Of a stretch of 64,000 nucleotides of DNA, positions 1 through 64,000 are shown one piece after another. Position 1 is the first letter of the stretch, and the number at the start of each line of letters is the position of its first letter. Location of the stretch: positions 62,001-126,000 of the forward strand of contig NZ_VCQV01000001.1 of NCBI RefSeq assembly GCF_007845645.1, written 5' to 3'. A program made the position numbers and the translations under genes. The notes beneath the pieces are model-generated. The model had not been told where the DNA came from. It saw nothing but the letters and a program-made list of their open reading frames with translations, and did not search any database. The stretch comes from Leekyejoonella antrihumi (GTDB taxonomy: Bacteria; Actinomycetota; Actinomycetes; Actinomycetales; Dermatophilaceae).

Positions 1-1
1 C

Positions 2-1480
2 ATCGTCGGATCTGGGTGGCTGTTCGCCGCGATGTACTCCGCGAAGATCGCCGGCCCAGCGTCACTGCTGTCCTGGATCGGGGCGGGTCTGCTGTGCGCA
101 CTGGTCGCGATGGTCATGGTCGAGCTGGGGGTCACCAGACCAGAAGACGGTGGCACCGTTCGCTGGCCGCTGTATGCCAGCGGACGACTGGTGGGATCTC
201 TCGTCGGCTGGTCGACCCTGCTGTCCGTCGGTGGCACCGCCGCCGAGATCAGCGCCATCCTCGGGTACGGCGCCCACTACCTGCCCTGGTTGTACAGCGG
301 CGACCGACTCACGGTGCCCGGTGTCGCCGTCGGAATGCTGTTCGCGGCCCTCCTGACGAGCGTGAACTGGTTCGCCGTCAAGGTATTCGCGCGGTTCAAC
401 AACCTCATCACGGTGGTCAAGGTCGCCGTCCCGATCGTCACCGTGATCCTTCTCCTCATCTCCGGATTCCACTCCGGCCGGATGACCAGCCATGGCGGAT
501 TCGCCCCCTACGGCTACACAGCCTGCTTCACGGCCTTGGCCACCGGAGGAATCGTATACTCCGTCAATGGTTTCCAGGCTGCGGTGGATTTCTCCGGCGA
601 GGCGAAGGACCCGCGCCGCACCATTCCGGCGGCCGTGATCGCGGCGATCGTGCTGGCCGTCGGCCTCTACGCCGCGCTCCAGCTCACGTTCCTTTTCACC
701 GTCCCGGACAGCTTCCTCGGGCACGGGTGGAGCGGTGTCAACTTCACCTCCCCGTTCGGCCAGCTCGCCCTGGTGATGAACCTGCAGTGGGTGTCCATGC
801 TGCTGTATGCCGATGCGGTGCTCTCCCCCGGAGCCTCGGCGAACGTCGGGGTCGGGCTCAACGCCCGGCACACGTACGCCCTCGGCAAGAGCGGCATCCT
901 GCCTCGCTTCTTCATGGCCGTGCATGCGAAGTCGGGGATCCCGCGTCGGGCGCTGGTGCTCAACCTCGGCATCATCGTGCTCTTCCTCCTACCGTTCGGC
1001 GGCTGGCAGGGCATCGTGGCGGTCATGGGCGACATGTACCTGATCACCTACCTCACCAGCGCGGTCGCCGCCGCAATCTTCCGACGCACGGACAACAACA
1101 TGGTGCCCGCCTGGTCGCGCGGAATGCCCTGGATCGCGCCGGCAAGCTTCGTCGCAGCCGGCGAGTTCGTCTACTGGTCCGGCTGGGATCAACTCCGGCT
1201 GGTCATTCCCCTGATCCTGATCGGCGTGGCAGTGTTTGCGATCATGTCGCGCGGCCGTTCCCTGCGTGCCGAGCTGCTCAAGGGCAGCTGGCTCGTGACC
1301 TACCTCGTGGCGCTGCTCATCCTGTCCCGGCTGGGCAGCTTCGGCGGAACGTCTGCCCTGCCGGCGCCGCTCGACTCGTGCCTTGTGGCGGCCCTGTCGC
1401 TGGCGATCTTCCGATGGGCGCTGCGCAGCGGGATCGCCCACGTGCGAACGGCACCCGCGGACGAGTGCGGCATCTGCTAA
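2..1480 (+). CDS. APC-family amino acid permease, 5' truncated by window edge
   Basis: The reading frame is open from base 2, so the true start lies outside the window; 492 residues remain. The first visible residues (IVGSGWLFAAMYSAK) match the glycine-rich TM1 break of amino acid-polyamine-organocation (APC) permeases, where the substrate backbone is bound. About 11-12 hydrophobic helices follow, with a conserved GFQAAVDFSGEAKDPRRTIP segment at the TM6 end, typical of this superfamily. It is a cytoplasmic-membrane secondary transporter, probably for an amino acid or related amine; the sequence does not fix the substrate. An internal ATG at 32 would lose half of TM1 and is not a credible start. 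It is convergent with manA, with a repeat element between them. Confidence 0.85.
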   Translation: MVGSGWLFAAMYSAKIAGPASLLSWIGAGLLCALVAMVMVELGVTRPEDGGTVRWPLYASGRLVGSLVGWSTLLSVGGTAAEISAILGYGAHYLPWLYSGDRLTVPGVAVGMLFAALLTSVNWFAVKVFARFNNLITVVKVAVPIVTVILLLISGFHSGRMTSHGGFAPYGYTACFTALATGGIVYSVNGFQAAVDFSGEAKDPRRTIPAAVIAAIVLAVGLYAALQLTFLFTVPDSFLGHGWSGVNFTSPFGQLALVMNLQWVSMLLYADAVLSPGASANVGVGLNARHTYALGKSGILPRFFMAVHAKSGIPRRALVLNLGIIVLFLLPFGGWQGIVAVMGDMYLITYLTSAVAAAIFRRTDNNMVPAWSRGMPWIAPASFVAAGEFVYWSGWDQLRLVIPLILIGVAVFAIMSRGRSLRAELLKGSWLVTYLVALLILSRLGSFGGTSALPAPLDSCLVAALSLAIFRWALRSGIAHVRTAPADECGIC

Positions 1481-1503
1481 GCGTCCAGCGCCGACCCCAC
1501 CCG

Positions 1504-1602
1504 CTGGTCGAGTAGGCGAGCGCGCAGCGCGAGCCGTATCGAGACCCCCATCACCTCCCCACGAAGCCTCACCAGATCTCGATACGCGCGCTACTCGATC
1601 AG
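1504..1602. repeat. Imperfect inverted repeat between convergent genes
   Basis: The left arm starts CTGGTCGAGTAG (1504-1515) and ends CGTATCGAGAC (1535-1545). The right arm, GATCTCGATACG...CTACTCGATCAG (1575-1602), is its inverted partner with a shorter middle. Words of the type TGGTCGAGTAG...GTATCGAGACC are, from memory, frequent dispersed repeats in Micrococcales. The element lies between the permease and manA 3' ends, and the manA stop codon (1599-1601) falls inside the right arm. It may act as a bidirectional terminator or be a small mobile repeat. Confidence 0.7.
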
Positions 1603-2792
1603 CGAGGGTGAGTGCTAGATCGGCGAGTGGGTGCTGGGTCGAGATGGGAACGTGGGCCGGTTGTGGCGATGAAGAGCTCGCCCCTGCCGGAGGCGGTCAC
1701 CGGGCCTTCGGAGGCGGGAACGAAGCAGGACTCACCGCCGGCCAGCTTCAGCGTCTCCACGGCGGTCTCCAGGGTCACCGAATCATGCAGTGCCAGCATG
1801 ATTCGGGGAATGCCATCGCCTGGGACGTTCTGCGGTTCGGTGCCAGGGCTGATCGTATGCAGCTGGAAGTGCGGAGCATCCGTGGGATAGGTCCGCGCGC
1901 GGCCGGTCACCGACGGCTGCGCGGGTCCCATCGTCTTGTCGACGTCGACGATCCGCAGCAGCTCGGAGATGTTGATCTTCTTGGGCGTGAGGCCTGCTCG
2001 CACGATGTTGTCGGAGTTCGCGAGGATCTCGACGGCGGTGCCGCCCGAGTACGCGTGCAGCACACCGGCCGGAACGAACACATACGAACCCGGCTCAAGG
2101 ACACGGTGGCGCATCAGCAGCAGTACTACCAGACCGATGTCGTCCGGAAACAGGTGCGACACGCGCGCCACGACACCAGCCGGCCCGTCGCACTCCTCGT
2201 CGGAGAGGTTGCGGCACCCCTCAACAACCTTCCGCACCAATGCGATGCGTTCCTCGTCCGCAAGGAGCAACAGCTCGGACAGCAGTCCCCGCGTGGGACA
2301 CCCGGCCGTTGCCGCGCTCTCGACGCGCCGAGTCAGGTCGGCGATGTTCAACCGCTCGGCCATCGTCCGCACCTCGTCGAAGGGGCGGGTCCCAGCAAAG
2401 ATCTCGAACTCCGTGACCGCGATCAGGGCCTCCGGCTTCGGCCAGCCGTCCGTATACGTGCCCTCGGGGGCATTGAGGGCCTGTTCCGCATCCGGATGGC
2501 ACTGGATGGACAGTGGCCGGCTCGGCGCGAGCACCTTCAGCAGGAACGGGAGCCGCCGCTCGAAGGCAGCGGAGCACGAGTCGCCCAGCATCGCAGCAGG
2601 GTCGGACTCCACCAGCTCGTCGAGCGTCGTCCGCTGACCATCGACGTCGATGCCCGACGGGGCCTTCTCGTGGGCCCCCATCCACAGCTCGGCCTCGGGC
2701 TCCGTCGTCGGCCCTGGTCGACCTGTCAGCTTCGCGATGACGTCGTGCGACCCCCAGGCATAGTGCAGCACCTGTGGGTGGAGGCGGTGCAT
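1599..2792 (-). CDS. manA: Mannose-6-phosphate isomerase (type I)
   Basis: This 397-residue zinc enzyme interconverts mannose-6-phosphate and fructose-6-phosphate, feeding GDP-mannose and glycan synthesis. It opens with MHRLHPQVLHYAWGS, a typical PMI start. The zinc ligands are visible as Q97/H99 in SIQCHPDAEQA, E121 in WPKPEALIA and H246 in PAGVLHAYSGG. The R265 segment NIVRAGLTPKK is the type I signature. The ATG at 2792 overlaps the stop of the upstream alcohol dehydrogenase by one base (TGATG), which fixes the start and implies translational coupling. The last ~15 residues (after IATTGPR) run past the normal family end into a dispersed repeat, so the C-terminus looks repeat-derived. Confidence 0.93.
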   Translation of the reverse strand: MHRLHPQVLHYAWGSHDVIAKLTGRPGPTTEPEAELWMGAHEKAPSGIDVDGQRTTLDELVESDPAAMLGDSCSAAFERRLPFLLKVLAPSRPLSIQCHPDAEQALNAPEGTYTDGWPKPEALIAVTEFEIFAGTRPFDEVRTMAERLNIADLTRRVESAATAGCPTRGLLSELLLLADEERIALVRKVVEGCRNLSDEECDGPAGVVARVSHLFPDDIGLVVLLLMRHRVLEPGSYVFVPAGVLHAYSGGTAVEILANSDNIVRAGLTPKKINISELLRIVDVDKTMGPAQPSVTGRARTYPTDAPHFQLHTISPGTEPQNVPGDGIPRIMLALHDSVTLETAVETLKLAGGESCFVPASEGPVTASGRGELFIATTGPRSHLDPAPTRRSSTHPR

Positions 2793-3844
2793 CAGGATCG
2801 ACCGACCCACAGCATCGACTTGATCGCACGACGCTCGTCCATGGCGCGATAGGCCTCCGCCACCTCGTCCAGGGGCAGCTGCAGGTCGAACACCCTGCCC
2901 GGATTGATCTGCCCGGAAAGCACGGCATCCCGCAGGTTCGGCAGGTACTGGCGGGCCGGTGCCACTCCACCCGCCAGTCCGACATTTCGGCCGAACATCG
3001 CTGCCACCGGCAGCTCGACCCCGTGCGGCGCACCGACATAACCGACGGTGGCTCCCGGTCGCGCGACGGTCAGTGCGGTGCCCATCGATTCGCCTGTGCC
3101 GACACATTCGAGCACGGCGTCCGCACCGACTCCGTGAGTCATCTCCATCACCTGCGCCTCCCCTTCGTCGCCCCGGGCTGCCACGATATCCGTTGCCCCG
3201 AACTCGGTCGCGAGTTTTTGCCGAGATTCGTGTCTGGACATCACAATGATCCGCGCAGCGCCCATCTGAGCTGCCGAGAGCACGCCACTGAGTCCGACCG
3301 CGCCGTCACCGACGACGACCACCGTGTCACCCTCGCGCACATTGGCTGCCACCGCCGCGTGCCAGCCGGTGCCCATCACGTCCGACAGCGCAAGCAACGA
3401 CGGGATCATGGCCTCGTCGTGGTCCCGCACCGTGACGAGGGTGCCGTCCGCCAGCGGCACCCGCACGTATTCGCCCTGTGCCCCGTCGACCGTCTTGCCC
3501 TGCCGGTCCTCGCGGCCCCAGAACCCGCCGGAGGGGCACGCCGACTGGATACCCACCTGGCAGTGCGGGCAGGTGTTGTCGGAGAACATGAACGGTGCGA
3601 TGACGAAGTCGCCGGCGCGCAGGCTCCGGACCGCCGACCCGATCTCCTCGACCACGCCGACGAACTCGTGACCGATCCGCACCGGTTCGGTCACCGGGTT
3701 GATCCCGCGGTAGGGCCACAGGTCGGATCCGCACACACATGCCGCGACCACCCGCACGACGGCATCCGTGTCGTCGAGGATCCGCGGGTCCGGTACCTCG
3801 TCCAGGCGCACGTCTCCAGGGCTGTGCAGAACGGTGGCTTTCAC
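2792..3844 (-). CDS. Zinc-dependent alcohol dehydrogenase (MDR family)
   Basis: A 350-residue medium-chain dehydrogenase. The catalytic zinc site is C38 (VCGSD) with H59-E60 (GHEFVG). A structural-zinc lobe has only three of the usual four cysteines (C92, C95, C103 in TCPHCQVGIQSAC). A GTGWHAA motif and a Rossmann loop (VVGDGAVGLSGV) bind NAD(P). The substrate cannot be read from sequence. The GTG start at 3844 is chosen because GTGA overlaps the stop of the upstream hydrolase by 4 nt and GGAGAG lies 8-9 nt upstream. The 3' end overlaps manA. The four leftward genes here form one tightly coupled operon. Confidence 0.88.
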   Translation of the reverse strand: MKATVLHSPGDVRLDEVPDPRILDDTDAVVRVVAACVCGSDLWPYRGINPVTEPVRIGHEFVGVVEEIGSAVRSLRAGDFVIAPFMFSDNTCPHCQVGIQSACPSGGFWGREDRQGKTVDGAQGEYVRVPLADGTLVTVRDHDEAMIPSLLALSDVMGTGWHAAVAANVREGDTVVVVGDGAVGLSGVLSAAQMGAARIIVMSRHESRQKLATEFGATDIVAARGDEGEAQVMEMTHGVGADAVLECVGTGESMGTALTVARPGATVGYVGAPHGVELPVAAMFGRNVGLAGGVAPARQYLPNLRDAVLSGQINPGRVFDLQLPLDEVAEAYRAMDERRAIKSMLWVGRS

Positions 3845-4641
3845 GACAGGAACTCTCCGATCAGATGACGGACGGTGGAACGGTGCGACCACAGAATGCC
3901 GCCGGGTGGCAGCACTTCGAGCGTGGCATCCGGCACCAGGGCGGCGATCTGCTCCGCCACCCAGACCGGATGCGCCGGGTCGTCCTCCTGCGCCAGCACC
4001 AGCAACGGCGCCGGTATGCCGCGCAGCGCGTCCCGGCCCGTCATCGCGACCTCGTGTGGGATGGTGCGCAGCGCACGGCCGACATCCGTGCGCACGATGG
4101 TCTCGGCCTGGCGCCGGCACCAGGTCCGCACCTCAGGACGATCACGCATGGGGGCAGGCTGCGCCCGCAGCATCAGGTCGAAGACGCCGTCGACGTCGTG
4201 GTCATGTGCCAGCTCACCCATCTGCAGCAGTCGGTCGAGGGCCTGGTCCGTGCGCGGCGTGTCCAGAATCGCCGGAATGACCAGGACGATGCGGTCGAAC
4301 CGGTCCGGGGTCTCCTCGAGCGCGTGGCAGAGCGCGCCGGCGCCCATGCTGACCCCGAGCGCCTGGGTGGCGTCAACCGCGTCGGCGACCGCCCGCAGCT
4401 CGGCCGCGAGCGCGGCATACGTCCACGGAGTCTCCGGCGAGCTGGACGCCCCGTGCCCCCGGAAATGGAAGAACGCGCGAGTGCCGGCGACCGCCGATCC
4501 GAACGGCCTGGTCGTGTCGATGGACCCGGCCAGTCCGTGACCGAAAACCGTTGTTGGCGCGCCCTTGCCGGTCAGCAGGTACTCCAGGGCGCCGTCGGCG
4601 ATCGGCAGCAGGGACGTGCGACGGTGCGAGGTCGCGGTCAC
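3841..4641 (-). CDS. Alpha/beta-fold hydrolase
   Basis: A 266-residue protein with the alpha/beta hydrolase layout: an oxyanion HG motif (VFGHGLAGS), a nucleophile elbow GVSMGAG with Ser98, an acid candidate in AQEDDPAHPVW, and a C-terminal His in ILWSHRSTV. The natural ester or amide substrate is unknown. The GTG start at 4641 forms a 4-nt GTGA overlap with the DUF2516 gene upstream, and its own stop overlaps the dehydrogenase start, so it is co-translated with both. A DUF2516/hydrolase pairing is common in actinobacteria (recalled). Confidence 0.85.
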   Translation of the reverse strand: MTATSHRRTSLLPIADGALEYLLTGKGAPTTVFGHGLAGSIDTTRPFGSAVAGTRAFFHFRGHGASSSPETPWTYAALAAELRAVADAVDATQALGVSMGAGALCHALEETPDRFDRIVLVIPAILDTPRTDQALDRLLQMGELAHDHDVDGVFDLMLRAQPAPMRDRPEVRTWCRRQAETIVRTDVGRALRTIPHEVAMTGRDALRGIPAPLLVLAQEDDPAHPVWVAEQIAALVPDATLEVLPPGGILWSHRSTVRHLIGEFLS

Positions 4642-4967
4642 CAACGGTCGAACGGGTTCGACCGGCTCTTCTTGCCCTGCCCCAGCATGCGGTGCAGAGC
4701 CGGTCGGACGTCGGCCAGGAAGATGGCCGCTCCCACGACGGCCAGCACCCCGAAGAGGTTCAGCGGGTTGCTGATCGTGAGCAGGCCGAGGACCGCGCAC
4801 ACCGCGGTGATCGCCATCCAGATCGGCTTGGTCAGCTTGCCGGCAGCCACGTACGCCTCGGAGCGCGGCCGCACCGCCTCGATGAGCGCGAAGACCTCCA
4901 TCGCAAACAGCACGATCCCGAGCACAAACGCCACCAGGCTCTGCACCTGCCACAGTCCGTCTAACAT
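4638..4967 (-). CDS. DUF2516 family small membrane protein
   Basis: 109 residues with three or four hydrophobic helices (about 7-30, 45-63 and 68-86) and a basic tail (GQGKKSRSNPFDRW). The pattern 'FALIEAVRPRSEAYVAAGKLTKPIW' region and length match DUF2516, an actinobacterial family of unknown function (Mycobacterium Rv0476 type). The ATG at 4967 is preceded by TAGGCT (4979-4974) and GGAG, so either a leaderless transcript or a short-leader RBS is possible. It is the first gene of the leftward operon and overlaps the hydrolase by 4 nt. Confidence 0.85.
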   Translation of the reverse strand: MLDGLWQVQSLVAFVLGIVLFAMEVFALIEAVRPRSEAYVAAGKLTKPIWMAITAVCAVLGLLTISNPLNLFGVLAVVGAAIFLADVRPALHRMLGQGKKSRSNPFDRW

Positions 4968-5097
4968 GTCTCCAGCCTAAACGCCACGGCACACGAGACA
5001 CACCATGATGCGCTCGCGGCATCGACCCGGGCGCCGGCACCTGACCGATCCCGCCGATCTCGTGATCCTGATCGCGTCTCGGGTTAGGGTCGGCGGG

Positions 5098-8000
5098 GTG
5101 AGCATCCACGCCTATCTTCGCTTTCCCGCTGTCCGCGGCGACCAGGTCGCGTTCGTGGCCGACGACGATGTCTGGATGGCCGGCACCGGTGGTGGTCGGG
5201 CCTATCGGATCAGCACCGACCACCGGCCGGCCACCTGCCCGCACATCTCCCCCGACGGCACCCGAGTCGCATGGGCCTCGGGCTCACCCACCTGCCAGGA
5301 GGTCTACGTCGCTCCGGTCGACGGCGGGGCCACGCGGCAACTGACCTTCTGGGGCAGCCCGGGCACGACCGTCCGCGGCTGGCTCGACGAGGACGAGGTG
5401 ATCGTGGTGAGTGCCGCCCGGCAGGCGGATCGCTCCCGCCAGTTCGCGTATGCCGTGCCGGTCGACGGCGGCCCCGGTCGCCGGCTGCCGATCGGGTGGG
5501 TGCACGATCTGGCGCTCGCACCACAGCAGGGGCTGTCCGGCGGCGCCCTGATGTCCACCGCGAACCTGTCTGAACCGGCCTGGTGGAAGCACTACCGCGG
5601 AGGCACCGCCGCACAGCTGTGGTGGGATGCCACCGGCGACGGTGACTACGACCGCATCCTCGGCGAGCTGGAGTCCGGGCTGGTGGGCCCGCTGTGGACC
5701 CGCACCGACGGCGGCGAGCGCATCGGGTTCCTGTCGGATCATGAGGGCCGCGGTCAGCTCTACAGCCTGGCCGTCGATGAGGCCACGCCTCAGGTTGACT
5801 CACTGGTCCGGCATACCGATCACGAGCTCTATGCCCGGCACGCCACCAGCGACGGCCGGCAGGTGGTCTACGTTTCCGGAGGCCGACTGCATCTGTTGGA
5901 CTCACTCGCTCCGGGCACCGAGCCACGGCAGCTGGATATCCGCCTCGGCGGCGCCCGCAACGGGTTGAGCCCGCAGCACATCGCGGTCACCGCCAAGAAG
6001 ATCCAGCACCTCAGCACCGACCGCAGCGGCCGGGCCAGCGCCGTGGAGGTGCATGGCCGCGTGCTCTGGCTGCCCCACCGCGACGGACCGGCCCGTGCGC
6101 TGGCGGACAGCTCGGACGCACGCCGCAGGCTGCCGACCGTGCTCGGGTCCACCGACCGAGTGGCCTGGGTCAGCGACGTGGACGGCGATGACGCCGTCGA
6201 GATCGGTGGGATCGAGGGTGGGTCGACCGACCGGCTGGTCGCCCCGGGACTGGTGGGACGGGTGCTGGACATGGCGGCGGCGCCCGACGGGCGCCTGCTC
6301 GCGCTGGCGACCCACGACGGCAGGCTGCTCCTCGTCGCGGTGCCGGTCGGGTCGCCGGCGCAGCCAGTCACGCCGATCGAGGTCGACACAACCGACCAGG
6401 GCGACGTGGCCGGTCTGGCCTTCTCGCCGGACTCGCGCTGGCTCGCGTGGTCCGCGCCCGGGCCGGAACCGCTGCGCAACATTCGGATGCTCGAGGTGGG
6501 GCGGCCCGACACGAGCCCGTTCGACGTGACCCCGCTGCGATTCACCGACACCGAGCCCGTGTTCACCCGGGACGGCTCGCACCTGGCCTTCTTGTCGGTG
6601 CGCAGCCTCGATCCCGTCTATGACGCGTTCGTCTTCGACCTGTCCTTTCCCGGTGGCTGCCGGCCGATGTTGTTGCCGCTCGGCGCCACCACGCCCTCAC
6701 CGTTCGAACCGCAGGTCGGCGGTCGGTGGTTCGATGCCGAACCAGCACCGGACGGGGCTGCCGGCGCCGACGGACGCTCGGCCCAGCCTGCCGCGCCGCA
6801 CCGCACGACCGTCGACCTGCCGGGCCTGGACCAGCGGATCGTGCCGGCGCCGGTGGCAGGCGGGCGCTACCAGGACCTACAGGCGGTTGAGGGTGCCCTG
6901 GTCTGGCTGCGCCAACCCACGCATGGCGAGCTGGGCTCGGACCTTGCCCATGTCGACGACGAGCCGCCACGGGCAACCCTGGAACGGCTGGACCTGAAGA
7001 CCGGCAAGGTCGAGACGCTCGTCGACGGCGCCGACGGCGTTCGCAGCACCGGGGACGGCAAACGGCTGCTGGTGCAGGACGGCGACAAGCTTCGACTGCT
7101 GCCGGCGGAACGCAAGGTGAGCGAAGACGACCCGGACGATGTCACCGTCGACCTCGGGCGCGCACGCATCCGTGTCGAGCCGTTGCAGGAGTGGACGCAG
7201 ATGTACCACGAGGCCTGGCGACTGATGCGCGACCACTACTGGCGCGCCGACATGGGCGGCATCGACTGGGCCGCCGCCCGGGACCGTTATGCGCCCCTGC
7301 TGGAGCGGGTGGCCACCAGGAGCGACCTGGTGGACCTCATCTGGGAGATGCAGGGCGAGCTGGGCACCTCTCACGCCTACTGCATGACCCCACCGGAACC
7401 GCCCGCCTCCGGCACCGGCCAGGGCCTCCTCGGCGCCGACCTGTCCTTCGACGGCGCTGCCTGGCGGATCGACCGCATCGTGCCGGGTGAGTCGTCCGAG
7501 CCGCGCGCTCGGTCACCGCTGTTTGCGCCCGGAGTGGCCGCGGCCGAGGGTGACGCGATCCTGGCCGTCGATGGTCGGGCGACGTCTCGCACCTGCCCGC
7601 CGGAGGCGCTGCTGCTGGGGTCGGCCGGCACCCCGGTCGAGCTGACGATCGCCCCGGCCGACTGCGGTGCCAGGCGGGCCGTTGCGGTGGTGCCACTTTC
7701 GACCGAGGTGCCACTGCGCTACCAGGACTGGGTGGCCGATCGACGCCGCCACGTGCACGAGCGCACCGATGGGCGAGTCGGCTACCTGCACATCCCCGAC
7801 ATGGTGTCGGGCGGGTGGGCGCAGCTGCACCGCGACCTGCGCACGGAGGTCGGCCGGGACGGCCTGATCGTCGATGTGCGAGGGAACAGCGGCGGTCACA
7901 CCTCACAGCTGGTGATCGAGAAGCTGGCCCGCCGCATCATCGGCTGGTCTCACGCCCGCGGCCCCCGGCCGACGTCCTACCCCCTGGATGCGCGGCGCGG

Positions 8001-8367
8001 GCCGATGGTGGCCGTGACTGACATGTATGCCGGTTCGGACGGCGACATCGTGACCGCCGCCATTCGATCCCTGGGGCTGGGCCTCGTCGTCGGCACCCGC
8101 ACCTGGGGCGGTGTCATCGGCATCGACGGCCGGTACGACCTTGTCGATGGCACCGTGGTCACCCAGCCGCGATACGCCTTCTGGTTCGACGACTTCGGCT
8201 GGGGTGTGGAGAACCACGGTGTCGATCCGGACATCGAGGTGCAGGTGTCGGTTCGGGACCGCGTCGCCGGTCGCGATGTACAGCTCGACCGCGCTCTCCT
8301 GGAGATCCGGGACCGGCTGGAGCAGGAACCGGCCCGCCGGCCTCCGGCGCTCCCGCCCCTGCCCTAA
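5098..8367 (+). CDS. Tricorn-type protease (S41 family, beta-propeller/PDZ)
   Basis: 1089 residues, close to archaeal tricorn (about 1071). The N-terminal two thirds are repeated WD40/TolB-like blades (for example HISPDGTRVAWASG and GLAFSPDSRWLAWS) forming two propellers, followed by a C1 domain, a PDZ domain and a C-terminal S41 core. The tricorn catalytic tetrad is intact: Ser758-His759 (GTSHAY), nucleophile Ser980 with Asp981 (AGSDGD) and Glu1038 (VENHGVDPD). It should cleave short peptides in the cytosol, probably downstream of Clp or the proteasome; no signal peptide is seen. The GTG start at 5098 is chosen because the protein then begins VSIHAYLRFP, and TAGGGT (5085-5090) sits 7 nt upstream, typical of a leaderless mRNA. 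An upstream ATG at 5005 adds a non-homologous Arg-rich leader. Confidence 0.9.
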   Translation: MSIHAYLRFPAVRGDQVAFVADDDVWMAGTGGGRAYRISTDHRPATCPHISPDGTRVAWASGSPTCQEVYVAPVDGGATRQLTFWGSPGTTVRGWLDEDEVIVVSAARQADRSRQFAYAVPVDGGPGRRLPIGWVHDLALAPQQGLSGGALMSTANLSEPAWWKHYRGGTAAQLWWDATGDGDYDRILGELESGLVGPLWTRTDGGERIGFLSDHEGRGQLYSLAVDEATPQVDSLVRHTDHELYARHATSDGRQVVYVSGGRLHLLDSLAPGTEPRQLDIRLGGARNGLSPQHIAVTAKKIQHLSTDRSGRASAVEVHGRVLWLPHRDGPARALADSSDARRRLPTVLGSTDRVAWVSDVDGDDAVEIGGIEGGSTDRLVAPGLVGRVLDMAAAPDGRLLALATHDGRLLLVAVPVGSPAQPVTPIEVDTTDQGDVAGLAFSPDSRWLAWSAPGPEPLRNIRMLEVGRPDTSPFDVTPLRFTDTEPVFTRDGSHLAFLSVRSLDPVYDAFVFDLSFPGGCRPMLLPLGATTPSPFEPQVGGRWFDAEPAPDGAAGADGRSAQPAAPHRTTVDLPGLDQRIVPAPVAGGRYQDLQAVEGALVWLRQPTHGELGSDLAHVDDEPPRATLERLDLKTGKVETLVDGADGVRSTGDGKRLLVQDGDKLRLLPAERKVSEDDPDDVTVDLGRARIRVEPLQEWTQMYHEAWRLMRDHYWRADMGGIDWAAARDRYAPLLERVATRSDLVDLIWEMQGELGTSHAYCMTPPEPPASGTGQGLLGADLSFDGAAWRIDRIVPGESSEPRARSPLFAPGVAAAEGDAILAVDGRATSRTCPPEALLLGSAGTPVELTIAPADCGARRAVAVVPLSTEVPLRYQDWVADRRRHVHERTDGRVGYLHIPDMVSGGWAQLHRDLRTEVGRDGLIVDVRGNSGGHTSQLVIEKLARRIIGWSHARGPRPTSYPLDARRGPMVAVTDMYAGSDGDIVTAAIRSLGLGLVVGTRTWGGVIGIDGRYDLVDGTVVTQPRYAFWFDDFGWGVENHGVDPDIEVQVSVRDRVAGRDVQLDRALLEIRDRLEQEPARRPPALPPLP

Positions 8368-8381
8368 CCCGCCTGCCCGCC

Positions 8382-8458
8382 CGCCGAGGGGCATACAAAC
8401 CCACCGAGCGGCACACCAATTTGGTATGCCGCTCGGTGCCGAGGTATGCCTCTCGGCG
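8382..8458. repeat. Class A nested palindromic element (copy R1)
   Basis: A 77-bp element between convergent genes. The outer arms CGCCGAGGGGCATAC (8382-8396) and GTATGCCTCTCGGCG (8444-8458) pair with one G/T wobble. An inner pair, CCGAGCGGCACAC and GTATGCCGCTCGG (8403-8436), makes a second nested stem. The order is two forward units followed by two inverted units. It matches the copies at 42460 and 43599. It may terminate transcription of both flanking genes. Confidence 0.85.
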
Positions 8459-8582
8459 GCGCTTCAGACGTCGACGAGCGGTTCGGCCACCAGTGCGAGC
8501 AGCCCCGGACGGTCGGTCCGTCCGCCCACATCCTCGCCGACGCTCACCGACGCGCTGGCGACCCGCTGAAGGACCGCGCGCA

Positions 8583-9554
8583 TCAGAGACCGACCGCCCG
8601 CACCTCACCCACGGGCTCCCCGTGGCCGAGGACGGACTGGTGCCCGAACTCGTCGAGGACGCCAGCCTGCACGCCCTCCCGGCGCAGCAGCTGCGCCATG
8701 ACCACCGCACGGGCACGCTCTCCGCCGTCCGCGATCTTGACGGCCAGACCGCGGCCGTCGGCCAGCCCCACGGCATACACCGCCTCGGCACCGTCCTTGG
8801 CGATCAGCCCGTCCACGCCGCGGATCAGCGCCGTGACATCACGGCGGGTGCCACCGAGGTATTCGGGATTGGCGCGGATGGCGTCCGCAACCCTCGCCTC
8901 CTGGGTGCCGGGCGCGGCGCTCGCGATGCGACCGAAGGCTCGCGCCAGGCCGGCGGGCGAGATCGCCATGACCGGCGCACCACAGCCGTCGGTGCCGGTC
9001 GCCGCGACCGGCTCTCCCGCGAGCTCGGCCAGGGTCCGCGCCATCAGCTGCTGCAGCGGGTGCTGCGGGTCCCGGTAGGTCGCGGTGTCCCAACCGGCCG
9101 CGACGCAGGCCGCGAGCATCCCGGCGTGCTTGCCCGAGCAGTTCTGCGTGATGGGCTCCGGGCCGTGCCCGGCCCGGAGCCAGGCGTCACGAGCCTGCAC
9201 GTCCAGCGGCAGGTCAGGGGTGTTCTGCAGGTCGTCGAGGGTAAGCCCGGCGCCATCGAGAATCGCGCGCACGCCCTCGAGGTGAAAGTCCTCACCGGAG
9301 TGGCTGGCCGCCGCGAGCGCGAGCAGCGGTCCGTCGAGATCCAGTCCGGCACGCAGCATCGCCAGCGCCTGGACCGGCTTGTTGGACGACCGCGGAAAGC
9401 AGGGTGCCGTGACGTCCCCGACCTGGCGGGTGATCGATCCGTCAACAGCCACGACCACGGCAACTCCGTGGTGCACGGACTCGACGAAACCGCTGCGCTC
9501 CACCTCGGCGAGGACGGGGGCAGTGGACAGGGCATGCGCAGAAGAAGTGGTCAC
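8583..9554 (-). CDS. Asparaginase (type II, Rhizobium etli AnsA-like family)
   Basis: 323 residues matching the PF06089 asparaginase family, which is unrelated in fold to E. coli AnsA/AnsB. Visible family blocks are RSSNKPVQALAML, AAASHSGEDFHL, a Cys-containing QNCSGKHAGMLAAC block and TGTDGCGAPVMA, which carry the Ser/Lys/Cys residues of the active site in this family. It should hydrolyse L-asparagine to aspartate and ammonia in the cytoplasm. The ATG at 9554 gives a full-length product. It is convergent with the tricorn gene and separated from the HbhA-like gene by a strong hairpin, so it is probably monocistronic. Confidence 0.88.
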   Translation of the reverse strand: MTTSSAHALSTAPVLAEVERSGFVESVHHGVAVVVAVDGSITRQVGDVTAPCFPRSSNKPVQALAMLRAGLDLDGPLLALAAASHSGEDFHLEGVRAILDGAGLTLDDLQNTPDLPLDVQARDAWLRAGHGPEPITQNCSGKHAGMLAACVAAGWDTATYRDPQHPLQQLMARTLAELAGEPVAATGTDGCGAPVMAISPAGLARAFGRIASAAPGTQEARVADAIRANPEYLGGTRRDVTALIRGVDGLIAKDGAEAVYAVGLADGRGLAVKIADGGERARAVVMAQLLRREGVQAGVLDEFGHQSVLGHGEPVGEVRAVGL

Positions 9555-9645
9555 GGATCAGCACACTAGACGGGGCAGATCAACGACCGCGACCGCCTAC
9601 CCCCAGCGCCCGTCACGGCATGCCTGGAACCAGTGGGGCACGACG

Positions 9646-9682
9646 CAGCGAACCCCACGAGGAGACCTCGTGGGGTTCGCTG
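9646..9682 (-). terminator. Strong hairpin after HbhA-like gene
   Basis: A perfect 17-bp stem: CAGCGAACCCCACGAGG (9646-9662) and its inverse (9666-9682), with a 3-nt loop. It lies 38 bp beyond the stop of the leftward HbhA-like gene. No U-run follows, as is usual for actinobacterial terminators. Confidence 0.75.
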
Positions 9683-9719
9683 TGTGATCAGCAGGCGACG
9701 ATGTCACCCACCTGCGTTG

Positions 9720-10364
9720 TCAGGCCTTGCTGGAGCTGGTCTTCTTCGCGGTGGTCTTCTTCGCCGGAGCCTTCTTGGCGGTGGTCTTCTTGGCGGCCGG
9801 CTTGGCGTCCGACTCCTTCTTGGTCAGGCCTTCCTTGGCAGCGTTGCTGCGCGCAGCGGTCTTCGCGTCGGACTCAACCTTGCCCGCAACGTCGGCGATT
9901 TCCTGCGCGGCCTGCTTGCGTCCGGCATACACGGTGCTGCGGACCGTGGTCTGCGTGTCGTCCATGACCTTGCGCGCGGTGCCGACGGCGTCCTTGCCCT
10001 GACCGACGAGCTGGTCGGCGCGCTCGCTGACGCTCTTGACCTCGGGGCGGTTGCGCAGGTCGGTGACGACCTTCTGACCGCGGTTCGCGAAGTCGGTGTA
10101 GGTCTTCTCGACACCATCGGTGACGGCGTCGAAACGGGCGGTCGCGGTGCCGGGCAGGGCCTCGACCCGGGTGCGAACCTCCGCAACCGTGCCGGTCACC
10201 TTGGTCTGCAGCGACTTCGGCTCCAGCTCACCGCGCAGGGCGAGGGTGCGCGCCTGCGCCTGACCCAGTGCGCCCTTGACGTCGGTGACGACCTGGTCGG
10301 CGGCGCCGACGAGCGCGTAGAACGGGGTGGCGTCGGTCAGAGTCTTCTTGATGTCCATGGCCAT
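9720..10364 (-). CDS. HbhA-like protein with lysine/alanine-rich tail
   Basis: 214 residues. The N-terminus (DIKKTLTDATPFYALVGAADQ) and the following long amphipathic helices (about 15-160) resemble mycobacterial heparin-binding haemagglutinin HbhA. The last ~38 residues are low-complexity AAKKTTAKKAPAKK-type repeats rich in Lys, Ala and Thr, like the HbhA glycosaminoglycan-binding and methylated tail, and also like histone H1-type DNA-binding tails. No signal peptide is visible, as in HbhA. The start is the first ATG of ATGGCCATGGAC at 10364, with AAAGGAAA 7 nt upstream. An XRE regulator is encoded just upstream on the same strand, as in Rv0474-Rv0475 (recalled). A nucleoid or envelope-associated role is equally possible. 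Confidence 0.72.
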   Translation of the reverse strand: MAMDIKKTLTDATPFYALVGAADQVVTDVKGALGQAQARTLALRGELEPKSLQTKVTGTVAEVRTRVEALPGTATARFDAVTDGVEKTYTDFANRGQKVVTDLRNRPEVKSVSERADQLVGQGKDAVGTARKVMDDTQTTVRSTVYAGRKQAAQEIADVAGKVESDAKTAARSNAAKEGLTKKESDAKPAAKKTTAKKAPAKKTTAKKTSSSKA

Positions 10365-10461
10365 GGCCAGTTTCCTTTCGTTGATTCCGGCGCTTGCCGG
10401 TGTCGTGGCTTTGTCAGTTAGGTCGAGTGACCGAGTCGGTGCGCCCACTTCGTGGAGTGAC

Positions 10462-10809
10462 TCAGTCGCCGATGAACGACGCGTAGACGTCCAGCAGCAC
10501 CTTGCGCTGCCTCTCATCGAGACGAGGATCCGCGAGGATCGCCCGTCGCACGTCGAGCGCCGACAACTCGTCGTCCGTCGGGGCGTCGAGGATGCCCGCA
10601 TGCACGTAGAGCTGTTCGGCCGAGATGCGCAGTCCCTTGGCCAGGGCCTGCAGGATCTCCGCGCTCGGCTTCTTCAGTCCGCGCTCGATCTGCGAGAGGT
10701 ACGGATTGCTGATGCCCGCGCGATCTGCCAGCTGCCGCAAGGACAGCTGCGCCTGGGTGCGCTGGTCCTTGAGGTAGCCACCAAGGTCGGTCACGGGGTT
10801 CGGGCTCAT
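10462..10809 (-). CDS. XRE-family transcriptional regulator
   Basis: 115 residues from the ATG at 10809 (MSPNPVTDLGGYLKDQRT). The helix-turn-helix spans about 15-65: LSLRQLADRAGISNPYLSQIERG is followed by a conserved KKPSAEILQALAKGL. The C-terminus (LDERQRKVLLDVYASFIGD) matches the small actinobacterial XRE regulators that precede hbhA genes. An alternative ATG at 10845 adds 12 unconserved residues. No Shine-Dalgarno is seen, so a leaderless or short-leader mRNA is likely. An inverted GCTTGC...GCAAGC lies just upstream and could be an autoregulatory operator. Confidence 0.85.
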   Translation of the reverse strand: MSPNPVTDLGGYLKDQRTQAQLSLRQLADRAGISNPYLSQIERGLKKPSAEILQALAKGLRISAEQLYVHAGILDAPTDDELSALDVRRAILADPRLDERQRKVLLDVYASFIGD

Positions 10810-10820
10810 GACTACAGTGT

Positions 10821-10847
10821 GCTTGCTTTGGTTAGCATTTTGCAAGC
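10821..10847. promoter_or_regulatory. Candidate operator upstream of XRE gene
   Basis: An AT-rich stretch in a GC-rich context is bracketed by GCTTGC (10821-10826) and its inverse GCAAGC (10842-10847), 12 nt before the XRE start codon. The symmetry and position fit autoregulation by a dimeric HTH protein; binding is inferred only. Confidence 0.35.
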
Positions 10848-10913
10848 CGCGGCAAGCGTGATCTCCGTCACTACACCTGCAGTGAGCCGGTCCAGGCCCT
10901 CCAAAACCGGGCT

Positions 10914-11960
10914 CTACGGCTCGACGATGACCGTCTGCGCCGCGCTCACGGTGCCCGCCTCGAGCACCGCATCCACCGGGGTGTTGCGCTTGATCACGGC
11001 CAGCGCGATCGGGCCGTCCTCATAGTGGCGGCCGACGGACGTGATCCGACCGATCGGACGCTCCGCGCCGGATACGACCAGCTCGGCGCCCACATCCGGG
11101 AGCGTGTGCCCGGATCCGTCCAGATGCAGGAAGACCAGCCGCCGCGGCGGCTTGCCGAGGTTGTGCACCCGCGCGATGGTCTCCTGCCCTCGGTAACAGC
11201 CCTTGTGCAGGTGCACCGCCGTCCGCAGCAGGTCCAGCTCGTGCGGGATCGTGCGGTGGTCCGTCTCCCACAGCACCCGTGGCCGCCACGCATCGATGCG
11301 CAGCGCCTCAAGCGCCCACATCCCTGCCAGCGGGCGGTCGTCCACCATCTGCAGCACCGTGTCCCGTGGCACGATCAGCTCCCGCCAGGCACGGCCGGTC
11401 GCCGGATGCGGATCCGTGCGGCCGTATGCCGCGCTGTCCGGACCCATGGCGGGCCACGGGTCACGCCAGGCGATCACGCCGTGCGACTCCAGCTCCTGCG
11501 CCGTCGACTCCGCGTTGATCGGCTCGCCGAGCACGGCATACGCCGGGGTCACATCCTGCACCTCGACGCGCAGCATGAACTGCATCGACCGCAACCACTC
11601 CACCAGCGCGGGTGCGGTCCCCGGCTCGACCGTGATCCAGGTGGTCTCGCCGTCGTCGACCAGGTGCAGGGAGTGCTCGATGTGCCCCTTCGGGCTGAGC
11701 ACCAGCGACTCGACGGAGGTATACGGCGGGAGGTCGTCGATCTTCTGGGTCGTCATCGAGTGCAGCCAGGTGAGCCGGTCAGGGCCGGTCACCTGCACCA
11801 CGCCGCGGTGCGACAGATCGACCACCCCGAGCCCATCGGTCAGCAACCGTTGCTCGCGCAACGGGTCGCCGTAGTGCGAGGCGACGCCCGCATCCCGGCC
11901 CACATCCTCGACGGCGCCCGGGGTGGACAGAAGAGTGCTTACTGCAGTCGTGTCGCTCAC
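10914..11960 (-). CDS. ygfZ: Folate-binding protein YgfZ
   Basis: 348 residues, GcvT/YgfZ fold. The diagnostic KGCYRGQE motif (in LHKGCYRGQETIARVHNLGK) carries the conserved Cys. The tetrahydrofolate-binding N-domain shows DLSHRGVVQVTGPDRLTWLHSMTTQ. YgfZ proteins assist assembly or repair of Fe-S enzymes such as MiaB in the cytoplasm. The GTG at 11960 is preceded by TAGCCT with a 6-nt gap, a leaderless start. It is divergent from the LCP gene. YgfZ near glnR-mshD and a nitrobindin-like gene echoes the Mycobacterium Rv0811-Rv0822 region (recalled). Confidence 0.9.
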   Translation of the reverse strand: MSDTTAVSTLLSTPGAVEDVGRDAGVASHYGDPLREQRLLTDGLGVVDLSHRGVVQVTGPDRLTWLHSMTTQKIDDLPPYTSVESLVLSPKGHIEHSLHLVDDGETTWITVEPGTAPALVEWLRSMQFMLRVEVQDVTPAYAVLGEPINAESTAQELESHGVIAWRDPWPAMGPDSAAYGRTDPHPATGRAWRELIVPRDTVLQMVDDRPLAGMWALEALRIDAWRPRVLWETDHRTIPHELDLLRTAVHLHKGCYRGQETIARVHNLGKPPRRLVFLHLDGSGHTLPDVGAELVVSGAERPIGRITSVGRHYEDGPIALAVIKRNTPVDAVLEAGTVSAAQTVIVEP

Positions 11961-12032
11961 CCACCCAGGCTACGACCACGCGCACGGCGCTTCACCGGCC
12001 CCGCGCCAAGGACACGACCTACACTTCAGCCC

Positions 12033-13109
12033 ATGGCCGATGACCTCGGGCCGGACGACCCGGACCACCAGCAGCCCACCAGCGACTTCGATGACGGCGC
12101 ACCCGGTGCGGCGGCCGCCGCACCGACCAGACGACGCCGCAAGGCCGGCAGGGTCAAGGTGGCGCTGCTGACGCTGCTGACTCTGGTGCTGATCGTGGTG
12201 CTGGCAGGCGTCGGGTTCGCGCTGTACCTGAACCACCTGCTGGACTCCAACGTCCACCACTCGGCGCTGCTACCGACCACACCCGGGGGCCCGGCGCGCG
12301 TCGCGCAGGCCGGCAACGCCCAAAACATCCTGCTGCTCGGGTCGGACTCGCGTGACCCGTCGAACATCCACGTCGACTCACGATCCGACGTGATCCAGCT
12401 GGTGCACATCAGCAACAACTACAAGAGCATCCAGGTCATTCACTTCCCTCGAGACCTCTACGTGCCGATCCCGGGCCACGGCAAGAACAAGATCAACGCC
12501 GCGTACGCCTACGGGGGCGCACCCCTGCTGGTCACCACCATGCAGGACATGCTCGGTGTGCACATCGACCACGTCGCCCAGATCGGATTCACCGGCTTCG
12601 CCAAGGTCACCGACGACCTCGGCGGCGTCGACGTTTACGTGGCACAGGCATTCGACGAGAACGGCTTCGGCCACCTCACCAAAGGCTTCCACCACATGAA
12701 CGGCACCCAGGCCCTCGGATTCGTCCGCGAGCGTCACCAGCTGAAGGAGGGCGACATCGATCGCGGCCGCGATCAGCAGGCCTGGATCAAGGCCGTCCTG
12801 CAAAAGACGCTCAAGGCCGGCACTCTGCTGAATCCCATCACGCTCTCGAATATCCTGGACGACATCACCAAGACCACCGTGGTCGACGACGGGATGACCA
12901 CGGCATACATGCGAGACACTGCACTGAAGCTGCGCAACATCCGTGGCAACGACCTCACTTTCTTCACCGCGCCCTTCACCGGGTTCGCCTACAACAAGGT
13001 CGCGGGTGACATCGATGTGGTCAACGAGCCCAAGATGAAGCAGCTGGGTCACTCGCTGGCGATCGACGACATGAGCGCCTACACCGGCCCCCGCAACACC
13101 ATCCGCTGA
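12033..13109 (+). CDS. LytR-CpsA-Psr (LCP) family cell-wall glycopolymer ligase
   Basis: 358 residues. The cytoplasmic N-terminus is acidic then Arg-rich (TRRRRKAGR), with one TM helix at about 42-66 and an extracellular LCP domain. Catalytic-core motifs are NILLLGSDSRD, DVIQLVHI, IHFPRDLYVPIPG and FVRERHQLKEGDIDRGRDQQ, whose Arg and Asp residues bind the polyprenyl pyrophosphate. LCP enzymes attach wall teichoic acid, arabinogalactan-like or capsule polymers to peptidoglycan. The ATG at 12033 follows TACACT (12020-12025) by 7 nt with no SD, a leaderless pattern; upstream in-frame sequence is antisense to ygfZ. The nitrobindin-like gene follows after 32 bp. Confidence 0.9.
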   Translation: MADDLGPDDPDHQQPTSDFDDGAPGAAAAAPTRRRRKAGRVKVALLTLLTLVLIVVLAGVGFALYLNHLLDSNVHHSALLPTTPGGPARVAQAGNAQNILLLGSDSRDPSNIHVDSRSDVIQLVHISNNYKSIQVIHFPRDLYVPIPGHGKNKINAAYAYGGAPLLVTTMQDMLGVHIDHVAQIGFTGFAKVTDDLGGVDVYVAQAFDENGFGHLTKGFHHMNGTQALGFVRERHQLKEGDIDRGRDQQAWIKAVLQKTLKAGTLLNPITLSNILDDITKTTVVDDGMTTAYMRDTALKLRNIRGNDLTFFTAPFTGFAYNKVAGDIDVVNEPKMKQLGHSLAIDDMSAYTGPRNTIR

Positions 13110-13141
13110 CCGCAACCGGCCATCAACCCACGGAGGCGCAG

Positions 13142-13639
13142 ATGCCCTTTGAGCTCGACCCCGACATGCCCCACGAGCTGGCACCGCTTGCCTGGCTGCT
13201 CGGCAGCTGGGAGGGAGCCGGCGTCGTGGGGTACCCCACGATCGAGTCGGCCAACTTCGGCCAGGAGATCACCTGTAGCCACGACGGCCGACCCTTCCTG
13301 CGCTGGGAGAGCCGCACCTGGCTGCTGGACGCCGACGGCAACAAGGTGCGCCCGCTGGCGACCGAGCTCGGCTTCTGGCGTCCCCGGCCCGACAACGAGG
13401 TCGAGGTGCTGCTCACCCACCCCACGGGGGTCGTCGAGCTGTACTACGGCAATACCTCGCCCGCGAAGGTCGAGCTGCGCACCGATGGCGTGCTGCGCAG
13501 CGGCTCCGCCAAGGAGTACGCGGCCGGCTCGCGGCTCTACGGCTACGTGAACTCCAACCTGATGTGGGCCATGGATATGGCCGCGATGGGGCAGACCCTG
13601 CAGAGCCACGTCTCCGCCGAGCTCAAGCGCGTCGCCTGA
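13142..13639 (+). CDS. Nitrobindin-like heme-binding beta-barrel protein (THAP4-like)
   Basis: 165 residues of the DUF1794/nitrobindin family. It has the lipocalin-like GSWEGAG motif (21-27), a FWRPRPDNEVEVLLTHPTGVVELY strand block, and a C-terminal NLMWAMDMAAMGQ plus HVSAELKR block. His156 corresponds to the proximal heme ligand in nitrobindins. Family members bind ferric heme in a 10-stranded barrel and react with NO or isomerise peroxynitrite. The ATG at 13142 has GGAGG 7 nt upstream. It lies 32 bp after the LCP gene, so it is likely co-transcribed. Its stop codon sits in the outer arm of a palindromic element. Confidence 0.87.
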   Translation: MPFELDPDMPHELAPLAWLLGSWEGAGVVGYPTIESANFGQEITCSHDGRPFLRWESRTWLLDADGNKVRPLATELGFWRPRPDNEVEVLLTHPTGVVELYYGNTSPAKVELRTDGVLRSGSAKEYAAGSRLYGYVNSNLMWAMDMAAMGQTLQSHVSAELKRVA

Positions 13640-13651
13640 CCCCACACCCCC

Positions 13652-13707
13652 CGCCGAGTGGCGCACATATTTGTGCTCCACTCGAGCGTTATCTACTCCA
13701 CTCGGCG
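13652..13707. repeat. Class B nested palindromic element (copy R2)
   Basis: 56 bp between convergent genes. The outer arms are CGCCGAGTGG (13652-13661) and CCACTCGGCG (13698-13707). An internal inverted unit GTGCTCCACTCGAG starts at 13673. An extra outer pair CTGACCCC/GGGGTCAG (13636-13643, 13712-13719) covers the stop codons of both neighbours. Its architecture matches class A but the unit word is CCGAGTGG rather than CCGAGAGGCATAC. It may be a bidirectional terminator. Confidence 0.78.
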
Positions 13708-13715
13708 AGATGGGG

Positions 13716-14495
13716 TCAGCGGACGAGGGCCCACAGCGCGACGTACGGCACCAGTCCGGCTACGAGGGTGCCGCTCGAGCCGATCGCCAGCTGGGCGGCC
13801 GGGTCCGCGGTCGTCGGGAGGACGCCGACCACCCGACGCAGGGCGTGTGACAGGCCGGCCGAGACGAGTCCAGTCACCAGCAGCACGTTCCACGGGGCGC
13901 CGCTCGCGAGGCCGATGATCAGCCCGAGCACCGCTCCGAGCAGCAGCGCGGTCGGCAGCGCCCACTCCGCCAGCCGCCGACTCCGGTGGCACAGGTAGTC
14001 CACCAGCAGGCCGAGGGCGGTCGCTCCGACGGCGGCCACGATGGCCAGATCGCCGTGCTCGCGGGCCATCGCCTGCCGGAAGAACGCACCACTGGCGAGT
14101 ATGCCGAGGCCGAAGGCCGCCCCCGCGATCGACAGCACAAGGTGCTCACGACCGTCGGTGCGCACCAGTTCATGCAAAAAGGCGAGTACCAGGACGATCG
14201 CCAGCGCCGCGGTGAGCCACCGCATGCCGTCGTCCGGGTCGGACCACAGGTCCACCACCGCCATGGCGACCACGCCGGCCACCAGCACCAGGGCGCTGGT
14301 TGAGGGCCGCGGCAGGCCGAGCAGCACCGGCCACCCCCAGGCCAACACCAGACCGGCCAGCACAAAGGCCGCAGAGACCACCTGCTCGTCGACGAAAGCG
14401 CCCAGGATCAGCAGGCCGGCCGCAATGATGCCGCAGATCACGGCATACGGGGTCAGCAGACGGTCGGGTCCGTGGTCATCGGTGTCATGGCGCAC
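13716..14495 (-). CDS. Polytopic membrane protein of unknown function
   Basis: 259 residues, mostly hydrophobic, with about eight predicted TM helices (first about 15-33, then 38-58, 68-83 and further segments to the C-terminus) and short loops. I recognise no family motif. The N-terminus ([10 protein letters not shown]) is polar and probably cytoplasmic. The GTG start at 14495 is chosen because GGGAGGA lies 6 nt upstream; it begins 15 nt after the stop of the MoaD-like gene, so the two are likely co-transcribed. The function cannot be inferred. Confidence 0.7.
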
Positions 14496-14510
14496 TCGCG
14501 CATCCTCCCA

Positions 14511-14750
14511 TCACCCGCCGGCGAACGGCGGCAGGACCTCCACCGTGCTGCCATCGGCAAGCGCCGTGTCGATGTCGGCGCGGCGCCCGTCGACCAGCAG
14601 CGTGGCGACCTCCAGCACGGTCGCGAGGGCAGGGTGAGCCTGCTTCGCCGAGGCGAGCGCGGCACCCGCAGTGTCCGCCTCGAATGTCTCCTGGTCGATC
14701 TCTGCGGCGGACCTGGCAGCCGCCCAGTAGCGGACAACAATCTTGCTCAT
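14511..14750 (-). CDS. MoaD/ThiS-family sulfur-carrier-like protein
   Basis: 79 residues with a ubiquitin-like beta-grasp pattern ending in PPFAGG. The C-terminal Gly-Gly is the thiocarboxylation site used in molybdopterin, thiamine or other sulfur transfer. The start ATG (14750; [16 protein letters not shown]) has a near-perfect AGGAGG 4 nt upstream, so the 15 upstream in-frame residues are rejected. No MoaE, ThiG or E1-like activating enzyme is adjacent, so the pathway is open. Actinobacteria often carry a MoaD-like gene beside glnR. It is divergent from glnR. Confidence 0.83.
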
Positions 14751-14855
14751 GGCACCTCCTGGGGTCAGCCTCACGCGGCGCCCCAAATGTGGCACATCCC
14801 ACTTCAGGCGATCTCGGCGGGCCTAATCGGCTCGCGCCCCGTATTCTTCATCAGC

Positions 14856-15572
14856 ATGGCACGGGTGCTGCTGCTCACCGATGCTCGCGGCGCGAGCATC
14901 GAGGTGCTGCCCGCGCTCGGACTGCTCGGGCACACGGTCCGCATCCTGCCGACCGACCCACGATCCATGGTCGACCCGCCCGCCTTCGATCTGGTGCTGC
15001 TCGACGCGCGCCGTGACCTTGCCGGTGCCCGAGGACTTTCTCGGATGCTGCGCAGCAGCGGCCTGTCCGCACCGCTGATCGCCGTCTTCACCGAGGGTGG
15101 GCTGACCACGCTGACAACCGAGTGGGACACCGACGACGTACTTCTGGAGACCGCGGGACCGGCCGAGGTGGAGGCACGGATCCGGCTGGCGATCGCGCGA
15201 CACGAGCGCCGACAGCCGGACGAACCGGCGGCCCCAATCACGGCGGGCGGCCTGGTCATCGACGAAGACGCGTATGCAGCACGCATCCGCGGCCGTCTGC
15301 TCGACCTGACCTACAAGGAGTTCGAGCTGCTGAAGTACCTTGCTGCGCACCCGGGCCGGGTGTTCACTCGCGCCCAGGTCCTGCAGGAGGTCTGGGGCTA
15401 CGACTACTTCGGCGGCACCCGCACGGTCGACGTCCACGTCCGGCGGCTGCGCGCCAAACTCGGCCCCGAGAACGAGTCGCTCATCGGCACGGTGCGACAC
15501 GTCGGCTACCGGTTCGTCAGCACGCAGGGTGTGACCGAACAGGAGCTCCCGAGTACGGTCCAGGGATCATGA
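14856..15572 (+). CDS. glnR: GlnR-type orphan OmpR-family response regulator
   Basis: 238 residues. The start [24 protein letters not shown] and the [36 protein letters not shown] receiver segment are characteristic of GlnR, the global nitrogen regulator of actinobacteria. Asp50 (DLVLLD) is at the equivalent of GlnR D50, but the usual acidic pocket is degenerate, as in GlnR proteins that work without phosphorylation. The C-terminal winged helix includes [19 protein letters not shown] and [26 protein letters not shown] (14842-14847) lies 8 nt before the ATG, a leaderless promoter. The stop overlaps the mshD start (ATGA). GlnR is expected to control glnA, amtB and nitrate/urea genes elsewhere. 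Confidence 0.9.
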
Positions 15573-16513
15573 GCACCCTCGAATGGCCGGCCGATCCCTC
15601 CGACGCGCAGGTCGCGGCCGTTCTGGCGCTGGCCGACGCCGCGACAGACACCGACGGGATGGCACCGTTCTCGGAAGCCACCACGCTCGGGCTGCGACGA
15701 CTCCCCCAGCACGGCGCAGCGGCCGGCCTGCGCCTGGCGACCATCGGCCACGCCGAACTCGTGGGTGCCGCGGTCCTCGCCGACGACGGCTCGGCAGAGG
15801 CCGCGGTGCGGCCCGACGCGCGCGGCCGGGGTCTGGGCCGCCGGCTGATCGACGCGCTGTTGCAGGAACGCCCCGACGCGCAGCTGTGGGCGCATGGAGA
15901 CCTGCCGGCCGCACAGGCGCTCGCCCGTGCCTACGACCTCCAGGTCAGCCGCAACCTGTGGCGTATGCAGCGCGCTGTCGACGCGGAGCCCGCCATTCGC
16001 CCGCGGGCCGCAGGTGCCCCCGATGCCCCGGTGGTCCCTGCCGGGTTCGCCGCACGCTCGTTCGTGCCGGACCAGGACGCACAGGCCTGGCTGGACCTCA
16101 ACGCGACCGCCTTCGCGCACCACCCGGAGCAGGGCCGCATGACCATGGACGACCTGCAGGATCGGATCGCGCAACCCTGGTTCGACCCAGAGGGGCTGCT
16201 GCTGATCGAGGACACCGCGGTGAGCCCGCACCGGTTGGTCGCATCGCACTGGACGAAGGTCGCCGAACCGGACTCCGGCGAGGGCGAGGTATACGTGGTG
16301 GCGGTCGACCCGGCATACCAGGGCCGTGGCCTCGGTCGCGCGGTCACCGGCCTCGGTCTGGCCTACCTGGCGAGCCGCGGCCTGCAGACGATCGACCTCT
16401 ATGTGGAGGGCGACAATGGCCCGGCGGTCGCGACCTACACCCGGCTCGGGTTCGAACGAACCAGCATCGATGTGATGTATTCACGCGCCGTTCACCCAAT
16501 GCTGACACCATAG
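15569..16513 (+). CDS. mshD: Mycothiol synthase (acetyl-CoA:Cys-GlcN-Ins acetyltransferase)
   Basis: 314 residues made of two tandem GNAT domains. The acetyl-CoA loops are [14 protein letters not shown] in the N-domain and [16 protein letters not shown] in the C-domain; the latter is the catalytic half in MshD. It performs the last step of mycothiol synthesis in the cytoplasm, acetylating Cys-GlcN-Ins. Mycothiol is restricted to actinobacteria, which supports the taxonomic call. The ATG at 15569 overlaps the glnR stop by 4 nt, matching the conserved glnR-mshD pairing. ppk follows 5 bp downstream. Confidence 0.92.
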
Positions 16514-16518
16514 GAACC

Positions 16519-18816
16519 ATGCAGACGCATGCTGAGCAGGCCGACGACGAGGCTCCATTCGAGGAGCCGCTGCCTGACGAGACCCGTTCGAACGCGGAGA
16601 CGGTGGCCAGCGACGCATCCCTGGTCCGCCTGAACCGGCGAGTGGCCGGTCGTATTCGGGGCGCGAACGGCCGGTTCGTCCGGGTGGCCCAGCCGGCGGC
16701 AACGATTTCGAACAGCCTGCCCGAGGACCGCTTCCTGGATCGGGAGATCTCGTGGCTGCAGTTCAACGAGCGGGTCCTGCAGCTGGCGATCGACCCGGCG
16801 GTGCCGTTGCTGGAGCGGGCGCGATACCTCTCCATCTTTGCCAGCAACCTCGACGAGTTCTTCATGGTGCGCGTCGCCGGCCTCAAACGTCGGATTGCCA
16901 CGGGTCTGGCCGTGCGCTCCGCCTCCGGGCTCGAACCACGCGAGGCCCTGGACGAGATCTCCCGCACCGCGCACAAGCTCATGGAGCTGCATGCGCAGGT
17001 CTTCCAGGTCCACATCCGGCCGGCGCTGGAGGACGAGGGAATCCGCATCCTGCCCCCCGAGGAGTGGACGGAGGCGGATCGCGAGCACCTCAACACGGCG
17101 TTCCGTTCCCGGATCTACCCCGTCCTGACACCCCTGGCGGTCGACCCGGCTCACCCGTTCCCCTACATCTCCGGGCTCTCACTCAACCTCGCGGTCATCC
17201 TCATCAACCCCAAGACAGACCGAGAGCACTTCGCTCGCATCAAGGTCCCGCCGCTGCTTCCACGACTCATGCGGCTGCCTGCAGATCCGGCCGAGGAACC
17301 CCTTTACACAGCGCGATTCGTCACACTCGAGGACGTCATCGCCCAGCACCTGCAGTATCTCTTCCCTGGTATGCAGGTCCGCGAGCAGTTCATGTTCCGG
17401 GTCACGCGGAATGAAGACGTCGAGGTCGAAGAAGACGACGCGGAAAACCTGCTCACAGCCCTGGAGAAGGAGCTCACGCGGCGCCGCTTCGGCCCGCCGG
17501 TCCGGCTCGAAGTGGCCGACAACATGGACGATCACGTGCTCGACCTACTTGTGCGAGAGCTTGGGGTCGGCGCGGATGAGGTCTACCGGCTGCCCGAGCC
17601 GATCGACCTACGTGGCCTGGACATCATCGCCGACCTCGACCGGACCGAGCTGCGGTGGCCACCGTTCGTCGCCATGACCCACCCGGACCTGGCGCCGGTC
17701 GAGCGAGCGGCAGCTCCAGATGTCTTCTCCGCCATGCGATCTGGCGATATTCTGCTGCACCACCCGTATGATGCGTTCTCCACCTCGGTCCAGTCGTTCA
17801 TCGAGCAGGCCGCGAACGACCCGCAGGTCGTGGCGATCAAGCAGACGCTCTACCGGACGAGCGGAGACTCCCCCATCATCGATGCCCTCATCGATGCCGC
17901 CGAGGCCGGCAAACAGGTGCTGGCCGTCGTCGAGATCAAGGCCCGTTTCGATGAGCAGGCCAACATCACCTGGGCTCGCCAGCTCGAGCGTGCGGGAGTG
18001 CACGTCGTCTATGGCATGGTGGGCCTGAAGACGCACGCCAAGCTCTGCCTTGCTGTCCGCCTCGAGGGCGACACGATGGTGCGGTACAGCCACGTGGGCA
18101 CCGGCAACTACAACCCCAAAACTGCTCGACTGTATGAGGATCTGGGACTGCTGACCTGTGATCGGGACGTCGGCGAGGACCTGTCTCGGTTGTTCAACCA
18201 GCTGTCCGGCCTCGCTCCGCGGTCGAAGTTCAAGCGCCTGCTGGTGGCGCCACGCTCGGTGCGTTCCGGCCTGGTCAGCCACATCGACGGGGTCGTCAAG
18301 GCCGCATCGGACGGCCGCGCTGCACGCATCCAGATGAAGGTCAACTCGCTCGTCGATGAGAAGATCATCGATGCGTGCTACCTCGCCTCGCAGGCCGGCG
18401 TCGACATCGACATCTGGGTCCGTGGGACCTGTGCCCTGCGCCCTGGGGTGCCCGGCCTGTCCGACCGCATCCGGGTGCACTCCGTGCTCGGCCGTTTCCT
18501 GGAGCATTCCCGGATCTTCCGTTTCGTCATCGAGGACGAGGAAGACACCGTCTACATCGGCAGCGCGGACATGATGCACCGCAATCTGGATCGCCGGGTC
18601 GAGGCGCTCGTGCGGGTCACCACACCGCGACACGTCCAGAGTCTGGCCCACCTCATGGACACGGCCATGGCCGACAAGACCGCCACCTGGCACCTGCACG
18701 GCGACGGTCGCTGGGAGCGCCACCACCTCGACGAAGAGGGAATCCCGTTGCACGACCTACAGAGCGACCTTATCTCCGCCTACTCGAAGCGGCGGCGTAA
18801 GGCACGACGTCGATGA
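16519..18816 (+). CDS. ppk: Polyphosphate kinase 1
   Basis: 765 residues with the four-domain PPK1 plan: an N-domain ([17 protein letters not shown]), a head domain, and two phospholipase D-like C-domains. The autophosphorylated His lies in [20 protein letters not shown]. Other conserved blocks are [25 protein letters not shown] and [16 protein letters not shown]-like sequence. It makes polyphosphate from ATP reversibly. The ATG at 16519 follows mshD by 5 bp and gives a ~60-residue polar N-terminal extension before the core. Its stop overlaps the mutT1 start (ATGA). Placement beside phoU-pst fits a phosphate-storage role. Confidence 0.95.
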
Positions 18817-19766
18817 CCACGCAGACGCAGACCCAGTCGGGCACCATCCCTGCGGCCGGTGCCGTCCTGTGGCGCCGGAAGGGCATGGAGCTGCAGGTCG
18901 CACTGGTCCACCGGCCGAAATATGACGACTGGTCCTGGCCCAAGGGCAAGTTGGAGGAGGATGAGGCCTGGACGACGGCGGCGGCCCGCGAGGTCGCCGA
19001 AGAGACAGGCCTGGTACCGCGGCTCGGCATGCCGCTACCAACCTCTGTCTATGTCGTGCCGCGGGACAGGATGAAAGAGGTCCGATATTGGGCGGCTGAG
19101 GTCGCAGGCGGCAGCGGTGCGCTCGAGCACGAGATCGACGAGGTTCTTTGGCTCACGGTGCCAGACGCGCATGCCAAGCTGACCTACGAGCGCGACGCGC
19201 TGCAGCTGCAGGCCGTCGCGAAGGCGGACCGGCAGGACGTCCTGGAGACGTGGCCGCTCATCGTGGTTCGGCATGCCGAGGCCGTCGGCCGCAGCCACTG
19301 GAGCGAGGACGACCTCGTGCGACCGCTCAACCACACCGGCAGCAGGCGTTCGACCGATCTGGTGCCACTGCTGTCGGCATACGGCGTCTCCCGCGTGGTG
19401 ACCTCCGATGCCGTGCGCTGCGTCGACACTGTCGCGCCCTATGCGAAGTTCGCTCACGTTGACCTACGCCGCAAGGGAGGGCTCTCCGAGGACGGCTTCG
19501 AGAGCAACCCCAAGAAGGTGCTGCAACATGTGGATCGTGCGCTGGATCGTGCGAATCCCGTTGCACTGTGTACACATCGGCCCCTTCTGCCATCGATGCT
19601 CGCCCGCCTCTACGATCAGGCGATACCTGGCTCACTGGCCGAGGAGCTGCTGGTCGAGTTGGCCAGGACCGGACTCGAGAAGGGCGAGGCGATCGTGTGC
19701 CAGGTCGTCGGATCTGGCCCTGGCGCCAAGGTGGTCACGGTCGAGCGGCACCTCCCGAACAGCTGA
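18813..19766 (+). CDS. mutT1: MutT1-type Nudix hydrolase / histidine phosphatase fusion
   Basis: 317 residues, the length of mycobacterial MutT1 (recalled). The N-terminal Nudix box [20 protein letters not shown] plus TG (45-66) fits GX5EX7REUXEEXGU. The C-terminal histidine-phosphatase domain starts at [12 protein letters not shown], with R153-H154 as the phospho-acceptor motif. MutT1 hydrolyses 8-oxo-dGTP and diadenosine polyphosphates, cleaning the nucleotide pool. The start overlaps ppk by 4 nt, and ppk-mutT1 pairing is conserved in mycobacteria. The second catalytic His (LCTHRP) is visible near residue 250. Confidence 0.92.
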
Positions 19767-19886
19767 ACCGCACTCGCGGTGGCACGCGTTGTTCACTCCA
19801 CGGCGGGCCGGCATTCATCTGACGGTGTCATCGTCGGGTCCGCCGAGCATCTGCCGGCGGACTCTTCGACCAAGGACGAGACCTTC

Positions 19887-20525
19887 ATGCGCGATGCATT
19901 CCACGATGACCTCAGCAGCATCACCGACGATCTTGTCGAGATGACCCGCATGACCGGGGCGGCCATCGAACGCGCCACCCGTGCGCTCCTCGATGCCGAC
20001 CAGCACCTCGCCGAGAGCGTGATCGCGGCCGACGACGACCTCGACGAAATGCGTCGAGCGGTTGACAACCTCGTGGTGGATCTGCTGGCCCGCCAGCAAC
20101 CGGTGGCGACCGATTTGCGCAGCGTCATCACCGCCATGCAGATGGCTTCCGACATCGAGCGGATGGGCGACCTCGCCCGCCACATCGCGAAGGTCGCTCG
20201 CCGAAGGCATCCGGAGCACGCCATACCCGACGAGCTGCGAGAGGTCATCACGTCGATGATGGAAGCCGCTGTGCACCTGGCGAAGTCGACGGGAACCGCC
20301 ATATCGACGCGTGACGTCAACGCCGCCATGACCATCGAAGGCGCCGACGACGCAATGGATGCGTTGCACCGTCGCATTTTCGGCCACCTGCTCGACGACA
20401 CCTGGAAGCACGGCACCGAGGCGGCAGTCGACATCACCTTGGTGAGTCGCTACTACGAGCGTTTCGGCGACCATGCCGTATCGGTCGCGAACCGCATCAT
20501 CTACCTTGTGACCGGACGCTACTGA
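19887..20525 (+). CDS. phoU: Phosphate signalling protein PhoU
   Basis: 212 residues with two PhoU three-helix repeats, each with an E/DxxxD metal-binding pattern (MASDIERMGDLARHIAK and YYERFGDHAVSVANRI). PhoU links the PstSCAB transporter to the sensor kinase and represses the Pho regulon when phosphate is plentiful. The ATG at 19887 gives MRDAFHDDLSSITDDLVEM, the usual N-terminus. The 120-bp gap after mutT1 contains a GTTCACT (19791) with a weak partner 22 nt on (19813), possibly a degenerate PHO box. pstS follows in the same direction. Confidence 0.93.
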   Translation: MRDAFHDDLSSITDDLVEMTRMTGAAIERATRALLDADQHLAESVIAADDDLDEMRRAVDNLVVDLLARQQPVATDLRSVITAMQMASDIERMGDLARHIAKVARRRHPEHAIPDELREVITSMMEAAVHLAKSTGTAISTRDVNAAMTIEGADDAMDALHRRIFGHLLDDTWKHGTEAAVDITLVSRYYERFGDHAVSVANRIIYLVTGRY

Positions 20526-20554
20526 GCGTGCCCGGACCGGATGACGCACCTGCC

Positions 20555-20582
20555 GTTCACCTGTTGCTCACCGACGTTCACC
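20555..20582 (+). promoter_or_regulatory. PHO box upstream of pstS
   Basis: Three direct repeats GTTCACC (20555-20561), GCTCACC (20566-20572) and GTTCACC (20576-20582) are spaced 11 and 10 nt apart. This matches the direct-repeat unit bound by actinobacterial PhoP. It lies 158 bp before the pstS start, between phoU and pstS, and predicts strong induction under phosphate starvation. Confidence 0.85.
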
Positions 20583-20739
20583 GCGCCATTCCTTGTTTGA
20601 CACAGGGCGTACTCGAACCCGCCCCAGTCCGTTCGCTGCGGATTCACGGCGTCACACCCAGCCAGCCATCACCGGTCTCTAGCGTCCATCTCGACGGGCG
20701 AATCTCCCGTCCACGGAACGCAATTGAGAGGCAGCACTT

Positions 20740-21888
20740 GTGATTATCAACAAGCCCGCCCGCATCGCAGGCGTCGCAGTCATCGCGGCCACCGCACTCG
20801 CGGGCTGCGGGTCTGCCAGCAACACCGGCAGCGGCTCGTCATCGGGCGCCATAGCCGGATCCGGATCAAGCCAGGCGAGCAATGCAACGGCCCAGGCAAG
20901 CGGGTCGGCCGACTGCTTCACCGGCAGTCTGCGCGCCGCCGGTTCGACGGCCCAGCAGAACGCGATCACCCAGGCCATCTCCGCCTACCAGGCCAAGTGC
21001 CCCGGTGCGAAGATCTCCTACAACGGCACGGGATCCGGCGCAGGAATCACCTCCTTCACGTCCAAGCAGATCGACTTCGCCGGCTCGGACTCTGCACTGA
21101 GCCCGGACAAGGGCGAGCCGGCCAAGGCCAAGCAGGCCTGCACGTCGGACGCCTGGGACCTACCGATGGTCACCGGACCCATCGCCGTGGTCTACAACCT
21201 CAAGGGCGTGGGCAAGCTGACTCTGACTCCGAAGCTGATCGCCAAAATCTTCAGCGGCAAGATCACTGCCTGGAACGATCCGGCGATTGCTGCGGCCAAC
21301 AAGGGCGCGAAACTTCCCAGCACGAAGATCTCGGTCTTCTTCCGGTCCGACTCCTCAGGCACCACGGACAACTTCACCAACTACATGCACACGACGGACG
21401 GCGCCGACTGGCCGGCCGCCCACGGCAAGTCATGGACCGGCAAGGTCGGACAGGGCAAGGCAAAAAGCGCCGGCGTATCCGCCGCGGTGAAGTCCACGGA
21501 CGGCGCGATCGGCTACGACGAGTGGTCCTACGCGGTCCAGAACACCCTGCAGATGGCCCAGATCGACAGCGGCAGCGGACCGGTCGCGCTCAGCGCCGAG
21601 TCAGCCGCCGAGGGTGTGTCATCGGCAAAGGTGGTCGGCACTGGCAAGGATCTCTCGCTCAAGATCGACTACGCCACCAAGTCTCCGGGGGCGTATCCGT
21701 TGATCCTGGTGACCTACGAGATCGTCTGCTCCAAGTACGCCCAGCCGAAGACCGGACAGGATGTGCGGTCTTTCCTGTCCTACATGGCGTCACCTGAGTT
21801 CCAGGCGACGCTGCCCAAGATCGGTTCAGCTCCGCTCCCGGCCGGGATCCAGTCCAAGGTCGCGACGACGATCAAGGCAGTCTCCTGA
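20740..21888 (+). CDS. pstS: Phosphate ABC transporter substrate-binding lipoprotein
   Basis: 382 residues. A signal peptide ends in lipobox LAGC with lipidated Cys23, followed by a Gly/Ser linker (24-50), so the mature protein is tethered outside the membrane. Phosphate-binding motifs are RAAGSTAQ, GTGSGAGITSF, FAGSDSAL and FFRSDSSGTTDNF. The GTG at 20740 has GAGAGG about 10 nt upstream and a proper signal sequence. It is controlled by the PHO box upstream and is first of pstSCAB. Confidence 0.95.
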   Translation: MIINKPARIAGVAVIAATALAGCGSASNTGSGSSSGAIAGSGSSQASNATAQASGSADCFTGSLRAAGSTAQQNAITQAISAYQAKCPGAKISYNGTGSGAGITSFTSKQIDFAGSDSALSPDKGEPAKAKQACTSDAWDLPMVTGPIAVVYNLKGVGKLTLTPKLIAKIFSGKITAWNDPAIAAANKGAKLPSTKISVFFRSDSSGTTDNFTNYMHTTDGADWPAAHGKSWTGKVGQGKAKSAGVSAAVKSTDGAIGYDEWSYAVQNTLQMAQIDSGSGPVALSAESAAEGVSSAKVVGTGKDLSLKIDYATKSPGAYPLILVTYEIVCSKYAQPKTGQDVRSFLSYMASPEFQATLPKIGSAPLPAGIQSKVATTIKAVS

Positions 21889-21908
21889 GCAACGGCACCG
21901 ACCTGCGG

Positions 21909-22892
21909 GTGGTGGGGCGAGCGGGTGAGCCCGTAGGCCTCGGCCCCGACCGCCGTGCCGCCGCGCGGGGCCGACGAGGCGATCGCCTCTTCCACGGGGC
22001 CGCGGCCACGGCGGGAGTGCTCGTCGTCCTCATCGTGGTGCTGATCACGGTGTTCCTGGTCGTGCACGCGGTCCCCGCCCTCCTGCACGACCAGGCGAAC
22101 TTCCTCACCTCTCGCTCGTGGGACGTCTCCGTGCCAATGAGCTTCGGCATCCTGCAGCTGTTGTGGACAACCGTGGCGACCTCAGTGCTCGCCCTCGCGA
22201 TTGCTCTGCCCTTCTCGGTTGGGATCGCGCTGTTCCTGACTCACTATGCGCCACCGTGGCTGTCGCGCCCGGCCGCTGTGTTGATAGATCTGCTCGCTGC
22301 AGTCCCCTCGATCGTCTACGGCCTCTGGGGTGCCTACATAGTGGCGCCGAAGTTTGCCCCGATCCAGGACGGCATACAGCACCTGCTCGGCTGGATCCCG
22401 TTGTTCGGCGGCGTATCGGCGATCAGTGGCGGCACGACGATGCTGCTCGTCGGCATCGTGCTCGCGATCATGGTGCTGCCGATCATGACCGCGATCAACC
22501 GCGAGGTGTTGGCCAAGGCACCCGCAGCCCAGCAGGAGGCGGCCCTCGCAATCGGCGCGACGAAGTGGGAGATGGTGCGCACGGCTGTGCTGCCCTACGG
22601 ACGCGCCGGCATCATCAGCGGCGCCATGCTCGGGCTCGGGCGAGCGCTCGGCGAGACCATCGCCGTCATGTTCATCCTGTCCGCGCTCCCCCAGGGGTCG
22701 GCGTGGACGTGGTCGCTCTTCAACGGCGGCGAAACCTTCGCCTCCAAGATCGCCAGTGATGCGGCCGAGCTGACACCGGGTCTTGGCACCGGCGCCTACA
22801 TCGCGGCCGGCCTGGTGCTCTTCTTGCTGACCTTCGTCGTGAACGCCGTCGCTCGGCTGATCATCGATGGCAAGAAAGACTTCTCCGAATGA
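21909..22892 (+). CDS. pstC: Phosphate ABC transporter permease PstC
   Basis: 327 residues with six TM helices and the BPD_transp_1 EAA loop (QQEAALAIGATKWEMVRTAVLP) that contacts PstB. GRALGETIAVMFI is typical of PstC. The start is uncertain: tandem GTG codons occur at 21909 and 21912 with no clear SD, and no better in-frame ATG exists in the 20-bp gap after pstS. Its stop overlaps pstA by 4 nt. Confidence 0.92.
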   Translation: MVGRAGEPVGLGPDRRAAARGRRGDRLFHGAAATAGVLVVLIVVLITVFLVVHAVPALLHDQANFLTSRSWDVSVPMSFGILQLLWTTVATSVLALAIALPFSVGIALFLTHYAPPWLSRPAAVLIDLLAAVPSIVYGLWGAYIVAPKFAPIQDGIQHLLGWIPLFGGVSAISGGTTMLLVGIVLAIMVLPIMTAINREVLAKAPAAQQEAALAIGATKWEMVRTAVLPYGRAGIISGAMLGLGRALGETIAVMFILSALPQGSAWTWSLFNGGETFASKIASDAAELTPGLGTGAYIAAGLVLFLLTFVVNAVARLIIDGKKDFSE

Positions 22893-23812
22893 GCACGCTC
22901 TTGCGCGCTGCGCCCGCCCCGCGCACGACTGCGCTGGCACCCGGCCGCTCACGTGGGCGGACCCTTCGCAGCAGCGCGGCCACCGCACTGATCTGGCTGG
23001 CCTTCGCCATAGCCCTGGTTCCGCTGGTCTGGATCATGTGGACCGTCCTGTCCCGCGGCCTGCCCTCCATGCTGCACCTCACCTGGTGGAACAAGGACCA
23101 GTCCGGAGTCGGCCCCGCCGGGTTCGACCACCAGGTCCGCGGCGCGAGGCACGCAATCGTGGGCACACTGCTGATGGCCGCGCTGACCTCGCTCATCGCG
23201 GTGCCCATCGCGATCCTGACCGCGATCTACCTGGTCGAGTATGGGCGCGGGCGCATTGCACGCATCGTGAGCTTCATGGTCGACATCCTCAGCGGCGTGC
23301 CATCGATTGTCGCCGCGCTGTTCATCTACGCGGTGTGGGTCACGACGTTCAAGCTCACGCTGGTCCCCGCATGTGCATCACTTGCCCTCGTGCTGCTGAT
23401 GATTCCGGTGGTCACGCGGTCTGCTGAGGAGATGCTGCGACTGGTTCCCAATGAGCTGCGTGAGGCGGCCTACGCGTTGGGTGTGCCCAAGTGGAAGACC
23501 ATCCTGCGCGTCGTGCTGCCCAGCTGTATGTCGGGCATTGTCACCGGAGGTCTGCTCGGCTTCGCGCGAGTCGCCGGTGAGACCGCGCCGCTGCTGCTGG
23601 TGGCCTCCTACACCCAGTTTCTCAACCAGAACATGTTCTCCGGCAGCATGGCCGCGTTGCCCACCCTCATCAACACCAACGTGCAGTTCATGAGCAGCGA
23701 TCCGATCAGCGCGGACCGGGTCTGGGGCGCGGCCTGCACGCTCATCGTGCTGGTCCTGGCAATCAACCTGGCCGGGCGACTGCTCGGGCACCTGACTCGA
23801 GTCAAGAGCTGA
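22889..23812 (+). CDS. pstA: Phosphate ABC transporter permease PstA
   Basis: 307 residues with six TM helices. The EAA loop is LREAAYALGVPKWKTILRVVLP and the conserved GFARVAGETAPLLLVA block identifies PstA. It pairs with PstC to form the membrane channel. The ATGA overlap with pstC fixes the start at 22889. pstB follows after 30 bp. Confidence 0.94.
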   Translation: MSTLLRAAPAPRTTALAPGRSRGRTLRSSAATALIWLAFAIALVPLVWIMWTVLSRGLPSMLHLTWWNKDQSGVGPAGFDHQVRGARHAIVGTLLMAALTSLIAVPIAILTAIYLVEYGRGRIARIVSFMVDILSGVPSIVAALFIYAVWVTTFKLTLVPACASLALVLLMIPVVTRSAEEMLRLVPNELREAAYALGVPKWKTILRVVLPSCMSGIVTGGLLGFARVAGETAPLLLVASYTQFLNQNMFSGSMAALPTLINTNVQFMSSDPISADRVWGAACTLIVLVLAINLAGRLLGHLTRVKS

Positions 23813-23842
23813 TTCCCTTGTCGTTACTGCGGAGAGAGATCC

Positions 23843-24619
23843 ATGAGCAAGCGCGTTGACGTGAGCGACCTACACGTCTACTACGGCGACTTCAAGGCCG
23901 TCGAGGATGTGACCATGACCATCGCGCCGCGTTCGGTCACGGCCTTCATCGGACCCTCCGGGTGCGGCAAGTCGACCTTCCTGCGGACCCTCAACCGGAT
24001 GCATGAGGTGACCCCCGGCGGCCGGGTGGAAGGCACCGTGACCCTCGACAGTGAGGATCTGTATGCGCCGGGCGTTGATCCGGTCGCCGTCCGCCGGACG
24101 ATCGGCATGGTCTTCCAGCGCCCCAACCCCTTTCCGACCATGTCGATCCGGAACAACGTCCTGGCCGGCCTTCGACTCAACGGGGTCAAGGAGAAAGCGA
24201 CCCTTGACGAGACCATGGAGCGGTCGCTGCGCGCCGCCAACCTCTGGGAGGAGGTGAAGGACCGACTGGGCAAGCCCGGGGTCAGTCTGTCCGGTGGTCA
24301 GCAGCAGCGGCTGTGCATCGCTCGCGCGATCGCCGTTGAGCCGCAGGTGCTGCTGATGGACGAGCCGTGCTCGGCGCTGGACCCCATCTCGACGCTCGCC
24401 ATCGAGGACCTGATCGGTCGGCTCAAAGCGGACTACACGGTCGTCGTGGTGACCCACAACATGCAGCAGGCCGCACGGGTGTCCGACTCCACCGCATTCT
24501 TCAACCTCGCCGCGACGGGAAAGCCCGGCCGACTGGTCGAGATGAACGACACTGCAACGATCTTCAGCACGCCCAGTCAGCGGGTGACCGAGGACTACAT
24601 CTCTGGTCGGTTCGGCTGA
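23843..24619 (+). CDS. pstB: Phosphate ABC transporter ATP-binding protein PstB
   Basis: 258 residues, the usual PstB length. Walker A is GPSGCGKST (37-45), then the PstB-typical [14 protein letters not shown]-loop, the signature [15 protein letters not shown], Walker [14 protein letters not shown] and the switch His in [15 protein letters not shown]. It powers phosphate import. The ATG at 23843 is preceded by GGAGAGAG. Two strong hairpins terminate the operon downstream, where it converges on rpoC. Confidence 0.96.
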
Positions 24620-24662
24620 CCGGACCACCCGCAGCACTCACTCAGATGTGCACTTCCGCTCC

Positions 24663-24690
24663 AAAGGGCGCAGCTGTAGCTGCGCCCTTT
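24663..24690. terminator. Perfect hairpin between pstB and rpoC
   Basis: AAAGGGCGCAGCT (24663-24675) and its exact inverse (24678-24690) around a 2-nt centre. The A-run at one end and T-run at the other allow intrinsic termination in both directions, suiting the convergent pstB and rpoC. Confidence 0.8.
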
Positions 24691-24716
24691 GAAGCGAAAG
24701 GTGCACAGTCAGCAAA

Positions 24717-24750
24717 GAGCGCCCGGCCTCCTTTCGGAGGCCGGGCGCTC
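24717..24750. terminator. Second hairpin between pstB and rpoC
   Basis: GAGCGCCCGGCCTCC (24717-24731) and its exact inverse (24736-24750) form a 15-bp GC-rich stem with a TTTC loop. It lies 26 bp after the first hairpin and 70 bp from the rpoC stop, a probable tandem or bidirectional terminator. Confidence 0.8.
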
Positions 24751-24820
24751 TCCCGTTGCCTTACGTGGAGTCCCCGCGAAGTACTGAGCAAGGGACCAGC
24801 GAAGACTTCGTGGGGTTGAC

Positions 24821-27800
24821 CTAGGAGTCGAAGCCCAGTGACGCGTCGTCCAGTCGGACGGCCTCACCCGAACCCGGTCCGAAGACCGGGTAGTCGTAGG
24901 CCTGGTAGTCCGGCAGGGCGTACAGCGCCGCCTTGGCCTCCTCGGTCGGCTCAACCTTGACGTTGCGGTACCGGTGCAGACCGGTGCCGGCCGGGATGAG
25001 CTTACCGAGGATGACGTTCTCCTTGAGGCCGAGCAGCGGGTCGCTCTTGGCGTGCATGGCCGCCTCGGTGAGCACTCGCGTCGTCTCCTGGAACGATGCC
25101 GCCGACAGCCACGAGTCCGTGGCCAGCGACGCCTTCGTGATGCCCATCAGCTCGGGGCGACCCGATGCCGGGCGACCACCCTCGGCGACCGCCTTGCGGG
25201 AGGCGTCCTCGAACCGGGTGCGCTCGGCGAGCTCACCGGGCAGCAGGGTCGTGTCACCGGCCTCGATGATCGTCACCCGCTTCAGCATCTGCCGCACGAT
25301 GACCTCGATGTGCTTGTCGTGGATCGACACACCCTGCGGGCGGTAGACCGCCTGGACCTCATCGACCAGGTGCTTCTGCACGTCGCGGGCACCGAGGATT
25401 CGCAGCACCTGCTTCGGATCGATCGCACCCACGACGAGCAGCTGACCAACGGTCACATGCTCGCCGTCGGAGATCAGCAGTCGGGCGCGTTTGCTCACCG
25501 GGTAGGCGTGCTCGTCGCTCCCGTCGTCCGGCGTCAGCAGGATGCGACGAGCCTTGTCGGTCTCCTCGATCTGGACGCGGCCGGTGGCCTCGGCAATCGG
25601 GGCCATGCCCTTGGGGGTACGAGCCTCGAAGAGCTCGACCACACGCGGCAGACCCTGGGTGATGTCCTCACCCGCGGCGCCACCGGTGTGGAACGTGCGC
25701 ATCGTCAGCTGGGTGCCGGGCTCACCGATCGACTGGGCGGCGATGATGCCGACCGCCTCGCCGATGTCCACCGTCTTGCCGGTCGCCAGCGAACGGCCGT
25801 AGCACTTTGCGCAGGTGCCGACACGGGACTCACAGGTGAGCACCGAGCGAACCTTGACCTCTTCCACACCTGCGGCCAGCAACTTGTCCAGGCTCACGTC
25901 ACCCAGGTCGGAACCGCCCTTGGCGAGTACCGTCCCGTCCATCTCGACGTCGGTGGCCAGCGTGCGGGCATACACCGAGGTCTCGATCGCCTCGTGTGCC
26001 ACCAGCGTTCCGTCGGCCGCGCGCTGCCCGATCGGCAGCACCAGACCACGGTCGGTGCCACAGTCGTCCTCGCGGATGATGACGTCCTGCGACACGTCCA
26101 CCAGACGACGGGTCAGGTAACCCGAGTCGGCGGTACGCAGCGCGGTGTCGGCCAGACCCTTACGGGCTCCGTGCGTCGAGATGAAGAACTCGACCACGGT
26201 CAGGCCCTCACGGAAGTTCGACTTGATCGGACGCGGGATGATCTCGCCCTTCGGGTTGGCCATCAGGCCACGCGCCCCGGCGATCTGCCGGACCTGGAAC
26301 CAGTTACCACCGGCGCCCGAGGACACCATGCGGAAGATTGGGTTCTTCGCGTCGAAGTTCTCCTGCATCTGCGCCGCGATCTCGTTGCTCGCCTGCGTCC
26401 AGATCTCGATCAGTTCGGTACGACGTTCGTCATCGGTGATCAGACCGCGCTCGTACTGCTGCTGGACCTTGGCCGCACGCACCTCGTGCTTGGCGAGGAT
26501 CTCCCACTTGCCGGCCGACGTCTGCACATCGGAGATGGCCACGGTGCAACCCGATCGGGTCGCCCAGGAGAAGCCTGCCTCCTTGAGCGCGTCCAGGGAC
26601 GCCGCAACCTGAGCCTTCGGGTAGCGCTCCGCCAACGTGTTGATGATCGCGGACAGGCCCTTCTTGTCCACCACGTTGTTGATGTACGGGTAGTCCTCGG
26701 GCAGCGTCTCGTTGAACAGGAACCGGCCCAGGGTCGTGTCGAGCACGAACGTCTCGGCCAGGCCCTGCTCGTCGACCGCGGTGCCCTCGGGCAGCTCGTA
26801 GCCGGCCGGCGGGACATACCCGAAGATGCGCATCTTGATGCGCGACCCGAGCAGGATCTCGCCACGGTCGAACGCCATCCGTGCCTCTGCCGGGCCGCTG
26901 AAGGCTCGCAGCTGCTCGGGGTTGTCCTCACGGACCGCCTTGCCCTCCTCGTAGGTGAGGAAGTACAGACCGGTGATCATGTCCTGACCGGGCATGGTCA
27001 CAGGGCGACCATCGGCCGGCTTGAGCACGTTGTTGCTCGACAGCATGAGGATGCGGGCCTCGGCCTGCGCCTCGGTCGACAGCGGCACGTGGACTGCCAT
27101 CTGGTCACCATCGAAGTCGGCGTTGAACGCGGTGCAGACCAGCGGGTGGATCTGGATCGCCTTGCCCTCGACGAGCTGCGGCTCGAAGGCCTGGATGCCC
27201 AGGCGGTGCAGCGTGGGTGCACGGTTCAGCAGGACCGGGTGCTCGGTGATGACCTCTTCGAGGACATCCCAGACGACCGGACGGGCCCGCTCGACCATCC
27301 GCTTGGCCGACTTGATGTTCTGGGCGTGGTCCAGGTCGACCAGACGCTTCATCACGAACGGCTTGAAGAGCTCCAGGGCCATCTGCTTGGGCAGACCACA
27401 CTGGTGCAGCTTCAGCTGCGGACCGACGACGATGACGCTGCGGCCGGAGTAGTCGACGCGCTTGCCGAGCAGGTTCTGACGGAACCGGCCCTGCTTGCCC
27501 TTCAACATGTCGGACAGCGACTTCAGCGGACGGTTGCCCGGGCCCGTGACCGGGCGGCCACGACGGCCGTTGTCGAACAGCGCGTCCACAGCCTCCTGCA
27601 GCATGCGCTTCTCGTTGTTGACGATGATCTCGGGAGCGCCCAGGTCAAGCAGTCGCTTGAGCCGGTTGTTCCGGTTGATCACGCGGCGGTAGAGGTCGTT
27701 CAGGTCGGAGGTCGCGAAACGGCCACCGTCCAGCTGCACCATTGGGCGCAGGTCCGGCGGAATGACCGGGACGCAGTCCAAAACCATCCCGGTCGGGTTG

Positions 27801-28720
27801 TTCTTGGTCTGCAGGAAGGCCATCACGACGCGCAGCCGCTTGAGGGCGCGGGTCTTGCGCTGGCCCTTGCCGGTGGCAATGGTCTCGCGCAGCGACGCGG
27901 CCTCCGCGTCGAGGTCGAAGGTCTCCAGGCGCTTCTGCAGTGCCGCGGCACCCATACCGCCCTCAAAGTAGAGACCGAAACGGTCCCGCATCTCGCGGTA
28001 GAGCACCTCGTCGCCCTCGAGGTCTTGGACCTTGAGGTTCTTGAAGCGGTCCCAGACCTGCTCCAGGCGCTCGATCTGCAGGTCGGCGCGCTTGCGGATC
28101 TGGTTCATCTCGCGCTCGGCCGACTCGCGGACCTTGCGGCGAGCGTCAGCCTTGGCGCCCTCCGTCTCCAGCTCGGCCAGGTCGGCCTCGAGCTTGGCGG
28201 CGCGGGTGTTGACATCGCTGTCGCGGCGGTTCTCCAGCTCCTTCTTCTCGACCTCGATCTGCGCCTCCAGGGACGGCATGTCCTTGTGCCGCTGGTCGGT
28301 GTCAACCGACGTGATCATGTAGGCCGCGAAGTAGATGACCTTCTCGAGGTCCTTCGGGGCCAGGTCCAGCAGGTAGCCCAGCCGGCTCGGCACACCCTTG
28401 AAGTACCAGATGTGCGTCACCGGGGCGGCGAGCTCGATGTGGCCCATCCGCTCACGGCGCACGCTGCTACGGGTCACCTCGACGCCGCAGCGCTCGCAGA
28501 TGATGCCCTTGAAACGCACCCGCTTGTACTTACCGCAGTAGCACTCCCAGTCCCGAGTGGGACCGAAGATCTTCTCGCAGAACAGACCATCCTTCTCCGG
28601 CTTCAGGGTCCGGTAGTTAATGGTCTCGGGCTTCTTCACCTCACCGTGGCTCCACTCGCGGATGTCCTCCACGGTGGCCAGGCCGATACGTATCTCGTCG
28701 AAGAAGTTCACGTCCAGCAC
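24821..28720 (-). CDS. rpoC: DNA-directed RNA polymerase subunit beta'
   Basis: 1299 residues. The zipper/zinc region has C60, C62, C75 and C78. The catalytic magnesium loop [12 protein letters not shown] places Asp at 535, 537 and 539. The bridge helix and trigger loop follow ([20 protein letters not shown] is the conserved beta' signature). The GTG start at 28720 gives [15 protein letters not shown], with GAGAAGG 9 nt upstream. It is co-transcribed with rpoB across a 131-bp gap that contains a strong hairpin. The gene ends with two hairpin terminators beyond it. Confidence 0.98.
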
Positions 28721-28800
28721 GTTTGCTGCCTTCTCTCGGGGGTTGTTCTCAAAGTCTGAAGTCTGATGGTTGTCAGTAGTTTTTCGTTAGGTCGCCTGAC

Positions 28801-28845
28801 CTTCCCGTATGCCGCGGCAAGGAACGTCGCGCGGCATACGGGAAG
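28801..28845 (-). other. 16-bp perfect hairpin in the rpoB-rpoC spacer
   Basis: CTTCCCGTATGCCGCG (28801-28816) and its exact inverse (28830-28845) with a 13-nt loop. In the leftward mRNA it begins 6 nt after the rpoB stop. It carries the GTATGCC/GGCATAC word. It could partially terminate, set the beta/beta' ratio, or be a processing site; none of these is proven. Confidence 0.75.
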
Positions 28846-28851
28846 CAGTCA

Positions 28852-32340
<3,489 letters not shown>

Positions 32341-32540
32341 GGATGGATCCTTCCACAGGCCTAACAGCGGGCGGTTCGGTCGCGCGCACCCCACCTGGCC
32401 GCTCCACCGTCGCCGTCACCCCGGGCAGGGTGGCACTGGCGCCGCAAGTCACATCGCGTCGACCTGACAGGTCAGCGCACGCGCGAGATGAGGGCCATGG
32501 AAAAGGTGGGTTGGCTGAGTAAAGGGCAGCGCAAAGCAAC

Positions 32541-32569
32541 AGCATACCCCTCTTGCCCGTGCGTGTCCA
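32541..32569 (-). promoter_or_regulatory. Sigma70-type promoter for rpoB
   Basis: On the minus strand, TGGACA (32569-32564), a 17-nt spacer, then TATGCT (32546-32541). This is a near-consensus housekeeping promoter and implies a ~190-nt 5' leader before the rpoB TTG. The 372-bp gap between rpoB and the ABC gene holds this promoter and leader and nothing else I can identify. Confidence 0.65.
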
Positions 32570-32712
32570 GTCGGACCACACACGTCCCCCAGCCAAGTCA
32601 TTCGACTCCGTTGAGAGTGCACCCTGGCGCGCCACGGGTCAAGCACTACGCGCCGGTAATCCCACGATTCGTGAGGTTCCCGCTGCGACACGCCGGTCCC
32701 GGGCGCCGCAGA

Positions 32713-35700
32713 TCAGCCGGCAAGATGTGCCCAGTCGTCGACCAGCTCGGACCAGGGGCCCATCGCCGCGACCCGGCCCTCGTGCAGCACGACCACTCGG
32801 TCGGCCTGCGCGAGGGCGGCCCGTTTGGAGGTCGCGCCGACCACCGTGGCGGATCTGCTGCGCAGCGCGTGCCACAGCTCGATCTCGGTCGCGGCGTCGA
32901 GTGCGCTGGAGACATCGTCGGCCAACAGCAGCTCCGCATCGGCGGCGAGCGCTCGAGCCAGCGCCAGGCGCTGCACCTGGCCGCCGGAGAGGCGCACACC
33001 ACGGTGCCCGATCAGCGCATGCGGACCACCGGCGGTCTCCACATCCGGAGCCAACCGGGCATCCGAGACCGGCTCGTCGAAGGCGCGCGGGAATCCCAGC
33101 TGGATGTTGTCGGCGAAGGTGCCACTGAGCACCCGCGGGACCTGCGCGACGTACGCCACCTGGGCGGGCCGCAAGAACAACTCCGCGTCCTCGATCTCCC
33201 GGCCGTTCCACTGAATGGAGCCGGTGTGCTCCAGCAACCCCGCCAGCGCGCCGAGCAGGCTCGACTTGCCCGAGCCGACCTGCCCCAGCAGCAGCACAAG
33301 CTCGCCACGGCGAACCTCGAGGTTGATGGTCTCTACCCCGATGGTGCCATCGTCATGGATGATGCTCACATCGCGAAGGACCAAGGACTCCAGTGGCGTG
33401 CGCGCCGGCGTGGGCACCGACGGGGCCGCACCGGTCACCAGGTCGACGCCGGGGGGGACATCCATCAGGTCGACTCCACCGGCCATCTGGCTGGTGGCCA
33501 CCTGCCAGGACCGGGTACCGGGTGCCTCGGTGACCACCGCCCCGGCCACCCGGCCGAACCAGTCGAACCCATTGACGGCGTTCACCACGAGCAGCGCCGT
33601 GGCCAGACCCCAGACATTCCACAGGAGAGCGGCCCACGCGGCCACCGCGCCGAGCTGGACCATGGCGGTCGGGACCCCGTCCAGCACCGCCTGAACACGG
33701 TGCTCACGAACCGCGGCGTCGACTCGGCCACGGTCGACCTCACGCAGGTGACGGTGCACGTCCGGCGTGCGGCCGGCCAGCTTGATGCTGCGCGCCGACT
33801 CCAGCGAGGACACCAGCGCACGGCCGAAGTCTGCTCGCGCGGCAGAGGCCTGGGTCGCCGAGCGGCCCGCGATCGGACGGCCGATGGCGGAGGCCAATGC
33901 CGAGACGGCCAGGACGCCGCCGAGCACCAGGCCTGCGAGATACGTGCCGGCGGCGACGGCCGTGACCACCACGATGACCACGCCGGTGACCAGGTCGACC
34001 CAGCGGTCGGCATACCGGGCGTACCGGTCGGCGTCCATGGCGCGAGCGACCACCTCACCGGCAGGGGTGCGCTTCAGCCGTCGCTGGGCCGTCTGGCCCA
34101 GTAACACCGACATGCGCACGCGCAGCAGCACCTCCACCCACCACCGCGGGTAGCGTGCGATCGCCTCGGCGAGCAGCAGCGGCCCCGCCATTACACAGGC
34201 GACCAGCGCGACCACCCACCACACGCTGACGCCCCCGTCGCCAAGGTCCTGCACGGTGTGTCCCCAGACGTACCCGGTCACTGCACCGACCGATCCCAAC
34301 AGCGCAGCCGTCAAGAACAGCACGATGGAGGCCAGGCCCCAGCCCGGTTGCACAGCGAGAGCCTTCGCAATGCCCTTGGCGAGCGACGGACCGCACCCCA
34401 CCTCCGGTCGCACGGGAGGAACGCCCCTGCGGCGCCCACCACCGACCGCCCCGGTGACCACCTCGGGCTCGGACTCGTGGTCGAAATCCGCGGCCAGCAG
34501 CAGCTCCCGGAAGCGGCCGGGCGCGCCGGCCAATGACGCCCTCGGGCCGGCCTGGATCAGCCGCCCTTGATCAAGGACGGCGACCAGGTCCGCGCGCTGG
34601 ATGGTCGACAAACGGTGCGCGACGATGATTCCGGTGCGACCGACGAGCAGCCGGTGCGCGGCGGCCACGACTCTCGACTCGGTGAGCGGATCCATCCGGG
34701 CAGTGGCCTCGTCGAGCACCACCAGGCGTACGTCCCGCACCAGCAACCGGGCGAAGGCGAGCAGCTGCTCCTCTCCCGCGGACAGCGAAGCGCCGCCGGG
34801 CCCGAGCAGGGTGTCCAGCCCACCCGGCAACCCGGCGACCCACTCGTCCAGGCCCAGCTCGACCACCGCCGCCTCGACGCGCTCGCGCGGTTTGTCGGCG
34901 AACAGCGTGATGTTCTCCAGCAGCGTGCCGGCGATGATCTCGGTGCGCTGGGTGACCACTCCGACGGCGTCCCGCAGCTCGTGCAGGTCGAGATCGAGGA
35001 CATCGGACCCGCCGAGCAGGACCGCGCCCGGCTCCGGATCGACGGCTCGAGAGACCAGGGACGCCAGCGTCGACTTGCCCGAGCCGGTTCGGCCCACCAG
35101 CGCGATGCTCTGCCCGCTGGGCACGTGCAGGTCGATATCGCGCAGCGCGAACCCGCCGTCTCCATAGGAGAAGTGCAGGCCCCGAAACTCCAGATCGAGA
35201 GCGCCGGCCGGCAGGCTCCGACCGCCTACCGGCTCCGGTGCGACGGCCAGCATCTGGCGTAGCCGCAGCACCGCGCCCAGACCGGCCTGCAGGTCGGGCA
35301 GCTGGTGCGCCACGTTGTGGATCTGCCCGACGAACGTGCTGGTGAGCAGGAAAAGAGTGACCAGCTGCGCCACCGAGAGCTGGTGTGCGCTCGCCAGCGC
35401 CACGCCGGCCACCGCGACACCAGCCAGCAGCCCGTGCATCGTCACACCGGCGCGCAGCGTGAGTCGTCGTTCGAACACGATCACCCGGAAGAAAAGGTCG
35501 TGCACCCGTGCGGAGAGCTGAGCCAGTCGCTGCACCGCGAAGGACTGGCCCAGGCTGGTGCGCAGGTCGTCGCGGCCCGCAATACTCTCTTCCAGCGCCG
35601 CAGCATGGTCGGTCCAGGCCATCTCCTCCACGACCTTGCGTTCGGCGATGACGCCCAGCAGCGGTCGCATCACCACAACGGTGAGGCCCGCAGTCAGGGG

Positions 35701-36249
35701 GAAGAGAATCCAGGCCGGCCACCAGGTGATGCTCGCGACCACCCACATCGGCAGGAGCGCCGACCCCGCCCGCAGCACGCCCCACAGCTGGGTGCGCACC
35801 AGCGTGCCCACCTCGTGCGTGTCGTCGTCGACGCGATCCAGGACCTCGCCGACGGCCTGCTCGGTGAGAGCGGCGAGCGGCTGGTGAAGAGCAGCATCGA
35901 GCAGATCCCCGCGTAGCCGGCCCTCGGCCCGATCGACCACGCCCGCCCACAAGAATCGGCCCACCGTGTCAAGCACCGCACCGCCGACCACCAGCAGCAG
36001 CAACAGCCAGACCAGGGCGACGGTTGCATGCTCGGCCAGCCGCCCGGCGACGACGGTGCCGAAGGTTGTGCCGAGCGCGGCCACAAACGACGCGCTCAGT
36101 GCGATGAGCGTGATCGGGCTCCGCATCCGGCGCCAGCCCACCTGCCGCTGCGCGGAGACGATGGGAGGTGTCGCCGCCGACGGCGTTCGGGTGAGGGTCA
36201 TCATGGCGCGTTGCAGCGTACGGCCGATCACCGACAGGGCGCGAGTCAT
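32713..36249 (-). CDS. Fused ABC exporter (TMD-NBD-TMD-NBD), asymmetric ATP sites
   Basis: 1178 residues, two type IV ABC exporter halves in one chain. NBD1 has Walker A GRTGSGKST (386-394), signature LSAGE, Walker B VVLDEATA with the catalytic Glu, and H-loop IVAHRLST. NBD2 has Walker A GQVGSGKSS (989-997) and a canonical LSGGQVQRLALARAL, but Walker B is LLLADDVSSALD (Asp replaces Glu) and the H-loop His is replaced in GATSKRAAL. It therefore has one consensus and one degenerate ATP site, like TM287/288 or BmrCD but fused. The substrate is unknown (drug, lipid or peptide). It lies between rpoB and rplL on the same strand, behind the rplL terminator. The ATG at 36249 is used; ATGs at 36204 and 36201 could also serve. 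Confidence 0.9.
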   Translation of the reverse strand: MTRALSVIGRTLQRAMMTLTRTPSAATPPIVSAQRQVGWRRMRSPITLIALSASFVAALGTTFGTVVAGRLAEHATVALVWLLLLLVVGGAVLDTVGRFLWAGVVDRAEGRLRGDLLDAALHQPLAALTEQAVGEVLDRVDDDTHEVGTLVRTQLWGVLRAGSALLPMWVVASITWWPAWILFPLTAGLTVVVMRPLLGVIAERKVVEEMAWTDHAAALEESIAGRDDLRTSLGQSFAVQRLAQLSARVHDLFFRVIVFERRLTLRAGVTMHGLLAGVAVAGVALASAHQLSVAQLVTLFLLTSTFVGQIHNVAHQLPDLQAGLGAVLRLRQMLAVAPEPVGGRSLPAGALDLEFRGLHFSYGDGGFALRDIDLHVPSGQSIALVGRTGSGKSTLASLVSRAVDPEPGAVLLGGSDVLDLDLHELRDAVGVVTQRTEIIAGTLLENITLFADKPRERVEAAVVELGLDEWVAGLPGGLDTLLGPGGASLSAGEEQLLAFARLLVRDVRLVVLDEATARMDPLTESRVVAAAHRLLVGRTGIIVAHRLSTIQRADLVAVLDQGRLIQAGPRASLAGAPGRFRELLLAADFDHESEPEVVTGAVGGGRRRGVPPVRPEVGCGPSLAKGIAKALAVQPGWGLASIVLFLTAALLGSVGAVTGYVWGHTVQDLGDGGVSVWWVVALVACVMAGPLLLAEAIARYPRWWVEVLLRVRMSVLLGQTAQRRLKRTPAGEVVARAMDADRYARYADRWVDLVTGVVIVVVTAVAAGTYLAGLVLGGVLAVSALASAIGRPIAGRSATQASAARADFGRALVSSLESARSIKLAGRTPDVHRHLREVDRGRVDAAVREHRVQAVLDGVPTAMVQLGAVAAWAALLWNVWGLATALLVVNAVNGFDWFGRVAGAVVTEAPGTRSWQVATSQMAGGVDLMDVPPGVDLVTGAAPSVPTPARTPLESLVLRDVSIIHDDGTIGVETINLEVRRGELVLLLGQVGSGKSSLLGALAGLLEHTGSIQWNGREIEDAELFLRPAQVAYVAQVPRVLSGTFADNIQLGFPRAFDEPVSDARLAPDVETAGGPHALIGHRGVRLSGGQVQRLALARALAADAELLLADDVSSALDAATEIELWHALRSRSATVVGATSKRAALAQADRVVVLHEGRVAAMGPWSELVDDWAHLAG

Positions 36250-36263
36250 TTATGCGCACAGAA

Positions 36264-36297
36264 GAGCGGGCCCGACCGTAACCGGTCGGGCCCGCTC
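36264..36297 (-). terminator. rplJL terminator hairpin
   Basis: GAGCGGGCCCGACCG (36264-36278) and its exact inverse (36283-36297) with a TAAC loop. It lies 79 bp downstream of the rplL stop on the minus strand and just before the ABC exporter start, so it separates these units. Confidence 0.82.
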
Positions 36298-36375
36298 ACT
36301 GCGAGAGTTGTCGGTCTAACCCTCAACCCGTCGGGGTCCCCGCGACGTTTCGCGAAGCACGTCGAGGGGTGGTGC

Positions 36376-36759
36376 TCACTTGAGCTCGACGGAGGCGCCG
36401 GCGCCCTCGAGGGCTTCCTTGGCCTTCTCGGCGGAAGCCTTGTCGACCTTCTCCAGGACGGCCTTGGGGGCGCCGTCCACGAGGTCCTTGGCCTCCTTCA
36501 GGCCGAGGGAGGTCAGCGCACGGACCTCCTTGATGACCTGGATCTTCTTGTCACCGGCAGCGGTGAGGACGACGTCGAACTCGTCCTGCTCGGCGGCCTC
36601 TTCGGCGCCACCGGCCGGGGCGCCTGCGGCGGCAACGGCGACCGGGGCGGCCGCGGTGACGTCGAAGGTGTCCTCGAACTGCTTGACGAACTCGGAGAGC
36701 TCGATCAGGGTCATTTCCTTGAAAGCGTCAAGGAGCTCGTCGGTGCTGAGCTTCGCCAT
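36376..36759 (-). CDS. rplL: 50S ribosomal protein L7/L12
   Basis: 127 residues. The N-terminal dimerisation domain is [24 protein letters not shown], then an Ala/Gly hinge (about 37-55), then the factor-binding C-domain with [25 protein letters not shown]. It forms the stalk that recruits translation factors. AAAGGAC lies upstream of the ATG at 36759. It is 90 bp after rplJ; that gap holds a small TACGACCC/GGGTCGTA hairpin (36782-36799). The high Ala and Gly content is normal. Confidence 0.98.
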
Positions 36760-36849
36760 GGTTGGCGTCCTTTCGTTTGTGTACGACCCGTGGGTCGTAT
36801 GCCGTCAGTGGCGTGGGTGTTGCGCTTGTGGTTGTCGCAGGCTCGTGGC

Positions 36850-37446
36850 CTACGACTCGTCGCCACCCTCGGCGACGTCTGCACTGCTCTCCTGCACGTC
36901 GGTGGCCGGAGCCTGCGAGGGCATGGGGCCCTCGGCCTCGACCTTGGCGCGCAGCGCCTCGATGACCCGCGCCGTCTGCGACAGCGGTGCCGCGAACAGG
37001 CTGGCCGCCTGGCTGAGCGACGCGGTCATCGCGCCTGCCAGCTTGGCGAGCAGGACCTCACGAGACTCAAGGCTCGCGAGCTTGTTGATGCCCTCGGCGT
37101 CGAGCGGGTTGCCGTCCAGCACACCGCTTCGAATGACGAGAGCAGGGTTGTCCTTGGCGAAGTCACGCAGACCCTTGGCCGCCTCCACCGGGTCACCGGT
37201 GATGAAGGCGATCGCGGACGGACCCTCGAGCTGCCCGTCGAAGGCCGTGATACCGGCCTCCGCAGCAGCACGCTTGGTCAGCGTGTTCTTCACCACGGCG
37301 TAGGTCGCGTGCTCGCGAAGGGAGCTGCGCAGCTCGGTGAGCTGCGCCACGGACAGGCCGCGATACTCCGTCAGCACGGCCGCACTCGAGCTGCGGAATC
37401 GCTCCGTCAACTCGGCAACGACTGCCTGCTTGTCGGTCTTCGCCAT
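36850..37446 (-). CDS. rplJ: 50S ribosomal protein L10
   Basis: 198 residues from the ATG at 37446 ([20 protein letters not shown]), with GGAAGGAGG 5 nt upstream; the longer in-frame start at 37665 is rejected. The [13 protein letters not shown] and [15 protein letters not shown] blocks are the rRNA-binding core. The C-terminal ~40 residues bind L12 dimers and end in an acidic tail. The upstream leader contains a GC-rich hairpin that may mediate L10(L12)4 autoregulation. Confidence 0.97.
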
Positions 37447-37762
37447 GCGGACCTCCTTCCGGGATGAGTGCCGGTCGCTCGGAGGCCACAACGAAACGAG
37501 CCCCGGCGCAGATGGCGCGGGGCTCGCAGAGGCGGCAGATGGCATACGCGAACGTAGACCGTGCTGCTCGGCGTGATGCCTAGCTTCACCTGCGCTGGTC
37601 GCCCGCATCGGCGGACCTTCGGTCACTGCAAATGGTGCAGCGACAACCGGCGGTCTTTGGTGCACTCAGGGTAAGGCCCACGGTGGCCTACCGCCAAATC
37701 GAGTACGGGCGACGTCGGCTGGCGGCATGGCGCCGGACCCTTGCGAGGGTCGACCCCACCGC
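37447..37762 (-). promoter_or_regulatory. rplJ leader with candidate L10-leader hairpin
   Basis: A 316-bp gap between gpx and rplJ. Nearest rplJ is a hairpin with arms CGAGCCCCG (37497-37505) and CGGGGCTCG (37518-37526), followed toward rplJ by an unpaired stretch. This is the position of the ribosomal protein L10 leader RNA in other bacteria. I cannot verify the kink-turn fold by eye, and I did not find a convincing promoter. Confidence 0.4.
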
Positions 37763-38254
37763 CTACGTCGAGGGCAGGTTCGCCTCGATGGTCGAGATCA
37801 CCTCGTCCGAGGTCGGCTCGGTGCGCGTCCGGAAGCGGGCGACGACCTCGCCGGACGGTGCCACGAGGAACTTCTCGAAGTTCCACTGGACGTCGCCTGC
37901 CTCCCCTGACGCGTCCGCGTGCCGAGTCAGCTCGGTGTAGACCGGGTGGCGTCCCCCACCGTTGACCTCGATCTTGCCCATCATCGGGAACGTCACTCCG
38001 TATTTGGTGGCGCAGAAGGTCTGGATCTCCTCCGCGCTGCCGGGCTCCTGGCCACCGAACTGGTTGCAGGGGAACCCGACCACGCTGAATCCGCGCTCAC
38101 CGTAGGTCTTTTGCAGCTGCTCGAGGCCGGTGTACTGCGGTGTCATCCCACACTTGGAGGCCACGTTCACCACGAGCAGCGCCTTACCGGCGTAGTCGCC
38201 GAGCGAGGTCGGCGCACCATCGAGGGCTGTCAGGGGAATCTCGTGAAGGCTCAT
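37763..38254 (-). CDS. Glutathione peroxidase family (thiol peroxidase) protein
   Basis: 163 residues. The peroxidatic site is Cys (not Sec) in NVASKCGMTPQY. Gln and Trp partners sit in FPCNQFGGQEPG and VQWNFEKFLV. Bacterial Cys-GPx proteins usually reduce peroxides with thioredoxin; in an organism making mycothiol, glutathione is unlikely to be the reductant. The ATG at 38254 (MSLHEIPLTALDG) is the family start. It lies between the rplK-rplA and rplJ-rplL units, behind the rplA terminator. Confidence 0.9.
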   Translation of the reverse strand: MSLHEIPLTALDGAPTSLGDYAGKALLVVNVASKCGMTPQYTGLEQLQKTYGERGFSVVGFPCNQFGGQEPGSAEEIQTFCATKYGVTFPMMGKIEVNGGGRHPVYTELTRHADASGEAGDVQWNFEKFLVAPSGEVVARFRTRTEPTSDEVISTIEANLPST

Positions 38255-38367
38255 GTGATCGACTCTATGCCGCGCTCGCAGCGCCCGCCCGGGCAGTGGC
38301 CGCTCAGGCACCCAGGACACCGGGATCGGACTCGACCTGCTCGGCTCGTCATCGCTCCGCGGAAGCC

Positions 38368-38402
38368 GAACGGCCGCCACCCGCAATGGGTGGCGGCCGT
38401 TC
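38368..38402 (-). terminator. rplA terminator hairpin
   Basis: GAACGGCCGCCACCC (38368-38382) and its exact inverse (38388-38402) with a 5-nt loop, 16 bp downstream of the rplA stop. It ends the secE-nusG-rplK-rplA unit. Confidence 0.85.
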
Positions 38403-38417
38403 TGGACGTGTGGCGGT

Positions 38418-39137
38418 TCAGGCCTGCTCGGACTCGTCCTCGGTGAGGTTGCGCGTGCGCGATGAGTCCAGCGGGATGCCGGGGCCCATCGTGGTGGACA
38501 TGGTCGCCTTGGTGATGTAGCGACCCTTCGACGACGACGGCTTCACCCGCAGGATCTCGTCCAGCGCCGCGGCGTAGTTCTCGACCAGATTCCGCTCATC
38601 GAACGACACCTTGCCGATGATGAAGTGCAGGTTGGAGTGCTTGTCGACACGGAACTCGATCTTGCCGCCCTTGATCTCGGTCACGGCCTTCGCGACGTCC
38701 ATCGTGACGGTCCCGGTCTTCGGGTTCGGCATCAGGCCACGGGGGCCGAGCACCTTACCCAGCCGACCGACCTTGCCCATCAGGTCCGGGGTCGCGACGA
38801 CCGCGTCGAAATCGGTCCAGCCACCGGCAACCTTGTCGAGCAGGTCGTCGGAGCCGACGAAGTCCGCACCGGCAGCCTGCGCCGCGGCGGCCTTGTCGCC
38901 ATTGGCGAAGACCAGCACACGGGCGGTCTTACCGGTGCCGTGCGGCAGGTTGACGGTGCCGCGAACCATCTGGTCGGCCTTGCGCGGGTCGACGCCGAGC
39001 CGGAAGGCGACCTCGACGGTCGAGTCGTACTTCGTGGCGGCCGACGACTTGGCCAGCCGCACGGCGTCCATCGGTGAGTAGAGCGTGTCGGCGTCGATCG
39101 TCTCCGCCGCCTTGCGGTAGGACTTGCTGTGCTTCAT
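38418..39137 (-). CDS. rplA: 50S ribosomal protein L1
   Basis: 239 residues. The L1 signature [20 protein letters not shown] is present, with the [21 protein letters not shown] block before it. It binds 23S rRNA at the L1 stalk. AAGGAG lies 5 nt before the ATG at 39137. A ~20-residue C-terminal extension ([19 protein letters not shown]) runs past the usual family end. It follows rplK by 93 bp. Confidence 0.98.
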
Positions 39138-39230
39138 TTTGTCTCCTTCAGAGATGTGGTTCTGCGGGCCGAAGCAGGCCCATCCACGGGGTTGGTGCAG
39201 ACCGGTCGACCAGTCGATCGACCGGTGTCG

Positions 39231-39665
39231 TCACTCGGTCTCGATGCCCATCGACCGTGCTGTGCCGGCGATGATCCGCGAGGCCATCTCCACGTCATGC
39301 GCGTTGAGGTCGGCCAGCTTCTGCTCGGCGATCGCGCGAACCTGGTCCTTGGTGAGCTTGCCCACCTTGTTCGTGTGCGGCTCGCCCGAGCCCTTGGCGA
39401 CACCGGCGGCCTTCTTGATCAGTTCGGCGGCCGGCGGGGTCTTGGTGATGAAGGTGAAGGAGCGGTCCTCGAAGACCGTGACCTCCACCGGGATCACGCT
39501 GCCGCGCTGGTTCTCCGTCGCGGCGTTATACGCCTTGACGAACTCCATGATGTTGACACCGTGCTGAGCAAGCGCGGGGCCGACGGGCGGGGCCGGGGTG
39601 GCCTGACCCGCATTGATCTGCAGCTTGATGAAGCCGGAGACCTTTTTCTTCTTCTTCGGTGGCAT
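39231..39665 (-). CDS. rplK: 50S ribosomal protein L11
   Basis: 144 residues opening [22 protein letters not shown]; the [21 protein letters not shown] block is the thiostrepton-region N-domain, and the C-domain binds 23S rRNA helices 43/44. AAGGA lies upstream of the ATG at 39665. It is 90 bp after nusG in the standard order. Confidence 0.98.
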
Positions 39666-39755
39666 GTCTTTCGTCCTTACCTTGTTGTGGGCCCACGCCG
39701 TGGGCGATGACCCGGTTGCAGTGCCGTCCTCATCAGGAGGACCGCGTCGTTCGCC

Positions 39756-40715
39756 TCAGATCTTGGCAACCTGGTTGAACGACAGCTCGACCGGGGTCTC
39801 CCGGCCGAAGATGGACACCAGCACCTTGAGCTTCTGGGTGTCGGTGTTGATCTCGGAGATGGTGGCGGGCAGCGTCTCGAAGGGGCCTTCCATCACGGTG
39901 ACGGATTCGCCAACGGTGAAGTCGACCTCGGGGCTGGAGGAGGACTTGGCCGACTGCTGCGCACCTGTTCCGGCGGACTTCGAGTCCGACTCCTGGTCGT
40001 CCTCGAAGACCGGGTTCAGCATCGTGACGACCTCGTCGATCGACAGCGGGGATGGCTGGTGGGCGTTGCCGACGAACCCGGTCACACCCGGGGTGTGGCG
40101 CACTGCGCCCCAGCTCTCGTCGGTGAGGTCCATCCGCACCAGCACGTATCCCGGCATCCGCACCCGGGTGCCCGTCTTGCGCTGGCTGTTCTTGATCTCG
40201 GTGAACTCCTCCATCGGCACTTCGGCCTGGAAGATGTAGTCCTCCATGTCGAGGCTGGTGATGCGGCTCTCGAGGTTGGTCTTGACCCGCTTCTCATACC
40301 CGGCGTAGGAGTGGATGACGTACCACTGCCCGAACTGTGCGCGCAGGTCGGCGATGAAGGCTTCCCGTGGGTCGACCGTCGGTGCCGTCTCCGCGTCCTC
40401 TGCAGTCGCCTCGTCGGTACCGGCGTCGGCCTCGTCGGTCTCGGCGTTGGCGTCGGAAGCGTCGGTCTCGTCCGCAGGGGGCTCCTCACCCTCGACGATC
40501 ACGGCCTCGTCCTCCACCGTCGCGCTCGGGTCGGCCTCGGAGTTGGGTCCGTCGACCTGCTGCTCGGGCAGCGCCTCCTGCGAGGTGTCCTCATCCTGGG
40601 GCACATCGTCGGCTGCCTGGGCAGCGTCGCCGGGGGTTGCGGCGTCGTCAGTCGGCTGCGCAACCTGCGCCTCCGGCTCCTCGGCCTGCGCCTCGGGCGT
40701 CCACTGATCCGTCAT
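39756..40715 (-). CDS. nusG: Transcription termination/antitermination protein NusG
   Basis: 319 residues from the ATG at 40715. The first ~110 residues are an acidic, Ala/Glu/Asp-rich tail typical of high-GC actinobacterial NusG. The NGN domain (about 128-235: [16 protein letters not shown] to [10 protein letters not shown]) binds RNA polymerase. A Ser/Asp-rich linker (about 245-262) precedes the KOW domain ([18 protein letters not shown]). An upstream ATG at 40739 is possible (MDEEGIRS), but AGGGAATCAGGTC before 40715 supports the chosen start. Confidence 0.95.
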
Positions 40716-40838
40716 TGACCTGATTCCCTCTTCGTCCATGTTCGTAGCGTTCCCTTGCCGGAACGTCCGTCCTGCACTGCAGTCACCGGCTGGCACGCGG
40801 TGGCCCGTCGACAGGCCGCGTCGGCCCGCCCTGTTTCG

Positions 40839-41102
40839 CTACCCGGCGAAAGCCCAGCTGACCAGCCGCTGGAAGAGCTGGTCGAGACCCACGACGTAAG
40901 CCATCACGACGACCAGGAACGCGATCACGACAAGCGTGTAGTCGACCAGCTGGTCGCGCGTTGGCCGCGCCACCTTGCGCATCTCATCGATGACCTGGCG
41001 GAGGTACAGCGAGATCTTGGCGAAAACGCCCACTCTGCCATGCCCTTTCGCAGAGGGACCACGAGCGGCGCCACGGCCGGCAGTGGTCCTCGTGTCAGTC
41101 AC
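40839..41102 (-). CDS. secE: Preprotein translocase subunit SecE
   Basis: 87 residues. A basic N-terminus is followed by an amphipathic helix (FAKISLYLRQVIDEMRKVARPTRDQ, the conserved SecE clamp) and one C-terminal TM helix (about 53-73). It stabilises SecY in the membrane. The GTG start at 41102 has GGAGAGAAGG upstream; the longer in-frame start at 41192 lies inside tRNA-Trp and is rejected. tRNA-Trp is 32 bp upstream, the conserved arrangement. Confidence 0.95.
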   Translation of the reverse strand: MTDTRTTAGRGAARGPSAKGHGRVGVFAKISLYLRQVIDEMRKVARPTRDQLVDYTLVVIAFLVVVMAYVVGLDQLFQRLVSWAFAG

Positions 41103-41134
41103 GACGCCTTCTCTCCAATCGATGGTCTTGAACG

Positions 41135-41207
41135 CAGGGCACGAGGGACTTGAACCCCCAACCCCCGGTTTTGGAGACCGGTGCTCTACCAATTGAGCTA
41201 GTGCCCT
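41135..41207 (-). tRNA. tRNA-Trp (CCA)
   Basis: A 73-nt cloverleaf on the minus strand. The acceptor arms AGGGCAC (5', 41207-41201) and GTGCCCT (3', 41142-41136) pair fully, with discriminator G. The D-arm contains CTCAATTGGTAGAG and the T-loop TTCAAGT. The anticodon CCA is at 41174-41172. CCA is not encoded. It precedes secE-nusG. Confidence 0.97.
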
Positions 41208-41408
41208 TTGCCACCGGACTTGGGGATCCGGCGCAGCTGGATGGCCAGGTGATCCAGAGGCTGACTACCGATCCGACCCGTTCGCGGACAGCCGTCAGCA
41301 TGGCTTTGTCAGCCACCCTCGCAGGAGTGTACGCGACCACCTCATACCAAGGCCAACTCGGATCGACGCTGCGCCGTTCCCGACGCCGCCAGCCGATACG
41401 GTCGAGGC

Positions 41409-42449
41409 ATGCAGCCGATGCTTCGCTCCGTGGTGGCGCTGCCCAAGGCACACCTGCATCTGCACTTCACCGGATCGATGCGCATCGGCTCGGTGCACGA
41501 TCTGGCTCGCAAGCACGGCCTGAGCCTCCCGGATGCGCTCCGAACCTCCTGGCCACCGCAGCTGAGCGGCGCAGACGAACGCGGTTGGTTCCGCTTCCAG
41601 CGCCTCTATGACGCGGCACGGCACTGTGTCCAGGATGAGTCCGACCTGCGCCGGGTGGTGCGCGAGGCCGCCGAGGACGACGCGACCGAGGGATCACGCT
41701 GGCTGGAGATCCAGGTTGATCCCACGACGTACGCCGCGCGGTTGGGCGGTGTCACGCCGACGCTGGAGATCGTGCTGGACGAGGCCCGGTCGGCGTCCGA
41801 TGACCTCGGGATCGGCGTCGGCGTGATCGTGGCCGCGTCCCGAATGCGCCATCCGTTCGAGGCACGCACGCTCGCCCGTCTCGCGGCGCGGCACGTCGGC
41901 GAGGGGCCGGGTGCAGTGATCGGCTTCGGCCTGAGCAACGACGAACGCCGCGCCGACACGAGGGACTTTGCGCCTGCCTTCTCGCTCGCTCGCCGAGCCG
42001 GGCTACCCTCCGTGCCGCACGCGGGTGAGCTGCTCGGTCCTCGGGCGATCGGCGAGACGCTCGACACGCTGGCCCCGACTCGCCTCGGGCACGGGGTCCG
42101 CAGCGTCGAGTCCGACGAGATCCTCCACCGGATCGTGGACGGTGGCGTCGCCCTCGAGGTGTGTCCCGGCTCGAATGTCGCGCTCGGGGTCTACGCGACT
42201 GCGGCACAGGTGCCGCTGCGACGGCTGGTCGATGCCGGCGCACAGATCGCGCTGGGCGCGGACGATCCGATGCTCTTCGGCAGCCGCCTGGCCGATCAGT
42301 ACCGCTCCGCGCGGGAGGATCACGGGTTCACCGATGGGCAGTTGGCCGAACTGGCCCGCTCGTCGGTGCGGGTGTCATTCGCGCCGGAGGGCATCAAGAA
42401 GCAGACGCTGGCCGATATCGACGCCTGGTTGTCCGCCGACCCGGCCTGA
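41409..42449 (+). CDS. Adenosine deaminase-like amidohydrolase
   Basis: 346 residues, ADA family TIM barrel. The metal motif reads KAHLHLHFTGSMR (13-25): H17 and H19 fit the HxH ligands, but the usual E/D-G of HLDG is Thr-Gly (T21-G22), and residue 15 is His. Other active-site blocks are intact: VPHAGE (metal His and catalytic Glu), TRLGHGVRS, and LGADDPMLF with the metal Asp. It probably deaminates adenosine or a modified purine; the first-motif change means the substrate should not be assumed. The ATG at 41409 follows TACGGT (41397-41402) by 6 nt (leaderless). It is divergent from tRNA-Trp. Confidence 0.82.
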   Translation: MQPMLRSVVALPKAHLHLHFTGSMRIGSVHDLARKHGLSLPDALRTSWPPQLSGADERGWFRFQRLYDAARHCVQDESDLRRVVREAAEDDATEGSRWLEIQVDPTTYAARLGGVTPTLEIVLDEARSASDDLGIGVGVIVAASRMRHPFEARTLARLAARHVGEGPGAVIGFGLSNDERRADTRDFAPAFSLARRAGLPSVPHAGELLGPRAIGETLDTLAPTRLGHGVRSVESDEILHRIVDGGVALEVCPGSNVALGVYATAAQVPLRRLVDAGAQIALGADDPMLFGSRLADQYRSAREDHGFTDGQLAELARSSVRVSFAPEGIKKQTLADIDAWLSADPA

Positions 42450-42459
42450 CCCACCCACT

Positions 42460-42536
42460 CGCCGAGGGGCATACATTCACCCCGACAGGTGTACCTATTT
42501 TGTATGCCGCTCGATCGGTTTGTATGCCTCTCGGCG
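42460..42536. repeat. Class A nested palindromic element (copy R3)
   Basis: 77 bp. The outer arms CGCCGAGGGGCATACA (42460-42475) and TGTATGCCTCTCGGCG (42521-42536) have one mismatch. Inner units are CCGACAGGTGTAC (degenerate) and GTATGCCGCTCGA. The right-hand ~50 bp differs from copy R4 at about 4 positions. It is immediately downstream of the ADA-like gene and of the AbiEi-like gene (convergent). Confidence 0.85.
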
Positions 42537-42551
42537 CGGGCCTGTCAGATG

Positions 42552-43544
42552 TCAGATGTCCCAGGTCTCGTGGGCATCGGTTCGTAGTCCATGCCGCCTC
42601 ATCACTTCCTGATACTGCATGCTGTCCAGCGCGTCGTTCCACACCCACCGAGCGACCCGCCGCCGCCCACCACCACGCAGGCGGTCCTCACGAAGCTTCT
42701 CCTTCCAGAGGACCTGCGAGGCCTGCTCAGCAGTCAGCTGCGGTGTCGCGCGGTATTTCAGCCGCCCATCGAACTCGCCGATCAACCCGAGCTCCTCCCA
42801 CCAGAAGTCCACCCGGCCGATGAAACCATCCTCGTCGTCGAACCTCACCTGCAGCACTGGCCGTGGAATGCCCAGCTGAAACATCCGCGCACGACTCAGC
42901 GACTCTCCGACGGACTCGGAGCCGGCGTCCGCCAGGCGTATGACGAGTCTCGCCTTGCGTCTGCCGCGCGCCCCGGGTTTCAGCAGATCGACCTGGTCGC
43001 GCAGGTCCTGCGTCGTGCACAGCCGTTCGCGCAGAGCATGATCCGCTGCGGCGAGCCCCGATTCCAGCGGCACCTCCCTGGCCAGGTCGATGACCGTGCG
43101 ATCAGGGGCAGTGACCATCAGACCGTTCACCTCGACACCGTTCGGGATCTCTTGCGCGCGACGTCGCCGCACACCGGGCGTGCGGCCCGTGGTGCCCGCG
43201 GCGGTGATGTGCTCGATCAGCGCCGGCCGACGTCCGATGGTCGGAATGCCCCAGGCGGCCGCAGCCGTGTGGTGTGAGAAGAGCGGGGTGCCGCCTGCCG
43301 CCGCGGCCACGGCATACGCACGCAGCAGCAGGATCTCCTCAGGCGGCAGGTCCGCAGGGCCACAGACATAGATTCCTTTACGCACCCGCCGAAATGGCAG
43401 CATGCCGTCGGCGGCCGGACGTGCCGGGTCGATTCCGAGCCGGTCGAGCGTGGCCGCGGTGACCAATCTCAGATCAGGCCACGGCGGCTGCGGTTCCAGC
43501 CGGTCGGCCGGGTGGAGTGGGTCCGTGGCAGCACCGTGCGACAT
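42552..43544 (-). CDS. AbiEi-like N-domain / DUF559-type PD-(D/E)xK nuclease-like protein
   Basis: 330 residues. The N-terminal part (FRRVRKGIYVCGPADLPPEE, then LFSHHTAAAAWGIP) resembles the winged-helix/AbiEi antitoxin family. The C-terminal ~100 residues resemble the Vsr/DUF559 restriction fold: D246 in GRVDFWW, E257-F-D259 in LIGEFDGRLKY, then KEKLREDRLR. These could form a PD-(D/E)xK metal site. Similar proteins are abundant, variable and multi-copy in actinobacteria (recalled), with no established function. No toxin partner (AbiEii-like nucleotidyltransferase) is adjacent. It is bracketed by class A repeats R3 and R4, which is unusual. The ATG at 43544 gives the full ORF. Confidence 0.68.
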   Translation of the reverse strand: MSHGAATDPLHPADRLEPQPPWPDLRLVTAATLDRLGIDPARPAADGMLPFRRVRKGIYVCGPADLPPEEILLLRAYAVAAAAGGTPLFSHHTAAAAWGIPTIGRRPALIEHITAAGTTGRTPGVRRRRAQEIPNGVEVNGLMVTAPDRTVIDLAREVPLESGLAAADHALRERLCTTQDLRDQVDLLKPGARGRRKARLVIRLADAGSESVGESLSRARMFQLGIPRPVLQVRFDDEDGFIGRVDFWWEELGLIGEFDGRLKYRATPQLTAEQASQVLWKEKLREDRLRGGGRRRVARWVWNDALDSMQYQEVMRRHGLRTDAHETWDI

Positions 43545-43598
43545 TCCGGAAGCCTGCCACTGCGCAGAGCCCGACCACGGAAGTTATCCACAGCCTCA

Positions 43599-43670
43599 CC
43601 GAGAGGCATACTTGCGCCCGAGAGGTGCACACATTTTGTATGCCGCTCGATCGGTGTGTATGCCTCTCGG
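43599..43670. repeat. Class A nested palindromic element (copy R4)
   Basis: 72 bp with perfect 13-bp outer arms, CCGAGAGGCATAC (43599-43611) and GTATGCCTCTCGG (43658-43670). Inner units are CCGAGAGGTGCAC and GTATGCCGCTCGAT. It lies just beyond the stop of the membrane-anchored gene at 43680 and upstream of the AbiEi-like gene. Same orientation as R1 and R3. Confidence 0.87.
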
Positions 43671-43679
43671 CGGGTGGAC

Positions 43680-44051
43680 CTACCAGTCCAGCCCGGCCTG
43701 AGCCAGTTCCGCCTCGAGCTGCAGTCGCTCCACACCGTCCAGCTCCCGGCCATCCGGGACCGGCACGTCCAGCGCGTCGCAGCACATCCGCAGCGTGTCG
43801 TCGTAGGCCAGGCCCACCGCCGTCAGCCGGTGCACCTTGGCTGGGGCGCGCGAGACCCGCAATCGGCACATCTCGTCGGCCAGCCAGTGCAGATCGACCG
43901 CCATCCGCTCCACCGGCGGATGAGTCGGCGCCGAGGTCGAGCGGCGGCGCAGGGGGCGCATCCCGTTGCAGGCGCGCCACGACCATCCAAGCAGCAGGAA
44001 GAACGCCGCCGGTCCGACACAGATACCGACAAAGATCGCGAGCGCTTCCAT
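43680..44051 (-). CDS. Conserved actinobacterial membrane-anchored protein, unknown function
   Basis: 123 residues. One N-terminal TM helix (about 3-24, ALAIFVGICVGPAAFFLLLGW) is followed by a basic segment (RPLRRRST) and a cytoplasmic helical domain with VERMAVDLHWLADEM and HRLTAVGLAYDDTLRMCCDAL. The LAYDDTL...A.DV pattern recurs in small actinobacterial proteins of unknown role (recalled). GGAGGTG lies 5 nt before the ATG at 44051. Confidence 0.72.
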   Translation of the reverse strand: MEALAIFVGICVGPAAFFLLLGWSWRACNGMRPLRRRSTSAPTHPPVERMAVDLHWLADEMCRLRVSRAPAKVHRLTAVGLAYDDTLRMCCDALDVPVPDGRELDGVERLQLEAELAQAGLDW

Positions 44052-44150
44052 GGCCCACCTCCGGTGCAGCTACCCCTCCCATGATCCCACTGAATGCGGC
44101 AAGCCACCAGAGCGTCAGACGGGGGTGCCGCGGAAGGGGTGTTGAGAGAC

Positions 44151-45224
44151 TCAGAGTTGGTGGCCCACGAGGACCGGCTCGTTGACGAGCCGGACGCCGA
44201 ACGCCTCCTCGACGCCGTCACGGACCTCCCGTGCCAGGGCCACGACGTCGGCAGCCTTGGCGTCACCGCGGTTCGTCACGGCGAGGGTGTGCTTGGTCGA
44301 CAGCGCCGCCGGCCCCGGCATCCCATAGCCCTTGGCGAATCCGGCCTTGTCGATCAACCAGGCGGCGGCGGTCTTGATCCGCCCGTCCACGGCCGGGAAC
44401 TCCGGCGGCACCGGCCCGTCCGACCCCAGCCGGTCGGCCGCCCGCCGCCGGAACTGCGCAAACGAGGTCCGGTCCAGGATCGGGTTGGTGAAGAACGACC
44501 CGCACGACCAGGTGTCGTGATCGTCGGGGTCCAGCACCATCCCGCGGCTGCGCCGCTGCCGGAGCACCGCCGCACGGGCATCGCCGAGCGGCACCCGGTC
44601 ACCGACGGCGACGCCCAGACCGTCCGCGAGCGCGGCATACGCGATGGGCTGCGACAGCGTCGCCGGCCGCAGCTGGAAGAGCACGTCGAGCACGACGTAG
44701 CGCGACGATGCCTTGAAGATCGAGTGCCGGTAGGTGAAGGCGCAGTCCGTGTTCGCGAAGGTATGCACCTGCTGGGTGCGCCGGTCGAAGACCCGTACCT
44801 GCGCGATGGTCTGGGCCACCTCCTGGCCATAGGCGCCGACGTTCTGCACCGGGGTCGCTCCGGTCAGACCGGGTATGCCGGACAGCGCCTCGACGCCGGC
44901 CCACCCCTGCTCACAGGCGTGGGCGACGAAATCGTCCCACGCCTCCCCCGCAGCAACCCGCACGTTGACCCCACCGCACTGGTCGTCCGACTCCACCCGC
45001 ACACCGGACGTCGCGATGCGCACGACGGTGCCGGAGAACCCGTCATCGGCGATGACCAGATTCGAGCCACCGGACAGCAGCAGCAGCGGCTCGTCCGCGT
45101 CGTCGACCTCGCGCACCGCGTCGACCAGGGCGTCGGTCGACTCGACGGTGACCAGTCGGGCCGCGGGTCCACCCACGCGCATCGTGGTGAGCGGGGCCAG
45201 TGGCGCGGCCCACTCCTGTTTCAC
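44151..45224 (-). CDS. murB: UDP-N-acetylenolpyruvoylglucosamine reductase
   Basis: 357 residues. The FAD-binding N-domain shows TTMRVGGPAARLV, LLLSGGSNLVIAD and LSGIPGLTGATPVQNVGAYGQE. The catalytic block is SCGSFFTNP with the Ser general acid, and FTYRHSIFK carries the substrate-binding Tyr/Arg. It makes UDP-MurNAc for peptidoglycan in the cytoplasm. The GTG start at 45224 (VKQEWAAPLAPL) lies 7 bp after the MaoC-domain gene, with GAGGC upstream; the longer in-frame start overlaps that gene and is rejected. Confidence 0.94.
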   Translation of the reverse strand: MKQEWAAPLAPLTTMRVGGPAARLVTVESTDALVDAVREVDDADEPLLLLSGGSNLVIADDGFSGTVVRIATSGVRVESDDQCGGVNVRVAAGEAWDDFVAHACEQGWAGVEALSGIPGLTGATPVQNVGAYGQEVAQTIAQVRVFDRRTQQVHTFANTDCAFTYRHSIFKASSRYVVLDVLFQLRPATLSQPIAYAALADGLGVAVGDRVPLGDARAAVLRQRRSRGMVLDPDDHDTWSCGSFFTNPILDRTSFAQFRRRAADRLGSDGPVPPEFPAVDGRIKTAAAWLIDKAGFAKGYGMPGPAALSTKHTLAVTNRGDAKAADVVALAREVRDGVEEAFGVRLVNEPVLVGHQL

Positions 45225-45231
45225 CCGTGCC

Positions 45232-45657
45232 TCAGCCCAGATCGACGGTGGCCAGCGCCCGGCTGAGGACCTTCGCGCCACCGACGGAGGCAGTGATGTC
45301 GATGACGACGCGCCTGCGCTCCTCATCGAGCGATTTGACGCGGCCGGCTACGGCCACGTCGGTGCCGCTGTCGTACGGGACGGGCACGGGAGCGCTGAAC
45401 CGCACGGTGTACTCGACGACGCGGCCCGCGTCACCGGCCCAGTCGACAACGATCTGGATGGCCGATCCCATCGTCCACATGCCGTGCGCGATGACATCCG
45501 GCAGGCCGACCGAGGTGGCGAACCGGTCGTCGTAATGGATCGGGTTGAAGTCGAGGCTCGCCCCCGCGTAGCGCACCATCGTGGCGCGCTCGACGTGCAC
45601 GGTGGCTCCGGGGATCTGATCCCCGACGGACAACTGGTCGAAGTCTGGCGCGCCCAC
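45232..45657 (-). CDS. MaoC-family dehydratase (HadB-like)
   Basis: 141 residues, a single hot-dog fold. The hydratase motif ASLDFNPIHYDDRFA with Asp and His, and the VIAHGMWTMG helix, form the (R)-specific enoyl hydratase active site. In mycobacteria HadB pairs with HadA or HadC in FAS-II 3-hydroxyacyl-ACP dehydration. Here the same gene order (tRNA/rpmG/hadA/hadB) occurs in an organism not shown to make mycolates. The GTG start at 45657 overlaps the upstream stop by one base (TAGTG). Confidence 0.88.
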   Translation of the reverse strand: MGAPDFDQLSVGDQIPGATVHVERATMVRYAGASLDFNPIHYDDRFATSVGLPDVIAHGMWTMGSAIQIVVDWAGDAGRVVEYTVRFSAPVPVPYDSGTDVAVAGRVKSLDEERRRVVIDITASVGGAKVLSRALATVDLG

Positions 45658-46103
45658 TAGGAGTCTCCTCTGATCACGACGACGGAGGTGGTGGTCGTGA
45701 CGTTCTCCCCGTCCACCGTGTCGACCTCGGTGCGCAGGTTGACCATCGAGTGGCCACCGGCGGCGCGGACGCGCACGACCGTGGTGTGCGCCGTCACCTC
45801 GTCACCGGCCACCAGGGGCCGGTGATGGACGAAGCCTTCCTCACCGTGCACCAGGCGGCTGTAGTCGATGCCGGCCTCCGGGTCGGTCATGACGTGCGCC
45901 TCGGCCTGCTGGGCCACCAGCACCGCGAAGGTAGGCGGGGCAATCACGTCGGAGTAGCCGCGCTCTCTGGCGACGGCCGGGTCGAGGTGCACGGGGTCGG
46001 TGGCCCCCACCGCACGCGCGAACTCCGCGATCTTGGCCCGGGAGACGACATACGGCTTCGTCGCCGGATAGGTGCGGCCCTCCACCTTTGGATTCACAGC
46101 CAT
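45657..46103 (-). CDS. FAS1-like/MaoC dehydratase N-subunit (HadA-like)
   Basis: 148 residues, hot-dog fold of the non-catalytic partner type (HadA/HadC), with YVVSRAKIAEFARAVGATDPVH and VIAPPTFAVLVAQQ blocks. It should form a heterodimer with the HadB-like protein encoded next, binding the acyl chain. The ATG at 46103 has TAAGGT (46115-46110) 6 nt upstream, so it may have its own leaderless promoter in addition to read-through from rpmG. Confidence 0.87.
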   Translation of the reverse strand: MAVNPKVEGRTYPATKPYVVSRAKIAEFARAVGATDPVHLDPAVARERGYSDVIAPPTFAVLVAQQAEAHVMTDPEAGIDYSRLVHGEEGFVHHRPLVAGDEVTAHTTVVRVRAAGGHSMVNLRTEVDTVDGENVTTTTSVVVIRGDS

Positions 46104-46140
46104 GCCTTGACCTTACTGATCGGGTAGCGCCGGACGCGTC

Positions 46141-46174
46141 AACGGCCACCCCAGGGTGTCCCAGGGTGGCCGTT
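46141..46174 (-). terminator. Hairpin after rpmG
   Basis: AACGGCCACCC (46141-46151) and its inverse GGGTGGCCGTT (46164-46174) with a 12-nt loop, about 25 bp after the rpmG stop and before the HadA-like start. Likely a full or partial terminator. Confidence 0.7.
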
Positions 46175-46198
46175 TGCGAGGAGTTGTGCGGAGTGCGC

Positions 46199-46369
46199 TC
46201 AGCGCGTCTCGCGGTGGGCGGTGTGCTTGCCGCAACGCGGGCAGAACTTCGCCAGCTCGACCCGGTCGGGGTTGTTGCGGCGGTTCTTCTTGGTGATGTA
46301 GTTGCGCTCCTTGCACTCCGTGCACGCCAGGGTGATCTTGGGGCGAACGTCTGCGCTCTTTGTAGCCAC
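46199..46369 (-). CDS. rpmG: 50S ribosomal protein L33
   Basis: 56 residues, starting [20 protein letters not shown] from GTG at 46369 and ending [15 protein letters not shown]. Two CxxC pairs make this the zinc-binding (C+) form. In actinobacteria a zinc-free copy often exists elsewhere under Zur control; I cannot see one here. It follows tRNA-Thr and tRNA-Met on the same strand, a conserved arrangement. Confidence 0.96.
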
Positions 46370-46445
46370 GGGGCAACCTGCTCTCGAAATCTTCTGTGGG
46401 TGGTACTACGGTCTGCTTCGGCCCGTCGGTGCGGGCCTCGTTCAG

Positions 46446-46519
46446 TAGCGGGAGCGGGGCTCGATCCCGCGACCTCACGATTATGAGTCGTGCGCTCTAA
46501 CCAGCTGAGCTATCCCGCC
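46446..46519 (-). tRNA. tRNA-Met (CAT)
   Basis: 74 nt on the minus strand. The acceptor GGCGGGA (46519-46513) pairs with TCCCGCT (46453-46447), with one G-T pair at the end and discriminator A. The D-arm contains AGCTCAGCTGGTTAGAGC. Anticodon CAT at 46485-46483. The paired first base fits elongator rather than initiator tRNA. Confidence 0.95.
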
Positions 46520-46570
46520 TCGGAGAACCGGCTCGCAGCCGGAAGTATTCCGCTGCCAGCTGCTCACCAG

Positions 46571-46643
46571 AGCCCCCAAACGGAATCGAACCGTTGACCT
46601 TCTCCTTACCATGGAGACGCTCTACCGTCTGAGCTATAGGGGC
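46571..46643 (-). tRNA. tRNA-Thr (GGT)
   Basis: 73 nt on the minus strand. The acceptor GCCCCTA (46643-46637) pairs with TGGGGGC (46578-46572), discriminator T. D-arm TAGCTCAGACGGTAGAGC, T-loop TTCGATT, anticodon GGT at 46610-46608. It is followed by tRNA-Met and rpmG. Confidence 0.95.
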
Positions 46644-46698
46644 CTGCCTCCACCAGGGCGTGACCGTCCGGCCACCGCTCGGCGGTGCAGCGGAAAGG

Positions 46699-47598
46699 CT
46701 ACCCGACGACCTCTCCATTTACGAAATTGGACACCGCGATAGCCGGTGTGACGGCGCCCCGCACGAGCACCGTGTCCTTCTTCGGGTTGCGCAGCGCCAG
46801 ATCCCAGGAGCCGTCCGGGGCGCGATGTGCCACGAACGTCGCCGTGCCCGGGATCAGCACCGGCTTCCGGAAGGACATGTCGGCGACGTAGGCGGGCGGC
46901 AGCCGGGACTCGATGCCGGCCAGCATTGCGGCCTGGCTCCACATCCCGTGCACGATCGCCCTGGGGAATCCCATTGCCTTGGCCGTGAGCGGATGCAGGT
47001 GAATCGGGTTGATGTCGCCGCTCACCCCGGCGAAGCGCCGGCCGAGGTCGCCGGGCAGCCGCCAGGTCGCCCCAGCACCGCTGACGGCCTCGGGCTCCGG
47101 CGGCCGAGGCTGCGCCTCTCCCTCCATCTGCTGACCGCGATAGAGGTAGGTCGCCAGGCCCTCCCACACCAGCTCGTCGCCGACGTGCGCCTGAGAGACC
47201 ACGTCGACCTGTACGCCGCTCCTGTGCGGCCGGGCATTCTCCGCCCGGACGCGTACGGTGAGCTCCTCGGCCAGCCGCACCGGGCGGTGCTGGATGAGCC
47301 GGTTGGCCAGGTGCACGCTGCCGGTGAGCGGATACGGATAGCCCTTGTCCACGAACAGGGTGACCTGCAGCGGGAACGCCAGGTTGTGCAGGTAGGTGGC
47401 GGGCAGCTCATCTCGCAGGGCGAAACCGCATACCTGGTCGTAGTCGGCCAGGTGCGCCGGATCGACGTGGATGCCGCTGCGAACCACCTGCACGTCCGGC
47501 AGCGGGCTCTTGCCGCCGCGGCCGCGAGAGGTGGCGACCGCAGCGGCGTACAGCTTGACAAGCGCCGGCGTCGAGGTCAGCTCGATCATTCGGCTCAT
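46699..47598 (-). CDS. HtdX-like MaoC double hot-dog dehydratase
   Basis: 299 residues. The C-terminal half carries the hydratase motif GVSGDINPIHLHPLTAKAMG and FPRAIVHGMW; the N-terminal half is the non-catalytic hot-dog domain. It matches the mycobacterial HtdX/Rv0241c type of (R)-3-hydroxyacyl dehydratase. The ATG at 47598 lies 4 bp after the fabG stop, so it is co-translated with the reductase. Gene order htdX-fabG4-fadA2 is the same as in Mycobacterium Rv0241c-Rv0243 (recalled). Confidence 0.88.
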   Translation of the reverse strand: MSRMIELTSTPALVKLYAAAVATSRGRGGKSPLPDVQVVRSGIHVDPAHLADYDQVCGFALRDELPATYLHNLAFPLQVTLFVDKGYPYPLTGSVHLANRLIQHRPVRLAEELTVRVRAENARPHRSGVQVDVVSQAHVGDELVWEGLATYLYRGQQMEGEAQPRPPEPEAVSGAGATWRLPGDLGRRFAGVSGDINPIHLHPLTAKAMGFPRAIVHGMWSQAAMLAGIESRLPPAYVADMSFRKPVLIPGTATFVAHRAPDGSWDLALRNPKKDTVLVRGAVTPAIAVSNFVNGEVVG

Positions 47599-47602
47599 CG
47601 GG

Positions 47603-48967
47603 CTAGGCGCCCAACTGGGACTGGCCGCAGACGCGCAGGACCTGACCGGTGACCCCGGCCGAACCCGGCTCGGCGAAGAACGCGATCGTCTCGCCGACAT
47701 CGACCGGTTGGCCGCCCTGCAGCAGCGAGTTGATCCGGCGGCCCACCTCGCGCGTGGCCAATGGGATCTTCGAGGTCATCTCGGTCTCGATGAAGCCCGG
47801 CGCCACCGCGTTGACCGTGATGTGCCGGTCGGCCAGGTTCTTCGACAGCTGCCGCACCATGCCCATGACGCCCGCCTTGGAGGCCGCGTAGTTCGCCTGC
47901 CCGCGGTTGCCGCCGATGCCGCTGGTGGAGGCGACGGCCACGATGCGGCCGCCATCCTTCAGACCGCCCTTGGTGGCGGGATCCAGCAGCACCTTGTTGA
48001 TGCGGAACTGTGCGGCGAGGTTCACGTCGATGACGCTGCCCCAACGGTCGGCGTCGGTGTTGACGAAGAGCTTGTCGCGGGTGATGCCGGCGTTGTGGAC
48101 GATCACGTCCAGGTGATCGCCCACGCGAGCGACCGCCTGCGCAATGCGCTCACCGGCATCCACGGAGGTGATGTCGAGCTGCAGGGCCACCGCTCCGATC
48201 CCGTTGGCGACCTTGGCGAGGGCATCACCGGCGGCCGGGATGTCGACCGCGATGACGTTGGCGCCGGCACGGGCGAAGACGTGCGCGATGTCGGCGCCGA
48301 TCCCTCGCGCCGCGCCCGTGATGACCGCGACCTCACCCTTGAGCGGGGTCTGCCAGTCGTCGACCTCGGGGACGTCGCCCGCGACGACGCGGACCGGCTG
48401 GCCCGAGACGTAGGCCGACCGGCTGGACAGGAGGAACCGGAGCGGCGCGGCGAGCGCAGCCGAGTCCCCCCGGGCCTCACCCTGCAGCCAGATCAGGTTG
48501 GCGGTGCCACCGGCCCGCAGCTCCTTGCCGATGGAGCGCATGATGCCCTCGAGCGCCTGCTGGGCCGCCGCGGCCTCGGCGTCCGCCAGCTCATCCGGCG
48601 GCGTGCCGATGAGAATGACTCGTCCGCAACGACCGAGCGCCTTGACCGCCGGTCCGACGGCGGCTCGCAGCTCCTCGAGCTCCTTGAGGGTGCGCGCCGC
48701 GGTGGCGTCGAAGACCACGGCGGCCGGCTTGTCCGCATAAGTGGTGTCCGCGGCGGCGTCGACGACGGCGCCGCCGGAGGCCTTGATGACGGCCGCCACG
48801 GTCTGCGTCACCGGGCTCTGGCCGATGCCGCCGACTGCGGCCGGCCCCTCGAGCAGCTCCTGGCCGGGCTCGTAACGGCGCAGGCGGGGCGGACGGGGCA
48901 GGCCGACCTGGGTGGCGACCTTCTTACCGATGCCGTGATTGACCAGCTGTGCGTATTTGTCGGTCAT
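47603..48967 (-). CDS. High-molecular-weight 3-oxoacyl-reductase (FabG4 type)
   Basis: 454 residues, about 200 longer than standard FabG because of an N-terminal degenerate Rossmann (flavodoxin-like) domain. The catalytic SDR half begins near residue 205, with ITGAARGIGADIA (cofactor loop), NAG in IVHNAGITRDK, catalytic Ser in VASTSGIGG, and Y360/K364 in NYAASKAG. It reduces 3-oxoacyl-CoA or -ACP with NAD(P)H. The start overlaps the thiolase stop by 4 nt (ATGA). Confidence 0.92.
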   Translation of the reverse strand: MTDKYAQLVNHGIGKKVATQVGLPRPPRLRRYEPGQELLEGPAAVGGIGQSPVTQTVAAVIKASGGAVVDAAADTTYADKPAAVVFDATAARTLKELEELRAAVGPAVKALGRCGRVILIGTPPDELADAEAAAAQQALEGIMRSIGKELRAGGTANLIWLQGEARGDSAALAAPLRFLLSSRSAYVSGQPVRVVAGDVPEVDDWQTPLKGEVAVITGAARGIGADIAHVFARAGANVIAVDIPAAGDALAKVANGIGAVALQLDITSVDAGERIAQAVARVGDHLDVIVHNAGITRDKLFVNTDADRWGSVIDVNLAAQFRINKVLLDPATKGGLKDGGRIVAVASTSGIGGNRGQANYAASKAGVMGMVRQLSKNLADRHITVNAVAPGFIETEMTSKIPLATREVGRRINSLLQGGQPVDVGETIAFFAEPGSAGVTGQVLRVCGQSQLGA

Positions 48968-50247
48968 GCGGTTGCCTCCAGAATTGCGGCGACGCCCTGG
49001 CCACCCGCGGCACAGATGGAGATCAGTCCGCGGCCAGAGCCCTTCTCATGCAGCATCTTGGCCAGCGAGGCGACGATCCGCCCACCCGTGGCCGCAAACG
49101 GGTGGCCGGCGGCTAGGGACGACCCGTTGACGTTCAGCTTGTCCCGGTCGATCGGCCCGAGTGGCTCGTCCAGGCCGAGTCGCTGCTTGCAGAACTCGGG
49201 GCTCTCCAGCGCCGCGAGGTGGCACAGCACGGTCGAGGCGAAGGCCTCGTGGAACTCGTAGAAGTCGAAGTCCTGCAGGGACAGGTTGTTGCGCTTCAGC
49301 AGCCGGGCGATGGCATACGGCGGTGCCATCAGCAGGCCCTCGTCGCCGTGCACGTAGTCGACCGCGGCCGCCTCACCGTCCACGAACCGGGCAAGCGGTG
49401 TCAGGCCGCGCTCCTGGGCCCACTCCTGGCTGCCCAGCAGCACGGCCGAGGCGCCGTCGGTCAGTGGGGTGGAGTTGGCGGCGGTCATCGTGGCGGCCGG
49501 ATCGCCCTTGCCGAACGCGGGCTTCAGCTTGGCGAGCTTCTCGACCGTGCTGTCGGCACGCAGGTTGTTGTCGCGGGTAAGGCCCAGGTAGGGAGTCACC
49601 AGGTCGTCGAAGAAGCCGCGGTCGTACGCCGCCGCGAGGTTCTGATGGCTGCGCACGGCGAGCTCGTCCTGCGCCTCGCGGGTGATCCCCCACTCCTTGG
49701 TGGTGATCGCCTGGTGGTCACCCATGGCCAGGCCGGTGCGCGGCTCGGCGTTCTTCGGCTGCTCGGGGGCGAGCTGACCCGGCCGGATCTTGGCGAGCGC
49801 CTTCAGCCGCTGCTGCGGAGTCTTGGCGTAGTTGACCTTCATCAGCGTCTTGCGCAGGTCGTCGTTGACTGCCAGCGGCGCGTCCGAGGTGGTGTCGCTG
49901 CCTCCCGCGATGCCGGACTCGATCTGGCCGAGCCGGATCTTGTTGGCGACCAGGATCGCTGCCTCGAGGCCGGTGCCACAGGCCTGCTGGATGTCGTAGG
50001 CAGGGGTGTGCGGGTCGAGGTGCGAGCCGAGCACCGCCTCTCGGGTCAGGTTGAAGTCGCGCGAGTGCTTGATCACGGCGCCGGCGACAACCTCGCCGAG
50101 GCGCTCGCCGCCCAGACCGAAGCGGGCGACCAGACCCTCGATGGTCGTGGTCAGCAGGTCCTGGTTGGACGCCTTCAGATATTTGCCGCCCGAACGGGCG
50201 AATGGGATGCGGTTTCCGCCGATGACGTATGCGTCACGTTGGCTCAT
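48964..50247 (-). CDS. Acetyl-CoA acetyltransferase (thiolase, FadA2-like)
   Basis: 427 residues. Thiolase catalytic Cys90 is in QQACGTGLEA, with HEAFA, the His of GHPFAATGGR and the second Cys in SICAAGGQG. It cleaves or condenses 3-oxoacyl-CoA. The ATG at 50247 (MSQRDAYVIGGNRIPFARS) has GGAGGG 4-5 nt upstream; the longer in-frame start is rejected. It is the first gene of the leftward fadA2-fabG4-htdX operon and divergent from the TetR gene. Confidence 0.93.
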   Translation of the reverse strand: MSQRDAYVIGGNRIPFARSGGKYLKASNQDLLTTTIEGLVARFGLGGERLGEVVAGAVIKHSRDFNLTREAVLGSHLDPHTPAYDIQQACGTGLEAAILVANKIRLGQIESGIAGGSDTTSDAPLAVNDDLRKTLMKVNYAKTPQQRLKALAKIRPGQLAPEQPKNAEPRTGLAMGDHQAITTKEWGITREAQDELAVRSHQNLAAAYDRGFFDDLVTPYLGLTRDNNLRADSTVEKLAKLKPAFGKGDPAATMTAANSTPLTDGASAVLLGSQEWAQERGLTPLARFVDGEAAAVDYVHGDEGLLMAPPYAIARLLKRNNLSLQDFDFYEFHEAFASTVLCHLAALESPEFCKQRLGLDEPLGPIDRDKLNVNGSSLAAGHPFAATGGRIVASLAKMLHEKGSGRGLISICAAGGQGVAAILEATA

Positions 50248-50368
50248 GGGACCCTCCACAGTGTCGAACGACGCCCTTCGTGAGGGCTCATGTTGAGGTG
50301 AGTCGCACCAGCAACCTGACCGGGGAAAACCTTCATCGGCCGGCGGGCAACTCACCATTTACCGATAC

Positions 50369-50405
50369 CGAGAGTAGCAGGTACACCCAGTTTCGGATAC
50401 TCTCG
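50369..50405. promoter_or_regulatory. Candidate TetR operator in the divergent promoter region
   Basis: Inverted arms CGAGAGTA (50369-50376) and TACTCTCG (50398-50405) lie in the 164-bp gap between the thiolase and TetR genes. The right arm contains TACTCT, which is the probable -10 of the TetR gene, 8 nt before its ATG. Binding here would repress tetR and possibly the divergent thiolase operon. The assignment is inferred. Confidence 0.45.
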
Positions 50406-50411
50406 TGGACC

Positions 50412-51155
50412 ATGGACGTGACGGAAGACGGTGCGGTGACCGGCCCTCGAGTGGACGGTCGACACACCCGCTGGACGCAACACCGTCAGACGCGCCGACG
50501 AGAGCTCACCGAGGCTGCCATCGTCGCCATCCGCAAGCACGGCGCCACGGTCGGCATGGACGAGATCGCCGCACAGGCCGGCACCAGCAAGACCGTGATC
50601 TACCGGCATCTCGGAGACCGTCTCGGCCTCTATCTTGCCGTCTGCGAGGCGGTGGATGCGCAGATCATGTCCGATCTGCGCCAGGCCTTGTCACCGCAGA
50701 TTGCCCCGTCCGCGGGGGCCTCCCACCCGGCCGAGAGCCTCCTGGGCCGCAACCTGCACGAGGTGCTCATGGCGGTCATCGACGCCTACCTGCACCTGGT
50801 CGAGCGCGACCCGGAGGTCTACCGGTTCGTCGTCCGACGGCCGCTGCTGGGCGTGCCGCCGGAGTCCGATCCGGTGGTCGGCCTGACCAACGCGATCGCC
50901 GACACCCTCACCCAGATATTCAGCACCGCGCTCACCACCGCCGACAAGGACCCGGCACCCGCGGCAACCTGGGCTCACGGGCTGATCGGGTTGGTCCGCG
51001 CGGCCGCGGACCGGTGGCTGGGCAACCCCGCTCGCGAACCACGCGAGGTGATTGTCCGGCACCTGGCGGACTTTGCCGCCGTCGGACTGACCGGCGTCCT
51101 CGCGCCGCAGAAGGCAGGCCGTCCGAGCGAAAACGACCCCGAGAGAAAATGGTGA
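50412..51155 (+). CDS. TetR-family transcriptional regulator
   Basis: 247 residues. The HTH (about 30-75) reads RRELTEAAIVAIRKHGATVG, MDEIAAQAGTSKTVIYRHLGD. A helical ligand-binding domain follows, with YLHLVERDPEVYRFVVRRPL. The position between a thiolase operon and an acyl-CoA oxidase-like gene suggests a fatty acyl-CoA sensor, as for FadR/KstR-type regulators. The ATG at 50412 has no SD and follows TACTCT by 8 nt (leaderless). It ends 4 bp before the acyl-CoA dehydrogenase start. Confidence 0.9.
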   Translation: MDVTEDGAVTGPRVDGRHTRWTQHRQTRRRELTEAAIVAIRKHGATVGMDEIAAQAGTSKTVIYRHLGDRLGLYLAVCEAVDAQIMSDLRQALSPQIAPSAGASHPAESLLGRNLHEVLMAVIDAYLHLVERDPEVYRFVVRRPLLGVPPESDPVVGLTNAIADTLTQIFSTALTTADKDPAPAATWAHGLIGLVRAAADRWLGNPAREPREVIVRHLADFAAVGLTGVLAPQKAGRPSENDPERKW

Positions 51156-51159
51156 CCCG

Positions 51160-53082
51160 ATGAGTGAACAGTCCGTAGCCATCGACGAGCTCCGCCACCT
51201 GCTCGACGGCCACTGGGAGGACCTGAGGCAGCGAGCACGCACCGACCTCGAACCCGAGTGGGCACTCGGCGAGCCCGGGGAGCCGGTCGAGGCTCAGCGT
51301 GAGCGGGTGCACCGGCAGCTGCTGGAGCTCGCGAAGCGCGACTACGGACGAATCGGTTTCCCGCGGGCCTACGGCGGGACCCTCGACTACGGCGCATCGT
51401 GCGTGATGTTCGAGATGCAGGCCTACGGAGATCTCTCGCTGGTGGTGAAGACCGGCGTGCAGTTCGGGCTGTTCGGTGGCGCAGTCGCCCGCCTCGGCAC
51501 CGAGCGGCATCACCAGGCCTACCTCGAGGACATCATGACGGCCAGGCTGCTCGGCTCCTTCGCGATGACCGAGGAGGGACACGGCAGCAATGTGCAGCAG
51601 CTGGAGACGACCGCCACCTATGACCCCGACACCCAGGAGCTGGTGATCACCTCGCCGACACCGTCGTCGAAGAAGACCTACATCGGCAACGCCGCCCGCG
51701 ACGGTCGAATGGCCGTCGTATTCGCCCAGCTGGTGACCGGTGCCGAGAACCACGGCGTGCACGCGATTCTCGTGCCCGTGCGCGACGCAGGCGGCAATGC
51801 GCTGCCCGGCGTCACGATCGGTGACAACGGCGTGAAGGCCGGCCTGCCCGGGGTGGACAACGGCACGTTCAGCTTCGATGAGGTCCACGTGCCCAAGGAC
51901 AACCTGCTGAACGCCTTTGGCGACATCGGCGACGACGGGATCTACGTCTCGCACATCGAGGGCAAGAACGCGCGGTTCTTCACCATGCTCGGCACCCTGG
52001 TGCGCGGGCGGGTATGCGTCGGTGGCGGCTCGGGGTCCGCCGCCAAGAAGGCGCTGGCCATAGCCGTGCGGTACGGCGCCCAGCGCCGGCAGTTCGAGGC
52101 GCCCGGGTCGGATGACGAGATCGTCGTCCTCGACTACCTCGCACACCAGCGCAAGCTGCTCCCCCGCCTGGCGAAGTCCTACGCGCTGAGCCTTGCGCAG
52201 AACGCGGTGACCGAGCGGTTGCAGGAGCTGCACGGCACGCCCCGGCCGGAGGGCCAGGAGGAGGATAAGGTCGCGCAGCGCGAGCTGGAGAGCCGGGTCG
52301 CCGGCCTCAAGGCGGTGACCACCTGGCATGCGCTTGACACGATCCAGGCGTGTCGGGAGGCCTGCGGTGGCGCCGGCTACATGGCCGAGAACCAGCTCGC
52401 CCAGATGCGCGCGGACGTCGACGTCTTCACCACGTTCGAGGGTGACAACACGGTCCTGTTGCAGCTGGTCGCGAAGGGGCTGCTCACCGAATACCAGTCC
52501 ATGTGGGGTGATCTGGATGTCACCGAGATGGTCGGCATGGTGACCCGCCAGGTCGCCGAAGGCCTCGTGGAGCGGACGACGGGCCGTGCCGGGTTGCAGC
52601 GGCTGGTGGACGCTGCCAAGGGTCGCGACGACGAGTCGGCGATGGACGACCGCGGCTGGCAGTTGTCCATGTTCGAGCAGCGGGCCGACCACACGCTGGA
52701 GACCGTGGGTCTGCGGTTGCGCAAGGCGACCAAGGACAACGCGTTCGAGCTGTTCAACGGGGCGCAGGATCACGTGCTGTTCGCCGCGCGAACGCATATC
52801 GACCGGTGCGTGATGGAGGCCGCGTGCGAGGCCGAGGACGGTATGGCCGACGGGCCCGCGAAGGACCTCTTCGGTCAGGTGCTGAGCCTGTATGCGCTCT
52901 CCTCGATCGAGGACGACCGCGCCTGGTTCCTCGAGCACGGACGGCTCACCACCACGCGATCTCGCTCGGTGACGGCCGCCGTGAACGACCTGTGCCGCGC
53001 CCTGCGGCCGCGTGCGCTCGACCTGGTCGATGCCTTCGCGATCCCCGACGCTCTGATCACCGCACCGATCGCCCAGCTCTGA
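51160..53082 (+). CDS. Acyl-CoA oxidase-like acyl-CoA dehydrogenase
   Basis: 640 residues, longer than classical ACADs (about 380) and matching the ACOX-like branch. FAD and substrate blocks are FAMTEEGHGSNVQQLETTA and CREACGGAGYMAENQLAQ, with RADVDVFTTFEGDNTVLLQL. The catalytic Glu427 lies in TTFEGDN, as in ACOX. It introduces the 2,3-double bond in acyl-CoA; whether electrons go to O2 or ETF cannot be told. The ATG at 51160 starts 4 bp after tetR, so it is probably TetR-controlled. Confidence 0.88.
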   Translation: MSEQSVAIDELRHLLDGHWEDLRQRARTDLEPEWALGEPGEPVEAQRERVHRQLLELAKRDYGRIGFPRAYGGTLDYGASCVMFEMQAYGDLSLVVKTGVQFGLFGGAVARLGTERHHQAYLEDIMTARLLGSFAMTEEGHGSNVQQLETTATYDPDTQELVITSPTPSSKKTYIGNAARDGRMAVVFAQLVTGAENHGVHAILVPVRDAGGNALPGVTIGDNGVKAGLPGVDNGTFSFDEVHVPKDNLLNAFGDIGDDGIYVSHIEGKNARFFTMLGTLVRGRVCVGGGSGSAAKKALAIAVRYGAQRRQFEAPGSDDEIVVLDYLAHQRKLLPRLAKSYALSLAQNAVTERLQELHGTPRPEGQEEDKVAQRELESRVAGLKAVTTWHALDTIQACREACGGAGYMAENQLAQMRADVDVFTTFEGDNTVLLQLVAKGLLTEYQSMWGDLDVTEMVGMVTRQVAEGLVERTTGRAGLQRLVDAAKGRDDESAMDDRGWQLSMFEQRADHTLETVGLRLRKATKDNAFELFNGAQDHVLFAARTHIDRCVMEAACEAEDGMADGPAKDLFGQVLSLYALSSIEDDRAWFLEHGRLTTTRSRSVTAAVNDLCRALRPRALDLVDAFAIPDALITAPIAQL

Positions 53083-53090
53083 CCCGCCAG

Positions 53091-53121
53091 CACCGGCCGC
53101 GCGTCCCTCGCGCGGCCGGTG
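53091..53121. terminator. Bidirectional terminator hairpin
   Basis: CACCGGCCGCGCG (53091-53103) and its exact inverse (53109-53121) with a 5-nt loop, lying in the 44-bp gap between the convergent acyl-CoA oxidase-like and gntP genes. Confidence 0.82.
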
Positions 53122-53126
53122 CCTCA

Positions 53127-54599
53127 TCAGACGATGGTGCCGATGATCAGCACGCAGATCAGGGCGACCACGGAGATCACCGTCTCCATCACCGACCAGG
53201 ACTTGATCGTCTGCCAGACCGTGAGACCGAAGTATTCCTTGACGAGCCAGAATCCGGCGTCGTTGACGTGGCTGAAGAACAGCGATCCGGAACCGACGGC
53301 AAGCACCAGCAACGCCAGGTGCGGCTGACTGAGGGTGTGCCCCAGGGGCTCCACGATGCCGGCAGCCGTGACCGTGGCCACCGTTGCCGAGCCGGTGGCC
53401 AGGCGGATGGCCACCGCCACCAGCCAGCCCAGCAGCAGCACCGACATGTTGGCATCCTTGGCGCAGTGCGCGATGACTTCGGAGACGCCGGAGTCGGACA
53501 GGACGGTCTTGAAGCCGCCGCCGGCGGCCACGATCAGCATGATCGAGGCGACCGGCGGCAGACCGGAGCCGAGCGACTGATGAATCTTGGCGCGCGGCAT
53601 ACCCGAGGCGCGGCCGACGGCCAGCATTGCCACGAGCACACCGGCGAGCAGCGCGACCGACGGTTCACCGATGAAGTCCACGAAGCTGCGGCCCCCGGTG
53701 CCGTCATCCAGGGTGAGGTCGCCGATCGCCTTGACCAGCATCAGCAGCACCGGCAGCACGACGCTGATGATCGCGCCGAAGAAGCTCGGCCGTCGGGTTG
53801 CGCCGGCAGCCCGCTGGGCGTCCGTCGCCGCGTCGGGCGCGTCGTCGGCGTCGGCGCCGTCCGTCACGGGCGGCGTGTCCGGATCGGCACCCGAACGGGC
53901 GACCCCATCGGCCCCGACATGCACCGGCACCAGTCGGTCCATCAGCGGTGCGAGCAGCGGTCCGGCGATGATCAGGGTGGGGACCGCGATGATCAGACCG
54001 AAGACCAGGGTGTAGCTCAGGGGTGCGTGCAACAGGGCGATCGCCGTCTCCGGGCCCGGGTGCGGCGGGACGAGCCCATGCAGGATCGACAGGCCCGCGA
54101 GCGCGGGGATGCCGACCTTCATCAGGGAGACACCGGTCTTGCGCGCCACGAGCAGGATGATCGGGACCAGGATGACGACGCCGATCTCGAAGAACATCGG
54201 CAGCCCGATGATCGCGGCGATCAGAGCCATCGCCCAGGGCAGCGTCTTGGGCCCGACTCGGTCGATGATGCTGTCGACGATCTGGTTGGCACCACCGGAG
54301 TCCGCCAGCAGCTTGCCGAGCATGGCTCCGAGGGCAATCAACAGACCCACCGACCCGAAGGTGGAACCGAGCCCGTCGACGAAGCTGTTGACAATGTCGC
54401 CGGGCGCCACTGCTGCGACCGCACCGAGCACGGCAGTGCCGACGATGAGGCCGATGAACGGGTGGAATCTGGCCCAGACGATGAGCAGGACGACCGTGGC
54501 GATACCCAGCAGCGCTGCGGCGATGAGTTGGCCGTTGCCGGCGCTGCTGAGCGGTTTGTCGCTCGCGGCGAGCAGCCCGAGGGCGTGGACGGCAGTCAT
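53127..54599 (-). CDS. gntP: GntP-family gluconate/organic acid permease
   Basis: 490 residues, about 12-14 TM helices. GntP hallmarks include GLIVGTAVLGAVAA, FGSVGLLIALGAMLGKLLAD, SGGANQIVD and ALSILHGLVPPHPGPE-like sequence (LSILHGLVPPHPGP). A ~45-residue acidic cytoplasmic loop (about 225-275) is longer than usual. It imports gluconate or a related sugar acid by proton symport; no kinase or regulator is adjacent to confirm the substrate. AGGAGGAA lies 7 nt before the ATG at 54599. It is divergent from the DMT transporter. Confidence 0.9.
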   Translation of the reverse strand: MTAVHALGLLAASDKPLSSAGNGQLIAAALLGIATVVLLIVWARFHPFIGLIVGTAVLGAVAAVAPGDIVNSFVDGLGSTFGSVGLLIALGAMLGKLLADSGGANQIVDSIIDRVGPKTLPWAMALIAAIIGLPMFFEIGVVILVPIILLVARKTGVSLMKVGIPALAGLSILHGLVPPHPGPETAIALLHAPLSYTLVFGLIIAVPTLIIAGPLLAPLMDRLVPVHVGADGVARSGADPDTPPVTDGADADDAPDAATDAQRAAGATRRPSFFGAIISVVLPVLLMLVKAIGDLTLDDGTGGRSFVDFIGEPSVALLAGVLVAMLAVGRASGMPRAKIHQSLGSGLPPVASIMLIVAAGGGFKTVLSDSGVSEVIAHCAKDANMSVLLLGWLVAVAIRLATGSATVATVTAAGIVEPLGHTLSQPHLALLVLAVGSGSLFFSHVNDAGFWLVKEYFGLTVWQTIKSWSVMETVISVVALICVLIIGTIV

Positions 54600-54688
54600 G
54601 ACGAGAATTCCTCCTGCAGTGACGGGGCAAGTTCGGGCAGGCTACGCCCGCCGAAGCGGCGATTCGCGCTTCTGATTGGGTGAGTCGC

Positions 54689-55555
54689 ATGTCAGGACAG
54701 GTGCTGGGTCTCATCCTCGCCGCGGCCCTGTTCCACGCCATCTGGAACATCACCGCCAAACGGGTCACGAGCGACGGCTACCCGTTCGTGTGGTGCTACG
54801 TCGCTGCGGGCGCTGTGATCTGGTTGCCGATCGGGATCGTGCTGCTGATCCGTTCCGGTGGCCCGTGGACGTGGTGGCTGCTCGTCGCACCGGCCGTGTC
54901 CGCGGTGCTGCACATCGCCTACTCGCTGACCCTGCAGACCGGGTATGCGCGTGCCGACCTCAGCGTCGTCTACCCCGTGGCGCGAGGAACGGGTCCACTG
55001 ATCACGATGGCCGTCGCCGTGCTCGCGCTGGGCGAGCGTCCCGGCTGGTTCGCCGTCGGCGGCGGGATGCTCGTGATCCTGGGCGTCGTCATTGTCGCAG
55101 CCGGAACGCGGGGGCACGCAACGAGCGCGCAGCGCGCCATCACCGGTCTGCAGTACGGCGGCGCGACCGGGTGCGCGATCGCCGCCTACACCCTGTGGGA
55201 CGACCATGGCATGACCGCCCTGGCGCTGGCCCCGATCCCCTACTTCTCGCTCAATACCGCCTTCGAAGCGCTCCTGTTGTCGCCCGGCCTGCGTCGGCAC
55301 CCACCGGTCCTGAACACCCTCCGTCGACACTGGCGTGAGGTGCTGACGGTGGGAGTGCTCTCCCCGCTCGCCTACATCCTGGTGCTTCAGGCCATGCGGA
55401 CCACGTCGGTGGCGCTGGTCGCACCGGCCCGTGAGAGCAGCATCGTGGTCGGCTCCCTGCTTGCCTGGTGGCTCTTCAAGGAGCCCAACCCCCTGCGGCG
55501 TCTGCTCGGGGCGGCGGTGGTGCTGGCCGGGATCGCGCTGATCGTCCGGGTCTGA
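54689..55555 (+). CDS. EamA/DMT-superfamily transporter
   Basis: 288 residues from the ATG at 54689 (GTG at 54680 adds three residues and is possible; GGTGAG precedes the ATG). Ten hydrophobic helices in two EamA halves, with a conserved YPVARGTGPLITM at the end of the first half and VAPARESSIVVGSLLAWWLFKE in the second. Members export amino acids or other metabolites; the substrate is unknown. It is convergent with the hypothetical gene at 55739. Confidence 0.84.
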   Translation: MSGQVLGLILAAALFHAIWNITAKRVTSDGYPFVWCYVAAGAVIWLPIGIVLLIRSGGPWTWWLLVAPAVSAVLHIAYSLTLQTGYARADLSVVYPVARGTGPLITMAVAVLALGERPGWFAVGGGMLVILGVVIVAAGTRGHATSAQRAITGLQYGGATGCAIAAYTLWDDHGMTALALAPIPYFSLNTAFEALLLSPGLRRHPPVLNTLRRHWREVLTVGVLSPLAYILVLQAMRTTSVALVAPARESSIVVGSLLAWWLFKEPNPLRRLLGAAVVLAGIALIVRV

Positions 55556-55570
55556 TCGTCCGGGTCTGGT

Positions 55571-55663
55571 GTGGTTGCGTCGGACCGGGAGCGCCTCACG
55601 GCGCAGGGCCGCTCGTAGCGGCTGAATTCGGGACCCGGGGCTGCCGCGGTCCGACGCAACCAC
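55571..55663. repeat. 93-bp element with perfect 17-bp terminal inverted repeats
   Basis: GTGGTTGCGTCGGACCG (55571-55587) and its exact inverse (55647-55663) flank 59 bp containing a further GCCGCT/AGCGGC hairpin. It sits between convergent genes. It is either a large bidirectional terminator or a MITE-like element; no clear target-site duplication is visible. Confidence 0.7.
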
Positions 55664-55738
55664 TTCACACTAACGGCAACGTCGGCCGGATTTGTTCCCC
55701 GTGCGACCCGTGATCTTGTGTGTCGGGCGACTCTGCGG

Positions 55739-56377
55739 CTACTCGAGCCGCCCGGATCGCCACAGCGCCGCCGACCGGGTCAGGTCCCGTGCCGTGGTCA
55801 GGAGCGCCGATGCGCTGATGGTCTGCGCGGCGGCCCCACGGGCGTCGAGGGCGTCCCGTTCGTCCGCGCGGTGCGCCCGGCCTACCGAGATGACCTGGCA
55901 GAAGGCCGCCGCGCGGTCCAGGGCAACCCCCAGGTCCCCTTCGAAGACGCCGGTGAGGATGCTGTCGGTCATCGCCTTGATTGCCTCCGGGGTGGGCGGT
56001 TCGGCGGCACCGGCGACGGCGTGGGGGGCGTCGGCGTGCAGGCGCCCCTCCTCGTAGTCCTTGGCCGCATCCACCGGCGCTCGCTGCACCCACTCGCGCA
56101 ACGTGTACAGGCGCCAGAGCGCACCCGGCAGGCTGACCGCAGGGCGGTCCGCCCACAGCTGCGCCACGGTCGGCATACCCAGCTCGTCGACCAGCGTCAC
56201 CAGCCTTCTGGTGATCTCCGGGTCCCGCGCCGCGCGTCCTCGACCGACCAGGACGGCGGCGGTCTGGTGCGCCGCCTCGGACACCTGCGCCGGGTCCAGC
56301 TGGCCCGGCTGCGACTCGAGGTCGCGCGGATTCAGCATCACCGGGCGCCGGGGACGTCCTGGGGTCGTGTCGCTCAT
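55739..56377 (-). CDS. Conserved actinobacterial protein of unknown function
   Basis: 212 residues, soluble, largely helical. Notable blocks are LVDELGMPTVAQLWADRPAVSLPGALWRLYTLREWVQRAP and AALWRSGRLE. The LWRLYxLREWV pattern recurs in an uncharacterised actinobacterial family (recalled). No catalytic motif is evident. GGAAGGAGA lies about 5 nt upstream of the ATG at 56377. A class B palindrome lies between its start and the helicase gene. Confidence 0.72.
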   Translation of the reverse strand: MSDTTPGRPRRPVMLNPRDLESQPGQLDPAQVSEAAHQTAAVLVGRGRAARDPEITRRLVTLVDELGMPTVAQLWADRPAVSLPGALWRLYTLREWVQRAPVDAAKDYEEGRLHADAPHAVAGAAEPPTPEAIKAMTDSILTGVFEGDLGVALDRAAAFCQVISVGRAHRADERDALDARGAAAQTISASALLTTARDLTRSAALWRSGRLE

Positions 56378-56415
56378 CGTCGTCTCCTTCCAGCGGCTCG
56401 TTCGAGCCTACTTTC

Positions 56416-56477
56416 CCCCGCCGAGTGGAGTAGTTGTACGTGCTCCGCTCGAGCACTATGTGCTCCACTCGGCGGGG
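56416..56477. repeat. Class B nested palindromic element (copy R5)
   Basis: 62 bp with perfect 15-bp outer arms, CCCCGCCGAGTGGAG (56416-56430) and CTCCACTCGGCGGGG (56463-56477). An inner hairpin GTGCT...AGCAC surrounds CTCGAG (56440-56456). It is 13 bp downstream of the leftward helicase stop. Same architecture and orientation as copy R2. Confidence 0.85.
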
Positions 56478-56490
56478 AGGGAGCGGGTGG

Positions 56491-59028
56491 TCAGTCCAGG
56501 CGGTTCAGGCCGAGGACCACGATGACCGCCTGCCCTGCGTCGTCGCAGGCCGGCAGGTCGATCTGCGCATCAATGCCCCAGTCGCGGTTGTCGTCCGGAT
56601 CGTCGATGACCTGGCGGACCTCCCACAGGTCCTTCGACTCCTTGATCCGCAGATGGGCCGGCCCCCGGGCTCGTGCGCCCGTGCCGATCTCGGGGTGCTC
56701 GGCGAAGTAGACGTCGAGGTCCTCCATCCAGGCAGCCTCGTCCATGACGATCTCGGTCGGCGGCTCGGTCGACTCTGCGGTGGCGCGATCCAGTGCGGCA
56801 AGACCGGCGATGTCCCGGCGGGCGGCCAGCTGGACGCGGCGGAACATCGCGTTACGCACCTGCACCCGGAATGCGCGAAGGTTGCCGGTGACCGGTCGCG
56901 GAGCGGGCGGCACGACGTCCGGGCCGGCAACGTGGCGGGTCGGATCGATCAGCTCCTCCCACTCGTCCAGCAGGCTGGAGTCGGTCTGGCGGATCAGCTC
57001 ACCCAGCCACTCGATCAGGTCGGTGAGCTCCTCGGACTTGCGTGAGTCCGGCACGGTCTGGCGCAGCGTGCGGTAGGCATCGGTCAGGTATCGCAGGACG
57101 ATCCCCTCGGAGCGGTTCAGCTCGTACTGCTTGACCAGATCGCCGAACGTCCAGGCGTTCTCGTACATCTCGCGGACCACCGACTTCGGCGACAGAGCGT
57201 TCTCCCCCACCCACGGCTGGGTGCTGCGATAGGTCTCGAATGTCGCCTCGAGCAGCTCGTGCAGCGGTTTCGGCCAGGTGACCTCCTCCAGCAGCTCCAT
57301 CCGCTCGTCGTACTCGATCCCCTCGGACTTCATCTCCGCGATCGCCTCGCCACGCGCCTTGTGCTGCTGCGCACGCAGGATCGGCCGAGGGTCCTCGAGG
57401 ATCGACTCGATCACGGAGACCACATCGACCGTGTAGGTGTCCGACTCCGGGTCGAGGACATCGAGCACCGCGAGTGCGAACGGCGACAGGGGCTGGTTCA
57501 GCGCAAAGTTCTCCTGCAGCTCACCGACGAGTCGCACCTGTCGACCGGTCTCATCGGGGGTGTCGAGCCGCTGCACGACTCCCGCGGTCAGCAACTCCCG
57601 GGAGAGCGTGATCGCGCGTCTCGCCAGTCGTGCTTGGCGGCGGGTGTCCTCGTGGTTGTCGCGCAGCAGCTTTCGCACGGCCGCAAACGGGTCCCCCTGA
57701 CGGGCAACCAGGTTGAGCAACATCGAGTGGGTAATCCGCATACGCGACTGGAGCGTCTCAGGGTCGGAGGCGACGAGCCGGTCGAAGGTCTCCTCCGACC
57801 AGTTGACGAAGCCCTCGGGCGGCTTCTTGCGCTGCACCTTGCGCTGCTTCTTCGGGTCGTCACCGGCCTTGGTCAGCGCCCGGTGGTTCTCGACCACATG
57901 CTCCGGTGCCTGCACGACCACCGTGCCGCTGGTGTCGAACCCTGCGCGTCCGGCCCGCCCGGCGATCTGGTGGAACTCCCGCGCCTTCAGCAACCGCTGC
58001 CGGGTGCCGTCGAACTTGGTCAGTCCGGTGAACACCACGGTGCGGATCGGGATGTTGATCCCCACCCCGAGCGTGTCGGTGCCACAGATCACCTTGAGCA
58101 GGCCCTGGGCCGCAAGCGTCTCGACCAGGCGACGATATTTCGGCAGCATTCCGGCGTGGTGCACGCCAATCCCGTGCCGCACCAGCCGGTTCAGCGTTTT
58201 GCCGAACCCTGCGCTGAAACGGAACCCGGAGATCAGCTCGCCGATCCGCGCCTTCTCGTCCTTGCTGCATACGTTGAGGCTCATCAGGGCCTGCGCCCGC
58301 TCGAGCGCTGAGGCCTGCGTGAAGTGCACGACGTAGACCGGCGCCTGGTGTGTGGTCAGCAGCTCTTCGAGCGTCTCGTGCAGCGGCAACAGGGCCCACT
58401 CGAACGACAGCGGCACCGGCCGCTCGGCGGTCGCCACCGTCCTCGTGTCCCGGCCGGTTCGCCGAGTCAGGTCCTCCTCGAAGACGGACACGTCACCCAG
58501 GGTGGCCGACATCAGGACGAACTGGGCCTGGGGCAGCTCCAGCAGCGGCACCTGCCAGGCCCACCCGCGGTCCGGCTCGGAGTAGAAGTGGAACTCGTCC
58601 ATGATCACCATGCCGACATCGGCGGCCTTGCCCTCCCGGAGCGCGATGTTGGCGAGAATCTCCGCGGTGCAGCAGATGATCGGGGCGTCCGCGTTGACGG
58701 CCGCATCACCGGTGAGCATGCCGACGTTGTCCGCTCCGAAGATCTCGCAGAGGGTGAAGAACTTCTCCGAGACCAGCGCCTTGATCGGCGCGGTGTAGAA
58801 GCTGACCCGGTCGTCCGCGAGCGCGGCGAAGTGGGCCGCGGTGGCGACCATCGACTTGCCGGACCCGGTAGGCGTCGCCAGGATCACGTTGGCGCCGCTG
58901 AGGATCTCGATGATCGCGTCGTCCTGATGCGGGTAGAGGCGCAGCCCCTGACCCTCGACCCACCCGGTGAACTCGGCATACAGCTGGTCTGCGTCGGCGG
59001 TGGGCGGGAGTCGATCGGCGAGGTTCAT
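56491..59028 (-). CDS. DExH-box (Ski2/Mtr4-like) helicase with DUF3516
   Basis: 845 residues. Superfamily 2 motifs: I ATPTGSGKS, II MDEFHFYSEPDRGWAWQVPL (DEFH with the typical following block), III SATLGD, and VI QIAGRAGRAGF. The C-terminal half matches the actinobacterial DUF3516 extension. Likely an ATP-dependent RNA helicase in RNA turnover or ribosome-related processes; the exact role is unknown. The ATG at 59028 gives MNLADRLPPTADADQLYAEF. Its 3' end lies beside palindrome R5. Confidence 0.9.
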   Translation of the reverse strand: MNLADRLPPTADADQLYAEFTGWVEGQGLRLYPHQDDAIIEILSGANVILATPTGSGKSMVATAAHFAALADDRVSFYTAPIKALVSEKFFTLCEIFGADNVGMLTGDAAVNADAPIICCTAEILANIALREGKAADVGMVIMDEFHFYSEPDRGWAWQVPLLELPQAQFVLMSATLGDVSVFEEDLTRRTGRDTRTVATAERPVPLSFEWALLPLHETLEELLTTHQAPVYVVHFTQASALERAQALMSLNVCSKDEKARIGELISGFRFSAGFGKTLNRLVRHGIGVHHAGMLPKYRRLVETLAAQGLLKVICGTDTLGVGINIPIRTVVFTGLTKFDGTRQRLLKAREFHQIAGRAGRAGFDTSGTVVVQAPEHVVENHRALTKAGDDPKKQRKVQRKKPPEGFVNWSEETFDRLVASDPETLQSRMRITHSMLLNLVARQGDPFAAVRKLLRDNHEDTRRQARLARRAITLSRELLTAGVVQRLDTPDETGRQVRLVGELQENFALNQPLSPFALAVLDVLDPESDTYTVDVVSVIESILEDPRPILRAQQHKARGEAIAEMKSEGIEYDERMELLEEVTWPKPLHELLEATFETYRSTQPWVGENALSPKSVVREMYENAWTFGDLVKQYELNRSEGIVLRYLTDAYRTLRQTVPDSRKSEELTDLIEWLGELIRQTDSSLLDEWEELIDPTRHVAGPDVVPPAPRPVTGNLRAFRVQVRNAMFRRVQLAARRDIAGLAALDRATAESTEPPTEIVMDEAAWMEDLDVYFAEHPEIGTGARARGPAHLRIKESKDLWEVRQVIDDPDDNRDWGIDAQIDLPACDDAGQAVIVVLGLNRLD

Positions 59029-59065
59029 GGTGCAGCCATCCTCGCAAACGGCGCTCGGTCGATCG

Positions 59066-60763
59066 CTACGAGATGCCCGGTGACTCCGTGTCGCGCGCTG
59101 CTGCCGCCGCCTGCTCCTCGAGCTCGACCTTGCGGATCTTGCCGGTCGCCGTCATCGGGAAGTCCTCGACCACCACGACCACAGGCACCTTGTAGGTCGC
59201 CATCGAGTCGGTCGCATACGCGTGCAGCTCGGTCGTCGTGACGTTGGCGCCGGGCGCCAGCGTGACGAAGGCGACCGGCTGCTGACCTCTGTCGGGGTGT
59301 GGCGCTGGGACCACTGCAACCGAGCGCACCTGGGGATGCCGGGACAGGATCATCTCGACCTCGGCCGGGAAGACGCTCATGCCCTTGACCTTGATCATCT
59401 CCTTGCGCCGGCCGAGATAGTGCAAGCAGCCGGCCTCGTCCAGACGACCGCTGTCACCGGTCTGCAACCAGCCATCCCGCAGCTGCTCCGCTGTCGCGGC
59501 CGGGTTGTTCCAGTAGCCCGTGATCACCGACGGGCTGCGCAGAATGATCTGCCCGTCTTCCCCGATCGGAAGCGGACTGCCCGTCTCCCAGTCGACGACG
59601 AGCACGTCGGTGCCGGGGACCGGAACCCCACAGAAGACCGGCTCCTCGTGCAGGTCACGGTCATTCGCGGACATTCGGTACGGGCTCGCGTCCATCGTGT
59701 GGGTCTCGGTCATTCCGTATGCCGCCTCACGCAGCACCGAGCGCGCTCCTACGGCATCGATCCACCGCGAGCGCACCTGCGAGTCCAGCTTGCGCACGAA
59801 GGACACTGCCATCGGGTCTTCCAGCGAGCTGAGGTCGTAGTCGCCGAGGTCGCTGCGGTCGAGCAGCTCAAGATAGTTCTCGACCGTGCCCACCATCGCC
59901 GTGGCGTGCTGGCTGTCGATCAGCTGCAACGCCTGCTGTGCGTTCCATCGCGGCATCAGCACCGACGTGCCGCCAAGGACCAGGGGCAGCAGAATGCCCA
60001 GGTCCTCGCCGGCGATCCAAAAGATCGGCAGATAGCAGAGCGCGACGAATCCGGTGTCTTGCGTCTGCGCGGTCGCGCCCGCTGCGGTCGCCGCGGTGTA
60101 GAGCATGTGCCGCTGCGTGTGCTGACATCCCTTGGGCAGGCCGGTCGTCCCGCCGGTGTAGTTCAGTGCAGCCAGTGCGTCGAGATCCGCCAGGTCATCG
60201 TTAACCGGATCGCCTTGCAGCAGAGTCGACCACAACACCTGATCCGAGGGTCGCGCTCCAGCACCACCGGCTCCCTCCGCCATGGTGGTGACCACGACCC
60301 GGTGCACCGCGCAGTCGCCACGCACCGCGTTCACGAGCGGCAGCAGATCGTCCAGCGTCACGACGACTGATGCACCACTGTCCGCCAGCTCGTGCTGCAG
60401 CTCGGTCTCCTTGAACATCGGGTTGACCGGGACGTGCACCGCGCCCAGCCGCAGGACGGCCATCATCGCGATGACGAACTGTGGGCAGTTCGGCAGGTGT
60501 ATGGCGACTCGGTCCCCCGGGCGCACCCCGAGTAAGCGCAACCCGCCTGCCGCACGCGAGATCTCGCCTTCGAGCTCGCTGTAGGTGATCGTGCGCCCTT
60601 CGAACACGACGGCAGCCTGGTCCGGCCGGTGGGTGGCCCAGTGCGCGACGTGCGCCGGGATGGTCAGTTCTCCGAGGGGGTAGCGCACCTGTCGTGGAGT
60701 TCCCGGTGGCCGGGATCGCTCCTGTCGCGACCGCAGGTCGACAAGGTGTGCGTCAAAGGTCAT
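59066..60763 (-). CDS. AMP-dependent acyl-CoA synthetase/ligase
   Basis: 565 residues, ANL superfamily. Motifs: P-loop NYTGGTTGLPKG, YGMTET, LQTGDSGRLDE, hinge GRRKEMIKVKGMSVFPAEVE and the catalytic Lys in TATGKIRKVEL. It activates a carboxylic acid to acyl-AMP and then acyl-CoA. The start ATG at 60763 (MTFDAHLVDLRSR) has AGGAG 6 nt upstream; an in-frame ATG at 60778 is less well placed. It lies 20 bp downstream of the carboxylase gene, so the two probably act in sequence on the same acid. Confidence 0.9.
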   Translation of the reverse strand: MTFDAHLVDLRSRQERSRPPGTPRQVRYPLGELTIPAHVAHWATHRPDQAAVVFEGRTITYSELEGEISRAAGGLRLLGVRPGDRVAIHLPNCPQFVIAMMAVLRLGAVHVPVNPMFKETELQHELADSGASVVVTLDDLLPLVNAVRGDCAVHRVVVTTMAEGAGGAGARPSDQVLWSTLLQGDPVNDDLADLDALAALNYTGGTTGLPKGCQHTQRHMLYTAATAAGATAQTQDTGFVALCYLPIFWIAGEDLGILLPLVLGGTSVLMPRWNAQQALQLIDSQHATAMVGTVENYLELLDRSDLGDYDLSSLEDPMAVSFVRKLDSQVRSRWIDAVGARSVLREAAYGMTETHTMDASPYRMSANDRDLHEEPVFCGVPVPGTDVLVVDWETGSPLPIGEDGQIILRSPSVITGYWNNPAATAEQLRDGWLQTGDSGRLDEAGCLHYLGRRKEMIKVKGMSVFPAEVEMILSRHPQVRSVAVVPAPHPDRGQQPVAFVTLAPGANVTTTELHAYATDSMATYKVPVVVVVEDFPMTATGKIRKVELEEQAAAAARDTESPGIS

Positions 60764-60783
60764 CAGATCTCCTGTCATCGGCT

Positions 60784-63700
60784 CTACCAGGTGTCCAGGT
60801 AGCCGCGCTGCGACGGTGTGACGCTGTGCTGGCTCCCGAGAGCGTCGACGACCCAACGTCGGGTGTCGGCCGGGTCGATGACATCGTCGAGCTCAAAGGC
60901 CTGAGCCGCATTGGTGGCTCTGCCCTGCTCGTAGGCGGCAGCGACAAGCTCCTCGAACAGCTGCTGCCGGGCAGTCTCGTCGACCGCGGCCTCCAGCTCA
61001 CGGCGATAGCCGAGACGCACCGCGCCTTCGAGGCCCATCCCGCCGATCTCGCCGGTCGGCCAGGCGATTGTGGCGAGTGGGCTGTGGAAGCTGCCACCGG
61101 CCATCGCCTGGGCGCCGAGCCCGTAGCCCTTACGCACGACCACGGTGACAAGTGGTACCTGCAGGTGCGCTCCAGCGACAAAGAGTCGAGCGAAATGACG
61201 CACCGTCGCGGTCCGTTCGGCATCCGGGCCCACCATGAAACCGGGAGTGTCGCAGAGCGACACGAGCGGCAGTCCGTGCGCGTTGCAGAGGAGGATGAAG
61301 CGGGCGAGCTTGTCGGCGGCGTCGGCGTCGATCGCCCCGCCGAGGTGCATCGGGTTGTTCGCGATGATGCCGACCGATCGGCCTTCCAGTCGGGCGAGTG
61401 CCGTCACGGCGCCCATTCCGAAGCCGGCGCGCAGCTCCAGGACCGAGTCCGTGTCGGCGACGAGGTCGACAAGTCTGCTCACGTCATACGGTCGACGCCG
61501 GTTCTCGGGCACGATGTGCCGCAGCTCGCGGGGGTCGCCGGCCTGCCAGGATGATCGACTCCCTTGGAAGTAGGACAGGTAACGCTTGGCGACGTCGACT
61601 GCCTGGGCTTCGTCGTCGACCAGCGCGTCGATGACCCCCGACGACTGCTGCACGTCACTCGGACCGATGTCCTCCGGGCGGAACACCCCGAGGCCGCCGC
61701 CCTCGATCATGGCCGGACCGCCCATGCCGATGTTGGCGTCCCGTGTCGCGATGACGACGTCGCAGCATCCGAGCAACGCGGCGTTGCCGGCGAAGCATCT
61801 GCCGGACGCGATGCCGATGGTAGGCACCTGGCCGGCCAATCGGCCCATCTTGGCGAAGGTCTCGACATCGAGAGCGGAGACCGCCGTGGTGTCGGTGTCT
61901 CCGGGGCGCCCGCCGCCGCCTTCTGCAAAGAGCACCACGGGGATGCCCCGCCGGTGCGCGAGATCGAGCATTCGATCCGTCTTGCGATGGCTCAGATAGC
62001 CCTGCGTGCCCGCGAGCACCGTGTAGTCGTAGGCAAGGACCGCGCAGGCGGCTGCCCGGTCACCGAACGTCTGGGCGCCGATCATGCCTATTCCGGTGAC
62101 AATGCCGTCGGCCGGTGTGCGCTCGACGAGGTCGTCGACAGATCGCCGGAGGCGCTGTGCGGCGATCGTCAGCGCGCCGTACTCGTGGAAGCTGTCGTCA
62201 TCGAGCAGGTCCGAGATGTTCTCCCGCGCGGTTCGGTGTCCGAAGCGATGTCGCTTCTCGACCGCCTCGGGGCGCGCCTCGTCGAGTGTCGGGCGGTGGC
62301 GGTCACGGACGTGCTGCAGGTCCGGGCGGACCCGGTCGAGGTCGATGACCTCGTCGGTGGCGGCGCCGAGGTCTGCGGTCTGGTCGACCTTGAGCCCGAC
62401 CAGGAGTCGGCCGACCTCGACGCTGTCACCGGGCTCGACGGCCACCCGATGGACCACGCCGCCGGCCACGGCTGTGACGGGGTGCTCCATCTTCATCGCC
62501 TCGAGCACCAGGAGCTCCTGGCCCGGGGCCACCAGGTCTCCCGGTGCCACGCCTACCGACACCACCGTGGCCGGCAGGTGGGCATGGAGGAGCGCAGGGT
62601 CCGAGTCACCCGAGCTCACCGGGCCATCGGCATCGGCGGCCTGCCGCGACGCGCCGAGGATCTCGGCCAGGTGTTCTTCGACGAACGTCGTCGTTGCGTG
62701 CCCGGCCGCCACCTCGGGTCGAGCCAGGATCGCCTGCACCAGTGCGATGCTGGTCTCCACACCCTCGAGGGCAGCCTCGTCGAGCGCCCGCCACGAGTGC
62801 GCGAGCGCGGCCGCGAGGTCCGACCCGGGGTCGTGGGTGATCACTTTGGCAAGGAGGGAGTCGAACGCCCCGGTCACCCTCGTGCCGCGCACAAGCGCGG
62901 CGTCGACCCGAGTGCCAGGACCCGTCGGCGGGACCCACTCGGTGACCTCACCGACCGTCGGCACGACGTCGCCATCGTCTTGAACATGAACGGCACTGAT
63001 GCGGGACTGTACGGCAATACCGCGTTGCTCGACCGGGTCGCTCAGCCCGAGATCGCGCAGGGACCGCCCGTCCGCGACCCTCAGCTGGAGAGCCACGAGA
63101 TCGAGGCCGGTGACCTCTTCGGTGACCGTATGTTCCACCTGAACACGGGGGTTGGCCTCAAGGAACGCGAATCGATCTCTGGTCACGAGGAACTCGAAAG
63201 TCCCCAGCCCTGCGTATCCGACATCTGCCGCGATGCGCGTCGCGGCCTCAGCGAGCGCTCGACGAGTTTCCGAGGGAACCGTGAGCGCGGGCGCGATCTC
63301 GATGACCTTCTGGCGGCGGATCTGGATCGAGCAGTCACGGTCACCGACCGCGAGGACCGCCGACCCGTCTCCAATGACCTGCACCTCGATGTGCCGAGCG
63401 TGCGGGAGGTACTCCTCCACGTAGACCCGGTCGTCACCGAATGCGCGCTGCGCCTCGGACGCCGCGCGTCGCAGCGCTCTAGCCAGCCCCTCGGGCCTTG
63501 TGACCATGCGAATGCCGCGGCCGCCACCTCCGGCAACGGCCTTGACCACCACGGACCCCTCGGGCCCAAGGCCGGCCATCAACGACTGGGCCGCCTCCAC
63601 CTCGCCGGTCGCGGCTCCGAGCACGGGGACCCCAAGACGTTCCGCCAGCGCGCGTGCCTCGGTCTTGTCGCCCAGCGTCCGCAGGGCGGTGATGCTGGGC

Positions 63701-64000
63701 CCGACGAAGGTGATCCCGGCGTCGGCGCACGCCTGCGCCAGCGCGGGCGACTCGCTCAGGAACCCGTAGCCCGGATGCAGCGCGTCGGCGCCGGCCCGCT
63801 GCGCCGCGGCGACGATCCCGGCGACGTCCAGGTAGGCAGTGGCACCGGATCCGGAAAGGTCGACGACCGTGTCGGCGAATCGGATGTGAGGCACTTCGAA
63901 CTCATCGCGGGTCCGCACGGCCACCGTCGGGATGCGCAGCGAGGCCGCGGCACGGCATACCCGGATCGCGATCTCGCCGCGGTTCGCCACCAGGAGACGG
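60784..64000 (-). CDS. Single-chain acyl-CoA carboxylase (BC-BCCP-CT), 5' end cut by window edge
   Basis: At least 1071 residues remain; the frame is open to the right edge and the last bases read RLLVANRGEIAIR, so only a few N-terminal codons are missing. Biotin carboxylase (about 1-445) has VVKAVAGGGGRGIRM and FLEANPRVQVEH. The BCCP biotinyl domain has VLEAMKMEHPV with the biotin Lys near residue 500. The carboxyltransferase (about 590-1070) has FAEGGGGRPGDTD and GLPLVSLCDTPGFMVG. The three-in-one layout matches the long-chain acyl-CoA carboxylase class rather than split AccA/AccD systems. It is followed by an acyl-CoA synthetase. Confidence 0.93.
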   Translation of the reverse strand, partial: RLLVANRGEIAIRVCRAAASLRIPTVAVRTRDEFEVPHIRFADTVVDLSGSGATAYLDVAGIVAAAQRAGADALHPGYGFLSESPALAQACADAGITFVGPSITALRTLGDKTEARALAERLGVPVLGAATGEVEAAQSLMAGLGPEGSVVVKAVAGGGGRGIRMVTRPEGLARALRRAASEAQRAFGDDRVYVEEYLPHARHIEVQVIGDGSAVLAVGDRDCSIQIRRQKVIEIAPALTVPSETRRALAEAATRIAADVGYAGLGTFEFLVTRDRFAFLEANPRVQVEHTVTEEVTGLDLVALQLRVADGRSLRDLGLSDPVEQRGIAVQSRISAVHVQDDGDVVPTVGEVTEWVPPTGPGTRVDAALVRGTRVTGAFDSLLAKVITHDPGSDLAAALAHSWRALDEAALEGVETSIALVQAILARPEVAAGHATTTFVEEHLAEILGASRQAADADGPVSSGDSDPALLHAHLPATVVSVGVAPGDLVAPGQELLVLEAMKMEHPVTAVAGGVVHRVAVEPGDSVEVGRLLVGLKVDQTADLGAATDEVIDLDRVRPDLQHVRDRHRPTLDEARPEAVEKRHRFGHRTARENISDLLDDDSFHEYGALTIAAQRLRRSVDDLVERTPADGIVTGIGMIGAQTFGDRAAACAVLAYDYTVLAGTQGYLSHRKTDRMLDLAHRRGIPVVLFAEGGGGRPGDTDTTAVSALDVETFAKMGRLAGQVPTIGIASGRCFAGNAALLGCCDVVIATRDANIGMGGPAMIEGGGLGVFRPEDIGPSDVQQSSGVIDALVDDEAQAVDVAKRYLSYFQGSRSSWQAGDPRELRHIVPENRRRPYDVSRLVDLVADTDSVLELRAGFGMGAVTALARLEGRSVGIIANNPMHLGGAIDADAADKLARFILLCNAHGLPLVSLCDTPGFMVGPDAERTATVRHFARLFVAGAHLQVPLVTVVVRKGYGLGAQAMAGGSFHSPLATIAWPTGEIGGMGLEGAVRLGYRRELEAAVDETARQQLFEELVAAAYEQGRATNAAQAFELDDVIDPADTRRWVVDALGSQHSVTPSQRGYLDTW

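Follow-up and report, generated by a model that had tools for sequence, protein, structure and literature searches.

What kind of unit is formed by a nuclease-like gene and the two similar palindromes between which it lies, and do gene and palindromes belong together? The question is raised by a locus in a 64-kb window, which is the whole stretch of DNA analysed here (64,000 nt) and comes from a 5.32-Mb draft genome (G000, contig C1:62001-126000), the only genome of its genus in our comparison. The original prediction placed a nuclease gene here between two palindromes, R3 and R4, that face the same way. This was confirmed: the gene, which we call NUC, is an open frame, R3 and R4 are 87% identical, and both are assigned the same orientation by model R1, which was built from 24 copies of the class-A array family to which they belong (Table 1). 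Related palindromes had also been claimed at three more sites in the window, and they are indeed present, one of class A and two of class B. R3 lies 10 nt past the stop codon of the adenosine deaminase gene (ADA) and 15 nt past that of NUC, these two genes being convergent. R4 lies 7 nt past the stop codon of a gene for a 123-aa protein, a homologue of which was found at the same place in only one of 20 relatives' loci (G004). Both form much stronger folds than shuffled sequences do, the z scores of the two strands being -6.3 and -4.6 for R3 and -5.8 and -7.6 for R4. The known RNAs found in the window at gathering thresholds are three tRNAs and nothing else.

Table 1. Features of the NUC locus and related arrays in the 64-kb window
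Feature	Position in window	Strand	Basis
NUC, 330 aa, putative AbiEi-like N-terminal half and Vsr/DUF559-type nuclease half	42552..43544	-	open frame
R3, class-A array, four modules (two direct, two inverted)	42460..42536	-	model R1, 92.8 bits
R4, class-A array upstream of NUC	43597..43672	-	model R1, 87.1 bits
CTGTGGATAAC motif (complement GTTATCCACAG), between R4 and NUC start	43583..43593	-	sequence
Solo class-A array	8382..8458	.	model R1, 89.4 bits; 14 nt past a stop
Solo class-B array	13648..13714	.	
Solo class-B array	56415..56481	.	
Adenosine deaminase (ADA), neighbour	41409..42449	+	NCBIfam/Pfam
123-aa protein, no family match, neighbour	43680..44051	-	
MurB, neighbour used for synteny	44151..45326	-	

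The Pfam profile AbiEi_1 matches the window NUC weakly (E 0.036), and neither DUF559 nor MTES_1575 gave a profile match in this protein itself. Among 23 NUC homologues, matches were obtained to AbiEi_1 in 4, to DUF559 in 3, to MTES_1575 in 2 and to AbiEi_4 in 1; MTES_1575 is a Vsr-fold nuclease according to PMC3710099. When 71 homologous proteins were compared, E214 was conserved in 71, D246 in 70, E257 in 70, D259 in 69, K263 in 66 and R285 in 69, and the acidic catalytic residues and the lysine of a Vsr/DUF559-type enzyme are present across this set. Among protein pairs with an overall identity of 45-75%, the nuclease half is the better conserved one, at 63-69% identity against 44-52% for the N-terminal half. 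An AlphaFold model based on four sequences (pLDDT 53.6) has a helix, three strands and a helix at 212-290; comparison of this low-confidence model with known folds placed the AbiE-like MenAT1 at Z 3.1 among unrelated entries, with no clear match, and a profile search of solved structures gave one chance match (E 0.046).

Homologues of NUC occur in 47 of 149 genomes at the family level (E<=1e-30) and, in the class Actinomycetes, in 197 of 296 genomes and 90 of 115 genera (E<=1e-25). At each locus, a stretch of 500 nt ahead of the hit was compared, using both strands, with the 300 nt that follow the stop codon. The flanks matched each other with a score of 20 or more at 66 of 74 family-level loci (median 34.5; 60 of 66 when this genome is left out) and at 19 of 25 class-level loci (median 46), so that 8 and 6 loci, respectively, fell below this score. 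In contrast, only 1 of 210 control genes reached it, and that one is a NUC paralogue; upstream and downstream flanks paired across genomes had a median score of 11.5 (3,000 pairs). Bracketing of NUC by paired repeats is not due to chance, and it is commoner for NUC than for other genes. Most members of the NUC family, which is common in Actinomycetes, are bracketed by two locus-specific copies of an array. The predicted REPtron-like link between the nuclease and palindromes that both bracket it and are scattered is thus supported and turns out to be general; the movement by the nuclease that it implied is something that we infer. The counts before a recount were 67 of 76 at the family level and 23 of 31 at the class level. 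In the family set, L172 was skipped (N-run) and L168 and L175 were dropped (cut contigs with a mis-set gene end), L175 having scored 91 through overlap with itself. In the class set, L080 was skipped, and the recount omits L224, L229, L232 and L234 (short contigs; L234 was an artefact) as well as L081 and L082 (scores of 14.0 and 18.5).

A protein search found eight NUC genes in this genome, six of which score at least 20, each with different repeats. Paralogues that are not flanked by the palindromes had been named beforehand as evidence against the link. Such paralogues exist if this is taken literally, as no class-A copy was present near 6 of the 7 paralogues of the window NUC (about 4 kb read on each side, except for the C102 paralogue, where one side was read over 1.4 kb); near the seventh, a copy lies at a distance of 1.3 kb, beyond an intervening gene. 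In substance the link is not contradicted, because the paralogues have their own, different repeats, with which 5 of the 7 score at least 20.

By eye, the arrays are made of modules of about 11 bp, often two or three in direct orientation and then two or three inverted. Lags and modules were counted at the 67 loci with a score of at least 18 and a full-length protein. Four or more copies of an 11-mer were present over both flanks together at 63 of 67 loci in a module search that had no shuffle control. At the family level, self-similarity had a lag of 19 in 62 and of 20 in 27 of 134 copies, compared to about 2 in shuffles; at the class level these lags were found in 10 and 20 of 42 copies, and other lags in at most 3. 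Control intergenic segments showed lags 19 and 20 in 8 and 5 of 131 cases, with a mean of 3.1 at other lags. Self-complementarity exceeded the 99th percentile of shuffles in 90 of 134 family-level copies and in 34 of 50 class-level copies, the latter count still including short contigs. The array sequences are wholly different between lineages; what they have in common is modules of about 11 bp at a spacing of 19-20 bp. This constant 19-20-base rhythm, together with the bracketing and the solo copies, suggests an unrecognised nuclease-and-repeat system. Two NUC homologues of G004 (L283 and L285) are flanked by longer tandem units and not by 19-20-bp arrays. On inspection, the class-A consensus starts with CGCCGAG and ends with CTCGGCG. 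Its inner arms keep mismatches: two positions are unpaired in 15 and in 17 of the 24 copies, respectively. Class-A pairs show no covariation beyond that of shuffles. Although the arrays are self-complementary, RNA structure was therefore rejected as the conserved feature.

Between the upstream array and the gene stands CTGTGGATAAC, which we take to be a DnaA-box-like motif. It was found upstream of 51 of 76 NUC loci versus 4 of 428 control genes; a count of 52 of 77 is not independent, because the NUC starts were then chosen by a motif-seeking rule, which was not used for the 51 of 76. The motif lies about 50 nt ahead of the NUC start and is followed by a TGNCANNNT-like word. It may represent a promoter or a link to replication.

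R3 and R4 are copies of a palindromic array of about 77 bp that is dispersed through the genome. With R3 as the query (81 nt), 30 two-strand matches were obtained at E<=1e-3, and with model R1 at least 73 at E<=1, where 150 of 2,509 first-look candidates were scored. We read 36 array sites together with their neighbouring genes, 8 of which have class-B modules; the R1 hits at C68:31096, C52:239792 and C107:124955 and the class-B sites of the window are not part of this set. A stop codon lies within 25 nt of 27 of these sites and a start codon within 25 nt of 3, and 18 sites are between convergent genes, whereas random intergenic placement would put 0.188 of positions near a stop. Because of these 27 sites, we regard most of the palindromes as elements of gene 3' ends, and both R3 and R4 likewise follow closely on neighbouring stops.

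This distribution bears on whether the arrays are simply regulatory, in the sense that NUC would bind its upstream array to repress itself, the other arrays would be a regulon or insulators, and nothing would move. AbiEi represses its own promoter, to which it binds at paired inverted repeats of 11 bp (PMC3985639), and one array of NUC does lie just upstream of a promoter-like motif. However, the second array lies past a stop codon, the solo arrays are found at gene 3' ends and not at promoters, and the catalytic residues, which a pure regulator would not need, are kept. We consider a purely regulatory role unlikely. The same positions, and the strong hairpins, would be expected if the arrays were ordinary terminators or mRNA 3'-end elements homogenised by plain recombination, with NUC merely insulated by two of them. 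Terminators of this kind would not explain why matching repeats bracket NUC genes and hardly any control gene, nor do they need the 19-20-bp spacing of modules or inner mismatches that are conserved without covariation, so that this explanation is in our view decidedly improbable. The narrower alternative in the original prediction, that R4 ends the 123-aa gene, agrees with its position and may also be true, because R3 and R4 sit where terminators would.

The explanation that we prefer is a nuclease-and-repeat element made up of NUC and the two arrays on either side of it, which would act in the manner of a REPtron or a homing element but with a different enzyme, and we would give this about an even chance of being correct. 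Three observations on the dispersed arrays count against a nuclease-driven model. The class-B arrays have no cognate NUC among the NUC hits of this genome; one NUC repeat of this genome is barely dispersed; and few neighbour sites are held in common. As to the second of these, that repeat consists of two flanking copies and one weak match only, and therefore arrays are not always dispersed. As to the third, comparison of the neighbours of the palindrome sites of this genome with NUC loci elsewhere gave one cross-genome match above 45% identity, between the gene to the right of C1:42875 and L172 (G067), at 67%, while the other cross-genome matches were 25-43% identical; shared insertion sites were rejected on this near absence of common neighbours. 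Class B is a second array family with GAGTGGAGYAS modules at about 11 sites (L114-L120, L146, L252 and the two window sites), one copy of which follows clpB. Two class-A arrays at G000:C51:6264-6340 and 12208-12283 (L128), 6 kb apart, are unusually alike, as if copied locally.

Of 99 family genomes searched with model R1, 8, from 4 of 53 genera, gave class-A-like arrays; absences in the other family genomes carry little weight, because stricter filters were used and 48 candidates were scored per genome. NUC homologues of at least 220 bits are present in 14 family genomes, and apart from the present genome all those with such arrays, 7 in number, belong to these 14. Two searched genomes of those 14, G091 and G023, gave no class-A-like arrays. 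In a check for phage or plasmid carriage, partial weak matches were obtained in 3 of 72,556 plasmid records and in 1 of 50,697 phage records, and a scan of viral contigs matched 116 stretches, none of them a relative. Carriage by phages or plasmids was rejected on these few weak matches.

The array sequences differ between genomes like dialects. For 37 of a sample of 42 solo arrays, the closest NUC flank was one from the same genome (all 10 in G039, all 10 in G047 and 17 of 22 here); the result for G047 is that with the full flank, a partial flank having given 3 of 10. For the remaining 5 of the 22 arrays in this genome, a NUC flank of another genome scores higher. The module core is GAGAGGC 33 times and never GAGTGGC in G039, and GAGTGGC 36 times and never GAGAGGC in G047, while this genome has 36 GAGAGGC, 21 GAGCGGC and no GAGTGGC. 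Single solo arrays of G080, G076, G096 and G026 resemble, by eye, the flanks of a NUC of their own genome, and a solo array of G069 fits its own NUC flanks more poorly. Among pairs of NUC genes with the same neighbour and less than 70% identity, the flanks within a locus are more alike than the orthologous flanks in 80 of 82 cases, a sign of concerted evolution; above 70% identity this is so in 6 of 10. For NUC genes at different loci, repeat similarity is at background even at 55-60% NUC identity, and repeat and NUC similarity between loci are nearly unlinked (Spearman 0.19). Like the 5 arrays that are closer to a foreign flank, the 6 of 10 pairs above 70% identity and the loci with flank scores below 20, this speaks against the nuclease-driven model. 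By eye, related NUC genes of several genera nevertheless have related modules of the GASNGGC type beside them even where their neighbour genes differ.

The original prediction had called for a comparison of syntenic loci in relatives, and its outcome differs between two sites. At the window locus itself, the convergent ADA-MurB pair was looked for at the loci of 20 relatives. It is present in 19 of them, and in the remaining one the contig breaks off too early; all 19 readable gaps have neither NUC nor a class-A array. The other site, behind clpB, was compared in 21 genomes. NUC follows clpB in six of them (G039, G101, G076, G026, G122 and G096), and an array without NUC, recognised by eye, follows it in five (this genome, with class B, and G104, G113, G069 and G004). 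G080 and G047 have a simple palindrome of other sequence there, and no array was recognised after clpB in the other eight. Opposite clpB lies a convergent gene that we putatively label hydrolase-like. The gap between the two holds array-NUC-array in G039 and G076 and one array in this genome. The hydrolase match starts 1,237 nt (G039) and 1,226 nt (G076) past the clpB stop, and the hydrolase gene starts 163 nt past it in this genome, 91 nt in G080 and 82 nt in G047. Occupied and empty alleles at one orthologous site, such as a homing element would show, are thus found in the clpB/hydrolase gap. In G080 (L253) and G047 (L255), the gap is filled by a GGTTGTCCGCA palindrome; no NUC with a GGTTGTCCGCA repeat was found among the loci examined. 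In G004, an array of CGCGARACGTCA modules was first noticed after ADA and after clpB, apart from any nuclease. A later search of this genome gave six NUC homologues (locus L289 was left out for a mis-set end), one of which, L287, bears out a prediction of the model: it has a CGCGARACGTCA array on both sides, the upstream one with 2 exact modules and the downstream one with 8. Apart from this NUC, ADA and clpB were the only places with the motif among the loci examined at that stage.

These site states, and flanks that match each other and not those of close NUC relatives elsewhere, would also follow if NUC had inserted into a local palindrome and doubled it as a long target-site duplication, without specific recognition, and at sites that NUC occupies in one genome, others do carry just one array or palindrome; but GASNGGC-type modules stay with related NUC genes, class-A-like arrays were found, among 99 genomes, only in those with a close NUC homologue, and the 19-20-bp spacing recurs with unrelated sequences, which makes such duplications very improbable.

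We return to the nuclease-and-repeat element. Its AbiEi-like N-terminal domain would bind the array modules, a step that is plausible because AbiEi binds paired inverted repeats of 11 bp (PMC3985639). The Vsr/DUF559-type domain would then nick or cut in or near the arrays, and repair from another array would copy array sequence and, on occasion, carry a complete array-NUC-array cassette over to a solo array. As such array-templated repair would copy array sequence, dialects would, we propose, arise from it. Recombination between the flanking arrays may delete NUC and leave a solo array, in the way that solo LTRs form. Just past stop codons an insertion would be harmless, and arrays there may double as terminators. 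In its widest form, this would be a class-wide gene-and-repeat element of a kind not recognised before. PD-(D/E)XK nucleases with an AbiEi-like DNA-binding domain, each bracketed by an array of its own with a 19-20-bp period, would cut at gene 3' ends and, through repair on an array template, place copies of their genes or arrays there; they would impose a nuclease-specific dialect on intergenic palindromes, with solo arrays left after NUC loss; this wider model could, we judge, equally well be right or wrong.

Several known systems resemble NUC and its arrays in part. REPtrons combine REP palindromes with RAYT/TnpA-REP Y1 transposases (PMC3733652, PMC8266576 and PMC6006769). As in a REPtron, an enzyme gene is flanked here by palindromes that are also dispersed, as R3, R4 and their copies are, and that are extragenic and lineage-specific. 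The enzyme is different: in place of a Y1 enzyme there is a protein putatively of the PD-(D/E)XK type that carries an AbiEi-like domain, and NUC has no Y1 HUH domain. So are the repeats, which are arrays of modules with a 19-20-bp period in place of repeats with a GTAG/CGTC end; neither GTAG nor CGTC was seen at the end of the class-A consensus on inspection, which covered class A only. A Y1 transposase as the driver was rejected, since a search of this genome for a Y1 gene (PF01797) gave no match while the controls were positive. AbiE type IV toxin-antitoxin systems appear to share with NUC the AbiEi-like N-terminal region, and their AbiEi binds inverted repeats (PMC3985639). There, however, the protein has an antitoxin domain where NUC has a putative nuclease half, and the arrays of NUC lie on both sides of the gene and are dispersed. 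No gene for an AbiEii nucleotidyltransferase toxin adjoins NUC in the window, where its neighbours are ADA and the 123-aa gene. The NUC element is thus not a REPtron, since the genome lacks a Y1 enzyme, and it is not an AbiE toxin-antitoxin pair either, since no toxin gene adjoins it in the window.

Certain Vsr-fold enzymes bring about the insertion of their own genes into sites. NUC shares acidic catalytic residues with the Vsr-fold nucleases DUF559 and MTES_1575 and perhaps with the EDxHD homing endonucleases, but it lies between two arrays, whereas the Vsr-like homing endonucleases lie in an intron or a split site. Iterons of plasmid origins have direct modules at a spacing of roughly two turns, a winged-helix protein and a DnaA-box-like motif nearby. 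The NUC loci appear to share all three features; unlike iterons, their arrays are chromosomal, bracketing, mirrored, dispersed at gene ends and placed beside a nuclease. The four-module layout may also recall the attC-like palindrome that follows the gene in an integron cassette. The Vsr-like homing endonucleases of the EDxHD kind are listed as a family in PMC6083498. Among the titles and beginnings of abstracts that we searched, with subscription journals and preprints mostly outside the coverage, no work linking AbiEi/DUF559-type nucleases with flanking repeats was found. We rate the link between NUC and its arrays as categorically new as a gene-repeat partnership, though it would work like known ones.

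We know of no role for the toxin-less AbiEi/DUF559-like genes, of which Actinomycetes have several per genome, and to our knowledge the origin of the lineage-specific intergenic palindromes in Actinomycetes has no explanation either. A link between the two supplies each of them with a function that can be put to the test. If the link is true, a partnership of the REPtron kind would have been invented a second time, independently and with another class of enzyme. The dozens of natural pairs of nuclease and array, with their divergent dialects of about 11 bp, form a data set for how the domain reads DNA.

Two smaller observations concern the repeats of individual lineages. At three loci, each from a different species of one genus (L155, L156 and L157 in G110, G128 and G091), NUC has the same neighbour gene and visibly different repeats. 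At the class level, a number of repeats (L226-L229, L232, L237-L239, L241, L244 and L246-L248) have a similar start, GATCACGT or GACCACGT, and these ends, compared by eye, are common to different genera, like terminal inverted repeats.
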